From NCBI RefSeq assembly GCF_003581645.1, contig NZ_QXFK01000014.1, forward strand, positions 62,001-126,000: a DNA stretch of 64,000 nucleotides. Reading direction: 5' to 3'. This DNA comes from Pelagerythrobacter aerophilus (GTDB taxonomy: Bacteria > Pseudomonadota > Alphaproteobacteria > Sphingomonadales > Sphingomonadaceae). This document shows, piece after piece, positions 1-64,000 of this stretch (positions are counted from its first letter, which is position 1; the number at the start of each line of letters is the position of its first letter). The notes under the pieces were generated by a model. The model was given only the letters and a program-made list of their open reading frames with translations, was not told the origin of the DNA and ran no database searches. A program made the translations under genes and the position numbers.

Positions 1-48
1 GGTCACGAACGTCGTCGCGAGCAGAGCGGCGGCGAATTTCAGTCGCAT
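1..48 (-). CDS. Exported protein, N-terminal fragment (runs off left edge)
   Basis: Only the first 16 codons are inside the window. They read MRLKFAAALLATTFVT on the minus strand: a basic start followed by a hydrophobic stretch, as in a Sec signal peptide. An AAGGAT-type ribosome binding site lies just upstream of the ATG. The gene follows the aldehyde dehydrogenase on the same strand after about 80 bases and could be in its operon. Its function cannot be read from this fragment. Confidence 0.5.
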   Translation of the reverse strand, partial: MRLKFAAALLATTFVT

Positions 49-127
49 GCTTGCATCCTTTCGTTTGTCGTGCCCTGCAGGCGGCGCCTGCGGCTCGGAA
101 GGGCGTCGGGGGGCGAGCGGCAGGGAG

Positions 128-1594
128 CTACCGTGCGGAGAGGCCGCCCATCGTGAAGTATTTGAGCTCGAGGAACTCATCCAAACCGTACTTCGAGCCT
201 TCGCGGCCGATGCCCGATTCCTTGACCCCGCCGAACGGTGCGGCTTCGCTCGAAATGATCCCTTCGTTGAGGCCGATCATCCCGTATTCGAGCTGCTCGG
301 CCACGCGCCACGCGCGCCCGAGATCGCGAGTCCAGAAGTAGGCGGCGAGGCCGTAGGGCGTATCATTTGCCCGTGCGATGACCTGTTCCTCCGTCTTGAA
401 CGGCATGATCGGTGCGATCGGGCCGAAGATCTCCGCACTTGCGATCTCCATCGAAGCATCGACGCCAGCAAGGATCGTCGGCGCGTAGAAATTGCCACCC
501 AGCGCATGTCCGCCGCCGCCGATCACACAATGCGCGCCTTTCGCCAGCGCATCGCGCACCAGCCCGTCCACCTTCTCTCTGGCGGCCGAATTGATCAGCG
601 GGCCGATCGCGTTTCCGCCCGCCATTCCATCGCCCACCGGCAGCGCTTCGACTGCAGCGGCGAAGCGAGCGGCGAACTCCTCGGCGATGCCGGCCTGAAC
701 GAACAGCCGATTGGCACAGACGCAGGTCTGCCCGGCGTTGCGGAACTTCGACTGGATCGCGCCTGCGACTGCCGCGTCGATGCCCGCATCGTCGAAGACG
801 ATGAACGGGGCGTTCCCGCCGAGTTCGAGCGAGAGCTTCTTCACCGTGTCCGCGCATTGCGCCATCAGCAGCTTGCCGACGCGCGTGGATCCCGTGAAGG
901 ATAGCTTCCGGACGTCCGGACTGTCCGTCAGCACCCGAGCGACGGGCTCCGCCCGGGCGGCGGTAACGACTTCCAGAACGCCCTCGGGAAAGCCGGCGTC
1001 CCGCGCGAGCGCTGCCAGGGCCAGGGCGCTCAAAGGGGTATCCTCGGCCGGCTTCAGAACGATGGTGCAGCCCGCGGCGAGGGCAGGCGCAACCTTCCGG
1101 GTCACCATGCCGACCGGAAAGTTCCACGGCGTAATGGCCCCGACGACGCCGATGGGCTGGCGCAGCACGAGCAGGCGGCGGCCCGGCGCATTTGAGGGGA
1201 TGATGTCGCCGTAGGCGCGCTTGCCTTCTTCGGCGAACCACTCGACGAAGCTCGCTCCATAGACGATCTCGCCCATCGCCTCTGCGATAGGCTTGCCCTG
1301 CTCGCGCGTCAGCAGCGTGGCGAGTGCCTCCTGATTGTCGAGGATCAGGTCGTGCCAGCGGCGCAGGATAGCGGCGCGCTCCTTGGCGGTCTTCGCTGCC
1401 CAGGCCGGAAGCGCCTCCTTGGCCCTGCTGACAGCCCGGGCGGCATCGTCGGCGTCCATGTCCGCCACATCCGCAATATGCGCACCGGTAGCCGGATTGC
1501 TGACCGGAAAACGCGCGGCGATACCGTCCCCCGGAGCAATCCGGGCGAGGAGATCCGTATCCTTTGCCCGGTCCATGTTCGTCATCACGTTCAT
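128..1594 (-). CDS. gabD: Succinate-semialdehyde dehydrogenase family aldehyde dehydrogenase
   Basis: This 488-residue NAD(P)-dependent aldehyde dehydrogenase most likely oxidises succinate semialdehyde to succinate, the last step of GABA and putrescine breakdown. Family signatures include the cofactor-binding TPWNFPVGM segment, the general base in LELGGNAP, the catalytic cysteine in GQTCVCANR, and a PFGGVKESGIGREG C-terminal motif typical of the GabD group. The ATG at 1594 was chosen over upstream starts because GGGGAGC lies at good spacing before it and it clears the stop of the aminotransferase by 14 bases. The two genes form an operon. Substrate is inferred from similarity and the neighbouring aminotransferase; a related semialdehyde is possible. 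Confidence 0.88.
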   Translation of the reverse strand: MNVMTNMDRAKDTDLLARIAPGDGIAARFPVSNPATGAHIADVADMDADDAARAVSRAKEALPAWAAKTAKERAAILRRWHDLILDNQEALATLLTREQGKPIAEAMGEIVYGASFVEWFAEEGKRAYGDIIPSNAPGRRLLVLRQPIGVVGAITPWNFPVGMVTRKVAPALAAGCTIVLKPAEDTPLSALALAALARDAGFPEGVLEVVTAARAEPVARVLTDSPDVRKLSFTGSTRVGKLLMAQCADTVKKLSLELGGNAPFIVFDDAGIDAAVAGAIQSKFRNAGQTCVCANRLFVQAGIAEEFAARFAAAVEALPVGDGMAGGNAIGPLINSAAREKVDGLVRDALAKGAHCVIGGGGHALGGNFYAPTILAGVDASMEIASAEIFGPIAPIMPFKTEEQVIARANDTPYGLAAYFWTRDLGRAWRVAEQLEYGMIGLNEGIISSEAAPFGGVKESGIGREGSKYGLDEFLELKYFTMGGLSAR

Positions 1595-1608
1595 CGGCCA
1601 GCTCCCCG

Positions 1609-2982
1609 CTACAAAAGTCCGTGGGCGGCGGCGGTCTTGTCGAGGCCGATCTTGGTCTTCTCGATCATCTCGTCGATCTCGGAGTGTCCGATCGTGAGCG
1701 GCGGGCAGGCGACCATCGTGTGGCCCACGGCGCGGAGGATGAGGTTCTCCCCGATGCAGTGCTCCCGGCATTCGATCGCCGGCTGCTCGGTGGGCGCGAA
1801 GAACTCGCGGCTGACCTTGTCGCGCACCAGTTGGAGGCCCGCGATCAGGCTGACGCCGCGCAGCTCTCCGACGATCGGGTGCGAATCCGCCAGTTGCTGC
1901 AACGAGTCCCGGAAGTAGGGCGCCGTCTCCTCGCGCACCTTCTCGATTAGACCTTCGCGCTCGATGATGTCGATATTGGCGAGTGCGACCGCGCAGGATA
2001 CCGGATGTCCTGAATACGTGTAGCCGTGCGATATGACGCCGCCGCCGTTGATGGCGTCGCTCACGCGCTTGTTCATGGCGACCGCGGCAATCGGAAGGTA
2101 TCCGGAGGAAAGACCCTTCGCCATCGGCATCAGGTCGGGCTCGATCCCGTACGTGTCCGATCCGAACCAGTTGCCCGTGCGGCCGAACCCGCAGATCACC
2201 TCGTCCGCCACCAGCAGGACGTCGTATTTTTTGCAGATGCGCTGGATCTCGGGCCAGTAGGTGGAGGGCGGATCGATGACGCCGCCTGCGCCCTGAACGG
2301 GCTCCCCGACGAAGGCCGCGACGTTCTCGGCGCCGAGTTCCAGAATCTTGGTCTCGAGTGCGCGCGCCGCTTCGAGCCCGAATTCGTCGGGCGTCTTGCC
2401 CTGACCGTGCCGGTACCAGTGCGGTTCGATGATGTGTTCGAAGCCGGGCAGGAGCGACTGGCCCATCGCATGCATCGGGGCCATGCCGCCGAGGCTCGTG
2501 GCGGCCAGCGTACTGCCGTGATAGCCGAGGGTGCGGCCGATGAAGACGTTCTTGCTCGGCTGGCCCTGGACTTCCCAGAAGTGACGCACGAGTCTGATGA
2601 TCGTGTCGTTCGCCTCAGAACCCGAGTTGGCGAAGAAGAAGTAGTCGAGCCCTGCCGGCGTCAGTTCCGAAAGGCGGCGGGCGAGCCGGATCTGGGTCGG
2701 CGTCGAGCTCGAGAAGAACGTGTTGTAGTAGGGCAGCGTCGCCATCTGTTTCGATGCAGCGTCGACCAGCTCCTGGCGGCCATAGCCGACATTCACGCAC
2801 CACAGGCCCGCCATCGTGTCGAGTATCTTGTTGCCGTCGCTGTCCCAGATGTAGCAGCCGTCGGCGTGGGTGAAGACGCGAACACCTTGTTCGCCAAGCA
2901 CTTTTGGATCGGTGAAGGGATGCAGATGGTGCTCACGGTCCAGCGCCTGCCATTCGGCGGTGGTGGTGGTAATCTGCTCCAT
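1609..2982 (-). CDS. Class III (omega) aminotransferase
   Basis: This 457-residue PLP-dependent class III aminotransferase has the length typical of omega-amino acid/polyamine:pyruvate transaminases. Visible signatures are NSGSEANDT near the phosphate-binding site, the LLVADEVICGFGRTG motif with the PLP-contacting aspartate, and the Schiff-base lysine in MAKGLSSGYLP. It would transfer an amino group from a terminal amine (putrescine, GABA, beta-alanine or similar) to pyruvate, giving an aldehyde for the dehydrogenase encoded 14 bases downstream. The start at 2982 is preceded by GGGAG at suitable spacing; an ATG at 3039 in frame lacks one. The exact amine cannot be read from the sequence. Confidence 0.88.
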   Translation of the reverse strand: MEQITTTTAEWQALDREHHLHPFTDPKVLGEQGVRVFTHADGCYIWDSDGNKILDTMAGLWCVNVGYGRQELVDAASKQMATLPYYNTFFSSSTPTQIRLARRLSELTPAGLDYFFFANSGSEANDTIIRLVRHFWEVQGQPSKNVFIGRTLGYHGSTLAATSLGGMAPMHAMGQSLLPGFEHIIEPHWYRHGQGKTPDEFGLEAARALETKILELGAENVAAFVGEPVQGAGGVIDPPSTYWPEIQRICKKYDVLLVADEVICGFGRTGNWFGSDTYGIEPDLMPMAKGLSSGYLPIAAVAMNKRVSDAINGGGVISHGYTYSGHPVSCAVALANIDIIEREGLIEKVREETAPYFRDSLQQLADSHPIVGELRGVSLIAGLQLVRDKVSREFFAPTEQPAIECREHCIGENLILRAVGHTMVACPPLTIGHSEIDEMIEKTKIGLDKTAAAHGLL

Positions 2983-3085
2983 CTCGAACTCCCATTCCTT
3001 CGGTTCCCGTTCGGGGTATGCCGCTCGGATGGGAGGCATCAGATGATTAAATCGCCAGTGCCGGTGCGCGGGGCGCACCGCTGGA

Positions 3086-3733
3086 TCAGTTCTCCTCGGC
3101 TGCCCGCTCGTTGTCCCGCATGAGGGCCGCAATCGCCTGATCGCCGAACCAGCCACGGGCTTCGAGGGCGTCGATTACCCTCATGCGGTCGCCGGCAGGG
3201 TGGGTCTGGCTCAGTTTGGTGACCCCTTCGATACGGTCGATTGCGATGCGGAACGACCGGATGTGGGGCAAGAGCGCATCGACGCGACCTTCGGGCGCTT
3301 GCGCCATCGTCCAAGGGGAACTGTGCCCCTGCTCGACCATCTCGGTCACGCGATCGAGCAACCGCAACTGGGTGTCGTCGTCATCGATCGGATCGAGAGT
3401 CCCCCGGACATGCGCGGTGACATAGTTCCATGTCGGCACTGTCGGGCGCTCGTGGTACCAACTCGCGGAGATATAGGCGTGCGGCCCGGCAAACACCGCC
3501 AGTGCGGTATCGCCGGCTTGCAGTGCCCGCGCGTGCGGATTGTTGCGGGCCATATGTCCGATCAGCCGCATTTCCCCGGGATCGTCGGTCTCGAAATAGA
3601 TCGGAACGGACGTCGCCCAAGGACCGGTTTCGCCAGTCGTGATCAGAAGCGCGAACGGATGCTCGCGCACGATCTGTCGCGGATCGTCCGCGGCATAGGC
3701 CTTGGGTGCGTAGAGGCGGCGTTCGTCGTTCAT
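3086..3733 (-). CDS. PaiB family FMN-binding protein
   Basis: This 215-residue protein belongs to the PaiB/FMN-binding split-barrel family (YAPKAYAADDP at the start, HMARNNPH and SWYHERPTVPTWNY in the middle). PaiB of Bacillus is described as a negative regulator linked to protease and sporulation genes and to the polyamine acetyltransferase PaiA, while relatives are FMN-binding proteins of unclear activity. Lying just upstream of an amine-degrading operon on the same strand, about 100 bases away, it may take part in polyamine metabolism. That is inference; no DNA-binding motif is obvious. Confidence 0.85.
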   Translation of the reverse strand: MNDERRLYAPKAYAADDPRQIVREHPFALLITTGETGPWATSVPIYFETDDPGEMRLIGHMARNNPHARALQAGDTALAVFAGPHAYISASWYHERPTVPTWNYVTAHVRGTLDPIDDDDTQLRLLDRVTEMVEQGHSSPWTMAQAPEGRVDALLPHIRSFRIAIDRIEGVTKLSQTHPAGDRMRVIDALEARGWFGDQAIAALMRDNERAAEEN

Positions 3734-3923
3734 AATTCAGGTCCCTCCCGATCAATTGCCTTCATCATGTCCACCGCGGCGGGCGCAGACAGATGCCGAA
3801 TGTGCGCGCACCGGTGCGGAAGGGGCACCGAGGATACGGCGCCGGTAGTGGTGACCCGGCCTCACCGGCCGAGGATGGCTTTCGCACCGGATCATCGGTG
3901 CGTCCTCCGATAGACATCACCGC

Positions 3924-5117
3924 ATGGATCATGAAGCCGGGGAGTGTGAAGCGTTGGGGGAAGTAATCACGAGTGCCGATGGAAGTGGGCAGCCCCTGGC
4001 TTCGATTGAGCAGGCTTATGCCGGCAAGCTGATGCCTGATGAGCAGGTGCACCTGTTCCGCAACACGCACCGCGTCTTTCCCTGCCGGCGCATTTCGCGC
4101 GGCGACGGTCCGGTCCGGGACTTGCCGCGGGAGGTCGATGTCGTCGAGGACTTTCCGGTAAGGGCCGGCGAGCAGGAGTTCGATCTCTACGACTACGTCT
4201 CGCGCAACCGGCTCGTCGGACTGCTCATGCTCAAGGACGGGAAGGTCGTTCACGAACGCTACGAACTCGGGATCGACGCCGGTACCCGGTGGATGTCGAT
4301 GTCGATGGCGAAATCCGTAAGCACGCTTCTGATCGGCATCGCCATCCGCGACGGATTCATCGGCAGTGTCGACGATCCTCTGACGGATTATCTGCCCGAG
4401 CTGCGGGGAAGCGGTTACGACGGCGTCTCGATCCGCCATCTGATGCAGATGACCTCGGGCGTCGAATGGGACGACACCCATACCGACCCCAACTCGCACC
4501 GGCGCCACATGCTGGCCCTGCAGGTCGGACAGCAGCCCGACGCCATTCTGAAATACATGGCGAGCCTCCCGCGCGTCGCGGAGCCCGGCACGCGCTGGAA
4601 CTACAGCACCGGTGAAACCCACGTCGTAGGGGCGCTGGTCAAGGCGGCGACGGGGCGCTGGCTGGCGGACTACCTTTCGGAAAAATTCTGGTCGCGGCTC
4701 GGCATGGATGCCGATGCCGAATGGTGGCTCGAAGCGCCCGACGGCCTCGAAGTCGCCGGCAGCGGCATCTGCGCCACGCTCCGCGACTATGCGCGGCTCG
4801 GCCTCTTCGCGATGAACGACGGCCGGATCGGGGACGAGCAGGTACTGCCCGCGGGCTGGATCGAGGAATCCACCGCACCGCGCGAAGCAGGCGGGGAGCC
4901 CCTGAACTACGGCTACATGTGGTGGCCGGTCCCCGATGCGAAAGGATCGTTCGCGGACGGCGCGTTCAGCGCTCGCGGAATCTTCGGACAGTATATCTAC
5001 GTCAATCCCGCCGAACGGGTGGTGCTGACGGTGCTCAGCTCGCGGTCCAAACCTAAGTTCGCCGAAGCCATACTGGACAACCACTTCTTCAATTCGGCTG
5101 TCGAGGCGCTGCGCTGA
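3924..5117 (+). CDS. Beta-lactamase-fold serine hydrolase
   Basis: This protein of about 397 residues has the class C beta-lactamase/esterase fold. The nucleophile motif is S127-M-A-K130 (SxxK) and the second motif is Y227-S-T. WDDTHTD and WNYSTGETHVVGALV are typical of the 6-aminohexanoate-dimer-hydrolase-like esterases. No convincing signal peptide is seen, so it is likely cytoplasmic. The start is uncertain: the ATG at 3924 has no clear ribosome binding site, and an in-frame ATG near residue 37 is an alternative. It converges on the LysR gene with only 4 bases between stops. The substrate is unknown. Confidence 0.8.
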   Translation: MDHEAGECEALGEVITSADGSGQPLASIEQAYAGKLMPDEQVHLFRNTHRVFPCRRISRGDGPVRDLPREVDVVEDFPVRAGEQEFDLYDYVSRNRLVGLLMLKDGKVVHERYELGIDAGTRWMSMSMAKSVSTLLIGIAIRDGFIGSVDDPLTDYLPELRGSGYDGVSIRHLMQMTSGVEWDDTHTDPNSHRRHMLALQVGQQPDAILKYMASLPRVAEPGTRWNYSTGETHVVGALVKAATGRWLADYLSEKFWSRLGMDADAEWWLEAPDGLEVAGSGICATLRDYARLGLFAMNDGRIGDEQVLPAGWIEESTAPREAGGEPLNYGYMWWPVPDAKGSFADGAFSARGIFGQYIYVNPAERVVLTVLSSRSKPKFAEAILDNHFFNSAVEALR

Positions 5118-5121
5118 CCGG

Positions 5122-6105
5122 TCAGGCGGCGGATTTCAACGCCGGGTAATCGGCTGCCAGGGCGGAGGTGACCCATTGCCTGAAGCGTCTGAGCAGTGGA
5201 TCGTTCCAGCGATCGCGGCGCGCGTAGAGCGTATAGCGACCGAGCCGTGGCGCGAACTGCAGATTGTCCTTGCCTATGTCGATCAGGGATCCTGATTGAA
5301 GATCGGCTCCGGCCGTCACTGGATTGGCTAGGGCGATGCCTCGCCCATGCCGCGCTGCGTCGAGCGTGAGATGTCCTTCCCACAGGCGCGCTCCGGTGAG
5401 GCCGGAGCTGTCCTCCACGCCGTAGGAAGCGAGCCACTTGGCCCAGGTCTGGAAGCTGTCTTCGTGAAGCAGCCGGTGCTGAAGAAGGTCTTCCGGCGTC
5501 TTCGGAGTCTGGGTGCTGCCAAGATAGCCGGGACTCGCCACCGCAATGATCGGCGCCTCCACCAGAATCTGGCGCCTGAGCAACGGCAGCAGTTCCGGTT
5601 CCGGTTCATAGGTCGCGTGGAAGCGGACGTCGATATCCGCCTCGTGCGCGGCGAAATCCGGGCTGTGGTCGGTCGGGCGGAGGACGATGTCGGCGGCGTC
5701 GTTGCGCCGCTCGAACTGTTCGAGGCGGCTCGACAGCCAGTGCAGTGCGAAGCCCGAGGTGCTCCAGATATGAAGCCGCCGGTGGTGGCCCTCGCTCATC
5801 AGATCAAGCGTGGCGTGCGCCAGCATATCCATCGCGGCCGACACCCGCCCGTGATAGTCGCGGCCCCGTTCGGTGAGCGCGATGCCGTATGGTGTGCGCT
5901 CTACCAGTTGCACGCCGGCCCAGGATTCGATCGCGCGGAGATGGCGGCTGATCACGGCGTGATCGCGGTCCAGCCATTGCGCCGCCCGTCTGACGCCGCC
6001 CAGCCGCGCAACGGCATCGAAGGCCCGCAGCGCCTCGAACGGGGGCAGAGCCTTCCGCGAAGGTGGGTTATCGGATCGTGGAGCCGGAGGCTGGTTGTCC
6101 GCCAT
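5122..6105 (-). CDS. LysR family transcriptional regulator (GcvA-like)
   Basis: This 327-residue LysR-type regulator has an N-terminal winged helix-turn-helix (about residues 20-80: LPPFEALRAFDAVARLGGVR, then AVISRHLRAIE) and a LysR substrate-binding domain over the rest. The wording around the HTH is typical of the GcvA/AmpR-like subgroup common in Sphingomonadales. It is transcribed away from the truncated porin remnant and toward the serine hydrolase. LysR proteins often regulate a divergent neighbour, and here that neighbour is the decayed porin, so its present target is unclear. Confidence 0.88.
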   Translation of the reverse strand: MADNQPPAPRSDNPPSRKALPPFEALRAFDAVARLGGVRRAAQWLDRDHAVISRHLRAIESWAGVQLVERTPYGIALTERGRDYHGRVSAAMDMLAHATLDLMSEGHHRRLHIWSTSGFALHWLSSRLEQFERRNDAADIVLRPTDHSPDFAAHEADIDVRFHATYEPEPELLPLLRRQILVEAPIIAVASPGYLGSTQTPKTPEDLLQHRLLHEDSFQTWAKWLASYGVEDSSGLTGARLWEGHLTLDAARHGRGIALANPVTAGADLQSGSLIDIGKDNLQFAPRLGRYTLYARRDRWNDPLLRRFRQWVTSALAADYPALKSAA

Positions 6106-6250
6106 TCAAATCCTTCGTGCGCTCGCGAGAATGAATTGCCTATCATTCGGTGCCGCGACGGACGGGTCAAGAGGGGCAACCCGAATGCGTGGCGGTGCTG
6201 CATCTGCACCACACCTCCCAGCCTTGGCATCTGGCGGCCTGCGCAGACCA

Positions 6251-6967
6251 ATGGTCCAGCACGGCATCGGCCCCGAACTGTCGCAGTCGGGAGCCAACGG
6301 TCCCTCCATCTTCCCGACCACGACCACCGCGGTCGTCTATGGCTTCGAAGCCGAACGTTGGGGCGCGAGGGTGGGCGCCTTCAATGCGGTCGCCGGCGAT
6401 CCGGCGAACCCGAAAAAGACGGTCTTGCCCTTCCCGGGTGAGGACGGATTGCTGCTGATTGCCGAGGTCGAACATCGGTCCGGAAGTGTGCGGACCTACG
6501 CCGGCCTCTGGGCATACAGCACGGCTTCGCCTGACCTCCTGCACCCGGCTGACGCGGCCGGCGATCGGTGGCGCAGTCGTGGGGCTTACGCTGCTATGGA
6601 AACGACGCTCGCAACGACGCACACCGGCGAAAAGCTCGAATCATGGGTTCGGGTTGGCGTTGCCAATGAGGATGTCCTCCCGGTCGCGACCTACTTGGGC
6701 GGCGGAGTTCGCTACGGCACCGAGGGCCGGGGCATCGGCTTCGCCATTGCCCATGCGCGCCTCGGCGATCCCGCGATCGAAGCCGCAGCGATCAGCGGCT
6801 ACGGGGCTCAGCGGGTGGAGACCAACTTCGAACTCAGCTACGCTCATGCGCTGACGCCGACAGTGACCATTCAGCCGGATATTCAGTACGTGCGCAATCC
6901 GGGTTGGGATCCGGCCCTCGACGACGCGCTGGTCATTGGTCTGCGGCTGAGCGCCGGCTTTCGCTGA
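6251..6967 (+). pseudogene. OprB family carbohydrate porin, 5'-truncated remnant
   Basis: The reading frame from about 6251 to 6967 matches the C-terminal part of OprB-type outer-membrane carbohydrate porins: GIGPELSQSGANGPSIFP, then AGLWAYS, GFAIAHARLGDP and the closing ETNFELSYAHALTPTVTIQPDIQYVRNPGWDP-type strands (read in pieces), ending in an aromatic-basic terminus. Roughly 240 residues remain where the family normally has over 400. No signal peptide, N-terminal strands or ribosome binding site are present, and the frame upstream (6095-6250) is unrelated sequence overlapping the LysR start. The 3' end overlaps the stop of the PepSY gene by about 35 bases. I call it a pseudogene. Confidence 0.72.
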
Positions 6968-8021
6968 CGCGGCGGGCACGCCTCTGCCAGCTCAATACGC
7001 CAAGGACGATCATCGTCACCAGCCAGCATCCGACCGCGAGATTGAGCAATCGGCCGGGGACGGCGCTGATCTGGCCCGTGTGAATCGGGTAGAGCCATTC
7101 GATCAGCCGGCGCGCGGGCTTGCTCGACCGCGCGTCATGGTCGCCGAGGATGCTGCCGTCGACGGAGGATACCCATACGGTCGTCGCCCCGAACTGCCGG
7201 GGGATCTCGCCATCCGCGCGCAGCCTGATCCGGTACCAGGGCGCGTCCTCCGCAGGCATCGACAGCGCCGTGAGTTCTCCTCCCGGATAGCGGGCGAGGG
7301 CGCGTGCCATCGCCTCGCCCGGAGCGACGGCGACTGGACCAGGCGGGGCCGCTATCGGATCGGCCAGGCCACCGTCCACAGCGCTTTCTATCGAGTCCAG
7401 AAAGGCGAGCTGGATACCCGCCGCGACCATGAGCGCCGCGGGCGCGCCCACCCACAAACCCAGCAACCGATGCCAGCCCGTGATACGGGCTGAGCGTGGT
7501 CCCCTAGGCCGAGTGGTCAGCGCGCGCCGGAAGTTTCTCGCAGGCCAGGCCGCGGTGAGACCCAGCACGATGTTGCTGAAGAGCAGCAGGCCGCTGATTC
7601 CGATCAGTACCGTGCCCGTGCTCCCGAGCAGGAGCGACTTGTGGAATAGCGTCAGCGTCTCGAACACGGCGCCGTCGGAAAATTTCTCGCGATCCGGCCT
7701 GTCGCGGAGCACCTCGCCGCCGCCATCTACGCGAATGGTCCGATCGCCGTCGGGGGCGGAGACGTAGATGTCGTATTGGCCCGGGATGCCTCCGGTCGCC
7801 CACATGCCGCTGACGTCCAGTCCGCCGCGCTCAACCGTCTCGATCCTCTCGCCCAGCGCTTCGACGCTGGTTCCGGTGGCGACGCCGCTCAGCCACCAAT
7901 CGTCCAGCTCCGCCCGAAACGAAATCGCAATGCCACTGAGAGCCTGAAGCAGCCAGAAGACGGCGGCCGCGAGGCTCAGGTACTTGTGCACGCGCCGGGC
8001 GCTTGTGCGGACTGCCGCCAT
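6933..8021 (-). CDS. PepSY-associated transmembrane protein
   Basis: This 362-residue inner-membrane protein has the PepSY_TM layout: a first membrane helix near residues 15-35 (YLSLAAAVFWLLQALSGIAIS), a periplasmic PepSY domain, two central helices (about 130-160 and 190-210, with the GWHRLLGLWVG motif) and a last helix near 325-345. Such proteins are often found with siderophore receptors and are thought to act as membrane reductases or iron-linked factors; neither role is shown here. GGAGGGG lies upstream of the start. The gene converges on the porin remnant and overlaps its end. Confidence 0.85.
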   Translation of the reverse strand: MAAVRTSARRVHKYLSLAAAVFWLLQALSGIAISFRAELDDWWLSGVATGTSVEALGERIETVERGGLDVSGMWATGGIPGQYDIYVSAPDGDRTIRVDGGGEVLRDRPDREKFSDGAVFETLTLFHKSLLLGSTGTVLIGISGLLLFSNIVLGLTAAWPARNFRRALTTRPRGPRSARITGWHRLLGLWVGAPAALMVAAGIQLAFLDSIESAVDGGLADPIAAPPGPVAVAPGEAMARALARYPGGELTALSMPAEDAPWYRIRLRADGEIPRQFGATTVWVSSVDGSILGDHDARSSKPARRLIEWLYPIHTGQISAVPGRLLNLAVGCWLVTMIVLGVLSWQRRARRVSESRRSAADQ

Positions 8022-8227
8022 TGTGCTTCATCCCCTCCTCGGTTCGGACGGGGACAAAGTGAGCTTCGGCCAGCCTCGCGCCAGATGCGAATGAGGGTGG
8101 CGGTGGTGACTTCGCCGCAACAGGGGATGCTTCGAACGCGCCTGTCTGTGCCGAAGCGCCTGTGTTGCATTTCCCTGTGCGGCCGCTGATCGAAAAGGGC
8201 AAAGGGGTGCTTGTGGGGAGGGGAAGA

Positions 8228-11200
8228 ATGAAAGTTGCCTGGTTGGGGCTGGTACTTGCCCTGGCGCTTGCCCCCTGTGCGTCCAGTGCGCCCGTTTCTG
8301 CCGAGCCGTCGTCGCCGGCGAGCCCGCCCTACGGGGACGTGAATATCACGGTCTCCGAGGGCACTTGGATGAGCGTCGACGTCAGTCCCGACGGGAAGAC
8401 GATCGCCTTCGATCTCCTTAACGACATTTACGTCATGCCCGCGACCGGCGGCGAGGCGCAGCTCGTCCATGGCGGTCCGGCGATGCAGCGCAGCCCCCGT
8501 TTCAGCCCCGATGGCGAGCGGCTGCTGTACCTCAGTGACGAGGACGGGGCGGACAATATCTGGACGTCCCGCGTGGATGGGGCCGACGCCCGCCAGATCT
8601 CGCGCGAGACGACGCTCGCAGTCACCGGTCCGGCCTGGAGCGTGGACGGCGAGAGCGTCGCTGCCGCCCGGATGTTCGACAGCGCGGACAAGCTACACGC
8701 GTCGGAGCTTCGCCTTTACGACGTCGCCACGGGCGACGATGAGCAACTCGTCGCTGCCCCCGCCAACGGCGAGAACGTGCACGAACCGGCTTTCGGGCGC
8801 GACGGCCGCTGGCTGTACTACACCGAGAAGGTATCCGCCCCGACAGCGTCGGTCGTCTATGTGGATGCGAACCATATCAACTACGCGATCAAGCGCCGCG
8901 ATCTTCGCACCGGTTCGGTAGAGGAAGTGGTGAAGGGGTTCGGCAGCGCTACGAGCCCCGTCGTTTCGCCCGACGGGCGCAAGCTCGCCTTCTTGAGGCG
9001 CGTCAAGACGGACACCGTGCTCTTCCTCTACGATCTGGAAACGCGCGAGCAGTGGCCGGTATTCGCCGGTCTCGATCGCGACGATCAGGCGGATTTCCTG
9101 GGGCAGGGCCTCTATTATCCGCAGTACGACTGGTTTCCCGATAACCGCTATCTCGCGATCTGGGCGGGCGGCAAGATCCTCCGTCTCGACACCGAGACTG
9201 GCGAAACGGAAGAGATTCCGTTCACGGCCTCGGCCACCCATCGCCTCGCCAAGCCCCCGCGGGTGGCGCAGGACCTCGCACCGGAAGAATTCCGCGCGCG
9301 GATCATTCGCCAGCTTGCCTGGGCGCCCGGCAGCGACCGCGTGAGCTTCAATGCGCTCGGCAGGATCTGGAGCCAGCCGGCCGGCGGTGCGCCGACGCGC
9401 CTCACGGCGGGCGATCTGCCGGAGTTCGATCCCGCGTATTCGCCGGATGGTACCCGGGTAGCGTTCGTCGACTGGAAGGACGACCGGGGCGGTACGCTCA
9501 AAGTACGGGACAGCAGCGGAGACGTCCGAGCCCTTGTGGAGAGCGCGGGAATCCTTCGTGCCCCGGCGTTCTCACCCGACGGCAAGCGCATCCTCTATAT
9601 CATTGCAGAGGGCGATCGTTGCCTCGGTGGCCACCGGGCACGTCCGGGCATCTATTGGACCGACGTGAGTGGAGGGCCGTCCCATTATGTCGGCCCGACC
9701 GCCCTCGAAGCCGCGTTCTCGCCCGATGGAACGCGGATCTGGTTCAGCACCGAAGGCTACGCCGGCCATGATCTGGTCTCGCAAGTGGAAAGTCTGCGGC
9801 TCGACGGAACCGACCACCGCGTCCACGCGCGCGCATCGCATGCCGACGTAAACGAGCTGAAAGTCAGCCCCGATCTCAAGTGGATCGCCTTCCGTCATGA
9901 GCAGCAATACTACCTCGAGCCTTTCGCGCCAGGCGCCGAACCGGTCGAGATCACTCCCGATGGCGCAAATCCTCTCGGGCATCTCGGCGGTTACGAGCTT
10001 ACCTGGGCGCCGGATTCGAGCGCAGTGCTCTGGGCGCTCGGCCCCACCGTCTATCGAAGCGCGGTTTCGGATGTTTCGCCCGTAGTGCACACCAAGATCG
10101 AGCTGACGGCCGAAGCGGACGTGCCGAGCGGTGCCCTGGCGTTCGTCAACGGGCGCATCATTACCATGCGCGGCGACGAGGTGATCGAGCGTGGCACCGT
10201 GGTCGTGCGCGGGAACCGGATTCAGGCCGTCGGGCCCGCCGCCGCGATCGACGTGCCGGCCGATGCCAAGGTGATCGACATCAGCGGCAAGACCGTGATG
10301 CCGGGCCTCGTCGACATGCACGGCCATGTGGACAATTGCTACTACAGTTCGTCCGGCCTCACGCCTGAGAAGCAGCCTACCCAATATGCCGATCTCGCAT
10401 ATGGGGTGACCACCAATTACGATCCCTACACCTCGGAACTGGCGACGTACGCCACTCGCGAAATGACGATGGCCGGGATGATGACCGGTCCGCGCGCGAT
10501 CGATTCCGGGATGGTCGTCTACGGGCGGACCGGCAAGGTCGACAAGGTCTACATCCCGATCGAAAGCCAGGCCGATGCCGATGCGCTGATGGCGCGCAAG
10601 CAGGCGCTCGGCGGCACTATCGTCAAGAGCTATCGCCAGCCGATGCGCCGCCAGCGCCAGCAGATCATCGACGCCGGCCGCGACGCCGGGATCATGGTCG
10701 ACGTGGAAGGGGAGAGCCACTTCTACAACAACGTCACTATGATCCTCGACGGTCATACCAACCTGCAGCACAACATGCCGCTGGAGAACATCTACGACGA
10801 CGTCGTCCAGCTCATGGCGGCGTCGGATGTGGCGCACACTCCGACGCTGATTGTGCTGTTCGGAGAGCTGATGGGAGAGAACTATCTCTACCAGCATACC
10901 CGCGCTTGGGAGGATCCGAAGGCGCGCCGTTTCGTCCAGTTGACGACAAGTGGATACAGCCCGCTCGGCGCCCCTTATGGCGCGCCGCCGCACGTGCGCG
11001 GCATGACCACCATCCACGCGGCGGACGAACTCTACGACATCGGCTTCCGCGCCGCCGCACGGTCGATGAAGGCGCTCGATGATGCGGGCGTGGTGATCAA
11101 CGCCGGATCGCACGGCCAGGTCACCGGCCTCGCGCTCCACTGGGAGATGTGGCTGCTTGCCGAAGGGGGCATGTCGAACCACCGGGTTCTGCGGACCGCC

Positions 11201-11473
11201 ACGATCAACGGCGCCAGGACGCTGGGGCTCGATGGTCAGATCGGCACCGTAGCACCGGGCAAGCTGGCCGACCTGCTGGTGCTCGACCGCAACCCGCTCG
11301 AGGACATCCGCAACTCCAACAGCGTGCGCTACACGCTCGCGAACGGGCGGCTCTACGACTCCGTCACGATGGACGAGATCGGCAACCACCCGCGCGAGCG
11401 CGAGCCGTTCTTCTGGGAAACAGGGCGGGACTTCAACGGAATCGATTGGGAACCGGCGTGGGCGCATCAATGA
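8228..11473 (+). CDS. Exported beta-propeller amidohydrolase
   Basis: This large exported protein (about 1081 residues) joins a TolB/PD40-type beta-propeller (about residues 35-640; repeated SPDGxxIAF/FSPDGxRL blades) to a C-terminal amidohydrolase (about 650-1065). The metal-binding HxH is H698-G-H700 in VDMHGHVDN, followed by the conserved TNLQHNMPLE and NAGSHGQ segments. The ATG at 8228 follows GGGGAGGGGAAG and is followed by a hydrophobic signal peptide ending near APVSA. Related proteins are annotated as periplasmic amidohydrolases or Xaa-Pro-type dipeptidases, and the downstream peptide transporter supports a peptide substrate. This is inference. Confidence 0.85.
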   Translation: MKVAWLGLVLALALAPCASSAPVSAEPSSPASPPYGDVNITVSEGTWMSVDVSPDGKTIAFDLLNDIYVMPATGGEAQLVHGGPAMQRSPRFSPDGERLLYLSDEDGADNIWTSRVDGADARQISRETTLAVTGPAWSVDGESVAAARMFDSADKLHASELRLYDVATGDDEQLVAAPANGENVHEPAFGRDGRWLYYTEKVSAPTASVVYVDANHINYAIKRRDLRTGSVEEVVKGFGSATSPVVSPDGRKLAFLRRVKTDTVLFLYDLETREQWPVFAGLDRDDQADFLGQGLYYPQYDWFPDNRYLAIWAGGKILRLDTETGETEEIPFTASATHRLAKPPRVAQDLAPEEFRARIIRQLAWAPGSDRVSFNALGRIWSQPAGGAPTRLTAGDLPEFDPAYSPDGTRVAFVDWKDDRGGTLKVRDSSGDVRALVESAGILRAPAFSPDGKRILYIIAEGDRCLGGHRARPGIYWTDVSGGPSHYVGPTALEAAFSPDGTRIWFSTEGYAGHDLVSQVESLRLDGTDHRVHARASHADVNELKVSPDLKWIAFRHEQQYYLEPFAPGAEPVEITPDGANPLGHLGGYELTWAPDSSAVLWALGPTVYRSAVSDVSPVVHTKIELTAEADVPSGALAFVNGRIITMRGDEVIERGTVVVRGNRIQAVGPAAAIDVPADAKVIDISGKTVMPGLVDMHGHVDNCYYSSSGLTPEKQPTQYADLAYGVTTNYDPYTSELATYATREMTMAGMMTGPRAIDSGMVVYGRTGKVDKVYIPIESQADADALMARKQALGGTIVKSYRQPMRRQRQQIIDAGRDAGIMVDVEGESHFYNNVTMILDGHTNLQHNMPLENIYDDVVQLMAASDVAHTPTLIVLFGELMGENYLYQHTRAWEDPKARRFVQLTTSGYSPLGAPYGAPPHVRGMTTIHAADELYDIGFRAAARSMKALDDAGVVINAGSHGQVTGLALHWEMWLLAEGGMSNHRVLRTATINGARTLGLDGQIGTVAPGKLADLLVLDRNPLEDIRNSNSVRYTLANGRLYDSVTMDEIGNHPREREPFFWETGRDFNGIDWEPAWAHQ

Positions 11474-11507
11474 CGATGGGCCTCGCCGGACCGGCGGGAG
11501 ATCAAGG

Positions 11508-12923
11508 GTGCAGGCAGCAGACGGCGTAACCACGCAGACGATCGCGCATTTGAACGAGGGTGGAGGGAAAGCAGCGTCGGCGGACAAGCTGTTTCTGGGG
11601 CACCCGCGCGGGCTCGCCTTCATCGTCTTCACTGAGGCGTGGGAGCGCTTCTCGTTCTACGGGATGCAGGCGCTGCTCGTCCTCTACATGGCGACTTACC
11701 TGTTCCAGCCGGAGAATATCGGCGGCGTGGCCGGATTCGCGGGCTTTAGGACCGGCGTCGAGGCGGTGTTCGGGCCACTCAGCATCCAGGCGCTCGCAAC
11801 GCAGGTGTTCGGCCTCTACGTCGGGCTGATCTATTTCATGCCGGTGCTGGGCGGCCTGCTGGGCGACCGCTGGATCGGCCGGCGCCGCGCGGTCTTGCTG
11901 GGCGGTGCGTTGATGGCCGTCGGACACTTCCTGATGGCATTCGAAAGCCTGTTTCTCCCGGCGCTCTCCGCGCTGATCCTGGGAGCGGGCCTGCTGAAAG
12001 GGAACCTCGCGGCCCAGGTCGGCGATCTCTACTCGAAGGACGACCCGCGGCGCGACACGGCGTTCTCGCTCTACGTCCTCGCGATCAACATCGGTGCCTT
12101 CGTGGCGCCGCTCGTATGCGGCACGCTGGGCGAACTCTATGGCTGGCACTACGGCTTTGGCGCCGCCGGTATTGGCATGCTGGTCGGGATCGTCATCTAT
12201 GTGCGCGGCTCGCAATGGCTTCCGCCCGAACGGATCGGGAAGGATGCGGGCGAGCGGCCGCGGCTCGCACCGGGCGACTGGCGCATCATCGTCGCGATCC
12301 TCGTGATGCTCGCGATTACCGCGCTGTTCTGGACGGCGCAGAGCCAGGTCTGGAACACATACCCTCTGTGGATCCGCGCCCGGGTGGACCGTGAAATCCT
12401 GGGGCTGATGGTGCCCGTCACCTGGTTCCAGTCGCTCGATTCGCTGGCCGTGTTGATCTTCGCGCCAGCCGTGCTGTGGTTCTGGCGCTTTCAGGCACGG
12501 CGCTCGGCGGAGCCGGGCGATCTGCCGAAGATTGCGATCGGATGCCTCGTCTTCGCCGCGGCCATGGTCTGGCTGTCCGTCGGCGAGCTGCTTTCCGGCG
12601 GAAGCGCCGTGTCGCTCGTGTGGCCGGTGATCTTCCACTTCATCTGCGCCTGGTCGTTCCTCTACGTCGGGCCGATCGCTCTCGCGCTTACCTCGCGGGC
12701 GGCCCCGCCTGCGGTAAACGCGATGATGGTGGGCTCCTATTACCTCGCGATCTTCGCCGGCGGCATCGCCAGCGGCTGGCTCGGCAGATTCTACGAGACG
12801 GTCTCGCCCTCGGCGTTCTGGTTCATCCATGCTGCCGTGGTCGGGGCCGGGGCGCTGCTACTCTTCGCCTTCAAGACGCAGCTGCTGCAGGCGATGAAGC
12901 TCAATCCCCGCACACCAGGCTGA
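11508..12923 (+). CDS. POT family proton-dependent oligopeptide transporter
   Basis: This 471-residue inner-membrane protein of the PTR2/POT family takes up di- or tripeptides with protons. The ERFSFYGMQALLVLYM stretch carries the family ExxERFxYY-like motif in helix 1, and GDRWIGRRRAV and GNLAAQVGDLY match the second and third signatures. It starts at a GTG with GGGAG upstream, 35 bases after the amidohydrolase stop, so the two are probably co-transcribed. The pair suggests periplasmic hydrolysis followed by uptake of small peptides. Confidence 0.9.
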   Translation: MQAADGVTTQTIAHLNEGGGKAASADKLFLGHPRGLAFIVFTEAWERFSFYGMQALLVLYMATYLFQPENIGGVAGFAGFRTGVEAVFGPLSIQALATQVFGLYVGLIYFMPVLGGLLGDRWIGRRRAVLLGGALMAVGHFLMAFESLFLPALSALILGAGLLKGNLAAQVGDLYSKDDPRRDTAFSLYVLAINIGAFVAPLVCGTLGELYGWHYGFGAAGIGMLVGIVIYVRGSQWLPPERIGKDAGERPRLAPGDWRIIVAILVMLAITALFWTAQSQVWNTYPLWIRARVDREILGLMVPVTWFQSLDSLAVLIFAPAVLWFWRFQARRSAEPGDLPKIAIGCLVFAAAMVWLSVGELLSGGSAVSLVWPVIFHFICAWSFLYVGPIALALTSRAAPPAVNAMMVGSYYLAIFAGGIASGWLGRFYETVSPSAFWFIHAAVVGAGALLLFAFKTQLLQAMKLNPRTPG

Positions 12924-13053
12924 TCGGATCTCATGATAGCGGCGTGGCCCCGTTGTCTGTGGGGGGCAAATGCGGGGCGGACTTGTTGACCGGGGACGCC
13001 AAGCGGCTGCTTCCCCTTTCAGAAATCTGCCGCCAGCCGTCCCCCGCACGGAC

Positions 13054-13086
13054 AAAAAAGGGGCCGGAACCCGAAGGTTCCGGCCC
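13054..13086 (-). terminator. Rho-independent terminator of the TonB receptor
   Basis: A perfect 11-bp stem (GGGCCGGAACC / GGTTCCGGCCC) with a CGAA loop at 13061-13086 is followed, reading the minus strand, by six Ts. It lies 25 bases beyond the stop of the TonB receptor and also faces the end of the POT gene. Confidence 0.88.
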
Positions 13087-13110
13087 GCGATGCAAGTTTG
13101 GCGGAGAGAA

Positions 13111-15237
13111 TTAGAAGGAGTAGCCGACCTCGATCCCGACCACACGGGGGCGGGTGCGGTTGGAGTTGGCCCATCCCTGATAGGGATCGATCGCCTTGTT
13201 CTCGTTCGTGATGTTTTCGGCGAACAGCTCCACGTCGAACCCGTACACCGTCCCGCCGAAGCGGGCGTTGAGCAGGCCGATGCTGTCGGACCGCTGGGGC
13301 AGGGCGCTGGGCAGGAAGCTCGACCGGTCGATGTAGGTCACGGCGTCACGGTAGTTGTAGTCGATGCGCACGAAGCCTGGGACCGAAGCCGCCCATTCGA
13401 AGTCGTAGTTGGCGCCCAGCGTGAAGCTAATCTCGGGCGTGTAGTCGGTCGGGTCGCCCGGAATATTGACCTGGTCGGCCGCGTCCGTCTCGACGATCTC
13501 GCTGTCGATATAGGAGCCCGTCGCCGACAGCGTGAGGCCGGTGACTGGCCGCGTCGCCAGTCCCAGCTCGAGCCCCTTGACCTCGACTTTGCCGATATTG
13601 CTCGATTCACCCAGGAACGCGCCGTTCACCTCGGTCAGACGCCGCCGGATCATGTCCTTGTATTCGGTGTAGAACGCGGCCAGCTCGAACTGGAGCCGCC
13701 CATCGAGAGCCGCACCCTTGGTGCCGATTTCGTAGGTGTAGATCTTTTCCGGGTCGTAGGGGTCGAACGGCTCGGAGTTGAAGCCGCCGCTACGGAACCC
13801 TTTGGCGAAGCTGGCATAGAAGTTCGCCTGATCCGCATAGCGGTAGCTCAGATAGACCCGCGGATCGATCGAGTCGAATGTGGCCTCCAGCGTGGTGCCG
13901 GTGTCGGGCACGTAAGTGATGAGGCTCGTCTGCTCGTCCCGGAAGTAGCGGATCCCGGCGCCGATCGTCAGCCGGTCGGTGATGTCGTAGCCGGCATCGG
14001 CGAAGACCGAGATCGTCTCGGAGCTCGAGGCGTCGAGATAATAGAGATCATCGATGAACACGCCGCCGCCCGAATAGAGATCGCCGTCGGCCGCATAGGC
14101 GTACTCGTAGTCGGCACGCATGGTCCGGTCGCCCTTGGTGTAGAAGGCGCCGAGGGTCCACTGGAAGGGGCCCTCGCCGGAGGAGAGCCTCAGTTCCTGG
14201 CTGAACTGGTCCGCGTCGATCCAGCGGTCGTCGTTCCCTTCCACGATGCCGTAGGAGTAGTTGCCGGGCCGCGGAATGTACGTGAACGGGTACTGGTGGT
14301 CGTGCTCCACATACGTCGTCGCGCTGACGAGCTCCGCGAAGCCGAGGTCGTAGCGCAGCTCGAGATTGTAGAGGGTGAAGTCGAATTCCTTCGGAATCAT
14401 CACCTTGCTGCGGTCCGGGCCGATGTCGACGGTGCGATCGGGCTCCTCGAAGCCAAGGCCTAGGGCGGTATCGGCGCGGTGGATCTGCACCATGGCGGTC
14501 GCTTCGAACGCGGCGCTGGGCGACCAGCGGAGCTTGGCCCGAAGGTTGAAGAGTTCGGTCCCGTTGCCGTCCCTGATGCCGGCTTCGGGCTGGTCGATCC
14601 AGCCGCCGCCGGATTCGTATTTGCCCGCGATACGAAGCGCGAGTTCGTCACGGATCAGCGGCAGGTTGATCACGCCGGTAACCCCGCCGCCCGTCTCGCC
14701 ATGCGCGACGGAGTAGAGCTTGCCTTCGGCGCGGCCCTCGAACTGCGTCGGATCGGGGTCGTTGGTGATGTAGCGGATCGTGCCGCCGGCCGAGCCCTGC
14801 CCGTAGAGAGTGCCTTGTGGTCCCTTCAGGACTTCCACACGCTCGAGATCGAGAGGGATGGGGCTGAGCTGGTCGTACCCGCTCAGCGATAGCGGCGCTT
14901 CGTCGAGATACTGGGTGACGAGTGCGCCCGAGCCCGACTGATTGGCCAGCCCGCGGAGGAAGATCGTATAGCTGCCGGGACCGTCCTCGCGCATCGTCAG
15001 GCCGGGGACCGCGAAGGAAAGATCCTGGACGTCCTCGATCCCGCGCTTGCTGAGTTCCTCGCCTCCGACCACCGAGATGGCCATCGGCACCTCGATGAGG
15101 GTCTGTTCGCGCTTCTGGGCCGTGACGATGATCTCGTTCAGCGCGTCCGGATTGTCCTCCGACTGGGCGAACGCGGGAGTTGCTTGCGCGAGGGCCAGGA
15201 CCGACGCCGTGCAGATGAATCCGTATTTCCCTCTCAT
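13111..15237 (-). CDS. TonB-dependent receptor
   Basis: This 708-residue outer-membrane receptor has a signal peptide (MRGKYGFICTASVLALA... ending TPAFA), a TonB-box-like NEIIVTAQKREQTL, a plug domain (VPMAISVVGGEEL; VLKGPQGTLYGQGSAGG) and a long beta-barrel ending in VVGIEVGYSF with the terminal aromatic. The ATG at 15237 is chosen because GGGGGA precedes it; a GTG four codons earlier is less likely. It converges on the amidohydrolase-POT operon and is divergent from a GNAT gene. Its cargo is unknown, but the peptide-handling neighbours on both sides make a peptide or amide plausible. Confidence 0.92.
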   Translation of the reverse strand: MRGKYGFICTASVLALAQATPAFAQSEDNPDALNEIIVTAQKREQTLIEVPMAISVVGGEELSKRGIEDVQDLSFAVPGLTMREDGPGSYTIFLRGLANQSGSGALVTQYLDEAPLSLSGYDQLSPIPLDLERVEVLKGPQGTLYGQGSAGGTIRYITNDPDPTQFEGRAEGKLYSVAHGETGGGVTGVINLPLIRDELALRIAGKYESGGGWIDQPEAGIRDGNGTELFNLRAKLRWSPSAAFEATAMVQIHRADTALGLGFEEPDRTVDIGPDRSKVMIPKEFDFTLYNLELRYDLGFAELVSATTYVEHDHQYPFTYIPRPGNYSYGIVEGNDDRWIDADQFSQELRLSSGEGPFQWTLGAFYTKGDRTMRADYEYAYAADGDLYSGGGVFIDDLYYLDASSSETISVFADAGYDITDRLTIGAGIRYFRDEQTSLITYVPDTGTTLEATFDSIDPRVYLSYRYADQANFYASFAKGFRSGGFNSEPFDPYDPEKIYTYEIGTKGAALDGRLQFELAAFYTEYKDMIRRRLTEVNGAFLGESSNIGKVEVKGLELGLATRPVTGLTLSATGSYIDSEIVETDAADQVNIPGDPTDYTPEISFTLGANYDFEWAASVPGFVRIDYNYRDAVTYIDRSSFLPSALPQRSDSIGLLNARFGGTVYGFDVELFAENITNENKAIDPYQGWANSNRTRPRVVGIEVGYSF

Positions 15238-15300
15238 GACTTCCCCCACTCGCGTTTGCGTGATTTTTGCGACGATATGACAGCGAGGAGAGTGTTGCAG

Positions 15301-15315
15301 ATGCTAAAATAGCAT
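15301..15315. promoter_or_regulatory. 15-bp perfect palindrome upstream of TonB receptor
   Basis: ATGCTAAAATAGCAT is a perfect inverted repeat (6-bp arms, AAA centre) about 65 bases upstream of the TonB receptor start, in the 176-base divergent region shared with the GNAT gene. Position and symmetry fit an operator, but no regulator is encoded next to it. Confidence 0.35.
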
Positions 15316-15413
15316 AGGGCGGTGCACAGTCCGCACCACATAGGCGGAGATCCGATCGTTTAGAGCTGGATTGGGCGGACGTAATGAATCTCTGGAATCA
15401 ACGATAGGAAGAC

Positions 15414-15923
15414 ATGATCGCCGAACCTCGACAAGCGCGATGGCGAAACATGATGTCGGCGGACCTGCCCGCCGTGGTCCGGATCGCCGCGCGCGTTCAT
15501 CTGGACTACCCGGAAGGAGAACACGTGTTCGCAGAGCGGCTGGCACTGTTCCCTGAGGGGTGCCGCTTGCTCCTGGATGGCGACGATGCGCGGGGATACC
15601 TCGTTTCCCATCCGTGGACGCGGGGGGCGCCGCCTGCGCTCGACACATTGCTCGGCAAGCTGCCCGAGCCTGCGGATACCTACTACATTCATGATCTCGC
15701 ACTCACGCCCCAGGCCCGAGGAAGAGGTCTCGCCGTCGAAGCTGTGACCCTGGCCGTCACGATCGGGCGCGCGGGCGGATTTGGGACGCTCTCGCTGGTG
15801 GCGGTGGGAGATTCCATCGAATTCTGGCGAAGACAGGGCTTCGCCGTCGTTCGCGACGCAGATGTGGAGCGCTCGCTGGCGAGCTACGGAGGCGCAGCAC
15901 ACTACATGGAGCGCGCGATCTGA
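15414..15923 (+). CDS. GNAT family N-acetyltransferase
   Basis: This 169-residue GNAT protein has the acetyl-CoA pyrophosphate-binding motif in LTPQARGRGLAVEAV (about residues 97-111) preceded by YYIHDLAL and followed by SLVAVGDSIEFWRRQGF, the usual motif B. The acceptor cannot be deduced. The gene stands alone, divergent from the TonB receptor and convergent with the P1 peptidase. Confidence 0.85.
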   Translation: MIAEPRQARWRNMMSADLPAVVRIAARVHLDYPEGEHVFAERLALFPEGCRLLLDGDDARGYLVSHPWTRGAPPALDTLLGKLPEPADTYYIHDLALTPQARGRGLAVEAVTLAVTIGRAGGFGTLSLVAVGDSIEFWRRQGFAVVRDADVERSLASYGGAAHYMERAI

Positions 15924-15938
15924 ACCGGTCGATCCCCG

Positions 15939-17330
15939 TCAGGGGCGCATGCCAACCTGCTGCCAGCGCCCCGGATTGACGACGATCTTATCCCCTTCGA
16001 AGCGAACGCTGAAGGGATAGCGGCCGGGAATCACGAACTGGCTGGGCCCCGATGGCTGGAGCTCAACCGGTTCGCCCTTGCGGATGGCGAAGATGTCGCG
16101 CTCGCCGGTCGCCTGGCCGAAAAGACGCCCGCCTTCGGCCGTCACTTCCAGTGAAGCGAGGGGGCTGAAGCGGTAGGTGCCGACGAAGCTCTGCAGATCG
16201 GGCGTGGTGTCGCGGGCCTGTCGCGGGGATGGAGCCGAGGGTTGCTCGGGAACGCTGCTCAAAATGGCATCCCACATGAGCTCCGATGCGACAGCGCCGA
16301 TCTCGGCGGTGACGAGACCATCGCCGGGCCCCGACTCCACTTCGCCCGTCGAAACGGCGTAGAGAACGTCGCCGTCGAGCTCGGTCGCGAACGGCTGGAT
16401 ACCGCGCGCCATCGAGGTGTGTACCTGGACGGCGAGGCGCTTGAGTTCCGCACTCGACATCGACCGGTTGGTGACGACTAGGCTGATGGTGGTGTTCTTG
16501 CGCTCGGGCTCCGCGGCGCGCTCGCCGTCCCAATCGGGCCGGAGACTTGCGGGCGAGGCATTCAGCAGTTCGTGTGCGGCCAGATCCTCCGGCCAGCCGG
16601 AGCCGGCGTGGCACGCCACCACTTTTCCGTCCCGATCCGTGACAACGCCCAGCGCGTTGACGACGGTGAACACGGCAATCTTGACTTCGCCGATCTGCCG
16701 GAACGCGGCGCCCTGGCCGGATCTGGCGTTGCAGCCGAACAGGCCGCCCGTCATCGCCGACCGCCCCGCACCGTAGGGGCCGACGGGAAAGACTCCCGGC
16801 CGAGCCGCGCGGTAAGCGGCCTGCGCCAGGCGCTTGTCCGGATAGATCTCGTTCAGCCGGCGCCCGCCGAAATCGTAGATGATGGAGCCGACGGCGAGAC
16901 CGACGTTGTTCCAGTGACCGCCGCGATAGCCGTCATCCTTCATCGCGGTGTTGACGGCTGTAACGGCCTCGAGCCCGTACCAGGACCCGCCGGCGAGGAC
17001 GACCGCGTCGAGTTCGGGCTGGACATAGCCGAGATCCAGATAGGGCGCGTTGACGGTGCCCGGTCCGCCCCCACGCACGTCCACCGCGCCGTGCACCTTG
17101 CGGCCGAAACGGATGACCGTGACGCCGGTGGGACCGGCTTCGTATTGCCCAGTGCCGATGGAGAGCATCGGCCAGTCGAACGTCAGGGCGTCGGGATCGT
17201 CGGCCCCGTCGTTGAGCGTCATGACCAACTCGTCCTGAACGCCTTGCGTGCTTTGATCCTGCGCGGTCCCGGAAGCCGCCGTTGCGGCAGCGAGAAGTCC
17301 CAAAGCCAGTGCGGGTGTCCTGAAGGTCAT
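15939..17330 (-). CDS. P1 family (S58, DmpA/NylC-like) self-processing peptidase, exported
   Basis: This 463-residue protein belongs to the P1/S58 family of N-terminal nucleophile aminopeptidases and amide hydrolases (DmpA, beta-peptidyl aminopeptidase, NylC). Conserved segments are VRGGGPGTVN, LAGGSWYGLEA, GPYGAGRSAMTGG and KNTTISLVVTN. The N279-T280 bond fits the family's autocleavage site, which would free threonine 280 as nucleophile. A signal peptide (residues 1 to about 23) implies export, and roughly 80 residues follow the catalytic domain as an extra C-terminal module. An AAGAG-like site precedes the ATG at 17330. It lies 59 bases after the small exported protein gene, so it may be the last gene of that operon. 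Confidence 0.85.
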   Translation of the reverse strand: MTFRTPALALGLLAAATAASGTAQDQSTQGVQDELVMTLNDGADDPDALTFDWPMLSIGTGQYEAGPTGVTVIRFGRKVHGAVDVRGGGPGTVNAPYLDLGYVQPELDAVVLAGGSWYGLEAVTAVNTAMKDDGYRGGHWNNVGLAVGSIIYDFGGRRLNEIYPDKRLAQAAYRAARPGVFPVGPYGAGRSAMTGGLFGCNARSGQGAAFRQIGEVKIAVFTVVNALGVVTDRDGKVVACHAGSGWPEDLAAHELLNASPASLRPDWDGERAAEPERKNTTISLVVTNRSMSSAELKRLAVQVHTSMARGIQPFATELDGDVLYAVSTGEVESGPGDGLVTAEIGAVASELMWDAILSSVPEQPSAPSPRQARDTTPDLQSFVGTYRFSPLASLEVTAEGGRLFGQATGERDIFAIRKGEPVELQPSGPSQFVIPGRYPFSVRFEGDKIVVNPGRWQQVGMRP

Positions 17331-17389
17331 CACGTATCTCTTTCTTTTCGATCTGTCTTTTGCGGGCGAGACCCTGCGGGGCTCGTCCA

Positions 17390-17740
17390 TCACGGGGCCT
17401 CGTCGGTGATCTGGAAGAACCGGCAGTATTCGCCGATCTTGCCCTGGTCGTCCGCCTTGATGACGACCGGGCGGCCATGTTCGAATGCTGCCTTGGCCAG
17501 CAGGAGGAGAGCCGTATCGCTGGCGCGCGCAAGCAGGCCCGGCATCTTGCGGCAGGTTTCCGGAAGCCACTCGCGGTCGGCGACACCGATATAGATCACG
17601 TCGCTGTAGTGCGGGTAGTCGAGATCCTCCGCAACGGCGCCGATCTGGACGATGCGTGTGCTGGTCCAATATTGTTCCGCCTGAGCCGGCGTCGTCAGCA
17701 TCAGGCTCAGCAGACCCAGCGAGGCATATGCGCGGATCAT
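17390..17740 (-). CDS. Small exported protein of unknown function
   Basis: This 116-residue protein has a clear signal peptide (MIRAYASLGLLSLMLTTPAQA) and a mature domain of about 95 residues with two cysteines (in PETCRKM and GEYCRFF) that may form a disulfide. I recognise no characterised family. Its ATG overlaps the stop of the beta-helix gene (ATGA), so the two are probably translationally coupled. Confidence 0.7.
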   Translation of the reverse strand: MIRAYASLGLLSLMLTTPAQAEQYWTSTRIVQIGAVAEDLDYPHYSDVIYIGVADREWLPETCRKMPGLLARASDTALLLLAKAAFEHGRPVVIKADDQGKIGEYCRFFQITDEAP

Positions 17741-18726
17741 GGCTGATCACCGGTGAGGCCGATCGGTTGTCCCGATCGGTCCTGGGCACGCAGCGGCGAT
17801 CCCGACTTGGGAAGCCATTGCGCATCCAGCATCGGGTCGACCTGCAAGACGTCGTCGCCGATAACGAGCTGGCCCGGGGCGAGCGTAGCGTTTGCGGGCG
17901 CGGCATTGGCGTGCATGGCGCTTTCGCGCACCGTTACCCGTCCATTCTTCTCCGCGTTGATGCCGTAGGGCTCGTTGCTTGCGATGATCGAGCGAACGAC
18001 CAGGATCGTGGAACTATCGGCCGCATAGACACCGTCGTCGGTGTTGTTCGCCACGACGGAGTTGAACAGGTGGAGTGTGCTGTCGTCGTACGTCCCGATA
18101 CCCGCTGAATCCCCGCCGGCGATGACGCTGTCGCGCACGTGAGCATGCGAGGCTTCCTCCAGCCAGATGCCCAGGTGGCCGTCGAGCAGCCGGAGCGCCG
18201 ATGCGTCGATGAGCGTCCGGCCGCGTCCGGTAAGCGCCATCTTGACGATCCCCCGCATGACGATGTCCGAGGCTCGCACGCGGCTGTCGATCGCGAAGAT
18301 GCCGTGTCCGTCGTAGATATCGTCTTCCTCCTCGCCCCAGCGGAAGTCGCTAATCTCGAGGTTGCGGAACGTGACGTCGGCGTTCTCGAGAACGAAGGCG
18401 ATGGCCGGGATGCCGTCCTTCCCGTCGAGAACGGTACCGTCGCTCCCTTCGATCGTGAGCCGCTTTTCGCGTATGACGACGTAGCCGCGCGCCGCAATGT
18501 CCTCGAAGGGCACATCGCGGTACGAGGAAGGGACGTAGCGGCCCGGCGCTAGCTGGATCACGTCGCCATCCTCGGCGCGATCGACGGCTGCCTGGATGGC
18601 GTCGTTCCCTGAGAAGTCGCAACCTTGCGCCTGCGAACCGTCGGGACAGACCTGGATGGTCTCGGCGGAGGCCGACGCGCCGACCACCAGGGCGCCGGCG
18701 AGGAGAAGGGCGAGAGCGTGCCTCAT
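17737..18726 (-). CDS. Exported right-handed parallel beta-helix protein
   Basis: This 329-residue protein has a signal peptide (residues 1-21, ending ASASA) followed by a right-handed beta-helix of PbH1-type repeats: AIQAAVDRAEDGDVIQLAPGRY, then GIFAIDSRVRASDIV, SAGIGTYDDSTLHLFNSVV and DDGVYAADSSTILVV. This fold is found in polysaccharide lyases and surface adhesins, but no catalytic motif is recognisable. It overlaps both neighbours by ATGA, forming a three-gene operon with the propeller lipoprotein and the small exported protein. Confidence 0.8.
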   Translation of the reverse strand: MRHALALLLAGALVVGASASAETIQVCPDGSQAQGCDFSGNDAIQAAVDRAEDGDVIQLAPGRYVPSSYRDVPFEDIAARGYVVIREKRLTIEGSDGTVLDGKDGIPAIAFVLENADVTFRNLEISDFRWGEEEDDIYDGHGIFAIDSRVRASDIVMRGIVKMALTGRGRTLIDASALRLLDGHLGIWLEEASHAHVRDSVIAGGDSAGIGTYDDSTLHLFNSVVANNTDDGVYAADSSTILVVRSIIASNEPYGINAEKNGRVTVRESAMHANAAPANATLAPGQLVIGDDVLQVDPMLDAQWLPKSGSPLRAQDRSGQPIGLTGDQP

Positions 18727-19754
18727 TTGATGCCGAGCTCCAGTATGCGGAAAGTGCCGGGGGTGGCGACGTCTTCGTCGCTGGCGTCCTGGGTGAAATC
18801 CGCAGTCGAGAGGTAGACGCGTCCTGTCGCTGGATCGAGCGCTGCGGTGCGCGCGCCGTAGCGTGTTTGGATCTCCGTCGGCTTGCCTGCCGTGCCGTTC
18901 TCCGCGACCCGGAAGAGCGTCAGGGTGCCCTCCTTGGCAGGAATGTAAGCCAGGCGCGTGCCCGAATCGAAGATCGCTCCGTCGGCATTCTGCCCGACCT
19001 GCAGGGTCCCCTTGTCCGCCCCCGAGCCGGCATCGATCAACTTGGCAACGCCGTTGTGACAGGCGGAAATGAGCGTTCCGGTCAGTGCGTCGTAGGCGAT
19101 GCCGGTCGGCTCCACGCAGCCGGGAAGCGGCAGGCGCCTGGCGACCTTCCGGGCGGCGATGTCGATCACCGCGATCTCTGCCGTGTCTTCGATGTTGACG
19201 AACAGATGGCCCTTGCCATCGATCGCGGCGGCCTCCGGCTTGCCGCCGACCGCGATCGTGCCGACCGACGCGCGGTCGGCAACGTCGATCAGCGAGATGC
19301 TGTTGCCGCCCGCGTTCATCACGAACGCAAGTCCGCTGTCAGGGTCGTAGGCTGCCGCGTCCGGTTTTTCGCCGACGGCGATCCGCGCGATCTCGTCGCC
19401 GGTGCTGCGATTGAACAGCACGGCCTCGTTATCGCCGTAAACGGTGCTGAGCATCTCCTCGGTGCCGGGGATCGGCAGGACGGCCGAAACATCGTTGGCT
19501 TCGATCAGCCGGTCGGTCACCTCGCCGGTATCGAGATCGACAGCCATCACGCCGAACTCGCGCGCAGCGAACACACGGCGGGCATCGCTGTCGACTGAAA
19601 GGTAGTCGTAACCGCCATCGGGCCCGCCGTATTCGGCGAGGATCTCCAGTTGCGGTGCGGTTCGATCGCCGGCGGCCTCCCGGGAGAGGTCCTCCGGATC
19701 GCCGCAACTTGCCAGCGCCAGCCCCAGACCCGCGACCAGAACCGCTCTGCTCAT
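18723..19754 (-). CDS. YncE-like beta-propeller lipoprotein
   Basis: This protein of about 343 residues has a lipobox (LGLALASC) near residue 17, so it should be lipid-anchored. The mature part is a YncE/YVTN-type seven-bladed propeller, shown by repeats such as SLIDVADRASVGTIAVGGKPEAAAID and EIAVIDIAARKVARRLPLPG. The ATG at 19754 is preceded by GGAGGGAAG, which beats an upstream in-frame ATG. It is the first gene of the exported-protein operon. Function unknown; such propellers often bind partner proteins or cell-surface ligands. Confidence 0.8.
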   Translation of the reverse strand: MSRAVLVAGLGLALASCGDPEDLSREAAGDRTAPQLEILAEYGGPDGGYDYLSVDSDARRVFAAREFGVMAVDLDTGEVTDRLIEANDVSAVLPIPGTEEMLSTVYGDNEAVLFNRSTGDEIARIAVGEKPDAAAYDPDSGLAFVMNAGGNSISLIDVADRASVGTIAVGGKPEAAAIDGKGHLFVNIEDTAEIAVIDIAARKVARRLPLPGCVEPTGIAYDALTGTLISACHNGVAKLIDAGSGADKGTLQVGQNADGAIFDSGTRLAYIPAKEGTLTLFRVAENGTAGKPTEIQTRYGARTAALDPATGRVYLSTADFTQDASDEDVATPGTFRILELGIK

Positions 19755-19953
19755 TTGGCTTCCCTCCGTCCCAACCAGGTGCTGCCAATCGAACAGGGGA
19801 CTCCGCTTCATGCGAGAGGACAAATCCGGCGCAAGCGGTGCCTATGCCGCACCTCTCCCCGAGCGAGAACGTCGCTAAACCCAGGCGCCCGCCGGTGCTG
19901 CAACGTCTATTGGTCGCGAGACACTTCGAGATGTTCTGAAATCAGGGGGGCAA

Positions 19954-20029
19954 TGGTGCCCAGGGACGGAGTCGAACCGCCGACACTGCGATTTTCAGTC
20001 GCATGCTCTACCAACTGAGCTACCTGGGC
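19954..20029 (-). tRNA. tRNA-Phe (GAA)
   Basis: The minus strand folds as a full cloverleaf: acceptor arms GCCCAGG/CCTGGGC, D-arm GTAGCTCAGTTGGTAGAGC, anticodon loop CTGAAAA with anticodon GAA, T-loop GGTTCGACTCC and an encoded CCA end. The 76 bases include CCA. It lies downstream of the yacG operon in the same orientation, an arrangement common in Alphaproteobacteria. Confidence 0.97.
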
Positions 20030-20116
20030 GCACTCTGCGAAACGTCCCTCGAAAGGGCCGGCGAGCGGTTGGAAGCGGCCCTATGGCGAAGGGCGTGGAG
20101 CTTGGCAAGGGGGGAA

Positions 20117-20284
20117 TCAGTCCTCCTTTGCGATCTCCTCCGGTGCCGCGGGGCGGCCGGGTACGGCATAGCCGTCGTTGAACCATTGGGCGAGGTCGCG
20201 GTCGCGGCAGCGGGCCGAGCAGAACGGCGTGAACTCCTCGCTGCGCGGCTTCTTGCAGATCGGGCAGGGCTTCGGCTTGCTCAT
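20117..20284 (-). CDS. yacG: DNA gyrase inhibitor YacG
   Basis: This 55-residue zinc-binding protein carries the four-cysteine motif CPIC...FCSARC (C7, C10, C22, C26) and the DLAQWFNDGYAVPG segment of YacG, which binds GyrB and inhibits DNA gyrase in Escherichia coli. Its ATG overlaps the stop of the RNase E/G-like gene (ATGA), placing it last in infA-maf-rng-yacG. Confidence 0.93.
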   Translation of the reverse strand: MSKPKPCPICKKPRSEEFTPFCSARCRDRDLAQWFNDGYAVPGRPAAPEEIAKED

Positions 20285-21252
20285 GAGGCCACCGCCTGCG
20301 CGAAGCCGGCTTCGAGCGCAAGGGTAGAGTCCGCCGCAATCCGCACCTCGCGTCCCGTGCGGCGGGCGAGCGCCTCGCGCCATTCGGGCCGCAGCGCCGC
20401 CTCGACTGCGGGATGGCAGGTGAGCAGCAGCGCACCCGGTTCGGCGATCCGTTCGGCCCGGCGCAACAGGCGGCGCGCGGCGAAGCCGGTGCGCGAGAGG
20501 CGCGCGAGATGGAGCAGGGAAGGGCGCTCCAGCCGGGCGACGAGCTGGACGAAGCCGAAGCCGTTCATCGCCGTGCGTTCGTGCGGCCATCCGGCGAGCG
20601 CCGCGCCGAGCGCCTCGTCCACCTGGCGCCGGTCCGCCTTGGCTTGCAGTGTCGGAAAATCGATCCCGACCGATCCGCCGAGGTCGAAGCGGCGGATCGC
20701 CTCGGCCAGCGGCGCCACGGCGGCAAGCGCGAGCTCGCGGGGCGGCAGCGTGCCGTCGATGTCGACCACGGTCATCGCCGGCGTCGGCGCGAAGAGCAGC
20801 GATCCGCCCGCGAAGGCGACGGTCCCGTCCAGCGCCTCATCCACCAGCTCGTCCCAGCCGCAATCGGGAAAGCGGTGCACGACCTGCACCGCGTGGCCTT
20901 CCGCTCGCAGCCGTTCGGCGAGCGTAGGGCTGGCGGACGCCTTGTCGCTCGGCCGCGCCTGCGCCAGCTTGGTTCGCCCGCGCTCGCCGATCGCCGCGCG
21001 GACAACCTCGACCCGGATCGCGGCGCCTTCGCTCGCGTCGCGGGGCAGGCGGTCGACCAGCGCCTCCTCGCCGCTCGCGAACCGCACCGTGCCGCGCGCG
21101 GCGCCCGCCGTGCGCGAGACCAGCGTGGCATCGCCGACATGTCCCGCCGCCAGCTGCCCCGGCCATTCGACCCGCGACTCTATGATGCGGTCGCCGGAGA
21201 GGCGCACCGCGCGGTGCTCGCCGATGCCTTCCTCGACCAGCCAGTCAGCCAA
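20281..21252 (-). CDS. Ribonuclease E/G-like protein, short form
   Basis: This 323-residue protein resembles the catalytic part of RNase E/G, retaining the two acidic metal-site segments VVDIDGTL and GIDFPTL. It is much shorter than RNase G (about 490) and lacks an obvious zinc-link CPxC motif, as in the short RNase E/G proteins encoded between maf and yacG in Alphaproteobacteria. It appears to start at a TTG overlapping the last codons of maf. It may process RNA, but activity of the short form is inferred. Confidence 0.82.
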   Translation of the reverse strand: MADWLVEEGIGEHRAVRLSGDRIIESRVEWPGQLAAGHVGDATLVSRTAGAARGTVRFASGEEALVDRLPRDASEGAAIRVEVVRAAIGERGRTKLAQARPSDKASASPTLAERLRAEGHAVQVVHRFPDCGWDELVDEALDGTVAFAGGSLLFAPTPAMTVVDIDGTLPPRELALAAVAPLAEAIRRFDLGGSVGIDFPTLQAKADRRQVDEALGAALAGWPHERTAMNGFGFVQLVARLERPSLLHLARLSRTGFAARRLLRRAERIAEPGALLLTCHPAVEAALRPEWREALARRTGREVRIAADSTLALEAGFAQAVAS

Positions 21253-21820
21253 TGGGAAAGCCCGCGGCCTTCAGCAGCGCGCGCGTTTCGAACAGCGGCA
21301 GACCGACGACGCCCGAATGACTGCCCTGGATCCACGCGACCAGCCCTTCGGCCGCGCCCTGAATGGCATAGCCGCCAGCCTTACCGTGCCACTCACCGCC
21401 CGCGATATAGGCGTCGATTTCCTCACGGCTCAGCCGCTTGAAGCGGACGATCGTCTCGCTCAGTTTCTCGCGCAGCGTACCGTCGGGCGCGCGCAACGCG
21501 ATGGCCGAGAGGACGCGGTGGCGTCGTCCGGACAGCAGGCCCAGGCATGCGCGTGCGGTCGTCTCGTCTTCGGCCTTGGGCAGGATGCGACGGCCGGCGG
21601 CCACCACGGTATCGCCCGCCAGCACATATCCGTCGCCGCTCGCTGCGGCCTCGGCCTTCTCGCGCGCCATACGCACGGCGTAGTCGCGCGGCAGCTCGCC
21701 TTTCAGCGGTGCTTCGTCGATGTCGGCAGGTGCCACGCGCGCAGGTTCGACGCCGAGCCGCACCAGCAGTTCGCGGCGCCTCGGGCTGGCGGAGGCAAGA
21801 ATGAGGGAGGGCGGAGTCAC
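21245..21820 (-). CDS. maf: Maf family nucleoside triphosphate pyrophosphatase
   Basis: This 191-residue Maf protein hydrolyses non-canonical or selected nucleotides (dTTP, UTP, m7GTP class) to monophosphates. Signatures are ILASASPRRRELL at the N-terminus, VLAGDTVVA in the middle and KAGGYAIQGAA near the end. It sits 10 bases after infA and overlaps the RNase E/G-like gene, as in many alphaproteobacteria. Confidence 0.93.
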   Translation of the reverse strand: MTPPSLILASASPRRRELLVRLGVEPARVAPADIDEAPLKGELPRDYAVRMAREKAEAAASGDGYVLAGDTVVAAGRRILPKAEDETTARACLGLLSGRRHRVLSAIALRAPDGTLREKLSETIVRFKRLSREEIDAYIAGGEWHGKAGGYAIQGAAEGLVAWIQGSHSGVVGLPLFETRALLKAAGFPIG

Positions 21821-21830
21821 CCCCGCGCGC

Positions 21831-22076
21831 TTACTGCGGGCCGGGCCCGCCGCGTCCCGGCATGAAGCGGTAGGTGATGCGCGCCTTGGTGAGGTCGTAA
21901 GGCGTCAGCTCGCACAGAACCTCGTCGCCCACCAGCACGCGGATGCGGTTCTTGCGCATCTTGCCTGCGGTGTGGCCAAGCACTTCATGACCGTTTTCGA
22001 GCTCCACCCGGAACATCGCGTTTGGCAGCAGTTCCACCACCTTGCCGCGCATTTCGAGGAGTTCTTCTTTGGCCAT
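21831..22076 (-). CDS. infA: Translation initiation factor IF-1
   Basis: This 81-residue S1/OB-fold protein is IF-1, which binds the 30S A site during initiation. The sequence [20 protein letters not shown] and the segment [16 protein letters not shown] are highly conserved. A Gly/Pro-rich tail (PGRGGPGPQ) extends past the usual end. It heads the infA-maf-rng-yacG operon and is divergent from the TonB receptor gene across about 215 bases. Confidence 0.96.
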
Positions 22077-22293
22077 GCAGTTGTTCGTTCCGTGGATTGC
22101 GAGTCGATCAGGGCGCGCGCTGTAGCGGCGGAAGGTGGAAAAGGGAAGCCTTCTCCGCCGTCCCGTCAATCCTGCGTAAAGCTGCGCGCGACAATTCGTT
22201 ACGCGGCCGGGGATTGCCTGGCGGGCCCGCGCTTGGCAGTTCGGCCGGCGGGGTGAGGTGCGACAATAGCCGCAATAGAGGAAGCAGACACCC

Positions 22294-25005
22294 TTGCCGA
22301 AACTTTCCGCCACCGCATCGCTGCTCGCCATCGCCGCTTTCGCTATCGCTCCCACACCCGTCTGGGCACAGGACACGGGCGAGGGCGCTGCCGCCGAAGG
22401 CGAAGAGGAAATCGTCGTCACCGCCGAGCGCATCCGGGGGCAGGTCGATACCGACGTGCCGCCGGTGTTCGAGCTCGATGCGGAGGAGATCGCCTCCTAC
22501 GGCGCAGGTTCGATTGAGGAACTGATCGAGCAGCTCGCGCCGCAAACCGGGTCCGGCCGCGGACGCGGGGAAGGGCGCCCGGTGTTCCTTATCAACGGCC
22601 AGCGCTCAGGCGGCTTCCGCGAGTTCCGCCGCTACCCGCCCGAGGCGATCCGCAAGGTCGAGGTCCTGCCCGAGGAAGTCGCGCTCCAGTTCGGCTATCC
22701 GGCAGACCAGCGGGTGATCAACATCATCCTGCAGGACAACTTCGCCTCGCGCGAAGTCGAGGTCGAATACGGCATGCCCGACCGCGGCGGCACCGGGAAC
22801 GGCGAGATCGAAGTGTCGCAGCTTACGATCAACGGCAACCGGCGCCTCAACATCGGGATGGAGTACAACACCACCAGCCTCCTGACCGAAGACGAGCGCG
22901 ATATCGTGCAGACGCCGGGCAGCACGCCGACCGTGGCGGGCGATCCTGATCCGGCCCCGTTCCGCAGCCTGCGCGGGTCGTCGGACAGCTGGGAGCTGGA
23001 CGCGACGCTCAATTCCACGCTCGGCGACGCGCCGGGTTCCGGCACTTTCTCGGTGAACGGCGGGGTCGAGCACACCACCGGCCGCTCGCTCTCGGGGCTC
23101 GACGTGGTCACCTTGACGGCGAACGGCGAGAGTGCGGTTCGCACGCTCGACGACGATCCCCTCACGCGCCGCAACAGCTCTACCAAGTTCTCGCTCGGCG
23201 GATCGGTGATCAAGCCGCTCGGCCTGTGGACACTCGACACGACGCTCGATGCGAGCCGCACAGAGCAAACCACACTGATCGACCAGCGGCGCGATACCGG
23301 TCTTCTGCAAGACCTGGTCGACGCGGGTGAGCTGGAGATCGATGGGGCGCTGCCGGTGATTCCCCGTGCCGGTGTCGACCGCGCGGAGAGCACGTCCTAC
23401 GCCGCCGACGTGAAGTCCACCCTGCGCGGTACGCCGTTCATGCTGCCGGCAGGCGAAACGAACCTGACATTCGACGCCGGCTATTCGTGGAACCGCATCG
23501 AAAGCACCGACACGCGTACGAACGCTGACGATCTGGCGCAGACGCGCGGCAATCTTTCGGCCGGCGTCAATCTCGGCCTGCCAATCGCCAGCGCGCGCGA
23601 GGGATTCCTCGGTGCGCTGGGCGAGCTCAGCCTCAACCTCGCAGCCGGGGTCGACCACTTGTCGGACTTCGGCACTCTGGCCGACTATACCACGGGGCTC
23701 TCGTGGAAACCGGCCGAGCGGCTCTCGCTCCAGGCCAGCTATATCTGGCGCGAGGCGGCGCCCAGCCTGTCGCAGCTCGGCGATCCGATCGTGACCGAAT
23801 ACAACGTGCCGGTCTATGATTTCGCCGCCGGGGAAAGCGTGCTGGCGACGATCGTCAGCGGCGGCAACCCGAACCTCAGCGCGGAGACGCAGCGCGACAT
23901 CAAGGTTTCGGCGAACTACGAGATCGACCTGTTCGACCGCGCGAACATCGTCGTCGAATATTTCCGCAACCGGTCGGACGACGTGACGCAGAACTTTCCG
24001 CTGCTCACGCCGGCGATCGAGGCGGCTTTCCCCAACCGCGTGGTGCGCGATCCCGCGGGCAACCTGGTCTCGATCGACCGGCGGCCGATCACCTTCGAAG
24101 GGACCAAGAGCTCCCGGCTGCGCTACGGCATCAACCTGTTCGGCCGCGTCGGCAAGGAAGAGCCCGAAGGCGGTAGCGGGGAGCGGCGCGAGCGAATGAG
24201 CTCCGGGCGCTCCTCGCAGGGTGAGGGGCAGGGGACGCGCGGGCCGGGCGGATTCGACCCGGCGCAGATGGCCGAACTGCGGCAGAAATTCTGCGCCACT
24301 CCGGAAGGCGAGACGCCCGATCTCTCCGGCCTTCCCGAACGGATGCTGGCGCGGCTCAAGGGCGAGGACGGGCAGATCGATCCGGCCAAGGTCGCCGCCC
24401 TGCGCGAGCGGATGTGCAGCGCCGATGGCGCGGCCCGCGCACAGCGCGGGGGAGGCGGCGAAGGCGGGCGTCGTGGGGGCGGGGGAGGAATGCGTTTCGG
24501 CCGAGGCGGCGGCGGTGACGGGCAGGGCCGCTGGTACATGGCGCTCTACCACTCGATCGAGTTCGAGAACGAAGTGCTGGTCGCACCCGGCGGGCCGGTG
24601 CTCGATCAGCTCAGCGGTCAGGCTTTCGGCAACGGCGTGCCGCGCCACAAGATCGAGCTTCAGGGCGGGTTGTTCTACAAGGGGCTCGGCCTGCGCCTCT
24701 CCGGCGATTACCAGTCGGCGACGCGCATCGACGGCAGCGGTCTGGCCGGTTCGCAGGACCTGTTCTTCGACGATATCGCCAAGTTCAATCTGCGCGCTTT
24801 CGTCAATCTCGAGCAGCAGGACTGGCTGACCGGCGGCACCCCCGGCTTCTGGAAGGGCTCGCGGCTCTCGTTCAGTGTCGACAATCTGTTCGATGCGCAG
24901 CAGCGCGTGACCGACAGCAGCGGCGTCGTCCCGCTCAGCTATCAGCCGGCGCTGGTCGACCCGCTCGGCCGCACGTTCGAGATCGAGTTCCGCAAGCTGT
25001 TCTAG
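22294..25005 (+). CDS. TonB-dependent receptor with Gly/Arg-rich insertion
   Basis: This receptor-like outer-membrane protein of about 903 residues has a signal peptide (ending PVWA), an [14 protein letters not shown] TonB-box-like start, a plug ([38 protein letters not shown]) and a barrel. The barrel is interrupted near residues 620-750 by a hydrophilic insertion with two similar Cys-containing blocks ([22 protein letters not shown]) and a Gly/Arg run. The start appears to be TTG at 22294 with GAGGAAG upstream; no nearby in-frame ATG exists. The plug lacks the usual LYGxGAxGG motif, so this is a divergent, sphingomonad-type receptor. Cargo unknown. Confidence 0.82.
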
Positions 25006-26198
25006 CCTTCGGCGAGCGCCGTCCCGGCGGCGACCGCGCTCGCCCAGGCCCACTGGAAGTTGTAGCCGCCGAGCCAGCCGGTCACGTCCACGGCCTCGCC
25101 GATCGCGTAGAGGCCGGGAACGCGCCGCGCTTCCATCGTCTTGGAGGACAGCTCCGCCGTCGCGATCCCGCCGATCGTAACCTCGGCTTTGGCGAAGCCC
25201 TCGCTGCCGTTGGGGTGGAAGCGCCAGTCGGCCAGCCGCGCTTCTGCCGTGCGGAGCGCCTTGTCGGGCATATTGCCGAGATCGCCGTCGAACGCGATCC
25301 GCTCGGCCAGGGTCGCGGCGAGGCGATCGGGCAGGGCATCGCCGAGAACGCTCCGCACCGTGCCGCGCGGGTGGGCGCGCTTCGCCTCCAGCAGCCATCC
25401 TTCGGCGGCGTCCGGCAGAAAGTCGATCCCGATCGCGTCACCCGAACGCCAGTAGGAGGAGACCTGCAGGATCGCCGGGCCGGACAGCCCGCGGTGGGTG
25501 AACAGCGCCGCCTCGCGAAACGCCGCCTTGCCGCAACGCGCGACCACGTCCGCCGAGACGCCCGAGAGCTCGCGGAACAGCACGTCCTCGCCGCCCAAGG
25601 TCAGCGGCACGAGGGCAGGGCGTGGCTCGACCACCTTGAGGCCGAACTGCCGCGCGAGGCGATAGGCGAAATCGCTCGCGCCCATCTTGGGGATCGAGGG
25701 GCCGCCGGTCGCAATCACCAGCGCGGGCGCGGCAAAAGCGCCGGATGACGTCATGACCCGATATTCGCCGCCGTCGTGCGAAACCTCTCCGATCTCCTCG
25801 CCGCAGCGCACCTCCACCGCGCCGCCCGCCGCTTCGGCCTTCGCGCATTCGGTCAGCAGCATGGCGACGATCTGCCGCGCCGATCCGTCGCAGAAGAGCT
25901 GGCCCAGCGTCTTCTCGTGCCAGGCGATTCCGTACGCCTCGACCAGCGCGAGGAAATCGCGCGCGGTGTAGCGGCTCAGCGCCGACTTGGCGAAATGCGG
26001 ATTGGCCGAGAGATAGCGGTCGGGCGCGGTGCCCAGGTTGGTGAAGTTGCACCGCCCGCCGCCGGAAATGAGGATCTTCTTCCCCACCTCCGGCGCGCGT
26101 TCGAGCACGAGCACGCGCCGTCCGCGCTGGCCGGCGACGGCCGCGCACATCAGCCCGGCGGCACCTCCGCCGAGAACGATAGCGTCATGGGTCTGCAT
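25002..26198 (-). CDS. NAD(P)/FAD-dependent oxidoreductase, HI0933 family
   Basis: This 398-residue flavoprotein has an N-terminal FAD dinucleotide-binding motif (VLGGGAAGLMCAAVAGQRG, residues 8-26), the KKILISGGGRCNFTN signature of the HI0933/YhiN family, and a C-terminal GEAVDVTGWLGGYNFQWAWASA flavin-contact segment. Some relatives are called aminoacetone oxidases, but the substrate is not settled. It converges on the TonB receptor with overlapping stops. Confidence 0.9.
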   Translation of the reverse strand: MQTHDAIVLGGGAAGLMCAAVAGQRGRRVLVLERAPEVGKKILISGGGRCNFTNLGTAPDRYLSANPHFAKSALSRYTARDFLALVEAYGIAWHEKTLGQLFCDGSARQIVAMLLTECAKAEAAGGAVEVRCGEEIGEVSHDGGEYRVMTSSGAFAAPALVIATGGPSIPKMGASDFAYRLARQFGLKVVEPRPALVPLTLGGEDVLFRELSGVSADVVARCGKAAFREAALFTHRGLSGPAILQVSSYWRSGDAIGIDFLPDAAEGWLLEAKRAHPRGTVRSVLGDALPDRLAATLAERIAFDGDLGNMPDKALRTAEARLADWRFHPNGSEGFAKAEVTIGGIATAELSSKTMEARRVPGLYAIGEAVDVTGWLGGYNFQWAWASAVAAGTALAEG

Positions 26199-26238
26199 TC
26201 CCGCCGCGGTAGAGCCGCCGCGCGGAATGGCAAGCGCG

Positions 26239-26367
26239 TCAGGTCGCGCGGTCGCCGGCTTCGCCGACCGATTCGATATCGCGGCCGAGGCCCTTCACCG
26301 TGTTGCAGCCGGTGAGCACCACGACCGATGCGCCGAGCGCCGCGATGGCGATCATCTTCTTCAACAT
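26239..26367 (-). CDS. Entericidin A/B family lipoprotein
   Basis: This 42-residue precursor has a short basic start, a hydrophobic segment and a lipobox (VVVLTGC, cysteine 21), then a mature stretch CNTVKGLGRDIESVGEAGD typical of entericidins. These small cell-envelope lipoproteins form stress-related antidote/toxin pairs in enterobacteria, but in Alphaproteobacteria a single copy is usual and its role is unclear. GGAG lies about 10 bases before the ATG. Confidence 0.88.
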   Translation of the reverse strand: MLKKMIAIAALGASVVVLTGCNTVKGLGRDIESVGEAGDRAT

Positions 26368-26502
26368 TTCATTCCAACTCCGGTATTCCGACCCGGGCCG
26401 CGCCTTACGCGACCGGGCGGGCCATGAAAATGCCCCACCGAACATTAACGGGACTTGGCCGTCCGGTCCGCCGCCGGTTTCCATTTTCGGCGCAGGGCTT
26501 AT

Positions 26503-28476
26503 GTGAACGCCATGCCCCCGCGCGTCCCTTCTTCCGCCGGCTCTCCCTACGACCCACGCGGCGCCGAGCGTTTCCACGAGGAGCGCGCGACCTATACCGT
26601 CAAGGGCGACGCGCAGCCGGATATCGAAGCGGGCGTGCAGGCGATCCGCGACACGGTGAAGACGCTGAAGCCCAAACCGGGCGTCTACCGCATGCTCGAT
26701 GCCCGCGGCGACGTGCTCTACGTCGGCAAGGCGCGCGCGCTGAAGAACCGGGTGGCCAACTACACCCAGGTCGCCAATCTCTCGAACCGTCTCCAGCGCA
26801 TGGTCAGCCAGACGCGGCGGATGGAGATCGTCACCACCAACAGCGAGGCCGAGGCTCTGCTGCTCGAGGCGCAGCTGATCAAGCGCTTCCGGCCACCCTA
26901 CAACGTCCTGCTGCGCGACGATAAATCGTTTCCCTTCATCCTCTTGCGGGCTGATCATGAATATCCCCGCATCATGAAGCACCGCGGCGCGCGGCGCGCG
27001 AAGGGCGACTACTACGGGCCCTTCGCCAGCGCCGGATCGGTCAACACCACGATTAACGCGCTGCAGAAACTGTTCCTCCTAAGGTCCTGTACCGACAGCT
27101 TTCTCGAACGCCGCGACCGGCCCTGCCTGCTCTATCAGATCAAGCGCTGCTCGGCCCCCTGCGTCGGGCGGATCAGCCCCGAGGACTACGGCGAGCTCGT
27201 GCGCCAGGCGAAGGATTTCCTCGGCGGCAAGTCGTCCGGCGTGCAGCGCGAGATCGAGCGCCAGATGGAGGAGGCAGCCGAAGCGCTCGATTTCGAGCGC
27301 GCGGCCATGCTCCGCGACCGCCTGCGTGCCGCTACCGCCATCCAGAGCAGCCAGGCGGTGAACGCCGCCGGTGTGGGCGATGCCGATGTCTTCGCGCTTG
27401 CGAGCAAGGGCGGGCAGGTGGGCATCCAGGCCTTCTTCGTCCGCGGCGGGCAAAACTGGGGCCACCGGGCGTTCTTTCCCACGCACACGCAGGACGTCGA
27501 CGACGCGGATGTGCTCGCCGATGTGCTCGCCCAGTTCTACGAGGAAGTGCCGCCGCCGCGCACCGTGCTGGTCGACCGCGCGCTGCCCGAGCAGGCGCTG
27601 CTCGCCGAGGCGCTGTGCGAAGTGGCCGGGCACAGGGTCGAGATTTCCGTGCCGCAGCGCGGCGACCGCCGACGGCTGATGGCGCAGGCGAGCCGCAACG
27701 CCATGGAAGCGCTCGACCGGCGCCTGGCCGAAAGCGGAACCAAAGCGAAGATCAACCGAGAACTGGCGGAATTCCTTGAACTATCCGAACCGCCGCAGCG
27801 GATTGAGATCTACGACAATAGCCATATCCAGGGCACCAAGGCGGTCGGCGCGATGGTCGTCGCCGGGCCCGAAGGCTTCCTCAAGAACCAGTACCGCAAG
27901 TTCAACATCAAGACCGCGCAGACCGACGACGACTTCGCCATGATGCGCGAGGTGATGACCCGCCGCTTCGCCCGCGCGCTGCGCGAGGACCCGGACCGCA
28001 GCCAGGAACGGGGGAGCGGCATCTGGCCCGATCTCGTCCTGCTCGACGGCGGCAAGGGGCAGATGTCGGCGGCGCGCGACGCGCTGGAGGAACTCGGGAT
28101 CGAAGACGTAGCCCTGATCGCCATCGCCAAGGGGCCGCATCACGGGCGCGAGGGGCGCGAGGTGTTCCACTTCCCCGACGGGCGCGAGAAGACCCTGCCG
28201 ACCAATTCGCCGCTACTGTTCTACCTCCAGACCCTGCGCGACGAGGTCCACCGCTTCGCGATCGGCGCCCACCGTGCCAAGCGCAGCCGCGCGATCTCCG
28301 CCTCTCCGCTCGACGAGATCCCCGGCATCGGCCCCTCGCGCAAGCGCGCGCTATTGCTCCATTTCGGCACCGCCGGGAAAGTGCGCGCCGCCGCGCTGGA
28401 CGACCTGAAACGCACCCCCGGCATCAGCGCCGGCGTCGCGCAGAAGATCTACGACTTCTACCACCCCGCAGGGTGA
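26503..28476 (+). CDS. uvrC: Excinuclease ABC subunit C
   Basis: UvrC makes both incisions in nucleotide excision repair with UvrA and UvrB. The protein of about 657 residues has an N-terminal GIY-YIG nuclease (GVYRMLDARGDVLYVGKARAL), a UVR domain (EEAAEALDFERAAMLRDRL), the C-terminal RNase H-like nuclease (IEIYDNSHIQGTKAVGAMVV) and a helix-hairpin-helix end (IPGIGPSRKRALLLHFG). Start is either GTG at 26503, which has AGGG at 5-base spacing, or ATG at 26512, which lacks one. Confidence 0.96.
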   Translation: MNAMPPRVPSSAGSPYDPRGAERFHEERATYTVKGDAQPDIEAGVQAIRDTVKTLKPKPGVYRMLDARGDVLYVGKARALKNRVANYTQVANLSNRLQRMVSQTRRMEIVTTNSEAEALLLEAQLIKRFRPPYNVLLRDDKSFPFILLRADHEYPRIMKHRGARRAKGDYYGPFASAGSVNTTINALQKLFLLRSCTDSFLERRDRPCLLYQIKRCSAPCVGRISPEDYGELVRQAKDFLGGKSSGVQREIERQMEEAAEALDFERAAMLRDRLRAATAIQSSQAVNAAGVGDADVFALASKGGQVGIQAFFVRGGQNWGHRAFFPTHTQDVDDADVLADVLAQFYEEVPPPRTVLVDRALPEQALLAEALCEVAGHRVEISVPQRGDRRRLMAQASRNAMEALDRRLAESGTKAKINRELAEFLELSEPPQRIEIYDNSHIQGTKAVGAMVVAGPEGFLKNQYRKFNIKTAQTDDDFAMMREVMTRRFARALREDPDRSQERGSGIWPDLVLLDGGKGQMSAARDALEELGIEDVALIAIAKGPHHGREGREVFHFPDGREKTLPTNSPLLFYLQTLRDEVHRFAIGAHRAKRSRAISASPLDEIPGIGPSRKRALLLHFGTAGKVRAAALDDLKRTPGISAGVAQKIYDFYHPAG

Positions 28477-28554
28477 GAGACGCGGGCTGCTGCGAAGGCT
28501 TTTCCACGCCAATTCCGTCCATACTGGAAATATCATCTTTACCTTGTTGCCGTA

Positions 28555-30894
28555 ATGCGTCTTCCAGTGAGGTGCGCACCATTGCTCCTAATGGCGAAAA
28601 AATTGTTTTCTTCCGAGAGGTTGCGTCACGCGGCTATAGCCATTGGGCTAGCCGTGCTCGTCGGCGTGGGCACCTTCCTGCGGCCGGTCGACATTACGCT
28701 CTGGTCCCTGCAGGCAAAGCTGTTCGACCGTCCGGCCAGTTCGGAAATCGTGTTCGTCGAAGTTGCGGCAGCCGCCGACCCTGGTGGCGGATCCGCAGAA
28801 AACCGGCACCTTCTCCGATCGATCCGGTATCTACGCGAAGCCGGGGCCGAGCGGATTTTTCTCGATTTGCCGGTACGGCGTAGCAATTCGCCGGCGCTCG
28901 ATCGTGAGTTACAGCGGGAACTGGTGCGCTCGGCCGACAAGATCGTGCTTACGAGAGTAGTCCGACCGGACCTTGTCGCGGGTCGATTCTCGCAGGGCAA
29001 CGATCCGTTCTTCGAACAAGATATGCGCGTCGTCAGCAGCGACTATCAGGCCGACTTTCTCGGATACGTGTGGGACATCGAGGCGTCCTATTCCGACGGC
29101 ACCGTAAACCTGCCTGCCATGTGGAGCGCTCTGGCTGCAAATGGCCGTTCGCGCGAGGGAATATCCCTGGACTATTCAATCGGTCGCAATAGCGTCCCGA
29201 GATACAAGATCGATGAGTTGCAGCCCGGGCTCGGAGGCGCTGGCATACTTGCCGGCAAGACCGTGGTTCTGGGGCCCGCGGGGACCGATGCGCGCATCGT
29301 GAAGATCCCGGGCTACGCCTTTGGCCCTTCAAGCCTGGTCCATATTCTCGCGGCCGAAACCGCCTTGCGTGGCACCGGTCAGAACCTGGGTTGGCTCTGG
29401 ATGATCGGCGCTTTTGGGCTGAGTCTCGTGCTCGGGGCGATCGCATTCAGGCGAGCGATGCCCAGGCGCGTGTTCTATTTCCTCTGGCTCGCATCGCTGG
29501 CTGCGACTTTCGTCCTGACGGCCCACCTCGGGGTCAGGGCTTTGTTCGGCGAAACGCTGGTCCTCACCTTGGTCTATGGATCGCTGCGCGCGACGGTGAA
29601 TTTCAAGCGACGCCATTTGTTCGTCGAATCCCGAAGCAAGCTGCCGAACTTCGTCGCCCTGCAGCGGGACTTCGGCGAGTATCCGAGGGAGCAAACCTCG
29701 ATCGTCGTCGCCAAGATCGCGCGCCTCGATGCCGTTTTCGCGACGCTGAGCCCGACCGACCAGGCGCGCTACCTTCGCCAATTGGCGTCACGCCTCGCGC
29801 TGGGCGACACTCGCTCGACGATCTACTACGACGGAGGCAAGTATTTCGCGTTCTTCGTGAACAGCGGTGAGTTCCAGGACATTCAGGAGCATCTGGAAGG
29901 GCTGCGCGCCGTAGCATCGCAGTCGATCACGGTTTCGCAACGCGTGCTCGATGTGTCGATGACCATCGGCGTGGACGAATCGTCGGAAAAGTCCATTTCG
30001 AGCCGGCTCAGCGCGGCCATCGCGGCGGCCGATCAGGCCCGTGAAGCTTACCGCCCGGTGTTCATCATTTCCGATTTCGCCGCCGACAGCGAGGAATGGG
30101 ACTATTCGTTGCAGGCGCGCCTCGAGAGCGCCTTGTCCGAGGATCGGATTTCGATCAAGCTTCAGCCCCAGGTCGACCTGCGCGACGGGCGCATTGTCGG
30201 TGCCGAGGCGCTCGCGCGGTGGGTGGACGAAGAGCGCGGCGACGTTCCGCCCTCGCGCTTCATCCTGCAGTGCGAGCGGGTTGGGCGACTGGACGAGCTG
30301 ACCAAGCGGATCCTCTCCAAGAGCCTCTATGCAGCCGAAGTGCTGCAAGCGCGCGATCATCATCCTCGAATATCGGTCAACGTGTCGGCCATCCAGTTCG
30401 TCGACAGCAGGATCGCCGAACTGATCGAGAAGAACCTGATGATACATTCGGCCGATCCCGCGAAGTTGATGATCGAGGTCACCGAGACCGCGCGTATCGA
30501 GAACTTCTCGGTGGCGCGCGGCGTATTCGAGCAGATCAAGCGGCTCGGGGTGAGCTTCTCGATGGACGATTTCGGCGTGGCCAGCGCCAATCTCGAAGCC
30601 ATGTTCGAGCTGCCGTTCGACGAGATCAAGGTCGACCAGATCTTCGTCCGCGATGTGCATCACTCGGAAACCGCACGTGCGATCGTTGCCAACGTCGTCC
30701 GGCTTGCGCGCGACGCAGGGCTGACGTCGGTGGCCGAGGGAATCGAGGAGCGCGAGACTTACGATCTCTTGCGTGAAATGGGCTGCGATGTGGGTCAGGG
30801 GTATTACATTTCCCGCCCTCTGACGCTGAGTCATCTCCAGGAAATGATGACATTACAGAAGGATACGCCGCTCTTGCGCAACAAGTTTGGTTAA
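28555..30894 (+). CDS. CHASE2-type sensor with degenerate GGDEF and intact EAL domain
   Basis: This 779-residue membrane protein is likely a c-di-GMP phosphodiesterase. It has one N-terminal membrane helix, a CHASE2-like periplasmic region (about 40-265), two or three further helices (about 275-345), a GGDEF-like domain whose signature is changed to YYDGGKYFAFF, so cyclase activity is unlikely, and a C-terminal EAL domain. EAL residues are present: E551-A-L, N in RISVNVS, E in IEVTET, DD in MDDFG, K in IKVDQ, E in VAEGIEE and Q in GQGYYIS. Start is uncertain: ATG at 28555 or ATG at 28591. Confidence 0.87.
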   Translation: MRLPVRCAPLLLMAKKLFSSERLRHAAIAIGLAVLVGVGTFLRPVDITLWSLQAKLFDRPASSEIVFVEVAAAADPGGGSAENRHLLRSIRYLREAGAERIFLDLPVRRSNSPALDRELQRELVRSADKIVLTRVVRPDLVAGRFSQGNDPFFEQDMRVVSSDYQADFLGYVWDIEASYSDGTVNLPAMWSALAANGRSREGISLDYSIGRNSVPRYKIDELQPGLGGAGILAGKTVVLGPAGTDARIVKIPGYAFGPSSLVHILAAETALRGTGQNLGWLWMIGAFGLSLVLGAIAFRRAMPRRVFYFLWLASLAATFVLTAHLGVRALFGETLVLTLVYGSLRATVNFKRRHLFVESRSKLPNFVALQRDFGEYPREQTSIVVAKIARLDAVFATLSPTDQARYLRQLASRLALGDTRSTIYYDGGKYFAFFVNSGEFQDIQEHLEGLRAVASQSITVSQRVLDVSMTIGVDESSEKSISSRLSAAIAAADQAREAYRPVFIISDFAADSEEWDYSLQARLESALSEDRISIKLQPQVDLRDGRIVGAEALARWVDEERGDVPPSRFILQCERVGRLDELTKRILSKSLYAAEVLQARDHHPRISVNVSAIQFVDSRIAELIEKNLMIHSADPAKLMIEVTETARIENFSVARGVFEQIKRLGVSFSMDDFGVASANLEAMFELPFDEIKVDQIFVRDVHHSETARAIVANVVRLARDAGLTSVAEGIEERETYDLLREMGCDVGQGYYISRPLTLSHLQEMMTLQKDTPLLRNKFG

Positions 30895-30955
30895 CAGTTT
30901 ACAAATATTCATGGTTAACGTAATCTCCTCCTGCAACCGCAGAAGGGGAAAAGCG

Positions 30956-30994
30956 ATGGAACGTTCATGGTTTTGGGAATGGGTCTTCAATTGA
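30956..30994 (+). CDS. Candidate 12-residue Trp/Phe-rich peptide
   Basis: AAGGGG lies 7 bases before an ATG that opens a 13-codon frame encoding MERSWFWEWVFN and a stop, 24 bases ahead of a strong terminator. Five of 12 residues are Trp or Phe. It resembles amino-acid-biosynthesis leader peptides, but no plus-strand gene follows the terminator for thousands of bases, so it would be a free-standing transcript. It could be a leader-type regulatory peptide, a small membrane peptide, a peptide signal, or chance. No modification enzyme is adjacent. Confidence 0.45.
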   Translation: MERSWFWEWVFN

Positions 30995-31017
30995 GATCCA
31001 TCTGATCAAAGATTACG

Positions 31018-31045
31018 AAAAGGCCCCGTTTCCGGGGCCTTTTTT
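31018..31045 (+). terminator. Rho-independent terminator after the 12-codon ORF
   Basis: A 7-bp GC stem (GGCCCCG / CGGGGCC) with a TTTC loop is flanked by AAAA and followed by TTTTTT. It ends transcripts from the EAL gene or from a separate promoter in front of the small ORF. Confidence 0.88.
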
Positions 31046-31563
31046 GTGTGCGCTCGGCGCATGCGCAGCGATTGCGGCTTCCTTTCGGGTAAGCGAGCCT
31101 GTCCGCGGCCGGACAACGCGGTAGCCGCCGCCGGGCGGGCGCAATCCGGCCATGCGCACGAAAAGGCTTTCCTACATGGAAAAAATTTGCCTTATCCTTC
31201 CGGATGACGCGTCTTGCACCTTCCTTGCACGCACAACGGGCCGATCGGCGGCACACGAGTGGGCCCACGGTCCGCGAGGCGACTGCGCTTCGGAGGTGCG
31301 GCGGAAGGTTACACCGTCATAAAGTTACAGGTTTCGGAAGGTCACAATCGGGAACTCGTGCCGATGCCGCGTGGCACCCTCCGAAACGCTGTTCCTCCGC
31401 TGCAGCGCGGCTGGCGAGCGGAAGAAAACAACCGCTCTTTCAAATAGATACGCTTTCTTGCGTGTGGCTGGAGCGGGACTATCCGGCCGACTGCCATGGG
31501 GCGCGTCGCGCACAAGGTGACACCGCGCAAACCACCCCGCGAGTGTCAACCGCCGCCGCGCCG
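31046..31563. other. Stretch of about 520 bases without a convincing gene
   Basis: The plus strand has a weak frame (31214-31447) with a TTG start and codon use unlike neighbours, and nothing in it resembles a known family. I see no tRNA, repeat or strong promoter. An unrecognised small RNA cannot be excluded. Confidence 0.4.
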
Positions 31564-32475
31564 TCAGTCCGGCTTCGGCACCCGCCGGCGGATCATCCCT
31601 TCCTGCGCGACGCTGGCGACCAGGCGCCCCTCGCGGTCGAATATCCGGCCTCGGTTGAAGCCGCGTCCGCCGCCGCTCCACGGGCTGTCGGTGGCGTAGA
31701 GCAGCCATTCGTCCGCCCGCGCCTCGCGGTGAAACCACACCGCGTGGTCGAGGCTCGCGCCGATCATGTCGCCGCGCGCCCAGCTCAGCCCATGCGGCAG
31801 CGCGCTGGTGCCGAGCAGCGTGTAGTCGCTGGCGTAGGCGATGACGGCGCGGTGCAGGGCGGGGTCCTGCGCGATCGGGGGCAGCGGCGCGGCGGTGCGG
31901 AACCAGCAGCGGGCGCGAGGCGCGCGCGGCTCGCTGTTCATCCAGTGCAGGCTGTCGACCGTGCGCATCTCGATCGGGCGTGGGCGAAGCATCATCGCCC
32001 GCTGCGCCTCGCTCAGCCCACCCATTTCGGCGAGGAGCCGGCGGCGCTGCTCCAGATCGGACGTCAGCTCTTCCGGCGGCACGGCTTCGGGCATCTCGTA
32101 GTCGTCGTGCGACAGCCCGTCCTCGGGCCGCTGGAAGCTGGCGGTGAGGTTCAGGATCGGTGTGCCTTCCTGGCTGGCGACGACCCGCCGGTTGGCGAAG
32201 CTGCGTCCGTCGAAGTCCCGCGCGATGGCGTAGTCGATCGCCGGCCCCTCCTTGCCGCCGCGCAGGAAGTAGGCGTGCAGCGAGTGCGCCACCATTCCCT
32301 CCGGCGCGCTGGCCTGCGCGGCCTGCAGGCCCTGTGCGATCACCTGCCCGCCGAAGACGCGGCCGACGCCGTCCTTCTGCGGGTGGCCGATGAAGGCGTC
32401 CTCCCCCTGCCGCTCGACGGTGAGCAGACGGACGAGATCGGCGACGAGTTGTTCGGGGCTGGGTTGGTCGGTCAT
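31564..32475 (-). CDS. tesB: Acyl-CoA thioesterase II
   Basis: This double-hotdog thioesterase of about 303 residues hydrolyses medium- and long-chain acyl-CoA to free acid and CoA. TesB features include FGGQVIAQGLQAA, HSLHAYFLRGG, DGRSFANRRVVASQ, and the catalytic aspartate-containing ASLDHAVWFHR with SPWSGGGRGF. I chose the ATG at 32475; an in-frame TTG at 32511 overlaps the stop of the upstream gene and is possible. Confidence 0.92.
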   Translation of the reverse strand: MTDQPSPEQLVADLVRLLTVERQGEDAFIGHPQKDGVGRVFGGQVIAQGLQAAQASAPEGMVAHSLHAYFLRGGKEGPAIDYAIARDFDGRSFANRRVVASQEGTPILNLTASFQRPEDGLSHDDYEMPEAVPPEELTSDLEQRRRLLAEMGGLSEAQRAMMLRPRPIEMRTVDSLHWMNSEPRAPRARCWFRTAAPLPPIAQDPALHRAVIAYASDYTLLGTSALPHGLSWARGDMIGASLDHAVWFHREARADEWLLYATDSPWSGGGRGFNRGRIFDREGRLVASVAQEGMIRRRVPKPD

Positions 32476-32507
32476 CCGCTGCGCTTTGCGGCGTGCGGGC
32501 GCCGCGG

Positions 32508-33392
32508 TCAACGGGCCATGCCGAGCCTGCGCAACGCGCGGAACGCCAGCGCCTTGGTCTTGTTCGACGCGGGCCAGCGCCGCGGCGCCGTGGGCGAGAG
32601 ACCTGCTCGGCGCAGCAGACGGTTGAACCCGCGCGCGTCGGCCTCGGCGAAGCTCCAGTCGCTGCGCCAGGTGATCGACAGCGAGATCGAGCTCTCCGGG
32701 CCGTTGCGGACGAAGTGCGGCGCCATGACCGGCACGAACACCGCCTCGCCGGGACCGAGCGCGAACGCGCGCCCGCCTTCGGTCAGCTCGTCGCGCCAGG
32801 TCAGCTCGCGCGCACCGCCGGCGTGGTACGATTCGTGGATCTCGTCGGGTGCGAACCGCGCGTCGCCCGCGGGAAACTGCGTCATCGTCTTGCGGCCGAC
32901 GAGCTGGAGCAGGATGTTGTGCTCGGGGTCGAAATGATAGGGAGTAACCGCATTGGGGCTGGAGATGAAAACGAACGCCTGCGGGCGCAGCATGGCGCCG
33001 GTCTTGGCCTCGATTTCGGGCCTGATTTCGCTCAGCAGTCCGAGCAGCAGAGCCTCGTATTCTGGCACTTGCTCGACGTTCTTGAGCACGGCCCAGCTGT
33101 TGCTGCGGGCGATGTGGCGGATCGTGTCCTCGATCGACAGGCCGGTACCGCCCGGTTTGCCGTCGACCCCGATGGGAAGGTCGCCGCGGTTGTACTCGAT
33201 CGAGCGCTCGGGCAGCCGGCTCGCCAGGGTTGCCAGCGCGTCGAGGGTCAGCAGCTCGTGCGCGGCAAGCTCGTGGCGCAGCACGTGCGGGGTCTCGGGA
33301 TAGCCGGCGGCGAAAGCGGCGCGGGCCTCGGGCCCGAACACCGGCGCGGGCGCACCCTCGGCCGGGACTTCGATGGCGGAATGGGCACCCAT
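32508..33392 (-). CDS. Cupin/JmjC-like iron-dependent oxygenase-fold protein
   Basis: This 294-residue protein carries the HxD...H metal motif of cupin-like (JmjC/cupin_8) oxygenases: YHFDPEHN with the H-x-D pair, and APHFV with the distal histidine. Family members include 2-oxoglutarate-dependent hydroxylases, but substrates of bacterial ones are mostly unknown. The ATG at 33392 lies 2 bases after the upstream acetyltransferase stop, so the two genes are coupled. Confidence 0.75.
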   Translation of the reverse strand: MGAHSAIEVPAEGAPAPVFGPEARAAFAAGYPETPHVLRHELAAHELLTLDALATLASRLPERSIEYNRGDLPIGVDGKPGGTGLSIEDTIRHIARSNSWAVLKNVEQVPEYEALLLGLLSEIRPEIEAKTGAMLRPQAFVFISSPNAVTPYHFDPEHNILLQLVGRKTMTQFPAGDARFAPDEIHESYHAGGARELTWRDELTEGGRAFALGPGEAVFVPVMAPHFVRNGPESSISLSITWRSDWSFAEADARGFNRLLRRAGLSPTAPRRWPASNKTKALAFRALRRLGMAR

Positions 33393-33394
33393 TA

Positions 33395-34564
33395 TCAGGC
33401 TCCTTTGGCTTTGCCGCGGCTCTCCGCGCGCAGCATCGGGCGGAACAGCGCCCGGCGCAGCGGCCCGCCGATCGCGACGTTGACGCGCACTATCGCGCGC
33501 TTCTCGCGCCAGATGCGCTCGATCATCGGATGGTCCGCCGCCGCGCAACTGTCGCACCACGCGACGTCCTCGCGTTCCAACAGATCGAGGTTCTCGAGCT
33601 GGAGCAGCACACCGGGCGAGAAGCGCGCGAAGCGCTCGTCGAACGCGGTCTTGAAGCTGAACGCACCCGGCGGGGCGATGAAGTTGGCGAGCATGGCGAT
33701 CGGCTTGCCGTCGAGCGCGAGGGTCAGGCGCTCAAGCCGCCCCTGCGCCGCCGCGCCGTGCAGGGTCTGCGCGAACCAGTCCCGCGTGTTCAGGCGGTCG
33801 GCCAGCGCGGAACCGTTGCGGCCCTTCCACCCGGCCTGTTCGAGCGCGAGGAAATCCTCGATCCAGCCGTCGAGCCCCGCTTCATCGCAACGCCGCTCGA
33901 AGCGCAGCTCTCCTTCTTCGGCGAGGCGCTTGTGCTGGCGGCGCAGCTCCTTGCGTTTCTTGCCGCTCATCGCGGCCTCGAGATAGGCTTGGGGGCCAAG
34001 CTCGGACTGCAGCAGCGCGCGCTCCTCCCGCTGGACCACGCCCCATGGCCGGCCCTGACCGTCCGCGACTTGCGACAGCGCGCGAAACAGCGGACCGTCC
34101 TCCGCCATCCAGCCAAGATGGAGAAACAGTGCCGCGCCGGCGTGCGCATCGGCCCAGCCGAACAACTCGCGCCAGAAGACCTCCTCGCAGCCGCCGCGCA
34201 CCAGCGGGCTGCCGACGAACATGTTGTCGTGGCTCCAGGCTGCAAGGTGGGGGATCGGGTACCCGTAGTAGCTCCGGCTGCGCGCGAGCGGTATCAACCC
34301 GGAGAGTTCGCCCGCCACCCGAAAATGGGCGAGCGCGACGCTCGCATCCGGGGCAAACCGCTCCAGCGCGGGTACGAGGCTCCAGCTTTCGGCGAACGGG
34401 TTGGGCTCGTCCCCAGACCGGGCAAGATGGTCCCATTCGAGGGGAGTGAAAAGATCTTCGAACGCACGCCACGCAGATGCTGCGAAGCCGGCCACTGCCG
34501 CACGCGGCCGCGCGATGCAGCCCGCGTCTGCCGGATCGGAGCGTTCGAGGTGGGCGCTGGCCAC
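33395..34564 (-). CDS. FemAB/BcsL-like GNAT acyltransferase
   Basis: This 389-residue protein has the doubled-GNAT layout of the BcsL/CelD group: an N-terminal half with FTPLEWDHLARSGDEPNPF and a C-terminal acetyltransferase part with SGKKRKELRRQHKRLAEEG, ALEQAGWKGRNGSAL and FSPGVLLQLENL. These proteins are linked to polysaccharide or peptidoglycan acylation, but the acceptor here is unknown. It starts at GTG with GAAGG at 7-base spacing. Confidence 0.82.
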   Translation of the reverse strand: MASAHLERSDPADAGCIARPRAAVAGFAASAWRAFEDLFTPLEWDHLARSGDEPNPFAESWSLVPALERFAPDASVALAHFRVAGELSGLIPLARSRSYYGYPIPHLAAWSHDNMFVGSPLVRGGCEEVFWRELFGWADAHAGAALFLHLGWMAEDGPLFRALSQVADGQGRPWGVVQREERALLQSELGPQAYLEAAMSGKKRKELRRQHKRLAEEGELRFERRCDEAGLDGWIEDFLALEQAGWKGRNGSALADRLNTRDWFAQTLHGAAAQGRLERLTLALDGKPIAMLANFIAPPGAFSFKTAFDERFARFSPGVLLQLENLDLLEREDVAWCDSCAAADHPMIERIWREKRAIVRVNVAIGGPLRRALFRPMLRAESRGKAKGA

Positions 34565-34641
34565 GCGTTAACCTTCGCAGTTCGCGGCGCATGCCGCCGC
34601 ATCAGCGGGCTATCAGGCGAAGGCTGACGAATGCTTAACGA

Positions 34642-34675
34642 AAAAGGGGCGCGGAACCAGCGGTCCCGCGCCCCG
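34642..34675 (-). terminator. Rho-independent terminator of hppA
   Basis: A 13-bp stem with one mismatch (34647-34659 with 34663-34675) and a 3-base loop is followed, on the minus strand, by TTTTTC. It lies about 25 bases past the hppA stop. Confidence 0.85.
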
Positions 34676-34700
34676 GAATGCGATCAGATATCGGCTGCCG

Positions 34701-36803
34701 TCAGCCTGCCGCCAATGCCGCCAGCAGGAGCAGGGCGACGATGTTGGTGATCTTGATCATCGGGTTCACGGCCGGGCCCGCGGTGTCCTTGTAGGGATCG
34801 CCAACCGTATCGCCGGTCACCGCGGCCTTGTGCGCCTCGGAGCCCTTGCCGCCGTGATTGCCGTCCTCGATGTACTTCTTCGCGTTGTCCCATGCGCCGC
34901 CGCCGGCGGTCATCGAGAGCGCGACGAAGAGACCGCCGACGATCACGCCCAGCAGCAGCGCGCCGAGCGCGGCGAAGCCGTTCTCCTGCCCCGCGATCAG
35001 GCTGATCACGAAGTAGACCACGATCGGCGCGAGCACCGGCAGCAGCGAGGGAACGATCATCTCCTTGATCGCCGCCTTGGTCACGAGGTCCACCGTGCGG
35101 GCATAGTTCGGACGGCTGGTGCCGGCCATGATGCCCTTGTCGGCGGCGAACTGCTCGCGCACGTCCTTGACCACGTCGCCCGCCGCACGGCCGACCGCGG
35201 TCATTCCCATCGCTCCGAAGAGGTAGGGCAGCAGCGCGCCGAGCAGCAGCCCGACGATGACGTAGGGGTTCTCGAGGCTGAAATCGACGTCCGCGTCCGG
35301 GAAGAACTCGGTGAGGTCGGTGGTGTAGGCGGCGAACAGCACCAGCGCGGCGAGGCCGGCCGATCCGATCGCGTAACCCTTGGTCACAGCCTTGGTCGTG
35401 TTGCCCACGGCGTCGAGCGCATCGGTCTTCTCGCGCACGCTGTCGTCGAGGCCCGCCATCTCGGCGATGCCGCCGGCGTTGTCGGTGACAGGACCGTAGG
35501 CGTCGAGCGCCACGACCATGCCCGCGAGTGCCAGCATGGAGGTCGCCGCGTAGGCGATGCCGATCAGGCCGGCGAGCTGATAGGCGCCGATGATGCCGGC
35601 GACGATCACCAGCGTCGGCAGCGCGGTCGCCTCCAGGCTGACGGCGAGACCCTGGATCACGTTGGTGCCGTGGCCGGTTTCCGAAGCCTTGGCGATCGAG
35701 CGGACCGGGCGGTAGTTGGTGCCCGTGTAGTACTCGGTGATCCAGATGATCAGGCCCGTGATCACGAGGCCGAGCATCGAGCACCAGAACAGCTCCATCC
35801 CCGTGAACGGCACCATGCCGGTGCCATCGTTGAGGACCGCGTTCATATCGCCGAGCGCGTACTGTGTGACGAGCCAGATCAGTGGGATCGACAGCACCGC
35901 GGTGACAAGGAAGCCCTTGTACATCGCGCCCATGATATTGGTCCCGCCGCCCAGACGGACGAAGTAGGTGCCGATGATCGAGGTGACGATGCACGCGCCG
36001 CCGATCAGCAACGGCAGCGCCATCAGCGGCAGCAACAGGTCGCCCGCGCCGCTCAGCAGCAGGGCGGTGAGCACCATGGTCGCACCGACGGTGACGACGT
36101 AGGTTTCGAACAGGTCGGCGGCCATGCCGGCGCAGTCACCGACGTTGTCGCCCACGTTGTCGGCAATCACCGCGGGGTTGCGCGGATCGTCCTCCGGAAT
36201 GCCGGCCTCGACTTTGCCGACGAGGTCGGCGCCGACGTCGGCCGCCTTGGTGAAGATCCCGCCGCCGAGGCGCGCGAAGATGGAGATCAGCGAAGCGCCG
36301 AAGGCCAGCGCGACCAGCGCGTCGATCACGATGCGGTCGTTCGCCGCATGGCCCATCGGGCCGATCAGCACATAGAAGAACACCGCAATCGCGAGCAATG
36401 CGAGGCCGGCCACGAGCATGCCGGTGATCGCGCCCGCGCGGAAGGCGAGGGTGAGGCCCTGCTGGAGCCCCGTCTGCGCGGCAGCCGCCGTGCGCACGTT
36501 CGCGCGGACCGAGATGTTCATGCCGATGAAGCCGGCGACGCCCGACAGGATCGCTCCGATGACGAAGCCGGTGGCCGAGATCGGCCCGAGAAAGATCCCG
36601 ACGATGATCGCCACGACCACGCCGACCAATCCGATCGTCGTATACTGGCGGTTGAGATAAGCCCTGGCGCCTTCCTGGATGGCACCGGCGATTTCCTGCA
36701 TCTTTTCATTGCCGGCGGCAGCGCCGAGCACCTGGCGGCTGGTGATGAAGCCGTACACGACGGCCAGCAGGCCCAAAACGATTGCGATCGTGACTAGATT
36801 CAC
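34701..36803 (-). CDS. hppA: Proton-translocating membrane pyrophosphatase
   Basis: This 700-residue polytopic protein (about 16 helices) couples pyrophosphate hydrolysis to proton export across the inner membrane. The acidic catalytic signature [33 protein letters not shown] is present (in parts: [31 protein letters not shown]), and the lysine in [12 protein letters not shown] marks the K+-independent subclass. It starts at GTG with GAGGGGA 7 bases upstream. A strong hairpin lies in its leader and a terminator follows. Confidence 0.96.
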
Positions 36804-36834
36804 GCGCTAGTCCCCTCTTCCCTGGTTTCATTTG

Positions 36835-36866
36835 GCCGGCGGCCCCGCTTTCGCGGGGCCGCCGGC
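36835..36866 (-). promoter_or_regulatory. 14-bp perfect hairpin in the hppA leader
   Basis: GCCGGCGGCCCCGC and GCGGGGCCGCCGGC pair perfectly around a four-base loop (GAAA on the minus strand, a stable tetraloop), ending 32 bases before the hppA GTG. No T-run follows, so it is not a standard terminator. It could affect mRNA stability or translation, or be a dispersed repeat. Confidence 0.5.
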
Positions 36867-37013
36867 CCGTCGAGGTATAGGGGGTGGGACGCCGCGCGCA
36901 AGAGCTTCGCGCGAAGTTGTGCCCCGGTCCAGCGCTGCCCCGAAATGCGACATCGCCAAGACAAATCCGGCCGAGTCTTGCGGCAAATCGTACTTAAGAT
37001 TAAGTAAACGGTC

Positions 37014-37208
37014 ATGCAAAAGGCGGTCCAGACGCTCTTCAAAATCATGCCGTTTCTCTTCGGCATCGGTTTCATCGCGCCGCTGATTGCGCAGACGATG
37101 ATCTATTGGGGGTGGGAGCCGCCACTGGGTCTCTCGCCGATCGGCTTCGGCCTGCTCATCGGTGGGCCGTGGGGACTCTACGCGACATTGCGGGGACGAT
37201 GGGTGTGA
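37014..37208 (+). CDS. Small two-helix membrane protein
   Basis: This 64-residue protein has two predicted membrane helices (FKIMPFLFGIGFIAPLIAQTM and PLGLSPIGFGLLIGGPWGLY). Its end overlaps the start of the desaturase gene by about 10 bases in another frame, which suggests co-translation and a shared role at the membrane. The ribosome binding site is weak. I recognise no named family. Confidence 0.6.
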   Translation: MQKAVQTLFKIMPFLFGIGFIAPLIAQTMIYWGWEPPLGLSPIGFGLLIGGPWGLYATLRGRWV

Positions 37209-38179
37209 CAGAGGGGCGGGGGGCGACAGACGCGATGTTTTTCCGCGAGGGGCTCGTCGAGGCGCCTGCGCGCGGCGATGCGCCGGCCATTCCGCTGACG
37301 GGTGACGCCTCGCTCGACAAGCACACCCGCGTCGCGTTGCTCAGGGAAGAGCGTGAGATCGCCCGGCGGTTCGAAGGCGGGAAGATGTGGATCTACCCGG
37401 CCTTCGCGTTCACCTGCTACGCCATCTGGCTCAGCTTCTTCCCGCTGGCGATCATGGGCTGGCTCAACCTGCCGCTTGCCTTCGTGCTGTCGACGGTGTT
37501 CGCGGTTGGCGGCTACGTCACCAGCCACGAGGCGATGCATTCGAACATCGGCCGCCCCGGCAGCAAGACGCGCTGGCTCAACGAATGGACCGGCAAGGTC
37601 TCTACCATCATCATCGTGTTCCCCTTCTCGATGGCGCGGCTGATGCACCTGGAGCATCACTACCATTGCAATCATCCGGAGAAGGACCCCGATTACCCCG
37701 ACCGCGCCGACGGGCCGTGGCACGCGATCTACAAGACCTGGCTCAACCGCCAGCCCGGGGTCGACGGATCGATCCACATCTACAAGCGCATCTTGGCCGA
37801 GATGGGGACCAAGGAAGCGGCGGACTCGCTCAAGGACACGATCCGTCTGCAACTGATCTTCCTGGCCGTGCTGTTCGGCATGGCCTGGAGCGGCTACGCG
37901 ATCGAGGCGGCGCTGATCTGGTGGCTGCCGCGGCACATCGGCCTCAGCTATATCCGTTTCTATCTGAGCTGGGCGCCGCACCACCCGCGCGAGGAGCGGG
38001 GCCGCTATACCAACACGCGGCTGTTCAAGAGCAGGCTCGGCCATATCGGGTCGATCGGGATGGAAACGCACTTCGTGCATCACCTCTACCCGGCGATTCC
38101 GAGCCATCGGACCAAGGAAGCCTATTACGCGCTGCGGCCGGTGCTGGAAAAGCGCGGGGTGCATTGTCCGGAGATCTAG
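37199..38179 (+). CDS. Fatty acid desaturase family membrane di-iron protein
   Basis: This 326-residue membrane protein has the three histidine boxes of the desaturase/carotenoid-oxygenase superfamily: HEAMH, HLEHHYH and HFVHHLYP. GGGG precedes the ATG at 37199. It could modify fatty acids or carotenoids; the CrtW/CrtZ-like spacing makes a carotenoid role possible, but no carotenoid genes are in the window. Membrane helices fill residues 55-100 and 215-260. Confidence 0.82.
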   Translation: MGVTEGRGATDAMFFREGLVEAPARGDAPAIPLTGDASLDKHTRVALLREEREIARRFEGGKMWIYPAFAFTCYAIWLSFFPLAIMGWLNLPLAFVLSTVFAVGGYVTSHEAMHSNIGRPGSKTRWLNEWTGKVSTIIIVFPFSMARLMHLEHHYHCNHPEKDPDYPDRADGPWHAIYKTWLNRQPGVDGSIHIYKRILAEMGTKEAADSLKDTIRLQLIFLAVLFGMAWSGYAIEAALIWWLPRHIGLSYIRFYLSWAPHHPREERGRYTNTRLFKSRLGHIGSIGMETHFVHHLYPAIPSHRTKEAYYALRPVLEKRGVHCPEI

Positions 38180-38246
38180 GCTTGGCGGCCTGTTAGGGGC
38201 GATCTCTGAAGCAAGCCGTTGCACCGGGGACTCACTCAGCAGCCTC

Positions 38247-38325
38247 GTCATCCCAGCGAAAGCTGGGATCGCGTGCAGCATCGTCCGACCTAGCGGCCAA
38301 CGATCCCAGCTTTCGCTGGGATGAC
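38247..38325. repeat. Inverted 25-bp dispersed repeat
   Basis: GTCATCCCAGCGAAAGCTGGGATCG-type sequence at 38247-38271 is repeated perfectly in inverse at 38301-38325. Each arm itself contains TCCCAGC and GCTGGGA around GAAA, so each can fold alone. This looks like an intergenic dispersed palindromic element; a degraded copy lies at 60850-60872. Confidence 0.7.
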
Positions 38326-38344
38326 GGCGGTTGATAGTTTCGAG

Positions 38345-39226
38345 CTAGCCGCCGTGGCTGTAGCCGAGCCCTTCAGGCGAACTGATCGGGGTTCCATCGA
38401 GGACTAGCGGAGCGTCATCGGCCCGCGCCTTCACCTTGCCGATCCGCGTCGCCGGCACCGGCGGTTCCACGCCGTCCGGCATAGTGAAGAGCAACTGATA
38501 GTCGTCCCCCCAGCGCAGGGCCTCGTCGCGTCTTGCTTCGGGCAAGACGATCGGCGGGGCGGAGCGGTCAATCGCGAAGGTCGTGCCGCTCGCTTTCGCC
38601 ATGCGCCAAGAATCGAGCAGCAGACCATCGGACACGTCCATCATCGCACCGACGATCGGCGCTAGCGCGCGGCCTTCGGCAAGCAAGGGCACCGGCCTGC
38701 GGTAGGGAAGGGCGGTGTTGAGGTTTCCCGCCTGCAACGCCTCGAAGCCTGCGAGTGCCGCGCCCAGCGGGCCGGTGACGTAGATCGCATCCCCCGGCCG
38801 TGCTCCGCTACGCGAGGGCACGGGGACGTGTGTCGCACGGCCGATGGCAGTCAGTCCGAAGCTCCGGGGCGGACCGCCCGAGACGGTGTCCCCGCCCAGT
38901 AGCGGCGTGTTGTATGTGGAAAGGACCTCCCGCAGCCCCTCGAGAAAACGCGCGTCGTCCGCGCCCAGCATATAGCCCACGAGCACACCCATGGGCTCGG
39001 CACCCTTCGCGGCGAGATCGGAGAGATTGGTCGCGACCAGCTTCCACGCCACGTCGGCCGGATCCTGTCCTGGCAGGACGTGAATGCCCTCGACCAGCAT
39101 GTCGTGCGTGAGGACCAGCGTTTCGCCGCCCACTTCCAGCACCGCTGCGTCGTCGTCCAGGCCGCGGGCGCCGGGATGCAGCGGCAGGCCCCGCAGAAGA
39201 TCGATGAAGGCGCTCTCGCCGCTCAC
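38345..39226 (-). CDS. thiL: Thiamine-monophosphate kinase
   Basis: This 293-residue PurM-like kinase phosphorylates thiamine monophosphate to the diphosphate cofactor with ATP. Signatures are GLDDDAAVL, DMLVEGIHVLP, NLSDLAAKGAEP and MMDVSDGLLLDS. Its start overlaps the nusB stop by ATGA, and it closes the hisG-hisD-nusB-thiL operon. Confidence 0.94.
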   Translation of the reverse strand: MSGESAFIDLLRGLPLHPGARGLDDDAAVLEVGGETLVLTHDMLVEGIHVLPGQDPADVAWKLVATNLSDLAAKGAEPMGVLVGYMLGADDARFLEGLREVLSTYNTPLLGGDTVSGGPPRSFGLTAIGRATHVPVPSRSGARPGDAIYVTGPLGAALAGFEALQAGNLNTALPYRRPVPLLAEGRALAPIVGAMMDVSDGLLLDSWRMAKASGTTFAIDRSAPPIVLPEARRDEALRWGDDYQLLFTMPDGVEPPVPATRIGKVKARADDAPLVLDGTPISSPEGLGYSHGG

Positions 39227-39678
39227 CGCACCTGCTTGGCGAGAGCGTCCAGCACGCCGTTGACGAACTTCGCCTCGCGGTCGTCGAAGAACGCCTTTGC
39301 GACGTCGACGTATTCGTTGATCACGGTCGCGACCGGCACATCCTCGCGGGCGAGCAGTTCGTAGGCGCCGGCGCGCAGAACCTGCAGCATCGTCTTGTCG
39401 AGGCGCGCGAGATTCCAGCCCTGTGCGAGCCGCTCGCTCAGCAGCAGGTCGATTTCGTCGCCGCGGGCGTCGACGCCGGAGACGACGTCGTCGAAGAATG
39501 CCATCTCCGCTTCGGCATGATCCTCCTCGCCGATCACCGCGCCCAGGCGGTGTCGGTGGAACTCGTCGAGCAGGCGGGCGAGCGCAGTCCCCTCCATCTC
39601 GCGCTGATAGAGCGCCTGTACGGCCGCGAGCCGCGCAGCGGAGCGGGCGAGCGTGCGTTTCGGCGGACGTGCGGACAT
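39223..39678 (-). CDS. nusB: Transcription antitermination protein NusB
   Basis: This 151-residue NusB binds the boxA RNA with NusE (S10) in rRNA antitermination. Conserved parts are RSAARLAAVQALYQREM near the N-terminus and INEYVDVAKAFFDDREAKFVNGVLD near the end. It overlaps both neighbours by 1-4 bases. The placement between histidine and thiamine genes is chromosomal context rather than a shared pathway. Confidence 0.95.
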   Translation of the reverse strand: MSARPPKRTLARSAARLAAVQALYQREMEGTALARLLDEFHRHRLGAVIGEEDHAEAEMAFFDDVVSGVDARGDEIDLLLSERLAQGWNLARLDKTMLQVLRAGAYELLAREDVPVATVINEYVDVAKAFFDDREAKFVNGVLDALAKQVR

Positions 39679-40967
39679 TACTTGAGCCTCATGGCAACGG
39701 ATTGGGCGTGGGCCGGGAGCCCTTCGGCTTCGGCGAGTGCCACGGCGGCGGGACCGATTGCGGCGAGCGCCGCGGGATCGAGCGAGATGAAGCTTGTGCG
39801 CTTCATGAAGTCGAGCACCGATAGCCCGCTGGAGAAGCGGGCGCGGCGGCCGGTCGGCAGAACGTGATTGGGGCCAGCGACATAGTCGCCGACGGCCTCG
39901 GGTGTGTGGCGGCCGAGGAACACGCTGCCGGCATGGCGCAGGCCGGCGAAGAGCGCCTCGGGATCGGCCACCGCGAGCTCGACGTGCTCGGCCGCAAGCC
40001 GGTTGGCGAGCGGCACGGCCTGATCGAGCGATTCGACCACGATCATCACGCCGTTGTCGCGCCAGCTCGCCTGCGCCGTCGTGCGGGTTGCGAGCATGGC
40101 CGATTGCGTGTCGATCCGGTCCTCCACCTGATTGGCGAAGGCGGCATCGTCGGAGATCAGGATCGACTGCGAGGTCGGATCGTGCTCGGCCTGGCTCAGC
40201 AGATCGGCAGCGATCCAGTCGGGATCGTTGTCCGCGTCGGCGATCACCAGAATCTCGCTCGGCCCAGCGACCATGTCGATCCCGACGACGCCATAGAGCT
40301 GGCGCTTCGCCTCAGCGACCCAGGCATTGCCCGGACCGGTGACCACGTCGACCCGCGCGATCCGCTCGGTGCCATGGGCAAGAGCGGCGATCGCCTGCGC
40401 GCCGCCGATGCGCCAGACCTCGTCCACGCCCGCGACATGCGCGGCGGCGAGAACGAGCGGATTGGTCTCGCCCGCACGCGTCGGCGTGACAACGACGAGC
40501 CGCTCGACTCCCGCGACCTTGGCAGGAATGGCGTTCATCAACAGCGAGGAGGGATAGGCGGCGCGGCCCCCCGGCACATAGAGCCCCGCCGCATCGACCG
40601 GCAGCCAGCGCGCGCCGAGGCGGACCCCGGCTTCATCGACAGTGTCGCGATCGGCGGGAAGCTGCTCACGGTGGTAAGCCTCGATCCGTTTCGCCGCGAG
40701 ATCGAGTGCGTCGCGCAGATCGGGCGTCAGCGCTTCATAGGCAGCGCGGCAGTCCTCGGGTGCGATCCGCCAGTCGCTGTCGTCCACGAGGCGGTGCTTG
40801 TCGAAGCGGGCGGTGTACTCGGCCAGCGCCGCATCGCCCTTGGCCCGCACGCGCGCGATGATATCGGCGACGTCCTGCCTGACTTCGATATCGCTTTCGC
40901 GCCGCCCGTCGACCAGGCGCGTGAAAGCCGCTTCGAAACCGGGATCGGTGACGGTCAGGCGCTGCAT
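39678..40967 (-). CDS. hisD: Histidinol dehydrogenase
   Basis: This 429-residue zinc enzyme catalyses the last two oxidations of histidine synthesis, histidinol to histidine with two NAD+. Visible hallmarks are YVPGGRAAYPSSLLMNAIPA, GPGNAWVAEAKRQL, AGPSEILVIAD and HDPTSQ. Its ATG overlaps the hisG stop (TGATG). Confidence 0.96.
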   Translation of the reverse strand: MQRLTVTDPGFEAAFTRLVDGRRESDIEVRQDVADIIARVRAKGDAALAEYTARFDKHRLVDDSDWRIAPEDCRAAYEALTPDLRDALDLAAKRIEAYHREQLPADRDTVDEAGVRLGARWLPVDAAGLYVPGGRAAYPSSLLMNAIPAKVAGVERLVVVTPTRAGETNPLVLAAAHVAGVDEVWRIGGAQAIAALAHGTERIARVDVVTGPGNAWVAEAKRQLYGVVGIDMVAGPSEILVIADADNDPDWIAADLLSQAEHDPTSQSILISDDAAFANQVEDRIDTQSAMLATRTTAQASWRDNGVMIVVESLDQAVPLANRLAAEHVELAVADPEALFAGLRHAGSVFLGRHTPEAVGDYVAGPNHVLPTGRRARFSSGLSVLDFMKRTSFISLDPAALAAIGPAAVALAEAEGLPAHAQSVAMRLK

Positions 40968-41623
40968 CAGGCTGGCTCCGCCTCGGCAGCGACGGCTCGG
41001 AAGCTCTCCACGATCTCGCCGACGCGCGGATCGGTCTTGAGCGCCGCACGGTTGACGATCAGCCGGGCGGACACTTGCATGATCGTCTCGCGCTCCTCGA
41101 GCCCGTTCTCGATCAGCGTGCGGCCGGTAGAAACGAGATCGACGATCTGCCGCGCCAGACCCAGCGCCGGGGCGATCTCCATTGCGCCATTGAGCTTGAC
41201 GCATTCCGCCTGGACGCCCTTGCTTTCGAACCAACGGCGCGTGAGGTTCGGGTACTTCGTGGCCACTCGCATGTGGCTCGCGCCGGCTTGCGGTTCGGCA
41301 ACATCGGCCGGCGCGGCGAGCGAGAGGCGGCAGTGCCCGATGTCGAGGTCGACCGGCGCGTAAAGGTCCGAATAGTCGAACTCCTCGATCACGTCGGAAC
41401 CGACGATGCCGGCCTGCGCCGCGCCGTGCGCGACGAAGGTGGCGACGTCGAAGGCGCGCACACGAATGATGCGGAGATCCTTGCGGGTCGTCCCGAAGGT
41501 CAGGCTTCGGTTGCCCTTGTCGTGGAAAGCCTCTTCGGGCACGAGACCGGCGCGGGCCATCACGGGCAGAGCCTCGTCGAGGATGCGCCCCTTGGGGATG
41601 GCGAAGGTGAGCGGTGCGGCCAT
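40967..41623 (-). CDS. hisG: ATP phosphoribosyltransferase, short form
   Basis: This 218-residue enzyme catalyses the first step of histidine synthesis from ATP and PRPP. It starts with [16 protein letters not shown] and includes [29 protein letters not shown]-type segments and a [18 protein letters not shown]-binding loop. The length is that of the short HisG, which needs HisZ; hisZ is not in this window. The ATG at 41623 is preferred to upstream starts. Confidence 0.95.
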
Positions 41624-41661
41624 TGCGCCGGGGCACTTAGAGGTCGAGTCGGGAAAGGGCA

Positions 41662-42735
41662 ATGGAGATGGCGGGCAGCCCCCATGCAATCATGCACACG
41701 CGGTCGGTTCCGGACGGGATCGAATGGCAGGCGCAGCACGCGGCGAAGAACGGAGCGCCGGGCACCGCACGCGTGATCCGCGGCCTGCTGCCGGTGCTGG
41801 AGACGGAAACGGCGGTCGGCCGGCGCATGGCCAACTGGCAGGGCCTGCTGCTGGAGGATGCCATGCCCCTGCGGATCGCGGGCGGGCTGCACTACCTCCT
41901 GCTCAGCGGGACCGACAAGCGGTTGGAGCCGGTCTACGCCGGGCTGACGACGGATCAGAACGCGGTGGACGAACTGGTGGTCGGACTGGTCGAGACGTTC
42001 GACCACCTCCTGCTACCCTGGCTCGATCACCCGCCGCAGACGAACGAGGCCGGCCGCTCCGCCAGCATCATGGCGGGCCTGCTGTGGCTGTCCGAGCGAG
42101 CGGGGCCGCGCTTCGAGATGAATGAAATCGGTGCGAGCGCCGGTATCAACACGATGATGGAGCGGTTTCGCTTCGACCTTGGCGGCGTCATCGTGGGCCC
42201 GACAGGCTCGCCGATGCACCTCGCGCCGGAGTGGCGCGGAGCTCGGCCGCCGGACAATCCGGTCAAGATCGAGGGCATCCGCGGCTGCGATGTCCGCCCG
42301 ATGGACTTGCGGGACCCCGATACCGTGCTGCGGCTCAAGAGCTACATCTGGCCCGAAGCGCGCGAGCGCGTGGGCAGGATCGACCGCGCGGCGCGGTTGG
42401 CGGCCGAACGCGCGCCTGAGCTTGATCGGATGGGAGCGGCCGAATGGGTTGAGGAAGTCCTGTCAGAGCCGCAGGTGCAGGGCGTCACTCGCACGGTGTT
42501 CCATTCGATCGTCTGGCAGTACATCCCGGAAGCCTCGCGAGAGAGGATCGTGGCTGCGATGGAGCGCGCAGGCGAGACGGCGACGGCGGACGAGCCGCTC
42601 GCCTGGATCATGCTGGAAACCAACCGCGAGACTTTCGCCCACGAGCTGCGCGTGCGCTACTGGCCTGGTCCGGAAGAGTGGACTTTGCTCGCTACGGCGC
42701 ACCCGCACGGCGCGTGGGTCGAGTGGAAGGGGTGA
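41662..42735 (+). CDS. DUF2332 family protein
   Basis: This 357-residue protein matches the DUF2332 family ([57 protein letters not shown]). A GxSxGxN segment recalls methyltransferase-like loops, but the function is not known. It is divergent from hisG across 38 bases. GGGAAAGGG precedes the ATG; a second in-frame ATG two codons later is possible. Confidence 0.85.
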
Positions 42736-42741
42736 CGACGG

Positions 42742-43644
42742 CTAACCGGTCCGGTCCAGAAACGCATCCATCGCCGCATTCACCTCGTCCGGCGCTTCCC
42801 ACGGGACGAAGTGCCCGCAGTCCGGCACTTCGACGATCGTCAGGTCCTGGATCAGTTCGTCCATCCCTTCCAGGTTCTCAGGCGGGAGTGCCAGGTCGTC
42901 CATCGCCCAGATCACCAGGGTCGGGATGGTCAGCTTCGGCAGGGGTGGGGGCGTCCAGCCCTCCGGCAGCGCATAGGGCGCATCGAGCGGCGGTACGTCG
43001 ATCGGGCTCGCCCGGTACCAGTTGAGCATGCCGAACGCTGCGTCGCGGTCCTGCCAGTCCTTCAGTAGCGCCTCGCGCTCCTCTGCCTCCATCTCGCTCG
43101 GGCGATCCCACTTGATTTCCTGCATCAGAATCGCGGCGAGGCCATGCTCGCGCACGAGCGCATCGTTTGCCGGATCGCGGAAGCCGCGCATGTACTGGCT
43201 CGACTTGCGCTGGTGCTCGTTGGTGTAGAGCAGCTTCTGGAAGATCGCCGGATGCGGGGCATTGGCGACCACCGCGCGCGTGACGCGGCCGTTCGCCTGG
43301 CCGGCGAGCGCCGTACCCCAGGCGATTGCGCCGCCCCAGTCGTGGCCGATCACGGTGAAGGTCTCCACCCCAAGCGCGTCGGCGAGCAGGAACACGTCGC
43401 CGATCAGCTTGTCAGGCGTATAGGCCTCGACCTCCTGCGGCTTCGACGATCCGCGATAGCCGCGCTGGTCGGGGGCGATGCAGCGATAGCGGTCGGCAAA
43501 GTGCGCGATCTGGTGCCGCCAGGTGCGATGGCTCTCGGGAAAGCCATGGAGGAAGATCAGCGCCGGCGCATCGCGCGGCCCGGTGTCGACCACGTCGAGC
43601 TCGATCCCGTTGGCAAGCGTTACGCGCTTCTGTTCCATCCTCAC
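42742..43644 (-). CDS. Alpha/beta hydrolase, epoxide hydrolase-like
   Basis: This 300-residue hydrolase has the oxyanion HGFPE motif, the nucleophile elbow GHDWGG (aspartate nucleophile as in epoxide hydrolases and haloalkane dehalogenases) and the C-terminal histidine in DCGHFVPWE. Substrate unknown. It ends the bolA-GST-pirin-SDR operon and overlaps the SDR stop by ATGA. Confidence 0.88.
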   Translation of the reverse strand: MRMEQKRVTLANGIELDVVDTGPRDAPALIFLHGFPESHRTWRHQIAHFADRYRCIAPDQRGYRGSSKPQEVEAYTPDKLIGDVFLLADALGVETFTVIGHDWGGAIAWGTALAGQANGRVTRAVVANAPHPAIFQKLLYTNEHQRKSSQYMRGFRDPANDALVREHGLAAILMQEIKWDRPSEMEAEEREALLKDWQDRDAAFGMLNWYRASPIDVPPLDAPYALPEGWTPPPLPKLTIPTLVIWAMDDLALPPENLEGMDELIQDLTIVEVPDCGHFVPWEAPDEVNAAMDAFLDRTG

Positions 43645-44456
43645 CCCTCCGCTTCCATCTTCTCGATATATCCGGCCGCGACCATCGCCGCGATCTGATC
43701 GAACAGTTGATCCGGCGTCTGCCGCATCTGGCCCATCGCCTCTTCCATGCCGCGCGCAATGATGATCTCGCGCTGGTTGAGGGCGATGGCGTCGACCATG
43801 GTCTTCGCTGCCTCGTCGGCCGGAATGCCTTCGTCGATCGCCTTGTCGCTCTTGCCGCGCTTCGATCCGTCTGCCGTGAGCGCGTTGCGGCTCACGTCGG
43901 TCGCGACCGAGCCGGGGCAGACGACGTGGACCTCCACTCCGTCCCGCGACAGCTCGCCGCGCAGGGAATCGGCGTAACCGATCAGCCCGAACTTGGCCGC
44001 GCAGTAGGCGGTGCGCATCGGCACCCCGACTTTGCCAGCGATCGACGAGATGAAGACCAGACGCCCGCTGCCGCGCTCCGCCATATGGCCGATCAGGCCC
44101 TGAGCGAAGGCGATCTGCTGGGTGAGGTCGATCTCGATAATGTCGCGATAGACCTGCATGTCCGTCTTGAGGGCAGCGCTGCGCTGCGAGACGCCGGCAT
44201 TGGCGACCGCGATATCGACGCCGCCCTGCCAGTCGATCGCTTGCCGCGTCGCATCGGCCAGCGCCGCATCGTCGCGCACGTCGAAGGGGAGGGTGAGTGC
44301 CTCCGTGCCAAGGTTATCGGCAGCTGCGGTGAGGCGCGCCTTGTCGCGACCCGAAAGGATGACCTTCGCACCCCGTCCGGCGAACTCGCGGGCCAGTGCC
44401 GCGCCGATGCCGGAGGATGCGCCGGTGATCCAGACGACTTTGTCTTTGAAACTCAT
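43641..44456 (-). CDS. Short-chain dehydrogenase/reductase
   Basis: This 271-residue SDR has the cofactor motif TGASSGIG and the catalytic YCAAK (Y-x-x-x-K), with serines in FISSIAGK before it. It overlaps the pirin and hydrolase genes by 4 bases on each side, so the three are translationally coupled. Substrate unknown. Confidence 0.9.
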   Translation of the reverse strand: MSFKDKVVWITGASSGIGAALAREFAGRGAKVILSGRDKARLTAAADNLGTEALTLPFDVRDDAALADATRQAIDWQGGVDIAVANAGVSQRSAALKTDMQVYRDIIEIDLTQQIAFAQGLIGHMAERGSGRLVFISSIAGKVGVPMRTAYCAAKFGLIGYADSLRGELSRDGVEVHVVCPGSVATDVSRNALTADGSKRGKSDKAIDEGIPADEAAKTMVDAIALNQREIIIARGMEEAMGQMRQTPDQLFDQIAAMVAAGYIEKMEAEG

Positions 44457-45334
44457 GGATAGCTCACCGTCTTCGGTTGTTCGGGGATCGGGATGAATTC
44501 CTTGTCGTCGCCCGGGACCTTGGGAAACTCGCCGCGCGTCCAGGCGTCGCGCGCCGCGCGGATCCGCTCGCGGTCGGAGCTGACGAAATTCCACCAGACG
44601 TGGCGCCTGGTCGCGAAGGCTTCGCCGCCGAGCAGCATGACCCGTCCGCCGCGCTCGCTCGAGAGCGTCATCTGCGCTCCCGGCTCGAGCACCGTCAGCT
44701 CGTAGAGAACCAGTGGCCGCCCATCGATACTTGCTTCCCCGCCCACCAGCATGACCGCGCGCTCGTCGGCCTCCGCCTCGATTGGCAGCGCGCCCGAGGC
44801 GGCGAGCACGATATCGGCGTAGATCGTGCCTGCATGCGTCGTCGTCTGTGCGCGCTTGCCCCACAGCTCACCCATGATCACGATCGCCCTGGCGCACTGG
44901 TCCTCGACCACCGGCAAGTCGATCTGCGCTTCGAAGGCGGGATCGATCTCCTCTTGTCCGTCCGGCAACGCCAGCCAGGTCTGCATGCCGTAGAGCCACG
45001 CGCCTTTGTCGCGCTCATCCTGTGGGCTGCGCTCCGAATGGACGATCCCGCGGCCCGCGGTCATCAGGTTGACCTGCCCCGGACGGATCGTGGCGAACGT
45101 GCCCAGGCTGTCGCGGTGGTCGATCGCCCCTTCGAACAGCCAGGTGACGGTGGCGAGATTGATGTGCGGGTGCGGCCGCACGTCCATGCCGCCGCCGATG
45201 TCGAGCTGCGCGGGTCCGAACTGATCGACGAAGATGAACGGCCCGACCATCGTCCGCTCGCGCGAGGGGATCGCGCGGCGCACTTCGAACTGGCCGAGGT
45301 CGTGCGTGACCGGAGTGATTGTCTGTTCGATCAT
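44453..45334 (-). CDS. Pirin family protein
   Basis: This 293-residue bicupin has the pirin metal-binding residues in PHPHINLATVTWLFEG and GRGIVHSE. Some bacterial pirins have quercetinase activity; others bind partner proteins. The ATG at 45334 overlaps the GST stop (ATGA). Activity cannot be decided from sequence. Confidence 0.9.
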   Translation of the reverse strand: MIEQTITPVTHDLGQFEVRRAIPSRERTMVGPFIFVDQFGPAQLDIGGGMDVRPHPHINLATVTWLFEGAIDHRDSLGTFATIRPGQVNLMTAGRGIVHSERSPQDERDKGAWLYGMQTWLALPDGQEEIDPAFEAQIDLPVVEDQCARAIVIMGELWGKRAQTTTHAGTIYADIVLAASGALPIEAEADERAVMLVGGEASIDGRPLVLYELTVLEPGAQMTLSSERGGRVMLLGGEAFATRRHVWWNFVSSDRERIRAARDAWTRGEFPKVPGDDKEFIPIPEQPKTVSYP

Positions 45335-46038
45335 GATCCGTCGAGCTCCGGATAGTGGCGGAAGATGCCGTCCTCGTTGAACGGAATACAGCGGTCGGAC
45401 GCGCGGTAGGCGGCTATACCGTCGAGTTTGCCGACCGCTTCGTGGCACACGAGCAGCCGGGGATGTCCGCGCTCCAGCGCCTCCATCCGTTGCGGGAACA
45501 TGTAGCGCAGTCCCTCGACGAGCTGGAACAGCGAGGTGTCGACGTGGCTCCACTTGTGGCCGAGCACGAACGGCCCCTCGTTGGCGCCAAGTGCATCCTC
45601 GAAGTAGCCGAGGAACTTCGGCATGCGTTCGCTGCGAAAATGCTCCGCAGCCTTCCGTGCGGCGTCCTTCTGATCCTCGTAATAGAGGGCGGCCGAGATC
45701 GGATGATGCACGGCATGCACTTCGGCCACCATGTCGCTGATGGTGAGTTGGAGCGTGATCAGTTCGAGATCGCGTTCTAGCTGGCCGGCGCCGAACCCGT
45801 GCCGGTCCGCCAGCCAGGCGAGGATATGTGCGACCTGAGCGATGGCGAAGTCGCCGTCGACGAGATAGGGTGGGGCGAAGGGCCGGATGCCGCTGCGGGC
45901 CTCCAGATCCCGCACCAATGCCTCGGCGCCCTGTTCGCGGGCCATGTCGCGGTAGGCGACTCCCGCGGCTTCCAGCGCCAATCGCACGAACTCTCCGCGC
46001 CCCGGTATGCTTGGCCAGTACCAGAGCGCGTAGGCCAT
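45331..46038 (-). CDS. Glutathione S-transferase
   Basis: This 235-residue GST has an N-terminal thioredoxin-like domain (MAYALWYWPSIPGRGEFVRLALEAAGV, with the cis-Pro region APPYLVDGDFAIAQVAHILAWL) and an all-helical C-terminal domain. It is related to the pi/alpha-like GSTs with a tyrosine near the start. It overlaps the bolA and pirin genes. It is less similar to the GST array at 49.7-54.9 kb. Confidence 0.88.
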   Translation of the reverse strand: MAYALWYWPSIPGRGEFVRLALEAAGVAYRDMAREQGAEALVRDLEARSGIRPFAPPYLVDGDFAIAQVAHILAWLADRHGFGAGQLERDLELITLQLTISDMVAEVHAVHHPISAALYYEDQKDAARKAAEHFRSERMPKFLGYFEDALGANEGPFVLGHKWSHVDTSLFQLVEGLRYMFPQRMEALERGHPRLLVCHEAVGKLDGIAAYRASDRCIPFNEDGIFRHYPELDGS

Positions 46039-46313
46039 CAGTTCTCTCCGGGGGCGGAGGCGCGGATGGCCACGGCGTGGACGCGCTGGCCGGGAATATC
46101 GCCGAGCGCGGCGTTGACCATGCGCTGGCGGTCGAGCCGGCTCTTGCCCGTAAATGCGGCGCTTTCGATCACGATCGTGAAGTGCGATTCGCCGCTGCCG
46201 TCATCGCCGGCATGGCCATGATGCTTGGCGCTATCGTTGATCACTTCGAGCCGCGACGGCGCGAAAGCGGAGGTCAGCAGTGATTCGATTTCGGATTGCA
46301 ACGTTTCAGCCAT
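46038..46313 (-). CDS. BolA family protein
   Basis: This 91-residue BolA-like protein has the conserved histidines and HFTIVIESAAFTGKSRLDRQRMVNAALGD core. BolA proteins partner with monothiol glutaredoxins in iron-sulfur handling. It heads the GST-pirin-SDR-hydrolase operon, overlapping the GST start (TGATG), and is divergent from the J-domain gene. Confidence 0.93.
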   Translation of the reverse strand: MAETLQSEIESLLTSAFAPSRLEVINDSAKHHGHAGDDGSGESHFTIVIESAAFTGKSRLDRQRMVNAALGDIPGQRVHAVAIRASAPGEN

Positions 46314-46347
46314 GACTCAGGTTTGGGGGTTCCCATCCGGCTTGTCC

Positions 46348-46959
46348 ATGCCCATCCTAATGGGCGTGAAGCAGACGACGTTCCATGGCCGATACGCGAG
46401 CACGGGCCGCACTTGCGAGATGCCGGGATGTCCCGAAGCGGGCGAGTTTCGCGCACCCGGCGCGCAAGGAAACTCGTTCGACGGGCCTGGCAACTGGCGC
46501 TGGTTCTGTCTCGATCACGTGCGCGAATTCAATTCGGGTTACGACTGGTTCGAGGGGATGAGTGCGGAGGAGATCCTGGCCGCGCAGGCGCCCGCCGCCG
46601 GGTGGCGGACCGAGAGCCATGCGTTCAGGCCGACCGCCGGGCTCGACGGAATGCCGCGCTGGTCCGACTTCGACGATCCGCTCGACGCCATCGCCGCGCG
46701 GGCCGGGGGGATCAGGAGCCGCGCCCAGCGCGAGGCTCAAATGGCGATGGACGGCCGCTTCAGCCGCGAGGAGGCGCAGGCGCTTGAGACAATGGGCCTG
46801 GGTCTAGACACCGACCGCCGGCGGCTGCGGCGGCGCTATTCGGAACTGGTCCGCCGCTACCACCCCGACCGCAACGGCGGGGACCGGCGGCACGAGGGAC
46901 GCCTGACCCGCGTGGTCGAGGCGTACCAGTTGCTCCGGAAGAGTGCGGCGATAGAGTAG
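46348..46959 (+). CDS. J-domain protein (DnaJ-like, C-terminal J domain)
   Basis: This protein of about 203 residues begins with a Cys-containing segment (CEMPGCPEAGEFRAPG and WFCLDHV) and ends with a J domain (LRRRYSELVRRYHPDRNGGDR) carrying the HPD motif that stimulates Hsp70. The start may be 46348, 46360 or GTG at 46366; none has a strong ribosome binding site. Divergent bolA plus J-domain gene is a common alphaproteobacterial pair. It is probably a co-chaperone. Confidence 0.86.
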   Translation: MPILMGVKQTTFHGRYASTGRTCEMPGCPEAGEFRAPGAQGNSFDGPGNWRWFCLDHVREFNSGYDWFEGMSAEEILAAQAPAAGWRTESHAFRPTAGLDGMPRWSDFDDPLDAIAARAGGIRSRAQREAQMAMDGRFSREEAQALETMGLGLDTDRRRLRRRYSELVRRYHPDRNGGDRRHEGRLTRVVEAYQLLRKSAAIE

Positions 46960-47063
46960 AGCGCCGGCCTCCCCTCGTCCTTCACCTATCGGTGGCCGCG
47001 TGTGAGCTGACCGGCAAGCGATCCGCTAATCCGCCAAACCCGAAGCCAAGCCGGCCAGATCCC

Positions 47064-47414
47064 TTAGAACGATGCCCCATCCACCCGGTTGATCTCCAGC
47101 GCGTCGATATCGCATTCCGGCACGCAGCGCAGGTTGACGGCGACCATCTCGCCGCCGTCCGGACTGGTGCCGAGAGCGAAGGGCGTGCAGCCACACTCGG
47201 TGCAGAAGTGGTGATGGATCGTCTGCTTGTTGAACGTGTAGTCGCCGAGCTTGTCCGCCGGCGCGTCGACCGTCGCCTCGGAGGCGGGCACGAAATGGAG
47301 GATAGTACCCTTGCGCCTGCACATCGAGCAATTGCAGGTCATGCCGCTGGCGGGCAGATCGCCATTGACCGTCGCGCTGATCGCGCCGCAGTGGCAACTC
47401 GTGGTGTAGCTCAT
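47064..47414 (-). CDS. GFA (CENP-V) domain zinc protein
   Basis: This 116-residue GFA-family protein has the zinc cysteines of glutathione-dependent formaldehyde-activating enzyme-like folds: SCHCGAI, CNCSMCRRKG and CTECGCTPF. Many members are not formaldehyde enzymes. It overlaps the GST stop by ATGA and is the last gene of a GST-GFA operon; glutathione is a plausible shared ligand. Confidence 0.9.
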   Translation of the reverse strand: MSYTTSCHCGAISATVNGDLPASGMTCNCSMCRRKGTILHFVPASEATVDAPADKLGDYTFNKQTIHHHFCTECGCTPFALGTSPDGGEMVAVNLRCVPECDIDALEINRVDGASF

Positions 47415-48049
47415 GCCTGGTTCTCCCGCGCCTGGATCTCCGCGATCAGTTGACCGTCGATCGCCTTGCCGGCCTGATAGGCTGCGCGCCCGCTGCAACC
47501 GGCGGCATAGGCCTTGAACGCGTCCCGCTCGGGGATCGTGCCGAACTGGAGGCCCCAGTCGACCGCGCTGCCGACGTAGACGTCCGCCATCGTGAATCGG
47601 TCGCCGCAAACGAATTGGCGTTCCGCAAGCCAGGCATCCAGCGTATCGATCGTGCGCTCATAATTGCCGAAGCCTGCCGTGCTCTCGCGGTCCTGCGGCA
47701 CGCTCCAGCCCATGACTTTCGCCAGCACCGCCTGTTCGAGCGGACCGGCGGCGAACAGTAGCCAGCGGAAGTAGTCGGCCTTCTCGTGCTCGCGCGGGAG
47801 CAGGTCGGGCGCGCTCATTTCCGCGAGGTAGTGACAGATCGCGGCCGCTTCCGTCACGACGTGATCGTGCTCGCCATGGTGGTGCACGATCGTCGGCACC
47901 TTGCCCATGGGGTTGGCCTCGAGAAAACGCTCGGGCCTGTTCTGCCAATCGACGAGCACTTGTTCGTATTGTGCATTCGCCTCGTGCAAGGCCCAGCGGA
48001 CGATCTGCCCGCGGCTCATGGGATGGGTGTAGAACGTGTATTCGGCCAC
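47411..48049 (-). CDS. Glutathione S-transferase
   Basis: This 212-residue GST has MAEYTFYTHPMSRGQIVRWALHEA at the N-terminus, the NPMGKVPTIVHH cis-Pro motif and VVTEAAAICHYLAEM. It lies downstream of a strong sigma-70-like promoter with a palindrome at 48077-48105 and overlaps the GFA gene. Substrate unknown. Confidence 0.9.
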   Translation of the reverse strand: MAEYTFYTHPMSRGQIVRWALHEANAQYEQVLVDWQNRPERFLEANPMGKVPTIVHHHGEHDHVVTEAAAICHYLAEMSAPDLLPREHEKADYFRWLLFAAGPLEQAVLAKVMGWSVPQDRESTAGFGNYERTIDTLDAWLAERQFVCGDRFTMADVYVGSAVDWGLQFGTIPERDAFKAYAAGCSGRAAYQAGKAIDGQLIAEIQARENQA

Positions 48050-48076
48050 GGGCGTCTCCTGCGATTCGAAGCAAAG

Positions 48077-48105
48077 AACATATCAAGAACATTGACATAT
48101 GTCAA
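48077..48105 (-). promoter_or_regulatory. Sigma-70-type promoter with overlapping palindromic operator
   Basis: The minus strand reads TTGACA (48105-48100), a 17-base spacer, then TATGTT (48082-48077), near-consensus for a housekeeping promoter about 28 bases before the GST ATG. The -35 box lies inside the 14-bp perfect palindrome TTGACATATGTCAA (48092-48105), so a bound dimer would block polymerase. The palindrome resembles ArsR-type operators in form, but no ArsR gene is nearby. Confidence 0.65.
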
Positions 48106-48551
48106 CCGCTTTCGCAGAGCGCTTTCAGCTGATCGGCGCAGGCGCCCCAGCCGGGTTCGAAGCCCATTTCCTCATGCTGTTTGCGGGCTTCGTCGGTCCA
48201 GTGGCGGGCCTTGGCGGTGTAGCGGGTTCCGTCGCCCTCGGGTGCGATTTCCCAGATCCCGACCATGAACGGTCCGGCAGGCTCGAAGTCTCCGGTCACC
48301 GCGTCCGTGGTGACGAAACGGCGCCCCTCGTCGTAGGCGAGATAGATTCCGTTCTGCGGCATCTTCTCTCCATCCGGACCGTGGAAGGTCATCTCGCAGC
48401 GGCCGCCGGGGCGCCGCTCGACATAATCGATCTCGGCGCGCCAGGGGGTAGGGCACCACCACTCCTCCTGACGGTCGACCATGACGTCCCACACTTTCGC
48501 GGGCGGGGCGTCGATGTACCGGGTGACGGACAGTTCCTTGGTATCGCTCAT
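48102..48551 (-). CDS. SRPBCC (AHSA1-type) domain protein
   Basis: This 149-residue protein has a START/AHSA1-like ligand-binding fold (LSVTRYIDAPPAKVWDVM; WWCPTPWRAEIDYVERRPGGRCEM). Such proteins bind hydrophobic ligands and are often encoded next to ArsR regulators and VOC proteins. Its stop lies inside the promoter palindrome of the next operon. Confidence 0.87.
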   Translation of the reverse strand: MSDTKELSVTRYIDAPPAKVWDVMVDRQEEWWCPTPWRAEIDYVERRPGGRCEMTFHGPDGEKMPQNGIYLAYDEGRRFVTTDAVTGDFEPAGPFMVGIWEIAPEGDGTRYTAKARHWTDEARKQHEEMGFEPGWGACADQLKALCESG

Positions 48552-48576
48552 CGGATCATCCTCTCTGATCGGAACG

Positions 48577-49326
48577 TCAGTTTCGGGCAGCCTGGTCGTA
48601 GGCGACCTTGGGGAAGAAAGTGTCGCCGCGGCCCTCGGGCGTGGTGTCGAGCAGGCCCCAGACCGGATCGGCAAAGTCGAGTCCGCGGTGATGCTGCCCG
48701 GCGTCCTCGGGGGCAAACACCAGCTCGCTGCCCCAGAAGTGACGGATCGTATCGCCGTCCTTCCGGAAGACGTTGAGCATCGGCTCGTCCCAGTTCTCGT
48801 CTTCGCCATAGCCGCGCTGCGCGCGCATGGTGGGCGTCAGCGCCGCCGTGTTGCCGTAGTAGTGCGCATTGTAGTCGTTGCCCGCGGTGGAGAGCAGCTC
48901 GAGGTTATTCCAGCCGCGTGCGTGCGCCCAGGCGGCAAGCCGGGCGATCGGCGAACGAGCAACCACGTAGAGCGGCGCGCGCTGCGGCACATGGCGTGCG
49001 GCGCCTTCGATGCAGTCGAGCAGATGCGTGCAGCCGGGGCAGGGGCTGTCTCGCTCCGGCCCGAACATGTAGCTGTAGATCAGGATCGAGGGGAACTCGC
49101 CGAACAGCTCCGACAGGCGGACCTGCTGCGGCCGGAAATCGGCGTCGATCCGCTCGAACACGAAATCCTCGGGCACTTCGCCGCCGGGTGGAAGCGCGCG
49201 GCGCATCGCGGCCACCGCTTCGGTTTGGCGGCGAAGCGCGATCTCGGCATCGAGCAGCGCGTTGCGGGCCTCGCGATATTCCGGGCTCTCGTTCGGGTAT
49301 TCCATACGCGGGAAGTCGCCGGTCAT
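48577..49326 (-). CDS. DUF899 thioredoxin-like protein
   Basis: This 249-residue protein belongs to the DUF899 family with a thioredoxin-like fold. SYMFGPERDSPCPGCTHLLDC contains a CPGC pair that could be redox-active, and the C-terminal HHRGLDFADPVWGLLDTTPEGRG is typical. Function unknown. It overlaps the VOC gene by ATGA. Confidence 0.85.
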   Translation of the reverse strand: MTGDFPRMEYPNESPEYREARNALLDAEIALRRQTEAVAAMRRALPPGGEVPEDFVFERIDADFRPQQVRLSELFGEFPSILIYSYMFGPERDSPCPGCTHLLDCIEGAARHVPQRAPLYVVARSPIARLAAWAHARGWNNLELLSTAGNDYNAHYYGNTAALTPTMRAQRGYGEDENWDEPMLNVFRKDGDTIRHFWGSELVFAPEDAGQHHRGLDFADPVWGLLDTTPEGRGDTFFPKVAYDQAARN

Positions 49327-49712
49327 AGTTCGCCCTCCGAACCGTAGGGTTTGGTGATCAGCTCGAGCAGGTGACCGTCGGGATCCTCGAAATAGACGCC
49401 GCGGCCGCCGAAGTGACGGTTGATCTCGCCGGCCTTGCTGCGCGCCGGATCGGCCCAGAAGGTCAGGCCCTTGTCCCTGATGCGCGCCATGCCAGCGTCG
49501 AATTCCTCGTCCGAGACGAGAAATGCGTAGTGCTGCGGTGAAACCGGCCCTTCTTTCTCCATGAAATCGAGCGAGACGCCGTTGGCGGCATCGACGATCT
49601 CGAAATGCATGAAGGTTCGCGGTTCGGGCAGGCCGAGTATCTCGGCAAGGAAACGTGAGGAGCGATGCCTGTCGCGGCACCAGACGATCGTATGGTTGAG
49701 CTGGGCAGGCAT
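49323..49712 (-). CDS. VOC family protein
   Basis: This 129-residue vicinal-oxygen-chelate protein has the HTIVWCRDRHRSSRFLAEILGL start and YFEDPDGHLLELITKPYG end of glyoxalase-like folds. It could act in dioxygenase, lyase or antibiotic-binding roles; no substrate is evident. Confidence 0.88.
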   Translation of the reverse strand: MPAQLNHTIVWCRDRHRSSRFLAEILGLPEPRTFMHFEIVDAANGVSLDFMEKEGPVSPQHYAFLVSDEEFDAGMARIRDKGLTFWADPARSKAGEINRHFGGRGVYFEDPDGHLLELITKPYGSEGEL

Positions 49713-49723
49713 CGGGTTTCTCC

Positions 49724-50377
49724 TCAGTCGCGGTCGGGGGCCCCGAGCGGGAACAGTGGGCGGTAGGGCCGCGCGTCGTCGACGCAGCGCGCGACCGGCG
49801 GCAGGGCGAGCAGTTCGGCGCGCAGCGCGGTCAGGTGTGGGCAGTCTTCGGGAATGCGCTCGACCCAGTCGGCGTAGAACAGCGAGGGTGCGGCGGCGCA
49901 GGTCACCAGGCTGACATGCTGCGGCAGCGTGTTTGCTGCCAGCCAGGTCTCGAGCCAGGAATAGACGCGGCGCAGCCCCTCCTTCCCGCCATCCACTTCG
50001 GCCGGGTCCGGATTGTCCATGTCGACGAGATAGGCGGCCACCACTCTCATCACGCCGCCGTTCATTACGTAGCTGTCGAACACACGGTCGAGCATACGTG
50101 CGGTGACCGCCTCCGCAGGATCGGCCGGGATCAGCGGAGCGCTGCCGGGATGATGCAGCGCGAGATGCTCGACGATCGCGGTCGCCTCGATCACCGTGGC
50201 ATCGCCGTCGACGAGCACGGGGAACTTGCCGGCGGGATGCGCGGCCTGCACGAATTCGCCGTTCGCCGGATGATCGGGGCCCACTTCGCGAAATTCGAAC
50301 TGCGTGCCGTTCGCATAGAGCGGGATCAGCGCCTTCCAGGTGTAGGACGAGAACGGGTGGCCGTAGATTGTGAGCAT
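49724..50377 (-). CDS. Glutathione S-transferase
   Basis: This 217-residue GST starts MLTIYGHPFSSYTWKAL and has a HPAGKFPVLVDGDATVIEATAIVEHL cis-Pro region (in parts). It is in the same strand cluster as four others. Substrate unknown. Confidence 0.88.
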   Translation of the reverse strand: MLTIYGHPFSSYTWKALIPLYANGTQFEFREVGPDHPANGEFVQAAHPAGKFPVLVDGDATVIEATAIVEHLALHHPGSAPLIPADPAEAVTARMLDRVFDSYVMNGGVMRVVAAYLVDMDNPDPAEVDGGKEGLRRVYSWLETWLAANTLPQHVSLVTCAAAPSLFYADWVERIPEDCPHLTALRAELLALPPVARCVDDARPYRPLFPLGAPDRD

Positions 50378-50436
50378 AAGATCGGTTCCTGCCTATTGCG
50401 CCGGATGGGTTGCGTCGGGGGCGAGTTGCGCGCGCG

Positions 50437-51081
50437 TCATGCGGCGCCCTTGAACACCGCGTACTGCGCGGCGAAGGCCCGGTTGTAGGCGGGGCGGGCC
50501 TCCGCCCGTGCCACGTAGGCAGCGAGGTTCGCGAACTCGTCGAGAATGCTCGACCGCCGCAACCTGAGCAGCACCGAGGCCATCATCAGATCGCCCGCGC
50601 TGAACCCGCCGTCGAGCCACTCGGTATCGCCGAGGCGTGCCGCAAGCTGTTTCAGCCGGTCGCGCACACGATCCTTGACCAGTGGCAGGCGCTCGTCGCT
50701 CCACGGCTTGTCGCGTTCGAGCAGCACGGCGTTCTGCAACTCGAAGATCGGCGGCTCCACCGTGTTGAGCGCGGCGAACAGCCAGCCGATGGCACGCTCC
50801 CGCGCGTCCCGATCCTCGGGCAGCAGGCCGGGATGGTGCGTCGCGATGTGGAGCACGATTGCGCCCGACTCGAACAGCACGAGACCGCCTTCCTCGTACG
50901 TCGGGATCTGTCCGAAGGGATGAAGCGCCAGGTGTGCCGGCTGCTTCATCTCCTTGAACGAGACCAGGCGGACGTCGTAGGGCTGTTCCGTTTCCTCCAG
51001 CGCCCAGCGCACGCGCATGTCGCGCGCCAGGCCCTGGCCGCGGTCGGGAGATCGCGCGAAGGCGGTGATGATCGGGTGCAT
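50437..51081 (-). CDS. Glutathione S-transferase (array-type)
   Basis: This 214-residue GST has the array pattern DMRVRWALEETEQPYDVRLVSF, HPFGQIPTYEEGGLVLFESGAIVLHIA and GDTEWLDGGFSAGDLMM. It is closely related to the GSTs at 52405-53049 and 54232-54921, suggesting duplication. Note the variable insertions around residues 110-130. Confidence 0.9.
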   Translation of the reverse strand: MHPIITAFARSPDRGQGLARDMRVRWALEETEQPYDVRLVSFKEMKQPAHLALHPFGQIPTYEEGGLVLFESGAIVLHIATHHPGLLPEDRDARERAIGWLFAALNTVEPPIFELQNAVLLERDKPWSDERLPLVKDRVRDRLKQLAARLGDTEWLDGGFSAGDLMMASVLLRLRRSSILDEFANLAAYVARAEARPAYNRAFAAQYAVFKGAA

Positions 51082-51109
51082 GGTGCCGCTCCTGCCAGTG
51101 CGAGGCGGT

Positions 51110-51586
51110 TCAGCCGCCGCGCCGCGCGGCTTCGATCTTGGCGACGTCGATCTTCTGCATCGTCATCATCGCCTCGAACGCGCGCTGCGCTTCCTCGCCG
51201 CCCGCCGCCATGGCTTCGGTCAGCACGCGCGGGGTGATCTGCCAGTTGAGGCCCCACTTATCCTTGCACCAGCCGCAGGCCGATTCCGCTCCGCCGTTGC
51301 CGACGATCGCGTTCCAGTAGCGGTCGGTTTCCTCCTGGTCCTCGGTCGCGATCTGGAACGAGAACGCCTCGGTCTGCGGGAAAGTCGGCCCGCCGTTGAG
51401 ACCCAGGCACGGAATGCCGCACACCGTGAATTCCACGGTGAGCACGTCGCCCTTCTTCCCGCTCGGGAAATCGGACGGGGCCTTGCGCACCGCCGTCACT
51501 TCGCTGTCGGGAAAGGTTGCGGCGTAGAACTTCGCGGCTTCTTCCGCGTCGCGGTCGAACCACAGGCAGATCGTGTTCTTGTTCAT
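51110..51586 (-). CDS. VOC family protein, PhnB-like
   Basis: This 158-residue protein is of the PhnB/3-demethylubiquinone-methyltransferase-like VOC group (CLWFDRDAEEAAKFYAATFPDSEV; SACGWCKDKWGLNWQITP). The latter label is a database legacy; methyltransferase activity is not implied. Confidence 0.88.
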   Translation of the reverse strand: MNKNTICLWFDRDAEEAAKFYAATFPDSEVTAVRKAPSDFPSGKKGDVLTVEFTVCGIPCLGLNGGPTFPQTEAFSFQIATEDQEETDRYWNAIVGNGGAESACGWCKDKWGLNWQITPRVLTEAMAAGGEEAQRAFEAMMTMQKIDVAKIEAARRGG

Positions 51587-51597
51587 CGTCTCTCTCC

Positions 51598-52401
51598 TTA
51601 GGATTTACGCGGACCGACGAGGCCGAAAGCGGCGCCTTGCGGGTCCATGCAATGGACCGCGAATTCGCCGCCCGGGATCTCCATGATTTCGTCCAGCAGC
51701 TTGCCGCTGTTGTCGGTCACCGCTTTCGCGGCACGGTCGATGTCGTCGACTCCGATGTAGTAGGTCCAGACCGACTGCGGCGCTTCGGGCAGCTTGCGCA
51801 TGATCGCGCCGATCATCCCGTCGTCATGGTGGATGAACTGGTAATCGCCCAGCTCGCCCATCGGCATGCTCTCTTTCTGCTCCCAGCCGAAAAGCTCGGT
51901 GTAGAGCGCCACGGCGGCGGCCGGATCGGTCGTCTGCAGTTCATTCCAGCGCACGTGCTGCGGCTTCTCGTAATCGAACACGTCGCTCTGCGCGTCGGGC
52001 TGATCCGGCGGCGGGGTAGGGGTCATCACATAGATTGGCGCGCCCTGCGGGTCGGCGACCAGCGCCATCCGGCCAACGCCTTCCATGTCCTGCGGGGCGA
52101 TGAAGGTCGTGCCGCCGGCCTCGACAATCCGCGCGACCGCGGCGTCGACGTCCGGGACATGGACATATCCGAACCAGCCGGGCCTCGCTCCCTCCTCGCA
52201 CATGGCGTCGGTCAGGGTGAACACGCCGCCGGCGAACCCGCCGTCGCTGCGCTGGATCATGCGATAGTCCGGCCCGCTCGCGGGCATCGAGCTCTGCGCT
52301 TCGATGTCCCAGCCGATCACCTCGCGGTAGAATGCCCGCGCGCCCGCCGGGTCGGGGGTCATCAGCTCGTACCAGATGAAGCTGCCTCTATCCTCGGCCA
52401 T
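51598..52401 (-). CDS. Two-domain VOC protein
   Basis: This 267-residue protein contains two glyoxalase-like modules: residues about 7-125 (FIWYELMTPDPAGARAFYREVIGW) and 135-265 (VRWNELQTTDPAAAVALYTELFGW). The internal duplication would give a pseudo-symmetric metal site. It follows the array GST at 52405 by 3 bases. Confidence 0.9.
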   Translation of the reverse strand: MAEDRGSFIWYELMTPDPAGARAFYREVIGWDIEAQSSMPASGPDYRMIQRSDGGFAGGVFTLTDAMCEEGARPGWFGYVHVPDVDAAVARIVEAGGTTFIAPQDMEGVGRMALVADPQGAPIYVMTPTPPPDQPDAQSDVFDYEKPQHVRWNELQTTDPAAAVALYTELFGWEQKESMPMGELGDYQFIHHDDGMIGAIMRKLPEAPQSVWTYYIGVDDIDRAAKAVTDNSGKLLDEIMEIPGGEFAVHCMDPQGAAFGLVGPRKS

Positions 52402-52404
52402 TGT

Positions 52405-53049
52405 TCAGTCTCCCTTCCTTGTCTCGTCCGCCGCGGCGAAATGGGCGAGCTGGTCCGCGCGTGCCTTCGCGAAGGCGGGACGGGCGGTGACGCGCGCGAC
52501 ATATGCCTCGGTCGCCGGCCGGTCGCCGTGCGCACGCAGTTTGGCGACGCGCAGCACGTCGGCCATGATCAGGTCGGCGGCGGTGAAGCGGTCGGCGGCG
52601 AGCCACTCGCGATCCGCCAGAACAGTCTCCAACTGACCCAGGCGCTGGTCCAGCCAGCCGGTCAGCCCGTTCTCGGGGTCGCCCATGACGTTGAGGAACC
52701 ACCACGGCACCGAGACCATCTCGATCGAATTGAGCGCGCTCACCACCCACTGCAGCACCTGCGCTTCCCCGACCGCGTCACGGGGCATGAGTGCCTCGCT
52801 CTTCCGCGCCAGATGGATCAGGCACGCTCCGCTTTCGAAAAGCGCGATCTCGCCGTCCTCCAGCATCGGCACCTGGCCGAACGGCTGGCGGTCGAGGTGA
52901 TTGGTCTCGCGATCGTCGAAGGCGACAGTGCGGACGGCATAGGGCAGGCCGGCCTCCTCGCACGCCCAGCGCAGCCGGAAGTCGCGCACGAAACCGCGCG
53001 GGCCTTCCGGCACCCAGTCGTACGTCCAGATCGTGATGGTCTCGGCCAT
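52405..53049 (-). CDS. Glutathione S-transferase (array-type)
   Basis: This 214-residue GST shares TYDWVPEGPRGFVRDFRLRW, QPFGQVPMLEDGEIALFESGACLIHLA and FTAADLIMADVL with its array relatives, so it is probably a diverged duplicate. It is followed after 3 bases by the two-domain VOC gene. Confidence 0.9.
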   Translation of the reverse strand: MAETITIWTYDWVPEGPRGFVRDFRLRWACEEAGLPYAVRTVAFDDRETNHLDRQPFGQVPMLEDGEIALFESGACLIHLARKSEALMPRDAVGEAQVLQWVVSALNSIEMVSVPWWFLNVMGDPENGLTGWLDQRLGQLETVLADREWLAADRFTAADLIMADVLRVAKLRAHGDRPATEAYVARVTARPAFAKARADQLAHFAAADETRKGD

Positions 53050-53067
53050 TGTCCCTGCGCCCTTCGA

Positions 53068-53784
53068 TCAGGCGTCGATCATCGGGCGGAAGCCGCCCCA
53101 GAACATGCGCTGCCCGTCGAACGGCATTTCACCGTCGGGCTGCATATCCGGATCGGCCATGATCGCTTCCCACGCCTTGTCGCGGGTCGGCTTGTCGGGC
53201 CATTCGACGTAGGAGAAGATCACCCCTTCGCCGTCCTTGGCCTTCACCGCGCGGCGATAGTCGGTCACTTTGCCGTCGGGAAGATCGTCGCCCCAGGCCT
53301 CGACCACGCGGACCGCGCCGCGCTCGATGAACTTGCCGGCGACGCTCTGGGCCAGGTCGCGATAGGCGTCCTTCTTGTCCACGGGGACAGGCACGAGATA
53401 GCCGTCGGTGTAGCCCGGCTTGCCTTCGCCGCGCTCGTCGACGATTGCCTCGAACCCGCCGAAGATCATGCGCTTGCCGTCGAAGGGCATGGTCTCGCCC
53501 ATCTTCTCCATCCGCTCGTCGCTCATCATCTTCTCGTTGGCGGCGTCGCGGGTGGCCTTGTCGGGGTACTCGAACCACGAGAACACGACCGTCTCGTCGT
53601 CTTTCGCCTGTACCGCGCCGTAGAAGTCGGTCACTTTGCCTTTGGGCACATCGTCGCCCCAGGTCTCGACCATGCGAGCGGCGCCGAACTCGCGGAACAG
53701 CGGTGCCGCATCCGCGGCATGCTTGCGGTAGGCATCCTTGTTCGCGGTCGGAACCGCTGCGACAAATCCTTCCAGATAGGTCAT
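53068..53784 (-). CDS. Tandem DUF1428 protein
   Basis: This 238-residue protein is an internal duplication of a DUF1428 (dimeric alpha-beta barrel) domain: residues 1 to about 118 (YLEGFVAAVPTANKDAYRKH; FDGKRMIFGGFEAIVDE) and 120-238 (YTDGYLVPVPVDKKDAYRDL; FDGQRMFWGGFRPMIDA). Single-domain forms are usual. Function unknown; the ferredoxin-like fold suits small-molecule binding. Confidence 0.9.
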   Translation of the reverse strand: MTYLEGFVAAVPTANKDAYRKHAADAAPLFREFGAARMVETWGDDVPKGKVTDFYGAVQAKDDETVVFSWFEYPDKATRDAANEKMMSDERMEKMGETMPFDGKRMIFGGFEAIVDERGEGKPGYTDGYLVPVPVDKKDAYRDLAQSVAGKFIERGAVRVVEAWGDDLPDGKVTDYRRAVKAKDGEGVIFSYVEWPDKPTRDKAWEAIMADPDMQPDGEMPFDGQRMFWGGFRPMIDA

Positions 53785-53798
53785 CGTCTCTCTCCTTG

Positions 53799-54215
53799 TC
53801 AGCTTTGCTTCACGGGCGCGCCGATGGACCAGCGATGTCCGAACGGATCGGTCACCTGCCCGTACCGGTCGCCCCAGAACTGGTCGGCGAGCGGCATCGT
53901 TTCGGTTGCTCCGGCTTTCAGCGCGCGCGAGAACCATGCGTCCGCATCGTCGACGTGAAGATGGAGCGTTACCGCGGCCGGCTTGCCCGCGGCCTGGCCA
54001 TATTCGGGGAAGTCGTCGTTCAGCATCAGCGAACCGCCGTTGATGTGGAGGTGGGCGTGCATGATCCGCTCGCCGTCCTCCGCCATATGCGGTTCCATGA
54101 CCTGCTCGGCGCCAAAGGCCGCCTTGTAGAAATCGATTGCTTCCTTGGCGCGCTTTTCGCCGATCGTCAGATGCGGGGTGACGCCTGCGAGTGATTGGTG
54201 CTGGCCGTTATTCAT
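53799..54215 (-). CDS. VOC family protein, PhnB-like
   Basis: This 138-residue glyoxalase-like protein has TPHLTIGEKRAKEAIDFY, MHAHLHINGGSLMLNDDFPE and GDRYGQVTDPFGHRWSIG, the usual PhnB-like motif set. It sits between the DUF1428 and GST genes in the same strand run. Confidence 0.9.
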   Translation of the reverse strand: MNNGQHQSLAGVTPHLTIGEKRAKEAIDFYKAAFGAEQVMEPHMAEDGERIMHAHLHINGGSLMLNDDFPEYGQAAGKPAAVTLHLHVDDADAWFSRALKAGATETMPLADQFWGDRYGQVTDPFGHRWSIGAPVKQS

Positions 54216-54231
54216 GGTTCGTCTCCTTGGA

Positions 54232-54921
54232 CTATTGGTCGCCCCATCCGGCGGGCGGCTTGCCGGTGAATCCCTGAAGCTGTGCCTCCAGCGCGCGCTG
54301 GAAGGCCGGGCGTGCCTCGCCCCGCTCGCGGTAGGCGGCGAGGTTCGGATAGCGATCGAACATGTCGGCGAGTTCGCCGCCGACCATCTGCAGCACTGCG
54401 ATCATCATCAGGTCGCCCACGCTGAACGTGCCTTCGAGCCACTCGGCCTCGCCGAGCCGGTTCGAAAGCTCGCCCAGCCGCTCGTCGATCCGCTCCCGGA
54501 TCGCGGGCTTGCGCGGCTCGGACCAAGGCTGATCCGCTTCGAAGATCGAGGCAATGGCCCAGTCGCTTAAGTGTGGTTCTATCGTGTTGAGCGCAGCGAA
54601 GACCCATTCCGCGGCCCGCGCCCTAGCATGCGGCCCTTCCGGCAGCAGGCCCGGCGCGCGGTCCGCGATGTGGAGCACGATCGCGCCCGACTCGAACAGC
54701 GTCAGGTCGTCTTCCTCGAACGTCGGAACTTGGCCGAACGGCTGGCGGGCGCGATGCGCGGGCATCTTCTGCGTGCCTTGCGGGAGATATTCGACCCGGT
54801 AGTCGAGCCCGGCTTCCTCCAGCGCCCAGCGCACCCGCAAGTCGCGGACAAGGCCGCGCGCGAAATCGGGCACCCAGTCGTAGGCCGTGATCGTGATCGG
54901 AGCATTGGGATCGATGGCCAT
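54232..54921 (-). CDS. Glutathione S-transferase (array-type)
   Basis: This 229-residue GST has AYDWVPDFARGLVRDLRVRW, QPFGQVPTFEEDDLTLFESG and GEAEWLEGTFSVGDLMM, closely matching the array relatives at 50437 and 52405. The DoxX gene ends 3 bases before its start. Confidence 0.9.
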   Translation of the reverse strand: MAIDPNAPITITAYDWVPDFARGLVRDLRVRWALEEAGLDYRVEYLPQGTQKMPAHRARQPFGQVPTFEEDDLTLFESGAIVLHIADRAPGLLPEGPHARARAAEWVFAALNTIEPHLSDWAIASIFEADQPWSEPRKPAIRERIDERLGELSNRLGEAEWLEGTFSVGDLMMIAVLQMVGGELADMFDRYPNLAAYRERGEARPAFQRALEAQLQGFTGKPPAGWGDQ

Positions 54922-54924
54922 GGA

Positions 54925-55365
54925 TCAGTCCTTCCGGCTGTCGAATGGGAAGACGGAGCGGAGTGCCGGATTCCTCAGCCACAGCCCGCCCCAGACCATC
55001 AGGCCGAGATAGACCCCGAACAGCGTGTGCGTGAGCAGCGGGCTGTCGATCCGCAGATGCGTGGCGATCGCGCCGCCGAGATAGCCGGTGATCAGGACCG
55101 CACCGAGCACGGCCGTGCGCGGCCAGATGTAGAGCAGCGTCGGGATCAACAGGAGGATCGCGAGCGTGTACATCGTGCCCACTTCCGGCGGCCAGCCGAG
55201 ATCGGGCGGGCTGTATTTGATCGCGAGTTCGGGGGCGGCCAGCTTGAATCCCGCATCGAACAGCAGGAAAGCGATTACCAGTCCGCTGAGGACCCGCCCC
55301 ACCCAGACCCCTGCCGGGGTGCGGAACGTGGCGGAGGTAATCTCGGTGTCGGCAACGGTAGCCAT
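54925..55365 (-). CDS. DoxX family membrane protein
   Basis: This 146-residue protein has four hydrophobic helices (VLSGLVIAFLLFDAGFKLA; MYTLAILLLIPTLLYIWP; VLGAVLITGYLGGAIATHLR; LFGVYLGLMVWGGLWL), as in DoxX/DoxD-like proteins. These are linked in some bacteria to thiol redox and oxidative stress. It fits with the GST-rich context. Confidence 0.87.
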   Translation of the reverse strand: MATVADTEITSATFRTPAGVWVGRVLSGLVIAFLLFDAGFKLAAPELAIKYSPPDLGWPPEVGTMYTLAILLLIPTLLYIWPRTAVLGAVLITGYLGGAIATHLRIDSPLLTHTLFGVYLGLMVWGGLWLRNPALRSVFPFDSRKD

Positions 55366-55412
55366 CGGTTTGCTCCTCTCTACCGGAAGGGCGCGGATCG
55401 GCCCGCGGACCG

Positions 55413-55835
55413 TCAGGCCGGGGTCTCGCCGTCGGGCAGGGCGCTCATGTCCATGAACGCGTTCTCCCAGATGTGTCCGTCGGGATCCTCGAAGCTGCGG
55501 CCGTACATGAAGCCCATGTCCTGCTGCGGCGTGGGATCGGCCTTGCCGCCGGCGGCGACGGCCTTGCCCACGATATCCTCCACCGCGTCGCGGCTGTCCT
55601 GGCTCAGCGCGAGCATCACCTGCGCGCTCTCGTTCGCATCGGGAATCGCCTTGCTGGTGAAGGTTTTCCAGAAGTCGTGCTTCAGCAGCATGACGTGGAT
55701 CGCGTCGGACCAGACCATGCAGGCCGCGTTGTCATCGGTGAACTGCGGATTGTTGGTGAAGCCAACGGCTTCGTAAAAGGCCTTCGACCGGTCGAGGTCG
55801 GTGACGGGCAGGTTCACGAAAATCATCTTGGTCAT
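55413..55835 (-). CDS. VOC family protein
   Basis: This 140-residue glyoxalase-like protein starts TKMIFVNLPVTDLDRSKAFYEAVGF and ends SFEDPDGHIWENAFMDMSAL. It is divergent from the HxlR regulator across a 91-base region carrying the operator-like repeats, so it may be the first gene HxlR controls. Confidence 0.9.
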   Translation of the reverse strand: MTKMIFVNLPVTDLDRSKAFYEAVGFTNNPQFTDDNAACMVWSDAIHVMLLKHDFWKTFTSKAIPDANESAQVMLALSQDSRDAVEDIVGKAVAAGGKADPTPQQDMGFMYGRSFEDPDGHIWENAFMDMSALPDGETPA

Positions 55836-55910
55836 GGCGGTTTCCTCTCGGTCTTTCGCATTGCCTTTTCGCTGGGGGCGAATCGGAACTTGCATTTTCT
55901 GAACGACTCG

Positions 55911-55946
55911 GTTACAAAAAGCAACCATGAAGTTACAAAAAGAAAC
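55911..55946. promoter_or_regulatory. Direct repeat, likely HxlR operator
   Basis: GTTACAAAAAGCAAC (55911-55925) and GTTACAAAAAGAAAC (55932-55946) are 14 of 15 identical and start 21 bases apart, two helical turns. They straddle the HxlR ATG (55927), so binding would block its translation start region and the divergent VOC promoter. Confidence 0.5.
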
Positions 55947-56622
55947 TGACACCGCCAAATCCCCCCATGGCAAGTGGTATGGCGACGCCTGCGGCACCGC
56001 GTTTGCCATGGAGCTCGTCGGGGAGCGGTGGTCGCTGCTGATCGTCAGGGAATTGATGCTCGGCGCGCGGCGCTTCTCCGACATCAGGACCGCGCTGCCG
56101 GGGATCAGCGCCAAAGTGCTGACCGAACGGCTCGGGTCGCTGGAGGAGGCGGGCGTGCTCGTCCGGCGTCAGTTGCCGCCGCCGGTGAAGGCGCAGGTCT
56201 ACGAACTCACCGAATGGGGCTATGCCGCCGAGCCGCTGATCCAGGAGGCCGGGCGCTGGGCCGCGCAATCGAGTGCGCACGATCCGACGCTGCCGCTCTC
56301 CAACGTCTCGCTGATGCTGTCGATGCGCACGATGGTCGACAAGGCGCGGATCGGCGAGATCGAGGGCACGATCGGCTTCGCCATCGGTGAGGACGGCTTT
56401 GTCGCCGAGCCGGGCGAGGGCGTGCTTCCGATCCGGCGCGGCGATCCCGACGAAGCCGACGCGATCTTCCGTGCACCGATTGCCGCGGTGATCGCGGGCG
56501 GGCTCTACGCGGGCGTACCGTGGGAGGAGCTGGAGCGCGGGGCCGGCCTTTCGATCGAGGGGGACCGCGATCTGGCCCTGCGCTATGCTGGCATGTTCGG
56601 CCTGCCGCCCAAGCTCGCCTAG
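55927..56622 (+). CDS. HxlR family transcriptional regulator
   Basis: This 231-residue winged-helix regulator has the HxlR core KWYGDACGTAFAMELVGERWSLLIVRELMLGARRFSDI (quoted in parts: DACGTAFAMELVGERWS, RFSDIRTALPGISAKVL) near residues 17-60. An extended C-terminal half (about 115-231) lies beyond the usual HxlR length. C22 of this region may sense thiol stress as in other HxlR proteins; that is inference. It is divergent from the VOC/GST array. Confidence 0.9.
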   Translation: MKLQKETDTAKSPHGKWYGDACGTAFAMELVGERWSLLIVRELMLGARRFSDIRTALPGISAKVLTERLGSLEEAGVLVRRQLPPPVKAQVYELTEWGYAAEPLIQEAGRWAAQSSAHDPTLPLSNVSLMLSMRTMVDKARIGEIEGTIGFAIGEDGFVAEPGEGVLPIRRGDPDEADAIFRAPIAAVIAGGLYAGVPWEELERGAGLSIEGDRDLALRYAGMFGLPPKLA

Positions 56623-56724
56623 GCGACTAGTTTCACACAAGAGCAGTAATGAATCGCACTATCGCGAGGGTTCGCTCGACTAACCGAATAGCGTTGCGAT
56701 GTCAAGATAAAAACACCAAATAGG

Positions 56725-57564
56725 CTAATTTTGCCGAAAGGCCCAGCGCAGCGTCTTGCCAACGACCCAAGTGGCCGCGCGGGCGGGGATCGCCTCGACG
56801 CCCGGTCTGTCCAGCCCCAGCATCGAGCGTGCGAAGGGCGGTAGCAGCGCAATCGCCTCTGCTCGCAACATGGCCTGCAAGGCCGGCGGCGCTCCTTCCG
56901 GCCGCTGGGTCAACACGAGTTGTGCGACCTCGCGCGCTTCCGGCGATCCGCGCAGGTCGGCGCGCAGTTCTCGGAAGATCGCCTCTGCCTCGCGCTGGTT
57001 CTCGGGCACGGGGTCTGCGCCGAGCGCACGGGCGATGACCGCGAACTGGCGGTAATACTCGTCGCGCGCGCCATTGGGCATCTCGGGCCGGACGAGCCGC
57101 AGATAGGCGGCGAGAAAGCTGGTCGCTTCCGCCACGTGGACCCAGGCCAGCGTGCGCGGATCGCGGGCGGAGTACGGTGTCCCATCGGGCAGGGTGCCAC
57201 CCACCTGTTCGTGGATTCGATTGACCCGCGCGATCGCCGCGTGGGCGTTGTCGCGATGGCCGAAGGTCGTCACGGCGATGAAGCGTGCGGTACGCCGCAG
57301 CCGGCCGTGCATGTCCGCGCGAAAGTCCGAATGATCGAGCACGCCTTGCAATGCATGCGGGTGGAGCATTTGCAGCAGCAGGCCGCGGATGCCGCCGACC
57401 ATCATCGCCACGACATCGGCATGCACCAGGCGAATCGGAGTGTCCTTCGCGAACAGCGCTTCGTCCGAAGGCGGAACGGGCTGCTGGCCTTCCTCGTTGA
57501 AAGTCGCGCGCACCCGGCGAACCAGTTCCTGGCGAAGACGGTCGGTCGGGCGGGGCGGAGGCAT
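56725..57564 (-). CDS. MpaB-family (DUF2236) oxygenase-like protein
   Basis: This 279-residue protein resembles the oxygenase MpaB family (formerly DUF2236), with [49 protein letters not shown]-like and [18 protein letters not shown] segments (in parts). The family contains latex-clearing-protein-like heme proteins and fungal MpaB. Substrate unknown. It is divergent from cobS. Confidence 0.85.
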
Positions 57565-57656
57565 GCGGTCCAATATACTGTTGGCCGGCCGGAATGAAAT
57601 CTCGCTGCAAGCGCGCTTGCAGCCGCTCCCGCGCGCGTATAGGCACCGCGCCCGAG

Positions 57657-58649
57657 ATGAACGACATGACCGACAAGAGCTTCGAAGCCTCGAACAAGAC
57701 CGTGATGGCCGCACCCGACACCGAAGTCGACGTGCGTGAGACCTTCGGCATCGACATCGACTGGAAAGTGCCCGCCTTCTCCAAGGCGGACGAGCGCGTG
57801 CCCGATGTCGACCCCGCCTACGTGTTCGATCCTGATACGACGATGGCGATCCTCGCCGGCTTCGCGCACAACCGGCGGGTGATGGTGCAGGGCTACCACG
57901 GCACCGGCAAGTCGACCCACATCGAACAGGTCGCCGCTCGCCTCAACTGGCCGTGCATCCGCATCAACCTCGACGCGCATATCAGCCGCATCGACCTCGT
58001 CGGGCGCGACGCGATCGTGCTGCGCGACGGCTTGCAGGTGACCGAGTTCCGCGAAGGGCTGCTGCCCTGGGCGCTGCAGCATCCGGTGGCGCTGGTGTTC
58101 GACGAATACGACGCGGGTCGGCCGGACGTGATGTTCGTGATCCAGCGCGTGCTGGAACAGGCGGGCAAGCTCACGCTGCTCGACCAGAACCGTGTCATCC
58201 GCCCCGATCCGCATTTCCGCCTGTTCGCAACCGCGAATACGGTCGGCCTCGGCGACACCAGCGGGCTCTACCACGGCACGCAGGCGATCAACCAGGGACA
58301 GATGGACCGCTGGAATATCGTCGTCGCGCTCAACTACCTGCCGGCCGAGACCGAGCAGCAGATCGTCGCGGCGAAGAACCCCGATACCGATTCGAAGACC
58401 ATCGCCGACATGATCAAGGTCGCCGACCTGACCCGGCAAGGCTTCATTAATGGCGATATCTCCACAGTGATGAGCCCGCGCACGGTCATCACCTGGGCGG
58501 AGAACGCGGCCATTTTCAAGGACATCGGCTTTGCCTTCCGCCTCAGCTTCCTCAACAAGTGCGACGAGGCCGAGCGGATGCTGGTGGCCGAATACTATCA
58601 GCGCGTCTTCGGAGAGGATTTGCCGGAGAGCGTGGTCTCGGGCGCCTGA
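57657..58649 (+). CDS. cobS: Cobaltochelatase CobS subunit
   Basis: This 330-residue AAA+ ATPase is the CobS subunit of the CobN-CobS-CobT cobalt-inserting complex of aerobic B12 synthesis. Walker A is [16 protein letters not shown], Walker B is [10 protein letters not shown]. The N-terminus may start at 57657 or 57666. The usual partner cobT is not encoded downstream here; the next gene is a PBP. Confidence 0.92.
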
Positions 58650-58669
58650 TCGCTTGCGATACGGCGCCG

Positions 58670-58691
58670 CTGTGTTAAGCACTTAACACAG
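58670..58691. promoter_or_regulatory. 22-bp inverted repeat before the PBP gene
   Basis: CTGTGTTAAG and CTTAACACAG (10-bp perfect arms, two-base centre) lie between cobS and the PBP gene, ending 6 bases before the PBP ATG. It is a candidate operator or a hairpin masking the ribosome binding region. Confidence 0.4.
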
Positions 58692-58697
58692 TAAGCC

Positions 58698-60827
58698 ATG
58701 GATCGCATTCTTCCCTGGACCTCGCGCGAACGGCGCGGCGGCGGCGGCGGCGAGCCGGCCGATCCCGGATTCTATTCGGTGCAGGACGCCTATGCCGATC
58801 CCTGGGCTGAGCGGCTCGACGAGCTCGACCGCTATATCGACGAGGAACCGAAGCGGGAGAAGAAGCGCAAGCGTCGGCGCTGGGCAGTGCGCATCCTCGC
58901 CGGTGCGCTGCTGGTCTTCATCCTGCTGGTCGGGTGGCTGGCCGTCACCGCGCCTCTGTCGCGCTCGCTCGAGCCCATCGCCCCGCCGCAGCTCACCCTG
59001 CTGGCAGCCGACGGCACGCCGATCGCCCGCAACGGCGCGGTGGTGGACGAGCCGGTCGAGGTCGCGGAATTGCCGGGCCATGTGGTCGAACCGTTCCTCG
59101 CGATCGAGGACCGTCGCTTCTACAGCCACTGGGGTGTCGACCCGCGAGGCATCGCGCGCGCCGCGTGGTCGAACCTGACCGGCGGGCCGACGCAGGGCGG
59201 CAGCACGATCACTCAGCAACTCGCCAAGTTCACCTTCCTCTCGCCCGAACAGAGCCTGACCCGCAAGGCGCGCGAGGCGCTCATCGCCTTCTGGCTCGAA
59301 GCCTGGCTGACCAAGGACGAGATCCTCGAGCGCTACCTCTCCAACGCCTATTTCGGCGACAACACCTACGGGCTGCGAGCCGCCTCGCTGCACTACTTCT
59401 ACCGCCAGCCGGAGAATTTGAAGCCGGAGCAGGCGGCGATGCTCGCCGGGCTGCTCAAGGCTCCCTCGCGCCTCGCGCCCACGCGCAACTTCGATCTCGC
59501 CGAGAAGCGCATGCGGCTCGTGGTCAGCGCCATGGTCGAGGCTGGATATCTGACCGAGGCGGAGGCTCGGCACCTGCCGACCCCGCGGCTCGACGTGCGT
59601 ACCCGCAACGAGCTGCCGACCGGAACCTACTTCGCCGACTGGGCGCTCCCTGCCGCGCGCAAGCTGACCGAAGGCGGCTATGCAGAGCAGACCATCACCA
59701 CCACGCTCGACTCGCGTCTCCAGGGCATCGCGCGCGATGTCGTCGCCCGGGCCCCGCTGGGGCAGGCGCAGGTCGCGCTCGTCGCCATGCGCACCAATGG
59801 CGAAGTCGTGGCGATGATCGGCGGGCGCGATTACGCGAAGTCGCCTTTCAACCGCGCGACGCAGGCGCGCCGGCAGCCCGGTTCGACGTTCAAGCTGTTC
59901 GTCTATCTCGCTGCGCTTGAAGCAGGGATGTCTCCGAACGACCGGATCGACAACACTGCATTCGAAACCGGCAGCTACCGCCCGCAAAATGCCGGCGGAA
60001 ACTACTCCGACAGTCTCACGCTGGAGCAGGCCTTCGCCCGGTCGAGCAACGTCGCGGCGGTGCGCCTGTTCAACCTCGTCGGCGACCAGTCGGTGATCGA
60101 CACCGCGCGCCGCCTGGGAATTTCTTCGCCGCTCGCGGCCGGCGACCCGAGCCTCGCACTCGGAACTTCGACCACGACGCTGATGGAGCTCACCGCGGCC
60201 TACGCGGGCATTGCGGGGAATGCGTTTCCCGTCCGTCCTCATGCTTTCGTCGAGGAAGAGCCAGGCTGGTTCGCATGGTTATGGGACGGGCCGGAAAGCC
60301 TTTCGCGCCGCAAGCACGAGGAGATGGAGCAGCTCCTGCGCAGCGCGATCAACCGCGGCACGGGCCGCGTCGCGATGCTGCACGCGCCGAACTACGGCAA
60401 GACGGGCACGACCCAGGACAATCGCGACGCGCTGTTCGTCGGCTATGCCGGCGATCTCGTCGTCGGCGTGTGGATCGGCAACGACGACAATTCGCCGCTG
60501 GCCGGCATTCACGGCGGCGGTCTGCCGGCGCGTATCTGGCGCGACTTCATGCGCCAGGCGTTGGGCGAGGCCCGCGCACCGGTCCGCCCGCGGCCGACGC
60601 CGAGCCCCGACCCGAGCGGCCCGGTCCAGCCGCAGGACGTGCCGCAGATCGGGGACATTCCGCTCGGTGAAGACGGTTCGCGCTTGCAGATCAGGGACAA
60701 CGGCGTGGTCATCTCGACCGACGTGGGCGGGGTTCCGGTGGACGTGCGGCTTGGCGAGGACGGCGTGGCGCTCGAACCCGGCACCGGCCCGCGTGACCCG
60801 CCGCCCGAGGAAGCCTCGCTGCGCTAG
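58698..60827 (+). CDS. Class A penicillin-binding protein (PBP1-like)
   Basis: This 709-residue bifunctional PBP polymerises and crosslinks peptidoglycan. It has a basic cytoplasmic start, a membrane helix near residues 62-85, a GT51 transglycosylase domain (AIEDRRFYSHWGVDPRG; GGSTITQQLAK) and a transpeptidase domain with S-T-F-K (QPGSTFKLF), SSN and KTGT motifs. A C-terminal Pro-rich tail (RPRPTPSPDPSGPVQPQ) extends it. Confidence 0.94.
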   Translation: MDRILPWTSRERRGGGGGEPADPGFYSVQDAYADPWAERLDELDRYIDEEPKREKKRKRRRWAVRILAGALLVFILLVGWLAVTAPLSRSLEPIAPPQLTLLAADGTPIARNGAVVDEPVEVAELPGHVVEPFLAIEDRRFYSHWGVDPRGIARAAWSNLTGGPTQGGSTITQQLAKFTFLSPEQSLTRKAREALIAFWLEAWLTKDEILERYLSNAYFGDNTYGLRAASLHYFYRQPENLKPEQAAMLAGLLKAPSRLAPTRNFDLAEKRMRLVVSAMVEAGYLTEAEARHLPTPRLDVRTRNELPTGTYFADWALPAARKLTEGGYAEQTITTTLDSRLQGIARDVVARAPLGQAQVALVAMRTNGEVVAMIGGRDYAKSPFNRATQARRQPGSTFKLFVYLAALEAGMSPNDRIDNTAFETGSYRPQNAGGNYSDSLTLEQAFARSSNVAAVRLFNLVGDQSVIDTARRLGISSPLAAGDPSLALGTSTTTLMELTAAYAGIAGNAFPVRPHAFVEEEPGWFAWLWDGPESLSRRKHEEMEQLLRSAINRGTGRVAMLHAPNYGKTGTTQDNRDALFVGYAGDLVVGVWIGNDDNSPLAGIHGGGLPARIWRDFMRQALGEARAPVRPRPTPSPDPSGPVQPQDVPQIGDIPLGEDGSRLQIRDNGVVISTDVGGVPVDVRLGEDGVALEPGTGPRDPPPEEASLR

Positions 60828-60849
60828 ATGGGCGAGAATGCAAACAGCT

Positions 60850-60872
60850 CCGTTATCCCAGCTTTCGCTAGG
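60850..60872. repeat. Degraded copy of the dispersed repeat
   Basis: TTATCCCAGCTTTCGCTAGG closely matches one arm of the inverted repeat at 38301-38325 (ATCCCAGCTTTCGCTGGGA), with few differences. It lies at the start of the AT-richer P450 region and may mark an insertion or recombination point. Confidence 0.5.
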
Positions 60873-61041
60873 CCTCCTTTGTTATAGCTCGCTGCAAATC
60901 TCGATATCGCCACTGTACGAAGGGAGATCGCGGGAAACCTGACCTGCCCTTCCAACTTCCTCTAAAACGCCGGATGATGTCGAAGAGAACTGGTATTGTG
61001 GGAAGTGGCCGTCTGCAAAAAGAAAGCGGCGCTCGCTCCAT
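60868..61041 (-). CDS. Possible small basic protein after P450 gene
   Basis: A 57-codon frame (MERAPLSFCRRPLPTIPVLF at its start) begins at 61041 with AGGGG 7 bases upstream; an in-frame ATG at 61056 overlaps the P450 stop as ATGA. It is rich in Arg and has a DIIRRFRG segment. No family is recognised and coding is unproven; it may be a second peptide of the cluster or chance. Confidence 0.3.
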   Translation of the reverse strand: MERAPLSFCRRPLPTIPVLFDIIRRFRGSWKGRSGFPRSPFVQWRYRDLQRAITKEA

Positions 61042-61052
61042 ACCATTTCCCC

Positions 61053-62138
61053 TCATGCGGCTATCTTTGAGGTCAGGAGGAATTGCCTGGGCCTAAGGAC
61101 CGCAGATACGAGAGGCTTATCAGCGTCGGCCAGCTCAGTCACTGTGGCCCGGGAAAGATTCATATTTCTCAGGACAAATTCGATAAAGGCCAAGCTGAAC
61201 GAGGCCGCCGGACACTTATGGTCTCCGTGGCCGAACGGTATCCAGAAGAGCTCTTTTGCATCATGGCTCCACATAGTCGTGTCGAAGCCCTCTTCCCACT
61301 GTCCGGGGGTTTTGAGGCGCTGAAGAAGATATGGTGAAATTAACAGCTTCGTTGTCTCATCTACCTCAATGTCATCCACCAGCATTCTTTTCTTGGGATA
61401 CCGCTCCAACATCCACGCTATTGGCATATGGCGCATTGATTCCTTGATCATTATTCGCTCGTCGCCTGCCTGCCCACCTTCTCTAACGAAGTAAAATACG
61501 GCCCATGACAATGATAAGGAAAGTGATTTGATGATGGAGAACAGCGCGGACATAAATATACGCAAGGCGACATCATCACCCATTTCTCTGCGCCACCCTC
61601 CGATAAACTCAAGAATATCGCCATATTGAGCATCATTAATAGCATTTTTTGAGTTTATTTCTGATAAAATCTTGTGCATTAGCGAGGCGCTTGTCACTTT
61701 GCTCCAAAGGCTTCGTTTTTCTGGCGCAGCCACTGAATGCACGAATCGATTGAAGGCTCGCCGAATCCTTTCGGAGCGGCGATCTGAGACGAGGACCGTG
61801 GCCAGGGTTTCATGCACGATCGCGAAGGCGAGATCAGGCCAGTGAGACGTTTCCGGCAGATGAAAGACAGCTCGCTTGCGGAGCAAGGAAAGCCTGGAGG
61901 ATACAAGCCTAAGAAGCTCGCGCGCGATCGCGCGCTGGTCAGCTCGGCAAGGGGCCTGCTCACCTAACCGGCCGAAAAAGTCGGAATGATCGACAAAAGC
62001 CTGATCACGATTGTCGAGTATCTGCAGCGCCAGCTTGCGGTCCATCACGCAAAGGTTGCCTGGTGCTAACCATGCCGCCTTTTCGCCAGTACTGCCGGCT
62101 TCGTGGAGCTGATCGAGAAGTTCCGTTCGATTCCGCAT
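61053..62138 (-). CDS. Small divergent cytochrome P450 (P450-A)
   Basis: This 361-residue protein is a P450 by its heme loop FGHGDHKCP (F302 to P310, cysteine C309 as heme ligand) and its ExxR (E233-S-M-R236) followed by the PERF-like region. It is short for a bacterial P450 (about 400) and its I-helix segment (SIIKSLSLSLSWAVFYF) lacks the usual acid-threonine pair. Codon use and base composition look more AT-rich than in neighbouring genes. It is divergent from the peptide gene at 62330 and the second P450, suggesting it modifies that peptide. The start ATG at 62138 has a weak GGATAG site. Confidence 0.85.
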   Translation of the reverse strand: MRNRTELLDQLHEAGSTGEKAAWLAPGNLCVMDRKLALQILDNRDQAFVDHSDFFGRLGEQAPCRADQRAIARELLRLVSSRLSLLRKRAVFHLPETSHWPDLAFAIVHETLATVLVSDRRSERIRRAFNRFVHSVAAPEKRSLWSKVTSASLMHKILSEINSKNAINDAQYGDILEFIGGWRREMGDDVALRIFMSALFSIIKSLSLSLSWAVFYFVREGGQAGDERIMIKESMRHMPIAWMLERYPKKRMLVDDIEVDETTKLLISPYLLQRLKTPGQWEEGFDTTMWSHDAKELFWIPFGHGDHKCPAASFSLAFIEFVLRNMNLSRATVTELADADKPLVSAVLRPRQFLLTSKIAA

Positions 62139-62175
62139 GTTACTCTATCCGATAGCTGTCGCATCTAACCGACAG

Positions 62176-62297
62176 TGTACCTGGTCGTCGGAGATGTACC
62201 AGAGCTTCCTATAGTTGGCGGAGAGACATGGAATGTACATCCCATGACATGTCAAATATTACATAAGGGGTGGACTTGCGAGCAGACGAGCTATAGT
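62176..62297. promoter_or_regulatory. Divergent control region of the P450/peptide cluster
   Basis: The 191-base gap between the divergent genes has TGTAC at 62176, 62195 and 62235 (19 and 40 bases apart, about two and four turns), the last inside the 20-bp near-palindrome CATGGAATGTACATCCCATG (62227-62246; 18 of 20 positions symmetric). A weak sigma-70-type pair (TGGACT 62271-62276, 15-base spacer, TATAGT 62292-62297) faces the peptide gene, 32 bases before its ATG. Together these suggest regulated transcription by an unlinked dimeric factor. Confidence 0.45.
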
Positions 62298-62329
62298 CTC
62301 CGATTCACTAACGCGAAGAGGAGAAGCCA

Positions 62330-62431
62330 ATGCGTAGTTTCTTTAAATCGGTTCGTTACGCTCTGAACATCCGCCCGCGTACAGGGCATACGATTTGGGG
62401 GCCGGCTTGGCCTCAGTACGTCGAGCTTTGA
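62330..62431 (+). CDS. Candidate P450-modified RiPP precursor peptide
   Basis: A 34-codon gene with GAGGAGAAG directly upstream of its ATG encodes 33 residues. The first 17 or so (MRSFFKSVRYALNIRPR) are basic and amphipathic, like a leader; the end is TIWGPAWPQYVEL, with W23, W27 and Y30 as likely crosslink sites. It sits between two divergent P450 genes and is followed by a hairpin. This matches the design of ribosomal peptides crosslinked by P450s (atropopeptides, biarylitides, cittilins), but sequence identity to those is not evident. A regulatory leader peptide is the main alternative. Confidence 0.7.
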   Translation: MRSFFKSVRYALNIRPRTGHTIWGPAWPQYVEL

Positions 62432-62440
62432 GGCATTGAC

Positions 62441-62467
62441 GCCGGGAGACTACTAAGGTCTCCCGGC
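62441..62467 (+). terminator. Hairpin between peptide gene and P450-B (attenuator)
   Basis: GCCGGGAGAC and GTCTCCCGGC form a perfect 10-bp stem with a 7-base loop, starting 10 bases after the peptide stop. Only a weak T-rich tail (TCTTCCC) follows, so it is likely a partial terminator or 3'-end stabiliser, which would give more peptide mRNA than P450 mRNA. Confidence 0.65.
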
Positions 62468-62487
62468 TCTTCCCAGAGGCAAACCTT

Positions 62488-63675
62488 TTGACGTCTGCAG
62501 AGCTTGCTGCCGGCAACTGTCAGGCTTCAGTCCAACGAACCGGTCCGGATTCCTGGCTTGTAAATTGCCGAAATGCGGCGCTCGATGCCGAGTTGCAGAA
62601 CGCACGTTGCACCAGATTTCCTGCCAGGCATCACGGATTTTTTAGCAAACGCCGAGACCCCGTCCTTTGGCAGGATGTGAGGCGGGTCATCACTAAGGCA
62701 TCACGCGCTGCTCGCATCAGATTACCAGCTCGTAACCTTTATGAGGGCATAGCCAAGAGATTTGATGCGGGGACTCGGGAGCAACCTCAAGATCTCACTT
62801 ATTTCGTGATGAGCACGCTGGCGAACGCCACGTTGCCGATGATCATCGATGATGAAGCGTCGATCGCGGGTTTGTCCCTGGATCAGAACGATAAAATTAC
62901 AAAGCAGATCAATTTTCACCATTTAAGGCATGGGTTCTGGCAACGGGCTCTGTCCATGATGGTCGAATATCGAGCCGGTAGAGCGGTTCGCAAGGCTGTA
63001 GCGCATCGTATTGAGCGCGGCGACACCGATAAGGCCGACTTCCTTCATACACTCTTAGAACTGGAAGATGTCATCGGCCTCCGGGGCATCTCCTATCTTA
63101 TCGTGACGCTATCTTCGGCTGTCTCGACCGCACCAGGCGCAATAGCATCATGTATGCTTTACAAGCTCCTCCTGGATGAAGAGCGCTTCGAACGAGTTCA
63201 CGAGGAGCTGGCCGACTGGGACGTAGCTAGTATCGCTCAGATAGACCATGGACAGTTTAAATATTGTCAGCGCTTCATCAAAGAAGCACTTCGCCTTTGG
63301 TCCTTCCCGCTTCGGGCTCGTCGTCTGGTACATACTGACATGTGGATCGACGGTGAGTTGATATGCAAAGGTGACGTCTACGACCTAAGCTTTGAACATT
63401 TCCACCGGGATTCAGCGGTTTGGGATGACGCTGCGTCCTTCCATGAGGAGCGCTGGCTGAGTCCCTCCGAAGCTCAAATGAAGAGCTATTTCCCCTTTGG
63501 CTTTAGCAAACGTTCTTGTCTGGGCGCATCGATCGGGCTGGATCAGCTGCTGATCTTTTTGCGCCTTGCGACGGTCGACTTTCAATTCCTATTGGCCGAC
63601 GATGCAAAACCGAAGCTATCAAGCGAGATCCTCCATGTCCCATCGGATTTCGTAGGCACTTTCCGCCGGAAGTAG
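62488..63675 (+). CDS. Divergent cytochrome P450 (P450-B)
   Basis: This 395-residue P450 has the heme loop FGFSKRSCLG (F337 to G346; ligand C344), an ExxR (E266-A-L-R269) and FPLRARR. The I-helix segment LSSAVSTAPGA has S213-T214 where an acid-threonine pair is usual. It appears to start at TTG with AGAGG upstream; no early ATG exists in frame. It lies 57 bases after the peptide gene on the same strand. P450-A and P450-B are not obvious close copies of each other. Confidence 0.87.
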   Translation: MTSAELAAGNCQASVQRTGPDSWLVNCRNAALDAELQNARCTRFPARHHGFFSKRRDPVLWQDVRRVITKASRAARIRLPARNLYEGIAKRFDAGTREQPQDLTYFVMSTLANATLPMIIDDEASIAGLSLDQNDKITKQINFHHLRHGFWQRALSMMVEYRAGRAVRKAVAHRIERGDTDKADFLHTLLELEDVIGLRGISYLIVTLSSAVSTAPGAIASCMLYKLLLDEERFERVHEELADWDVASIAQIDHGQFKYCQRFIKEALRLWSFPLRARRLVHTDMWIDGELICKGDVYDLSFEHFHRDSAVWDDAASFHEERWLSPSEAQMKSYFPFGFSKRSCLGASIGLDQLLIFLRLATVDFQFLLADDAKPKLSSEILHVPSDFVGTFRRK

Positions 63676-63681
63676 CTGATC

Positions 63682-64000
63682 TTGTCCGTCGAGCTCAGCT
63701 TCCAAGCAGTTCATCGTGACGATAGCGGGCACGGTGAGCTCGAAATGGCCCTCTACCGAATTGTCAGCAATGGCGCTTCTGTGGGCGAATTGGTGCTTCG
63801 GCTTCGGAGCATGAGCGCTACTCGCCTCTATCACGGCGATGTCGGTTACCGAGTGCGAGAGCAGCACCGCGGTCAAGGCTACGCGGCGGCCGCCCTGCGG
63901 CAGCTTCCGCCAATCGCCTTAAAGTTTGGTTTTACAGAGCTGTGGTTTACCTGCGCACCCGATAACGTCGCATCTCGGAAGACCCTCGAAAGAGCTGGTG
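63682..64000 (+). CDS. GNAT family acetyltransferase (partial, runs off right edge)
   Basis: From a TTG 6 bases after the P450-B stop, an open frame of about 106 codons reads to the edge of the window. It contains GYRVREQHRGQGYAAAALRQ (the acetyl-CoA-binding motif A) and ELWFTCAPDNVASRKTLERAG (motif B), so it is a GNAT acetyltransferase of the RimJ/RimL type. It is probably co-transcribed with P450-B and could N-acetylate the modified peptide or confer self-protection; this is inference. Confidence 0.75.
   Translation, partial: MSVELSFQAVHRDDSGHGELEMALYRIVSNGASVGELVLRLRSMSATRLYHGDVGYRVREQHRGQGYAAAALRQLPPIALKFGFTELWFTCAPDNVASRKTLERAG

Follow-up and report, generated by a model that had tools for sequence, protein, structure and literature searches.

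Biarylitides are crosslinked by a single P450. They are P450-crosslinked aromatic RiPPs, Pseudomonadota among their hosts, with a precursor of five residues according to the accessible part of PMC13417212. Atropopeptides, as described in the accessible portions of two reports (PMC11450843, PMC12352619), combine a short precursor with P450 crosslinking of WxxW or WxxY cores, have a second P450 in some clusters and also occur in Pseudomonadota. For laurentirubin B, the same partial account reports that the product of one P450 receives an aryl ether from a second (PMC11450843). Probably the closest described system is hyalucidin A, which is probably a Streptomyces member of the family treated here, was published in 2026 and is characterised by its title, as cited in PMC13417212, as a case of "tandem P450 catalysis" (Yin et al., Angew. 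Chem. 2026, doi 10.1002/anie.202522698). Judged from sequence, the locus that we analysed at the end of a 64,000-nucleotide stretch of DNA (the window) is a far-diverged member of this two-P450 (A+B) peptide family, which spans Pseudomonadota, Actinomycetota, Myxococcota and Acidobacteriota.

Gene content and setting of the window locus

The original prediction described a 33-codon gene with a good ribosome binding site between two divergent and intact P450 genes, followed by a GNAT gene, and our analysis confirmed this arrangement, including the peptide sequence as given and the heme-ligand cysteine and the ExxR motif of both enzymes (Table 1). The low-GC island extends beyond both ends of the interval that it gave for the cluster, 61053..64000. 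This island is absent from the corresponding site in two congeneric genomes and was probably acquired horizontally. The alphaproteobacterial host also proposed agrees with a presumably CobS-like protein, which is 85% identical to that of a Novosphingobium and 70–74% to those of three other alphaproteobacteria; four of the seven genomes compared gave a match, and an Altererythrobacter MAG gave none.

Table 1. Features of the locus, in window coordinates
Feature	Position	Strand	Details
Low-GC island	60862..64000 in the window, right end ~505 bases beyond it	.	~54% GC vs 67%, ~3.6 kb
P450-A	61053..62138	-	361 aa; E233xxR236 and C309 (FGHGDHKC) intact
Divergent intergenic region	62139..62329	.	Palindrome at 62227-62246
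Shine-Dalgarno AGGAG of precursor gene	62319..62323	+	Ends six bases 5' of ATG
Precursor peptide gene	62330..62431	+	33 codons, 33 aa; ATG at 62330, last stop base 62431
Hairpin 3' of precursor stop	62441..62467	+	Arms GCCGGGAGAC / GTCTCCCGGC; z -4.5
P450-B	62488..63675	+	TTG start, 395 aa; E266xxR269 and C344 (FGFSKRSC) intact
GNAT acetyltransferase, 5' part	63682..64000	+	TTG start; gene ends ~141 bases beyond the window

P450-A narrowly exceeds the Pfam p450 cut-off (E 2.2e-5, 23.9 bits, cut-off 22.8) and P450-B matches the same family at E 4.8e-24. In the alignment, the segment between the I and K helices is shorter in P450-A than in type B. The structure models (pLDDT 77 for P450-A and 85.7 for P450-B) both fall among ordinary P450s in Foldseek. 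The closest solved relative of P450-A is PDB 9ulw (376 aa, named "Cytochrome P450" by its depositors), matched over residues 30–357 at E 1.2e-23, with the next solved structure at E 3.4e-5. 9ulw is 25% identical to the window P450-A and 99.7% identical, over 337 residues compared, to the type A enzyme encoded by the two-P450 cluster of genome G1151, and offers a structural template for P450-A. It was absent from the best 50 Foldseek matches listed for either model and mentioned nowhere in the literature searched, which left most subscription papers out of reach.

The precursor has a basic N-terminal half, in which ALNIR occupies residues 11–15, and the core WGPAWPQYVEL, with W27 encoded at 62408-62410 and Y30 at 62417-62419. 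It matches the family at the leader (ALNIR) and at the core positions W27, Y30 and L33. Among the small ORFs of the window this ORF stands out by more than chance. A profile of 30 other precursors ranked it first (E 0.0042, runner-up 0.73) among 1317 ORFs of 20–60 aa, counted from all starts and hence with nested ORFs repeated. The C-terminal pattern W..Y..[ILM] occurs in one of 654 distinct ORF ends, that of the precursor, and the leader pattern matches no other ORF, both patterns having been drawn up after the relatives were known. A hairpin lies at the position corresponding to that of the window in many relatives, with z at or below -2.5 in 15 of 26 stretches and above -2 in the other 11, and is a probable attenuator between precursor and P450-B. 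L006 gave no Rfam match at the gathering threshold.

Relatives of the locus in other genomes

The P450-B scan yielded 30 nearly full-length relatives (L138–L167); 50 further loci (L168–L217) held partial matches only and were left out. P450-A adjoins P450-B in 28 of the 30, the exceptions being L164, cut by a contig end, and L167, where no A-type ORF was found. With genomes G898, G1151 and G467, each carrying P450-A, P450-B and a precursor, the two enzymes stand side by side as distinct types in 31 other loci. In 29 of the 30 scan loci the P450s flank or adjoin a gene for a short peptide that has W-x-x-Y-x-x-[I/L/M/V] as its C-terminus (L164 not being evaluable). This conservation beside homologous P450 pairs upholds the earlier assignment as a RiPP cluster. 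Partnerless P450s were kept outside the family counts, both B-like (L168, L169, L193) and A-like; the latter are two near-full-length A-type enzymes from Embleya and Streptomyces KN37, which turned up when plasmids were searched with further family proteins of types A and B and are each the one P450 among ORFs of at least 100 aa.

Family precursors are 28–44 residues long. In all 32 distinct sequences, that of the window included, position -7 is W, position -4 is Y and position -1 is one of I/L/M/V, and all combine the leader motif [A/V/K/T][L/M]x[I/V/L/M][R/Y] with the C-terminal W-x-x-Y-x-x-[I/L/M/V]; these patterns were fitted to the same 32 precursors, and the profile ranking of the window ORFs is independent of that fit. 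Of the W/W/Y positions that the original prediction proposed to compare, W27 and Y30 hold throughout; W23 does not, and the upstream aromatics wander. Most members carry the core W-Y-L-Y-H-H-I or a close form, against W-P-Q-Y-V-E-L in the window. The majority tail Y-H-H-I is missing from the window (YVEL) and from L222, the G467 locus (YIEV), and further variants of it occur in L072, L137, L138, L139, L140, L161 and L163, so this tail is common and not defining. The divergent layout of P450-A against peptide and P450-B is common to all three alphaproteobacterial loci.

The window P450s are homologous to the family A and B types over almost their full length at 20–28% identity, and both sit on very long branches. 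Of the near-invariant positions, 38/74 are retained in A and 44/81 in B, a lower share than in the five other members tested and in L222 (59/74 and 59/81). The window P450-B clusters with the G467 enzyme (support 100/98), which belongs to a second cluster from the same family, and Y-[V/I]-E-[L/V] closes the precursors of both loci.

Several searches returned little. A single-sequence scan of genome contigs with P450-B found nothing, nor did plasmid searches with P450-A or the peptide. Plasmids searched with P450-B gave 119 records, all at 60% identity or less and at 24–30% among the matches listed, and the order of G898 (43 genomes) held no additional full-length P450-A. The peptide search of 397 family genomes returned, besides the precursor itself, only weak matches (best E 0.0076). 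Among the loci retrieved from it, L028–L046, L031 was the sole one with a P450-like match and was rejected, its peptide match overlapping the P450 in another frame. The G467 precursor was missed by the 397-genome search and found later, which indicates that peptide-only searches are too weak here. Precursor fragments gave a single, unrelated match in the literature searched, most subscription papers being out of reach.

Proposed pathway and alternatives

We consider it likely that the locus is a minimal RiPP cluster on an acquired island, in which a 33-residue precursor with leader and core is crosslinked at W27–Y30 by both P450s. By analogy with known P450 RiPPs, these enzymes very probably tie Trp and Tyr side chains together. 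The basic N-terminal half up to ALNIR would form the leader recognised by the P450s and the C-terminal part the core, whose invariant Trp27–Tyr30 pair P450-A and P450-B would jointly oxidise to a rigid ring, most likely through a benzofuranoindoline- or biaryl-type Trp–Tyr linkage. Forming a benzofuranoindoline, the linkage expected of a hyalucidin-type product, costs 2 H overall. The hairpin after the precursor gene may provide for more precursor message than P450-B message, and a host peptidase would cut off the leader; neither peptidase nor exporter was seen in the island. The full GNAT (152 aa, Pfam Acetyltransf_3 E 1.8e-10) had been predicted to act in the pathway. This idea lost ground, as neither the 32 related loci searched with E up to 1 (flanks mostly ~6 kb or less) nor L222, searched at 0.01, gave a GNAT match, and the protein may serve in product capping or self-protection or be a passenger.

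Nearer to the original prediction, a bicyclic peptide could arise if one P450 linked W27 to Y30 and the other linked W27 to W23, the aromatic upstream of it. The joint presence of both P450s in 28 of 30 scan loci is consistent with such a division, as are the second P450 reported to add an aryl ether in the partial account of laurentirubin B (PMC11450843) and a W/Y/F/H within four residues before the invariant Trp in 31 of 31 precursors examined. This upstream aromatic has no fixed place, however: position -9 is Y in 16/31, W in 4/31 (W also in L222) and otherwise Q, H, I, P or another residue, and W23 of the window is at -11. Two separate crosslinks are possible in our view, though we lean against them; the sole invariant aromatic pair would fit two enzymes on one Trp–Tyr pair at least as well. 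Far less credible is a peptide that is a mere leader ORF controlling P450-B, with the P450s in a small-molecule pathway. The hairpin between peptide and P450-B and the lack of a visible peptidase would suit it, but core residues are fixed across phyla, L137, L138 and L140 carry two or four tandem precursor copies, and gammaproteobacterial peptide genes lie upstream of both P450s, which together make it very improbable.

Given the long branches, the reaction of the window P450s may differ from that of the family or have decayed. Decay would leave family-derived P450s and a precursor whose product is no longer made, a reading that the disappearance of roughly half the near-invariant positions could suggest. 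Every frame is nonetheless open, the heme cysteines, ExxR motifs, ribosome site, leader, core and hairpin are intact, and the G467 cluster, the companion in the B tree, is diverged yet keeps open frames and both motifs; we judge decay improbable. A changed reaction on the window/G467 branch could produce a peptide whose ring system is new. Its three aromatics (at least two Trp and a Tyr) would be joined unlike those of the Streptomyces products because both the P450s and the core spacing (in the window W-GPA-W-PQ-Y) have changed, and in the window the GNAT would cap the freed amine. We offer this as a tentative and rather unlikely proposal.

Relation to known systems

Joint crosslinking of W27–Y30 by both P450s would add sphingomonad-like alphaproteobacteria to the bacteria that use tandem P450s to crosslink peptides. 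Four phyla have the A/B enzyme pair and the W-x-x-Y core in common, and a deeply diverged pair together with natural precursor variants makes it testable how the two P450s share the work. The biarylitide pentapeptide precursor differs from the much longer precursors here, which are accompanied by two P450s. The window family resembles atropopeptides in its short precursor, W-x-x-Y core and P450s. Unlike in them, the core W stands at -7 and the Y after it at -4, the last residue is always hydrophobic, and two P450s are the rule. Their KSLK-type leader motif occurs in 0 of 31 family precursors (the window has KSVR at residues 6–9); relative to the atropopeptide core xWxxxx, the window has the W but lacks KSLK to set the register. 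Hyalucidin A, judged from its title (PMC13417212), shares the character of a bacterial RiPP acted on by two P450s. L156, a Streptomyces hyaluromycini locus ordered A-precursor-B, is presumably the hyalucidin cluster, going by the organism name. The window differs from this system in its core, WGPAWPQYVEL against SYGQFWYLYHHI, its divergent operon, its extra GNAT and its alphaproteobacterial host, and its P450s share only 23–25% (A) and 20–25% (B) identity with the Streptomyces enzymes aligned.

Gene content and genomic setting of the cluster

The original prediction had described two P450 genes, a 33-codon gene with a ribosome-binding site and a GNAT gene, and this gene set was recovered. Both P450s passed the Pfam cut-off, P450-A barely, and both retain E-x-x-R and the heme cysteine. 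AlphaFold2 models built from 29 sequences (mean pLDDT 77 for P450-A and 86 for P450-B) match ordinary P450 folds, and the alignment shows type A to be shorter than type B between the I and K helices. The divergent promoter region contains a palindrome, CATGGAATGTACATCCCATG, which is a possible operator. Downstream of the GNAT gene we saw no further pathway-like gene; the next genes, a thioesterase gene among them, are on the opposite strand.

Features of the cluster and of related loci
Feature	Locus	Position	Strand	Description	Basis
Gap in G298/G299 alignment, left edge	window	~60862 (60836 in G299)			alignment
P450-A	window	61053–62138	minus	361 aa; at the 61053 end of the cluster	ORF, Pfam
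Palindrome	window	62227–62246		candidate operator	
Precursor gene	window	62330–62431	plus	33 codons, between P450-A and P450-B	AGGAG ending six bases 5' of ATG
P450-B	window	62488–63675	plus	395 aa, TTG start, 3' of the 33-codon gene	ORF, Pfam
GNAT gene	window			152 aa in full; only its start inside the window, 3' of P450-B	ORF
Gap in G298/G299 alignment, right edge	window	~505 bases beyond window end			alignment
P450-A	L137 (G1151)	6621–7775			
Precursor and P450-B	L167 (Streptomyces alanosinicus)	4468–5841		P450-B in two overlapping ORFs	
Four tandem precursor genes	L140 (Pseudoalteromonas sp. OOF1S-7)	5425–5916			
A-type P450 and small gene	L103 (Embleya sp. NBC_00888 plasmid)	7974–9218			
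Tandem small genes and A-type P450	L104 (Streptomyces sp. KN37 plasmid)	7590–9053			
Small gene and B-like P450	L168, L169, L193 (Nonomuraea, Streptomyces ADI96-02)	about 5287–6693			
Other DNA between PBP and thioesterase genes	L220 (G297)	about 1012–3202			

By its CobS-like protein, which shares 85% identity with the one in Novosphingobium sp. Rr 2-17 and 70-74% with its counterparts in Methylobacterium, Mesobaculum and Paracoccus, the host is a sphingomonad-like alphaproteobacterium; four of the seven genomes compared gave a match, the exceptions being an Altererythrobacter MAG, Rheinheimera and Corallococcus. The GC content is 54% in the cluster versus 67% in the flank, and searches for P450-A in the six other genomes of the genus found it in none. 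Two of these, G298 and G299, have ~0.5 kb between the PBP and thioesterase genes that border the cluster, and their alignment runs on either side of a gap. G297 carries ~2.2 kb of other DNA between the two genes, which are non-adjacent in the remaining three congeners. Judged from these comparisons, the island is a 3.6-kb insertion and the PBP-thioesterase interval is a used integration site.

Relatives of the P450 pair

The search of 385 genomes of the class with P450-A returned, its own match aside, a single full-length relative (G898, E 3.1e-31), plus 22 genomes that matched from about residue 227 onward only; 397 genomes of the family yielded one relative (G467, E 1.2e-35). A profile of five A-type sequences added G1151 among 398 genomes of the phylum, its E value of 2.1e-156 following by construction from a profile that included the nearly identical 9ulw stretch, and 72 others matched in the C-terminal part only. 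P450-A is adjoined by P450-B and a short peptide in all three of these relatives: MTKLYRAIKAALAVRTTDEPYHWYQYSNL in G898, MKKLFRTIRSKMNMRPTACPAGWSWWYYIEV in G467, and in G1151 two peptides with the C-terminal ends WRWVMYHHM and WFWMLYHHM. A scan of named genomes with three aligned P450-B sequences produced 84 relatives; of the 80 loci kept, 30 are near-full-length matches (L164 from residue 56). P450-A lies next to P450-B in 28 of the 30, and a precursor was detected in 29, the exception being L164 at a contig end. L167, in which no A-type ORF was found, may be either damaged or misassembled. These loci come from Streptomyces, Yinghuangia, Saccharothrix, Actinosynnema, Rhizocola, Virgisporangium, Rheinheimera, Pseudoalteromonas and Corallococcus, and from Thermoanaerobaculia and Acidobacteria MAGs. 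The expectation of co-conserved loci was thus upheld, and with it that of a RiPP cluster in an alphaproteobacterium: the window locus is very probably a genuine RiPP cluster that belongs, as a strongly diverged alphaproteobacterial member, to a wide family with two P450s.

Actinobacteria, the Thermoanaerobaculia MAG and Corallococcus carry the genes in one direction as A-peptide-B; Rheinheimera, Pseudoalteromonas and G1151, whose P450s also cluster together in the trees, have peptide(s)-B-A. In each of the three alphaproteobacteria (window, G898 and G467), P450-A and the peptide-B pair are divergent. A hairpin with stem GCCGGGAGAC/GTCTCCCGGC (z -4.5) follows the window precursor stop; z was at or below -2.5 in 15 of 26 stretches (25 loci) and above -2 in 11, and the G467 cluster, folded without shuffles, has a strong hairpin too. 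Apart from the P450 pair, ORF clusters common to at least four loci are largely limited to close Streptomyces and span seven loci at most, except for one reaching Rhizocola and one Corallococcus. Among the best 40 clusters, ABC-transporter ORFs occur in four loci, including those of G898 and G1151 and L138. The GNAT, by contrast with its predicted role in the pathway, had no counterpart in 32 related loci or in the G467 cluster.

End branches of the window P450s were 4.28 (A) and 6.64 (B) in the first trees, and 4.37 and 3.47 in a second set that includes G467 and omits 14 rows (Embleya, KN37 and 12 close actinobacterial ones). In this second set window P450-B groups with G467 (support 100/98); the A tree does not show this grouping, and the test did not reject it (p-AU 0.353). 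The software itself cautions that placement of long rows is unsure. Of the positions near-invariant among the other members, the window keeps 38 of 74 in A and 44 of 81 in B, a smaller share than each of five other diverse members tested; G467 keeps 59 of 74 and 59 of 81.

Three further arrangements feature a lone P450. In L103, where an A-type P450 is the sole P450 match among ORFs of at least 100 aa, the next gene is small and has a strong ribosome site (MMAIIRRILTNTPPLIWNPKDPW), possibly making this a one-P450 RiPP with a related enzyme. L104 has tandem small genes, MSWVTSSLRALSGEMRARWHGYFVGYGQQN and MSWIIKSLRALSGEARARRNQYGDRYGHNA, 5' of its P450. In L168, L169 and L193 a conserved small gene with the C-terminus GGMYTYWN[FI][WF]N precedes a B-like P450, which looks like another P450 RiPP type.

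Precursor family and the proposed crosslinked residues

Against a profile of 30 distinct precursors (window's left out, repeated sequences entered once), the window peptide ranked top of 1317 small window ORFs (E 0.0042, next 0.73), in a match carried by the leader, with the alignment ending before W27. The C-terminus W..Y..[ILM] is present in 31 of 31 precursors, the window's included; with G467 added, a W..Y..[ILMV] end and the leader pattern are present in 32 of 32. An aromatic residue or His stands within four residues upstream of the fixed Trp in all 31, at a variable place. Three fixed aromatics had been predicted; W27 and Y30 are therefore family positions, but W23 is not. L140 encodes four precursors ahead of one P450 pair, with a common leader and the differing cores YVWPNYSNI, YFWHHYNNI, YLWIMYNNI and YLWKLYNNI, a natural library of cores.

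Both P450s nearly always co-occur, but the precursors share just one invariant aromatic pair, a W and a Y with a spacing of three residues; the simplest reading is that both would act on this single pair. A benzofuranoindoline links one Trp to one Tyr through two bonds, and making such a structure could require both P450s. The main rival is a second crosslink, to the upstream aromatic, whose place varies between precursors.

Comparison with known systems

The closest solved relative of P450-A is 9ulw, which matches the G1151 P450-A at 99.7% over 337 residues compared, with one differing position; by sequence, 9ulw is the A-type P450 of that cluster. Our literature search found no paper naming 9ULW. 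L156, from Streptomyces hyaluromycini (precursor MRALYLKTKSVLNVRRSYGQFWYLYHHI), would, going by the organism name, be the cluster of hyalucidin A, a RiPP tied by the title of its paper to tandem P450 catalysis (Yin et al., Angew. Chem. 2026, doi 10.1002/anie.202522698), and the Streptomyces branch of the two-P450 family was probably already described in 2026. Atropopeptides differ in their KSLK-type leader, which none of 31 precursors here has. In the atropopeptide laurentirubin B, a second P450 reportedly adds an aryl ether once the first P450 has acted (PMC11450843).
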